Positions 1 through 5,993 of a stretch of DNA of 5,993 nt are shown here, piece by piece. The translations under genes and the position numbers were made by a program. Source of the stretch: an uncultured Candidatus Saccharibacteria bacterium (GTDB lineage Bacteria; Patescibacteriota; Saccharimonadia; Saccharimonadales; Saccharimonadaceae); contig CALIXG010000109.1 of NCBI GenBank assembly GCA_938046495.1, positions 1 to 5,993 of the forward strand, written 5' to 3'. The notes below the pieces were generated by a model that worked only from the letters and a program-made list of their open reading frames with translations, searched no databases and was not told the origin of the DNA. How positions within the stretch are numbered: position 1 is the stretch's first letter; every line of letters starts with the position of its first letter.

Positions 1-661
1 CGAAGAAAAATTCTATCCTAGTAGATTCACTACCATATTCTGGGCGCTCTAAGCATATTAACTTAACGCCATTCTTATCGCATGGAATGACTACTTTGAG
101 ATTTACGCCTATTACTTTTTCCTCATTAGAATATATTACCGGGAATAATCCTAAATCTTTTTTATTACCTTCAGGTTTTTCCGGTCTTTCAGACATAAAC
201 TGCAAATTATACATTTCCCTTTGCCCTTTATTTTTAAGACTAAATTTTAGAAACGGGTTTTTTAATATCTCGTTTTTTAGATAGATCTCTTTTGAGGGTT
301 TTTCTTGAGGTAGACATATATATTCAATTTCCGCATCTCGACTTTTTTCAATTACACCGTCGGAATATTCAACACTGATTAGAGGAAGCGCCGCAATGGT
401 ATTGTCTTGTTTGCGCACCTGATTCTGATGTTCGATACTTTTATTTACCGAGTAAGCCGTTGCGATAAAGCCAGCTATCGCACTTAAGGCCGAGGCAAAA
501 TAGCCTATCAAGACTATAGACCATTGGCCCGGGACTGAATTTAATGGTAGGCCTAATTTACTGGGAATGTTAGCGATATCTAAAATAAACCATACTATCG
601 GGAAGATAGCTAAAAATACAGCTAAGGCAATAAAGCCATTTTTATCTTTTATTTTTTTCAT
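1..661 (-). CDS. Two-helix membrane protein of unknown function, C-terminus cut by window edge
   Basis: Read by hand on the minus strand, an ATG at 661-659 opens a frame of 220 codons with no stop up to base 1, so the gene is real-looking but incomplete. The protein begins MKKIKDKNGFIALAVF. Residues about 9-29 and 47-72 are hydrophobic and should be two transmembrane helices. A short charged stretch follows (KSIEHQNQVRKQDN, 74-87), then IAALPLISVEYS and a soluble, lysine- and glutamate-rich domain. This layout (two N-terminal helices, a charged coiled linker, then a 'lPyl' type strand and a cytoplasmic beta-rich region) is common among bacterial hypothetical membrane proteins in accessory regions; I know no function for it. 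It starts 56 bases after the DUF2726 gene on the same strand. A weak AAGG lies 11 bases before ATG, and a TATAAA at about 684-679 could be a -10, but no good -35 is seen. Plus-strand frames in this stretch are shadows. Confidence 0.8.
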   Translation of the reverse strand, partial: MKKIKDKNGFIALAVFLAIFPIVWFILDIANIPSKLGLPLNSVPGQWSIVLIGYFASALSAIAGFIATAYSVNKSIEHQNQVRKQDNTIAALPLISVEYSDGVIEKSRDAEIEYICLPQEKPSKEIYLKNEILKNPFLKFSLKNKGQREMYNLQFMSERPEKPEGNKKDLGLFPVIYSNEEKVIGVNLKVVIPCDKNGVKLICLERPEYGSESTRIEFFF

Positions 662-717
662 ACTGAAATTAACCTTGTTTATACTATTGATATTCCTATC
701 TTTGATTTACGTTGGTT

Positions 718-1275
718 TTAGCTCTGCACGGAATTTGCATTAATTGCATCCGTAATAACTTTAGCTATTTCCGATTTAGTCATTGATTCGAATCTGCAAA
801 TTCTCGCTAATGGAATTCTGGCTTCCTTAAACATCCGTTCTATTTCCACATCACGCTCTATGCGGTCAGGTTTACTATGGGTAGAATCGTCTAATTCAAT
901 AACACAAATAACTTTATAACTTTCTTTACCAATCAATACAAAATCAACCGACTTGCCATTAATATGGCGAAATGCCGCATTCCAGTTTTGGCATTTTACT
1001 CTATAATCAAGTAAAGCCGAAAGATGTACTTGTGGCACAACAAACCATTTTGAGCTGAATATCTCATTTAAGATTTTAAAACACTCATTTTCGCGCGAGG
1101 TCATAACATAGGATTTTGCGTAATATTTATATTGTGACTTCTTAATTTGACTATTGTTTTCATTCGAGTCCTCTGCTTGCTTGATTTTGCCTATACCTTT
1201 AAAAATATAAGCTATCCCAATAAATATGCATATAACTATTGACCAACTTACTATATAATTAATTCCCTCTCCCAT
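718..1275 (-). CDS. Membrane-anchored DUF2726 protein (PD-(D/E)XK nuclease-like fold)
   Basis: A 185-residue protein with one N-terminal transmembrane helix (about residues 7-26, IVSWSIVICIFIGIAYIF), a polar linker (28-58) and a DUF2726 domain (about 59-165). Family hallmarks are visible: SRENECFKIL (60-69), the VVPQVHLSALLD segment (79-90), NAAFRHINGKSVDFVLI (99-115) and VICVIELDDSTH (122-133), then RDVEIERMFKEARIPLARI. D111 together with E127 and the following acidic residues match the Asp...Glu-x-x pattern of PD-(D/E)XK-like folds, to which DUF2726 is commonly related. Nuclease activity is inference from that fold. The orientation would place the domain in the cytoplasm. The start is supported by AAAAGGA at 1287-1281, five bases before ATG. 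The gene begins 105 bases after the STAS-like gene, so it may be co-transcribed with it, though a relaxed operator-like word lies in the gap (1352-1362). Confidence 0.85.
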   Translation of the reverse strand: MGEGINYIVSWSIVICIFIGIAYIFKGIGKIKQAEDSNENNSQIKKSQYKYYAKSYVMTSRENECFKILNEIFSSKWFVVPQVHLSALLDYRVKCQNWNAAFRHINGKSVDFVLIGKESYKVICVIELDDSTHSKPDRIERDVEIERMFKEARIPLARICRFESMTKSEIAKVITDAINANSVQS

Positions 1276-1380
1276 TTTTATCCTTTTGTTTTAATAAGAA
1301 TCCGTTACTCAGAATACTAATCTTTCCTTTTAGGACTACACTTACATTTAAGCGGCATAGCGTTTAACCAAAAGCTTAGA

Positions 1381-1668
1381 CTACATGCTTTCCTGCATAT
1401 ATTCCTCGACAATTTCAATCACAACTTTTACATTATCTGTACAGTTCTTAAAGTTTATTTTATCAAAAACAATTTCCGGGTATTTTCGAATTGGATCAGC
1501 AAGTAACGCGTGGACAAATGACTGCGTGGCTCCAGTTACCCCCTCAAAATCAATCGTTATATCTTCTTTTTTTTTAAGGCATGGCAAAATAATTTCTAAT
1601 CGAATTTTTCTAGCAATATCTTTGTTTTCGCCATAATCACCGATATATTTAAACATCTTTATTATCAT
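1381..1668 (-). CDS. STAS-like domain protein (DUF4325)
   Basis: A single small domain of 95 residues. The core reads ITIDFEGVTGATQSFVHALL (37-56), followed by KINFKNCTDNVKVVIEIV (70-87). This is the pattern of the STAS-like DUF4325 family: a hydrophobic strand ending DFxGV, then a Thr/Ser-rich loop with SF, then a helix. Its position after an ATP-binding GHKL protein recalls SpoIIAB/SpoIIAA or RsbW/RsbV pairs, where the kinase phosphorylates a serine in the STAS protein. Here S50 or T45/T48 fall near the equivalent loop, but phosphorylation is only inference. The ATG shares four bases (ATGA, 1668-1665) with the stop of the ATPase gene, implying translational coupling. An AGGAG at 1685-1681 lies 12 bases upstream, inside the ATPase gene, and favours this first ATG over the second one four codons later. 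The product might act as an adaptor for the ATPase rather than as an anti-anti-sigma factor; no sigma factor is seen nearby. Confidence 0.82.
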   Translation of the reverse strand: MIIKMFKYIGDYGENKDIARKIRLEIILPCLKKKEDITIDFEGVTGATQSFVHALLADPIRKYPEIVFDKINFKNCTDNVKVVIEIVEEYMQESM

Positions 1669-2639
1669 ACAAACTTAAATCTCCTATATTGGCGTTTTTG
1701 TCGTAGCCGTATGGCATCTCCATAACTAGTGCGTATTTTAGCTAAAAGTTTATCAAATTCATCCAAGTCACTATCTAATGTTAAATCAATTGCGACTAGT
1801 GTACCGTGAAGATATGGAGCATCAGCTCTTTCCGAATGGCGATCATCTTCTGGATTAATTGTTAATCGAGGATTTTCGGAACGTTTGTCTCGCAATAAAA
1901 GTTTATATATGCCTGACCCGCTGTATATCATAAAGTAATTTCTAGTAACTTTGACAATTGACTTAATGAAGAATAGTCCGGCTCCGGCATTGTCTCCGGT
2001 TCCACCCGCATTAGTAGTGGTTCCAGAAACTCCTGGAGTTAATGCCCATTTAATGGCGTTGACATCATTTTCTGCGTGATTTGGCCAAAATTTACTTAGA
2101 CTCTGACGGATCCCAATTCCGTTGTCGCATATTCCTATACGAATAGTATTGGACTTCTTATAGTATTGAGCGGCAACTATTGCCCCAGTTTTACTCATGG
2201 AGTGCTCCAACACGTTTCTAATCAATTCTCCGACAACATATTTTATAGCATCTGCCTTATCTGGTGGAAGATGGAGTAGGGGAATCATTTCAGAGATAAA
2301 ACGTGACTGTTCGTCTGGTGTTTTAATTATGGTTAATGGAATAAAACGACCGGAAGGGTCTTTCTTGTTTATCAAATATGGTGATTTTTGAGAAGTAAAG
2401 TTAAATAACCCCATACTATCAAGGTATGATCCGGAAGATGCGGTTAAATTTGGGATCTGCACGTTATCTTCTCCGACCTGTAGGGCAAGTGACGCTGCTA
2501 ATGTTAAAATTGCAGGATGAACGTTAATCCACTTCGGATGAGTCTCTATCACTAGATTTGTTTTATCTGTTAAGTCAAGTTTATTCAAAAAACCATCGAA
2601 ATAAGCTAGGTAATCGGAATTGGAGAAATACATCTTCAT
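1665..2639 (-). CDS. GHKL/HATPase ATP-binding protein with degenerate N-terminal STAS-like region
   Basis: A 324-residue soluble protein. A Bergerat ATP-binding fold covers about residues 128-290: N box with VVGELIRNVLEHS (135-147; E138, N142 and H145 are the expected Mg/ATP-site positions), G1 box DNGIGI (172-177), a glycine-rich lid GGTGDNAGAGLFFIKSI (212-228) and HGTLVAI (278-284). No dimerisation/phosphotransfer histidine domain and no transmembrane segment are present, so it is not an ordinary sensor kinase. Residues about 27-80 (TNLVIETHPKWINVHPAILT onward, then SYLDSMGLFNF) resemble the STAS-like N-terminal part often found ahead of HATPase domains in this kind of protein. The basic tail (RLRQKRQYRRFKFV) could bind nucleic acid or membrane; that is a guess. 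The gene is the first of a coupled pair with the DUF4325 gene. Transcription should start at or within a base or so of the ATG, because the -10 TACAAT ends six bases before it; the second ATG two codons later is possible but less likely. Confidence 0.87.
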   Translation of the reverse strand: MKMYFSNSDYLAYFDGFLNKLDLTDKTNLVIETHPKWINVHPAILTLAASLALQVGEDNVQIPNLTASSGSYLDSMGLFNFTSQKSPYLINKKDPSGRFIPLTIIKTPDEQSRFISEMIPLLHLPPDKADAIKYVVGELIRNVLEHSMSKTGAIVAAQYYKKSNTIRIGICDNGIGIRQSLSKFWPNHAENDVNAIKWALTPGVSGTTTNAGGTGDNAGAGLFFIKSIVKVTRNYFMIYSGSGIYKLLLRDKRSENPRLTINPEDDRHSERADAPYLHGTLVAIDLTLDSDLDEFDKLLAKIRTSYGDAIRLRQKRQYRRFKFV

Positions 2640-2645
2640 ATAACT

Positions 2646-2674
2646 ATTGTACCTGTATAGCGTGTTTCTGTCAA
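2646..2674 (-). promoter_or_regulatory. Near-consensus sigma70-type promoter of the ATPase/STAS pair
   Basis: On the minus strand a perfect -35 TTGACA (2674-2669) is followed by a 17-base spacer and a -10 TACAAT (2651-2646, five of six). The ATG at 2639 is seven bases downstream of the end of the -10, which is about where transcription should begin, so the mRNA is predicted to be leaderless. No Shine-Dalgarno is present. The spacer contains one complete 11-bp operator arm (2662-2652), so a protein bound there would block RNA polymerase directly. Confidence 0.8.
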
Positions 2675-2691
2675 TAATCGCTATACAGGTA
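2650..2691. repeat. Inverted repeat 1 (13-bp arms), promoter-proximal operator candidate
   Basis: Perfect arms TACCTGTATAGCG (2650-2662) and CGCTATACAGGTA (2679-2691) are separated by 16 bases. The left arm lies between the -10 and -35 of the ATPase promoter, and the spacer carries the -35 itself. This placement, more than the hairpin-forming ability, suggests a protein-binding operator. Each 11-bp arm is itself almost palindromic around TATA, so each arm might bind a dimer. The regulator is not identifiable in the window. Confidence 0.85.
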
Positions 2692-2700
2692 TACTTATTC

Positions 2701-2738
2701 CCTGTATAGCGTGTTTATGAATAAAGACGCTATACAGG
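2701..2738. repeat. Inverted repeat 2 (11-bp arms), upstream operator candidate
   Basis: CCTGTATAGCG (2701-2711) and CGCTATACAGG (2728-2738) form a second dyad with the same arms and the same 16-base spacing as repeat 1, offset by exactly 49 bp. The first 16 bases of both units are identical (CCTGTATAGCGTGTTT), while the spacers have diverged and this one lacks the -35. It looks like a duplication retained for cooperative binding upstream of the promoter. Confidence 0.85.
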
Positions 2739-2987
2739 ATTTATTGCATTATATTTCTTTTTGCTCCATTATCATTGTTCTTAATTCATTCAACTCTAGT
2801 AAAACTAACCATGTACCCAGGAGAGTTTCAGGAGTCAGTCATCCACCACGTATAGCCGAGTATTTTGTACCAAAAATATCAATCTTAAAATTATCTTTGT
2901 GTCTACTAAGCGGGTAATCACATACTTTAAATGTATCAATTTTGTTTGGTAATGGCTATAGTCATCTCCCAATGTTGTTTAGAATCA
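2739..2987. other. Intergenic stretch with no convincing gene
   Basis: Together with the two inverted repeats this makes about 350 bases between the ATPase start and the GIY-YIG stop. I see no ORF with a recognisable domain. The minus strand carries two short protein-like pieces in one frame broken by a TGA (see findings), and there are loose matches to the operator core: GTATAGC at 2850-2856 and a nearly perfect palindrome around CTATAG at 2952-2965. No clear terminator follows the GIY-YIG gene. Confidence 0.5.
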
Positions 2988-3380
2988 TTAATTCGCGTTA
3001 TACCCAAAAATTCTAGTTAATAAAACTTCTTTCCAGAATGATTCCCTTGCGATAATATGCTCGTCAGATACATCATCGGTAAATGTCTCGAGAATTGAGT
3101 ATTGAAAATTCTCTTGAATATACTTCAAACGTTTTTCTTCGACTAACTCCTTGAGTTTTTTGTTTGGATATTTATTATTTTCCTTTTCATTCTTGTCATA
3201 CCCACTCTTCAAATAAACGCTCCAACGACCTAAAATTCCATCCTCACCATAAGCTGAACCGACATACTGTTTTCCGGTGTTTTTATCTGTAATTAAATAG
3301 ACACCTTTGCGTGATCTTAATGCTCTACACCAGTCTTTGGAGTTATCGATTTTTCTTTTTAAATCATAGTAACTAATCAA
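2988..3380 (-). CDS. GIY-YIG nuclease family protein, short form, probably N-terminally truncated
   Basis: A 130-residue protein that is nearly all one GIY-YIG domain: GVYLITDKNTGKQYVGSAYG (26-45) supplies the GIY and YIG strands, R52 in GRWSVY is the expected catalytic arginine, and E113 in ARESFWKEVL (111-120) the metal-binding glutamate; it ends LTRIFGYNAN. The GVYLITD..TGKQYVGSAYGxDG pattern with the xGxNAN tail fits a subgroup of accessory GIY-YIG proteins. From memory these are usually over 250 residues, with a separate N-terminal region that ends in a segment like VLISYxELKxII; here that segment sits right at the start. The start used is a TTG (3380-3378) without a good Shine-Dalgarno; no in-frame ATG exists nearby, and the frame stays open upstream only to a TAG at about 3419. 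Catalytic residues look intact, so it may still be active, or be a remnant. Confidence 0.75.
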   Translation of the reverse strand: MISYYDLKRKIDNSKDWCRALRSRKGVYLITDKNTGKQYVGSAYGEDGILGRWSVYLKSGYDKNEKENNKYPNKKLKELVEEKRLKYIQENFQYSILETFTDDVSDEHIIARESFWKEVLLTRIFGYNAN

Positions 3381-3404
3381 TACATTCTTGAAGTAGTATT
3401 GATT
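3375..3404. repeat. 9-bp inverted repeat across the GIY-YIG start region
   Basis: AATCAATAC (3375-3383) and GTATTGATT (3396-3404) are perfect reverse complements separated by 12 bases. The dyad covers the predicted transcription start (about 3400) and the TTG start codon (3380-3378). It may be an operator or, in RNA, a partly formed hairpin over the start codon. Nine matching bases can occur by chance in AT-rich DNA, so the placement is the main argument. Confidence 0.5.
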
Positions 3405-3406
3405 TA

Positions 3407-3435
3407 AGTATAGAATCTACCTATTTTGATGGCAA
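3407..3435 (-). promoter_or_regulatory. Sigma70-type promoter before the GIY-YIG gene
   Basis: On the minus strand TTGCCA (3435-3430, five of six) is spaced 17 bases from TATACT (3412-3407, five of six). Transcription would begin near 3400, about 20 bases before the TTG start. It lies between the ftsH stop and the GIY-YIG gene, so this gene need not depend on read-through from ftsH. Confidence 0.6.
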
Positions 3436-3556
3436 TATTTTTACCAATCTATGTTGCAAAGGTTGTGAGTTAATACGTACCTTCCTGAATATACTTGATA
3501 GTGGTATTATGATGGTTCATAGAGGACTTTTGATTTGCATGGGTTTGACGTTCTTT

Positions 3557-5509
3557 TTAATAGAGCTTGGCTTCTTTTGGCAGTTTACTGCCTTCGAAAA
3601 TATCCTTGAGATCTTCTTCTTCGAGGGTTTCTTTTTCGAGAAGCGCGTTGGCTACACGGTCGAGAATTTCACGATTAGCAAGCAAAACAGCTTCTGCACG
3701 CTTGGCGGCCTCGTCGGTAAAGGCACGCATTTCTTGGTCGATGAGCTCAGCGGTTTTTTCAGAATAAGGCTTACTGCTGGAAAGTGCATAGTAAGAAGCT
3801 TCGTCGGCTGGAAAAACTTGGTTGCGCGTCTTCGTACCGAGACCTTCGCGTAAAATCATATCCTTGCTGAGCTCGGCGATATGTTTCAAATCTGAAGAGG
3901 CACCAGTAGTGACACGATCTTCACCGAAGATGATTTTTTCCGCGATACGACCACCCATTGCACGAGCCATCACATCCTTGAGTTCGTAAATATTTTTGTA
4001 GCTACGATCTTCTGGCGGTAAGAACCAAGTAACACCACCGGTATGACCACGAGGGATAATGGTGATTTTATGCACTGGATCAGAATCTGGGAGGACGTGG
4101 CCAACCACCGCATGACCAGCTTCATGATAAGCGGTAAGCTTCTTTTCTTCGTCATTCATCACCTTGGATTTACGTTCTGGACCAATCGCCACACGTTCGA
4201 AAGCTTCGGTAAGATCCTTATTGGTGATTTCCTTGTGGCCTTCTCTCGCCGCGGTGATGGCGGCTTCATTAGCAATATTAGCTAGGTCTGCACCAGAGGA
4301 GCCGGCGGTTTTTTTGGCGAGAGATTCAAGATCAATAGATTCGACGGCTGGTTTGTTCTTGAAATGTACCTTCAAAATCTCGAGACGATCCTTGCGTTCT
4401 GGCAAAGTTACCTCGACATGACGATCGAAACGGCCTGGACGGAGCAGTGCTTTATCCAGCATATCGATACGGTTAGTCGCGGCAATCACGATGACGCCAG
4501 ATTCATTATCGAAACCATCCATCTCGACGAGAATTTGGTTCAAAGTTTGCTCATCTTCACGACCTGCCCCACCACGCGAATCACGCTTGTGAGCTACAGC
4601 ATCAATTTCATCGATGAAGATAATACTTGGGGCGTTTTTCTTCGCCTTACTAAAGAGGTCACGTACGCGAGAAGCACCGACACCGACGAACATTTCGGCA
4701 AATTCAGAACCGGAAATGCTAAAGAAAGGAACATTGGCTTCACCGGCTACGGCACGCGCCATCAAAGTTTTACCAGTACCTGGATCACCGGCGAGCAAAA
4801 CACCGCGAGGAATTTTGGCGCCGAGTTTTTCGTATTTTTTAGGGTTCTTAAGAAAATCGACGATTTCGGAAAGATCTTGTTTGGCGGCTTCATTACCAGC
4901 GACATCGGTGAAAAGGACGCGTTTTTTATCTGGACCGTAAAGTTTGGCACGAGATTTACCGAAGCTCATGCTCTCCTTATTCACGCTTTGAGCTTGGCCG
5001 AGCATGCGGCTAAAGAGGAAGACGGCGAGAGCGATTGGAATGACGAAGGAGGCAATATTGAGGAAAACCCCAAGCAAATCAATATCATCCGAATAGGTGA
5101 TATTTGGATATTTTTTCAGACATTCTGTAGCATCATTGCCGGACTTGTCTGCACACTTGATAGTGAGACCCTGGTCATAAAGAGTACCAGCGCCATCCTT
5201 GCGGGAATATTTTTTGGCTTTTTGGTCTTTATAGGTGATAGTGAGGTTATTGCCTGAGACATTGATTTCCTGAATTTTGCCATTTTCTTGATTGGCTTCG
5301 GCGATGACCTCAGAAAGTGGAACTTCCTTATGAGCATTTTCACCATTACCGGCGACATAATTCCAAAAAGCGAGTGAGAGTATGAGGAGAAGTAGGGTCG
5401 AAAAAATCGAACGGAAGGTGTTCGAAGGGCCATTTTTCTTCGATTTGTTATTATTTGATTTCACAAATTTGATTTTAGGACGATTCGAATCAGTATTTGA
5501 ATTATTCAT
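3557..5509 (-). CDS. ftsH: ATP-dependent zinc metalloprotease FtsH
   Basis: Full-length, 650-residue membrane AAA+ protease, which as a hexamer extracts and degrades damaged membrane proteins and some short-lived cytoplasmic regulators. In order: an Asn/Ser/Lys-rich cytoplasmic tail (1-30), TM1 (about 34-52), an extracytoplasmic domain (53-144), TM2 (about 145-168), the AAA+ module and the M41 peptidase. Key motifs: Walker A GDPGTGKT (241-248), pore loop MFVG (273-276), Walker B IIFIDE (296-301), second region of homology [20 protein letters not shown] (344-363, arginine fingers R360 and R363), zinc site HEAGH (462-466) and third ligand D540 in ASSD. Every catalytic residue expected is present. 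Two cysteines (C119, C130) lie in the extracytoplasmic domain and could pair. No Shine-Dalgarno precedes ATG; an extended -10 ending seven bases upstream predicts a leaderless mRNA and supports this start. It is visibly more GC-rich than the genes to its left. No terminator is evident after its TAA. Confidence 0.98.
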
Positions 5510-5516
5510 ATCTATA

Positions 5517-5525
5517 ATTTTAACA
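5517..5525 (-). promoter_or_regulatory. Extended -10 promoter of ftsH (leaderless)
   Basis: On the minus strand TGTTAAAAT gives an extended -10 (TG, one base, TAAAAT at 5522-5517). Seven bases separate it from the ftsH ATG at 5509, so transcription should start at or beside the start codon. No convincing -35 is seen, which is tolerated with an extended -10. A heat-shock type promoter is not apparent. Confidence 0.5.
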
Positions 5526-5531
5526 TATTTA

Positions 5532-5560
5532 TTGCATAATTAACGGAAATATGATAGATT
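5532..5560 (+). promoter_or_regulatory. Promoter of the tRNA-Pro gene
   Basis: TTGCAT (5532-5537) as -35, a 17-base spacer, then TAGATT (5555-5560) as -10, preceded by TG at 5552-5553 (extended -10). The predicted start near 5567 leaves a leader of about nine bases before the tRNA at 5576. It faces away from the ftsH promoter within the same 66-base gap. Confidence 0.55.
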
Positions 5561-5575
5561 AAAAGAGTAGTGTTT

Positions 5576-5651
5576 CGGGGCGTGGCACAGTTGGTAGCGC
5601 GCGGCGTTTGGGACGCTGAGGTCGCAAGTTCGAGTCTTGTCGCCCCGACCA
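5576..5651 (+). tRNA. tRNA-Pro (anticodon TGG), CCA encoded
   Basis: A 76-base cloverleaf. Acceptor CGGGGCG (5576-5582) pairs with CGCCCCG (5641-5647); the C1-G72 pair is typical of bacterial tRNA-Pro. Anticodon stem CGGCG/CGCTG (5602-5606/5614-5618, one G-T wobble) encloses loop TTTGGGA with anticodon TGG (5609-5611) and G37. T arm GCAAG/CTTGT encloses TTCGAGT. Discriminator A5648 is followed by a genomic CCA (5649-5651). The D stem GCAC/GCGC has one A-C mismatch (5587 with 5599). With wobble at position 34 this tRNA could read all or most proline codons. Confidence 0.96.
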
Positions 5652-5653
5652 TT

Positions 5654-5696
5654 ATGAAAAGAAAAATGATCCTTTGGGGATTATTTTTGTTTTCAT
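5654..5696 (+). terminator. Intrinsic terminator-like hairpin just after tRNA-Pro
   Basis: Beginning three bases after the tRNA CCA, a long AT-rich stem forms between 5654-5672 and 5678-5696 (18 pairs including one G-T, with a G-G mismatch at 5661/5689) around a TTTGG loop. The apical part (AATGATCC against GGGATTATT) followed by TTTGTTTT is a plausible rightward terminator; the outer A/T pairs extend it and could also serve the other direction. Confidence 0.6.
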
Positions 5697-5750
5697 ATGT
5701 GTTGAGATAACAAGACGAGAACGCAGTTCGACTGGACGACGAAGTGAGTG

Positions 5751-5778
5751 AAAAATAAAAGTTTACTTTTATTTTTTT
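5751..5778 (+). terminator. AT-rich hairpin with T run, possible weak terminator
   Basis: AAAAATAAAAG (5751-5761) pairs with CTTTTATTTTT (5766-5776) around TTTA: 11 perfect pairs, ten of them A-T. T5777-5778 continue the run. Symmetric, so it could act on either strand, but the single G-C pair makes it a weak terminator; it may instead be part of a larger folded element. Confidence 0.4.
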
Positions 5779-5795
5779 GAGCGAGGAGTAACAGA

Positions 5796-5816
5796 AGGAT
5801 TTTTGTAAAAAATCCT
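5796..5816. repeat. Small perfect hairpin AGGATTTTT/AAAAATCCT
   Basis: Nine perfect pairs between 5796-5804 and 5808-5816 around a GTA loop. It lies within the 5652-5889 non-coding stretch, between an ACAAGAC/GTCTTGT pair that could enclose it. Function unknown; no T run follows. Confidence 0.5.
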
Positions 5817-5864
5817 AGTCTTGTAAGACCTTCACGATAGCAAAAGCTTACCATTATCATATTG

Positions 5865-5889
5865 CGACTATTCATATGGTCGTTTTTTT
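5865..5889 (+). terminator. Intrinsic terminator, rightward
   Basis: CGACTAT (5865-5871) pairs with ATGGTCG (5876-5882; one G-T) around TCAT, and is followed directly by seven T (5883-5889). This is a clean rightward intrinsic terminator and the opposite strand lacks a T tail. The only upstream plus-strand gene in the window is the tRNA, so either it ends read-through tRNA transcripts or there is an unrecognised RNA between 5700 and 5889. Confidence 0.65.
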
Positions 5890-5993
5890 ATTTGTAAAAT
5901 AAAATATATTTATACTGTTTTTATAAAGTTTTCCATTATATAATTTACTTACTTAATATATGGTTATATTTTTCTTTTAATCGCTCATAGAAA

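What the first reader, a model, noticed from the sequence alone, without database searches (positions are those of the whole stretch)
2646..2738. Two tandem dyads with a promoter threaded through the proximal one
Seen: four copies of an 11-bp word in alternating orientation (2652, 2679, 2701, 2728), identical 16-base spacing in both dyads, a 49-bp period, and a TTGACA-17-TACAAT promoter whose spacer is one arm. Perfect conservation of all four arms while the 16-base spacers have drifted implies selection for the arms. Inference: an operator for tight, probably cooperative repression of the ATPase/DUF4325 pair. No regulator gene is visible, so it may be encoded elsewhere or the ATPase/STAS products may regulate themselves.
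Basis: partly seen in the sequence, partly recalled or inferred. Interest (0 to 1): 0.72.

Follow-up and report, generated by a model that had tools for sequence, protein, structure and literature searches.

The report
Self-switch operator crossing bacteria and archaea
A two-gene unit (an ATPase shaped like an anti-sigma kinase, plus a small STAS-type protein) scattered through bacteria and archaea carries paired DNA palindromes on its own promoter that are inherited with the genes and sit around either a bacterial-type or an archaeal-type promoter, and through which the pair would likely switch itself off.

Summary
The dyads are real: four exact CCTGTATAGCG copies, two dyads 49 bp apart, none elsewhere in the window. 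The proximal one encloses a predicted TTGACA-17-TACAAT promoter whose -10 box ends 6 nt before the ATPase start codon, which predicts a leaderless mRNA.

Eighty related loci show a general rule. Upstream of most ATPase homologues in CPR and other bacteria and in DPANN/Thermoplasmatota archaea lies the same construction. Arm type is clade-specific and follows the ATPase tree (5 changes), not host phylum (32). In 13 of 13 archaeal loci the palindrome lies upstream of a TATA-like box. Of 23 assessable loci drawn later, 23 carry it. In 24 genomes all 22 exact class-B palindromes lie at the pair's own promoter. ATPase and DUF4325 are the only widely shared genes, so the regulator is probably the pair itself.

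The pair resembles CapK/CapS and VapK/VapS (EMBO J 2026), but its STAS protein has no winged helix, no toxin or immune cargo is shared, and the operators differ. Autorepression is well supported by comparison but untested; which partner touches DNA is unknown. New variant of a known kind.

The parts
2652..2689 (.). proximal dyad (arms 2652-2662 and 2679-2689, 16-bp spacer)
   Evidence: exact arms; encloses the -35 hexamer; same layout upstream of homologues
2701..2738 (.). distal dyad (arms 2701-2711 and 2728-2738), 49 bp from the proximal one
   Evidence: second dyads at about 47-49 or 71-72 bp in some other loci
2669..2674 (-). predicted -35 hexamer TTGACA, inside the spacer of the proximal dyad
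2646..2651 (-). predicted -10 hexamer TACAAT, abutting the proximal dyad
1665..2639 (-). 324-aa GHKL (HATPase_c_2) protein, SpoIIAB-like in residues 96-290; start codon 6 nt after the -10 box (leaderless mRNA predicted)
1381..1668 (-). 95-aa DUF4325 (STAS-like) protein, overlapping the ATPase gene by 4 nt; invariant T48-Q49-S50-F51
   Evidence: Pfam; model pLDDT 96; STAS structures on top of the fold list; motif 70 of 70

Best explanation
The two dyads are most likely the operator by which the downstream ATPase/DUF4325 pair represses its own predicted leaderless promoter; dyads or palindromes laid out in the same way, with clade-specific arms, lie upstream of most of the pair's homologues in bacteria and archaea. 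Shown by sequence: the arms bracket the -35 hexamer, one arm fills the -35/-10 spacer and the -10 box lies next to the start codon, so a protein on the dyad would cover the polymerase site. Shown: arm type is inherited with the ATPase across phyla and domains, no third gene is widely shared, and close matches to the class-B operator occur almost only at this promoter. Inferred: the DNA-binding regulator is the pair itself, the ATPase alone or complexed with the STAS protein. Inferred by analogy with CapK/CapS and VapK/VapS: the ATPase is a serine kinase that, on a signal (single-stranded DNA for CapK), phosphorylates the invariant Ser50 (or Thr48) of the STAS protein; the complex then leaves the DNA and the pair is made in a burst. 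The output is not known; a protein partner of the freed STAS protein is my best guess.
For: Inverted repeats of >=10/11 within 90 nt upstream in 58 of 81 loci (80 relatives plus the window) against 15 of 405 shuffles. Around promoter-like sites scoring >=9.5, arms of >=9/11 in 48 of 63 loci against 12 of 275 other promoter-like sites of the same loci; -10 box 5-8 nt from the start codon in 50 of 63. Class-B palindrome in 28 of 32 bacterial and 13 of 13 archaeal loci against 3 of 1717 control windows, spacing 28 bp in 20 of 22. Loci drawn later: 23 of 23 assessable. Arm class needs 5 changes on the ATPase tree, phylum 32. Only ATPase (81 of 81) and DUF4325 (at least 70 of 81) are widely shared. 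22 of 22 exact class-B palindromes in 24 genomes are at this promoter; 23 of 27 with one mismatch in 20 genomes; in the L001 genome only the two dyads at this promoter. Fold and sequence links to SpoIIAB/SpoIIAA and VapS and the published CapKS autoregulation (PMC13373217).
Against: No experiment. No known DNA-binding domain: Pfam finds no HTH in the ATPase or DUF4325 proteins scanned, and the 95-aa STAS model is full without a wHTH. In CapKS the STAS protein binds DNA by its wHTH, so the analogy does not carry the DNA contact. The published kinase output (immune operon or toxin) has no shared counterpart here. 4 of 32 bacterial class-B loci (L041, L051, L056, L057) lack the palindrome at <=3 mismatches, and 15 of 63 promoter loci lack arms >=9/11. 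Arm classes were assigned by eye. Degenerate second targets would have been missed, and the window's own genome could not be searched.
Confidence: 0.74

Rival explanations
1. The dyads are an operator for a regulator encoded elsewhere in the host chromosome, and the pair is only its target.
For: Neither protein has a recognised DNA-binding domain. Most operators are read by HTH proteins (general knowledge).
Against: The pair is sporadic (9 of 379, 18 of 247, 14 of 371 genomes), shared across phyla and both domains with arms that follow the ATPase tree, not the host; no other neighbour family is in more than 5 of 81 loci; close matches to the operator were found almost only at this promoter. 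A host regulator would have to be present and co-evolve in every recipient.
Confidence: 0.13
2. The dyads are an activator site: the pair or another protein binds them to switch the promoter on.
For: The distal dyad lies upstream of the -35 box, a position activators can use; self-activating controller proteins exist in restriction systems (recalled).
Against: In most bacterial loci the proximal arms enclose the -35 box and reach the -10 box, and in 7 of 13 archaeal loci a half-site lies at the start codon: positions that would block polymerase. Hexamers are near consensus and need no activator.
Confidence: 0.06
3. The dyads are ends of a mobile element, a recombination site or a dispersed palindromic repeat, not a regulatory site.
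For: The pair is spread by transfer, and the dyads come with it; inverted repeats are common at element ends.
Against: Copies lie at a fixed place relative to the promoter and the start codon, not on both sides of the pair; whole-genome searches find almost no copies elsewhere.
Confidence: 0.04
4. The dyads act in RNA, as leader hairpins or an attenuator.
For: They are inverted repeats and could fold.
Against: The -10 box ends 5-8 nt before the start codon in 50 of 63 loci, so the dyads would not be transcribed from this promoter; Rfam finds only the tRNA; in archaea the palindrome is upstream of the TATA-like box.
Confidence: 0.03

Closest known systems
CapK+CapS (Chambers et al., EMBO J 2026, PMC13373217)
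   Same: Adjacent GHKL kinase-like gene and STAS gene; conserved Ser on the STAS helix; the pair controls its own expression through palindromes at a promoter.
   Different: CapS has a C-terminal wHTH and binds TTAA half-sites 1 or 10 bp apart; CapK has an N-terminal HTH; the sites lie between capK and capS and before a downstream immune operon. Here the STAS protein is 95 aa without wHTH, arms are 11-17 bp and clade-specific, the operator is upstream of the kinase gene, and no second site was found.
VapKSC (same paper)
   Same: Kinase described as STAS plus GHKL without an HTH; short STAS protein; the DUF4325 profile finds VapS (9z7o) at E 0.0077.
   Different: VapS is an antitoxin of a VapC-type RNase encoded in the same operon; no such gene is shared by the loci here, and no palindromic promoter is described for vapKSC in the sections read.
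SpoIIAB/SpoIIAA and RsbW/RsbV anti-sigma kinase and antagonist pairs
   Different: Those act on sigma factors; the archaea that carry this pair have none (general knowledge), and these pairs are not known to bind DNA (recalled).
Autoregulated toxin-antitoxin modules
   Same: Sporadic, transferable two-gene unit with overlapping genes and a palindromic operator over its promoter.
   Different: No toxin domain was recognised in either protein.

Membership tests
CapK+CapS | kinase gene immediately followed by a STAS-protein gene | tested here: met
   DUF4325 gene directly downstream in at least 70 of 81 loci; my ORF caller drops overlapped genes and some contigs end, so this is a lower bound
CapK+CapS | GHKL kinase domain like SpoIIAB | tested here: met
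CapK+CapS | N-terminal HTH and STAS domains in the kinase | tested here: inconclusive
   no Pfam hit in six of the seven N-termini... window and L036 gave only sub-threshold hits, the other five none; model shows an alternating strand/helix N-terminus, but that part was not covered by the fold search
CapK+CapS | C-terminal winged HTH in the STAS protein | tested here: not met
   95 aa, STAS fold fills the chain; no HTH by Pfam in the three DUF4325 proteins scanned
CapK+CapS | conserved Ser/Thr at the STAS phosphosite | tested here: met
   T48 and S50 invariant in 70 of 70 at the start of helix 49-62; in the profile alignment VapS S48 faces Q49, one position off (offset counted by me)
CapK+CapS | palindrome also before a downstream immune operon | tested here: not met
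   no second site in the genomes searched; downstream genes vary
VapKSC | VapC-type (PIN) nuclease gene in the operon | tested here: not met
   no third shared family; no PIN domain among 20 downstream neighbours scanned of 41 on the same strand nor among the window's genes
VapKSC | kinase activated by single-stranded DNA via a conserved aromatic residue | not testable with these tools
   an N-terminal Trp (W37) is present in 79 of 81; its equivalence to CapK W68 or VapK F54 was not tested
Pfam DUF4325 (PF14213) | score above the curated cut-off | tested here: met
   51.1 bits against 23

The most novel reading that the evidence does not exclude
A GHKL-ATPase/STAS pair without any helix-turn-helix is itself a sequence-specific repressor with a new DNA-binding mode. 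It carries its operator from genome to genome and between domains, where the same palindrome has been re-spaced by about one helical turn (28 to 38-39 bp) to straddle an archaeal TATA-box promoter instead of a bacterial -35/-10 promoter, while its DNA specificity has shifted from clade to clade.
Probability: 0.5. Interest if true: 0.86.

Novelty: new variant of a known kind. Interest (0 to 1): 0.72.

Why it matters
If right, a stand-alone kinase/STAS module polices its own promoter in both bacteria and archaea without a known DNA-binding domain. Matched operator and protein variants from dozens of lineages make it directly testable who reads the DNA and how. It would also extend the newly described CapKS/VapKS kind of stress switch to CPR bacteria and DPANN archaea, where few regulatory circuits have been worked out (general knowledge), and give a natural example of one operator fitted to two transcription machineries.

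Tried and rejected
Viral contigs: no exact dyad with 16-base spacing and no confirmed ATPase relative. Plasmids: no DNA match for the 201-bp dyad region; one weak partial protein match each in plasmids (23% of the query) and phages (44%). Phage families do hold relatives: PHROG 3364 (E 6.5e-29, ATPase residues 15-290) and PHROG 5816, which matches both proteins in one 441-position family; not followed up. Rfam: only the tRNA. PADLOC: the ATPase matches a model named DrmA (E 1.5e-13, residues 71-247 against a 1750-position model); not followed up and not trusted. NCBIfam: no hit above its cut-off. FtsH against plasmids by near-identity: no match; the host lineage of the window was not established.

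Literature: DUF4325 (2 papers, passages only); STAS-like/HATPase terms (listing); VapS (listings); defence terms (listing); CapK/CapS/STAS (listing: one paper); arm and palindrome sequences (listing: three papers that look unrelated); STAS with CPR/DPANN terms (listing, 10 of 114 shown). None seen describes this operator.

Full report
OBSERVATION. The four 11-bp arms are exact and unique in the window. They form two dyads with 16-bp spacers and a 49-bp period; the 38-bp units are 82% identical, the differences lying in the spacers. A near-consensus promoter on the minus strand, TTGACA-17-TACAAT, has its -35 hexamer in the spacer of the proximal dyad and one arm between its hexamers. TACAAT ends 6 nt before the ATG of the ATPase, which predicts a leaderless message and places both dyads upstream of the transcript.

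SURROUNDINGS. The promoter faces a 324-aa HATPase protein and, overlapping by 4 nt, a 95-aa DUF4325 protein. Further downstream lie a DUF2726 protein and a protein without a Pfam match. On the other side are a GIY-YIG ORF, FtsH and a proline tRNA.

RELATIVES. A protein search gave 1816 relatives at E <= 0.001 (best 120 listed). A scan of species genomes with a 38-sequence alignment gave 148 confirmed stretches, of which the tool kept the best 80: CPR bacteria, Elusimicrobiota, WOR-1, Saganbacteria, single members of other phyla, and DPANN and Thermoplasmatota archaea. Printing 130 nt upstream of each showed the same construction in most, with arms that differ by clade: CCTGTATAGCG in the window and L001; CCTGTAGAGCG in Falkowbacteria, WOR-1 and others; CCCGTAGAGTGC types in other CPR; ATAATTAC types in three Saccharibacteria (class C); and a full palindrome ACCGGGAWTCCCGGT in the large class B. 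I assigned the classes by eye. Many right arms end in GGTA at the -10 box.

STATISTICS. Inverted repeats of at least 10/11 within 90 nt: 58 of 81 loci (80 plus the window) against 15 of 405 shuffles. With a promoter-like site of score 9.5 or more within 100 nt (63 of 81 loci, a few of them spurious, such as those in archaeal L061 and L065): arms of at least 9/11 in 48 of 63, against 12 of 275 other promoter-like sites in the same loci; the -10 box ends 5-8 nt from the start codon in 50 of 63. Class-B palindrome at up to 3 mismatches: 28 of 32 bacterial loci (not L041, L051, L056, L057) and 13 of 13 archaeal loci, against 3 of 1717 control windows; 20 of 22 spacings between neighbouring palindromes in bacteria are 28 bp. 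Extra arm copies further upstream occur in 17 of 58 loci scanned (3.8% of 997 control windows). In seven of these, the window included, an upstream right arm lies 47-49 bp from the proximal one, and in three 71-72 bp (distances worked out by me); others are single copies that may be chance.

ARCHAEA. All 13 archaeal loci have a TATA-like box, near -30 in most, downstream of the palindrome. In 7 of 13 a right half-site lies within 12 nt of the start codon; measured from the right half of the upstream palindrome it is 38-39 bp away (six by the script; for the seventh, L078, the script took a nearer match and I measured by hand) instead of the bacterial 28. The difference, 10-11 bp, is about one helical turn; that this keeps the same face of the helix is my inference.

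LOCI DRAWN LATER. Whole-genome searches in three phylum samples found the ATPase in 9 of 379 (E <= 1e-30), 18 of 247 and 14 of 371 genomes (E <= 1e-60): sporadic and accessory. Of 42 loci returned, 14 were over 99.5% identical to loci already seen, 4 held only part of the gene (L089, L090, L091, L109) and L121 is the genome of L061. Of the remaining 23, 22 carry the class-B palindrome (21 within 100 nt upstream at up to 3 mismatches, the weakest being L119 with 3; L118 by a scan of the whole locus, since its start was not mapped) and L085 has class-A arms judged by eye. These loci share clades with the first 80, so they are a check, not an independent origin.

INHERITANCE. On a quick tree of 81 ATPases the arm classes need 5 changes (3 is the minimum; shuffled mean 32.5), host phylum 32 (rows without a phylum name not counted). 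Class B is one clade (SH-aLRT 99) holding bacteria and archaea. Neighbour clustering within about 5 kb, limited by contig ends, finds no family other than ATPase (81 of 81) and DUF4325 (at least 70 of 81) in more than 5 loci. Of the 70, the next ORF of at least 80 aa within 400 nt runs the same way in 41, the other way in 23, and none was found in 6.

NO SECOND TARGET FOUND. Exact ACCGGGAWTCCCGGT in 24 genomes (23 class-B, and L026, which is class A): 22 sites in 16 genomes, all at the pair's promoter (matched to locus coordinates by me), controls 0; 8 genomes had no exact site. With one mismatch in 20 class-B genomes: 27 sites in 17 genomes, 23 at the promoter; of the other four, three lie inside ORFs of 242-423 aa and one inside short overlapping ORFs. 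In the L001 genome the dyads at up to 3 mismatches are the two at this promoter; in seven other genomes whose arms differ, the window's version finds the pair's own promoter in 2 and nothing in 5. Degenerate targets would be missed.

MECHANISM. Shown: position, conservation, co-inheritance, near-exclusive placement. Inferred: at rest the pair (ATPase, perhaps with the STAS protein) sits on the dyads and blocks its own promoter; an activating signal makes the ATPase phosphorylate the STAS protein and the complex leaves the DNA, giving a burst of both proteins. Not known: which subunit reads the DNA (leans weakly to the ATPase), the signal, and the output. Five of 20 downstream neighbours scanned (of 41 on the same strand) are DNA-repair or defence-like genes (HsdR in L004, Fpg-type glycosylase in L017, MgsA-type ATPase in L028, GmrSD/HNH in L018, RNase H in L052), which would suit a DNA-damage signal, but there is no control for that count.

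COMPARISON AND NOVELTY. The pair works like CapKS/VapKS but is not filed as a member of either: the wHTH of CapS, the second operator and the VapC gene were tested and not met. No paper seen describes this operator; the library lacks most subscription papers and bioRxiv preprints.

Noticed in passing
window 2988-3380 (-): GIY-YIG ORF (TTG start as called) between the operator and ftsH, related to phage family phrog_26160 (E 1.8e-26) and, below cut-off, to group I intron endonucleases; possibly a homing-type gene or a remnant.
   Followed up: no
window 718-1275 (-) and 2-661 (-): A DUF2726 protein and a protein without a Pfam match follow the pair on the same strand; L001, the closest relative, has other genes there.
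   Followed up: partly
window 1665-2639 (-): PADLOC's DrmA model matches the GHKL region of the ATPase (E 1.5e-13); the model name may mislead.
   Followed up: no
window 1381-2639 (-): Phage families hold relatives: PHROG 3364 (ATPase, E 6.5e-29) and PHROG 5816, which matches both the ATPase and DUF4325 in one 441-position family.
   Followed up: no
   Followed up: no
L004 after the pair: A type I restriction HsdR gene starts 4 nt before the DUF4325 gene ends, so there the pair heads an apparent defence operon.
   Followed up: partly
window 5576-5651 (+): tRNA-Pro(TGG) beside ftsH.
   Followed up: no
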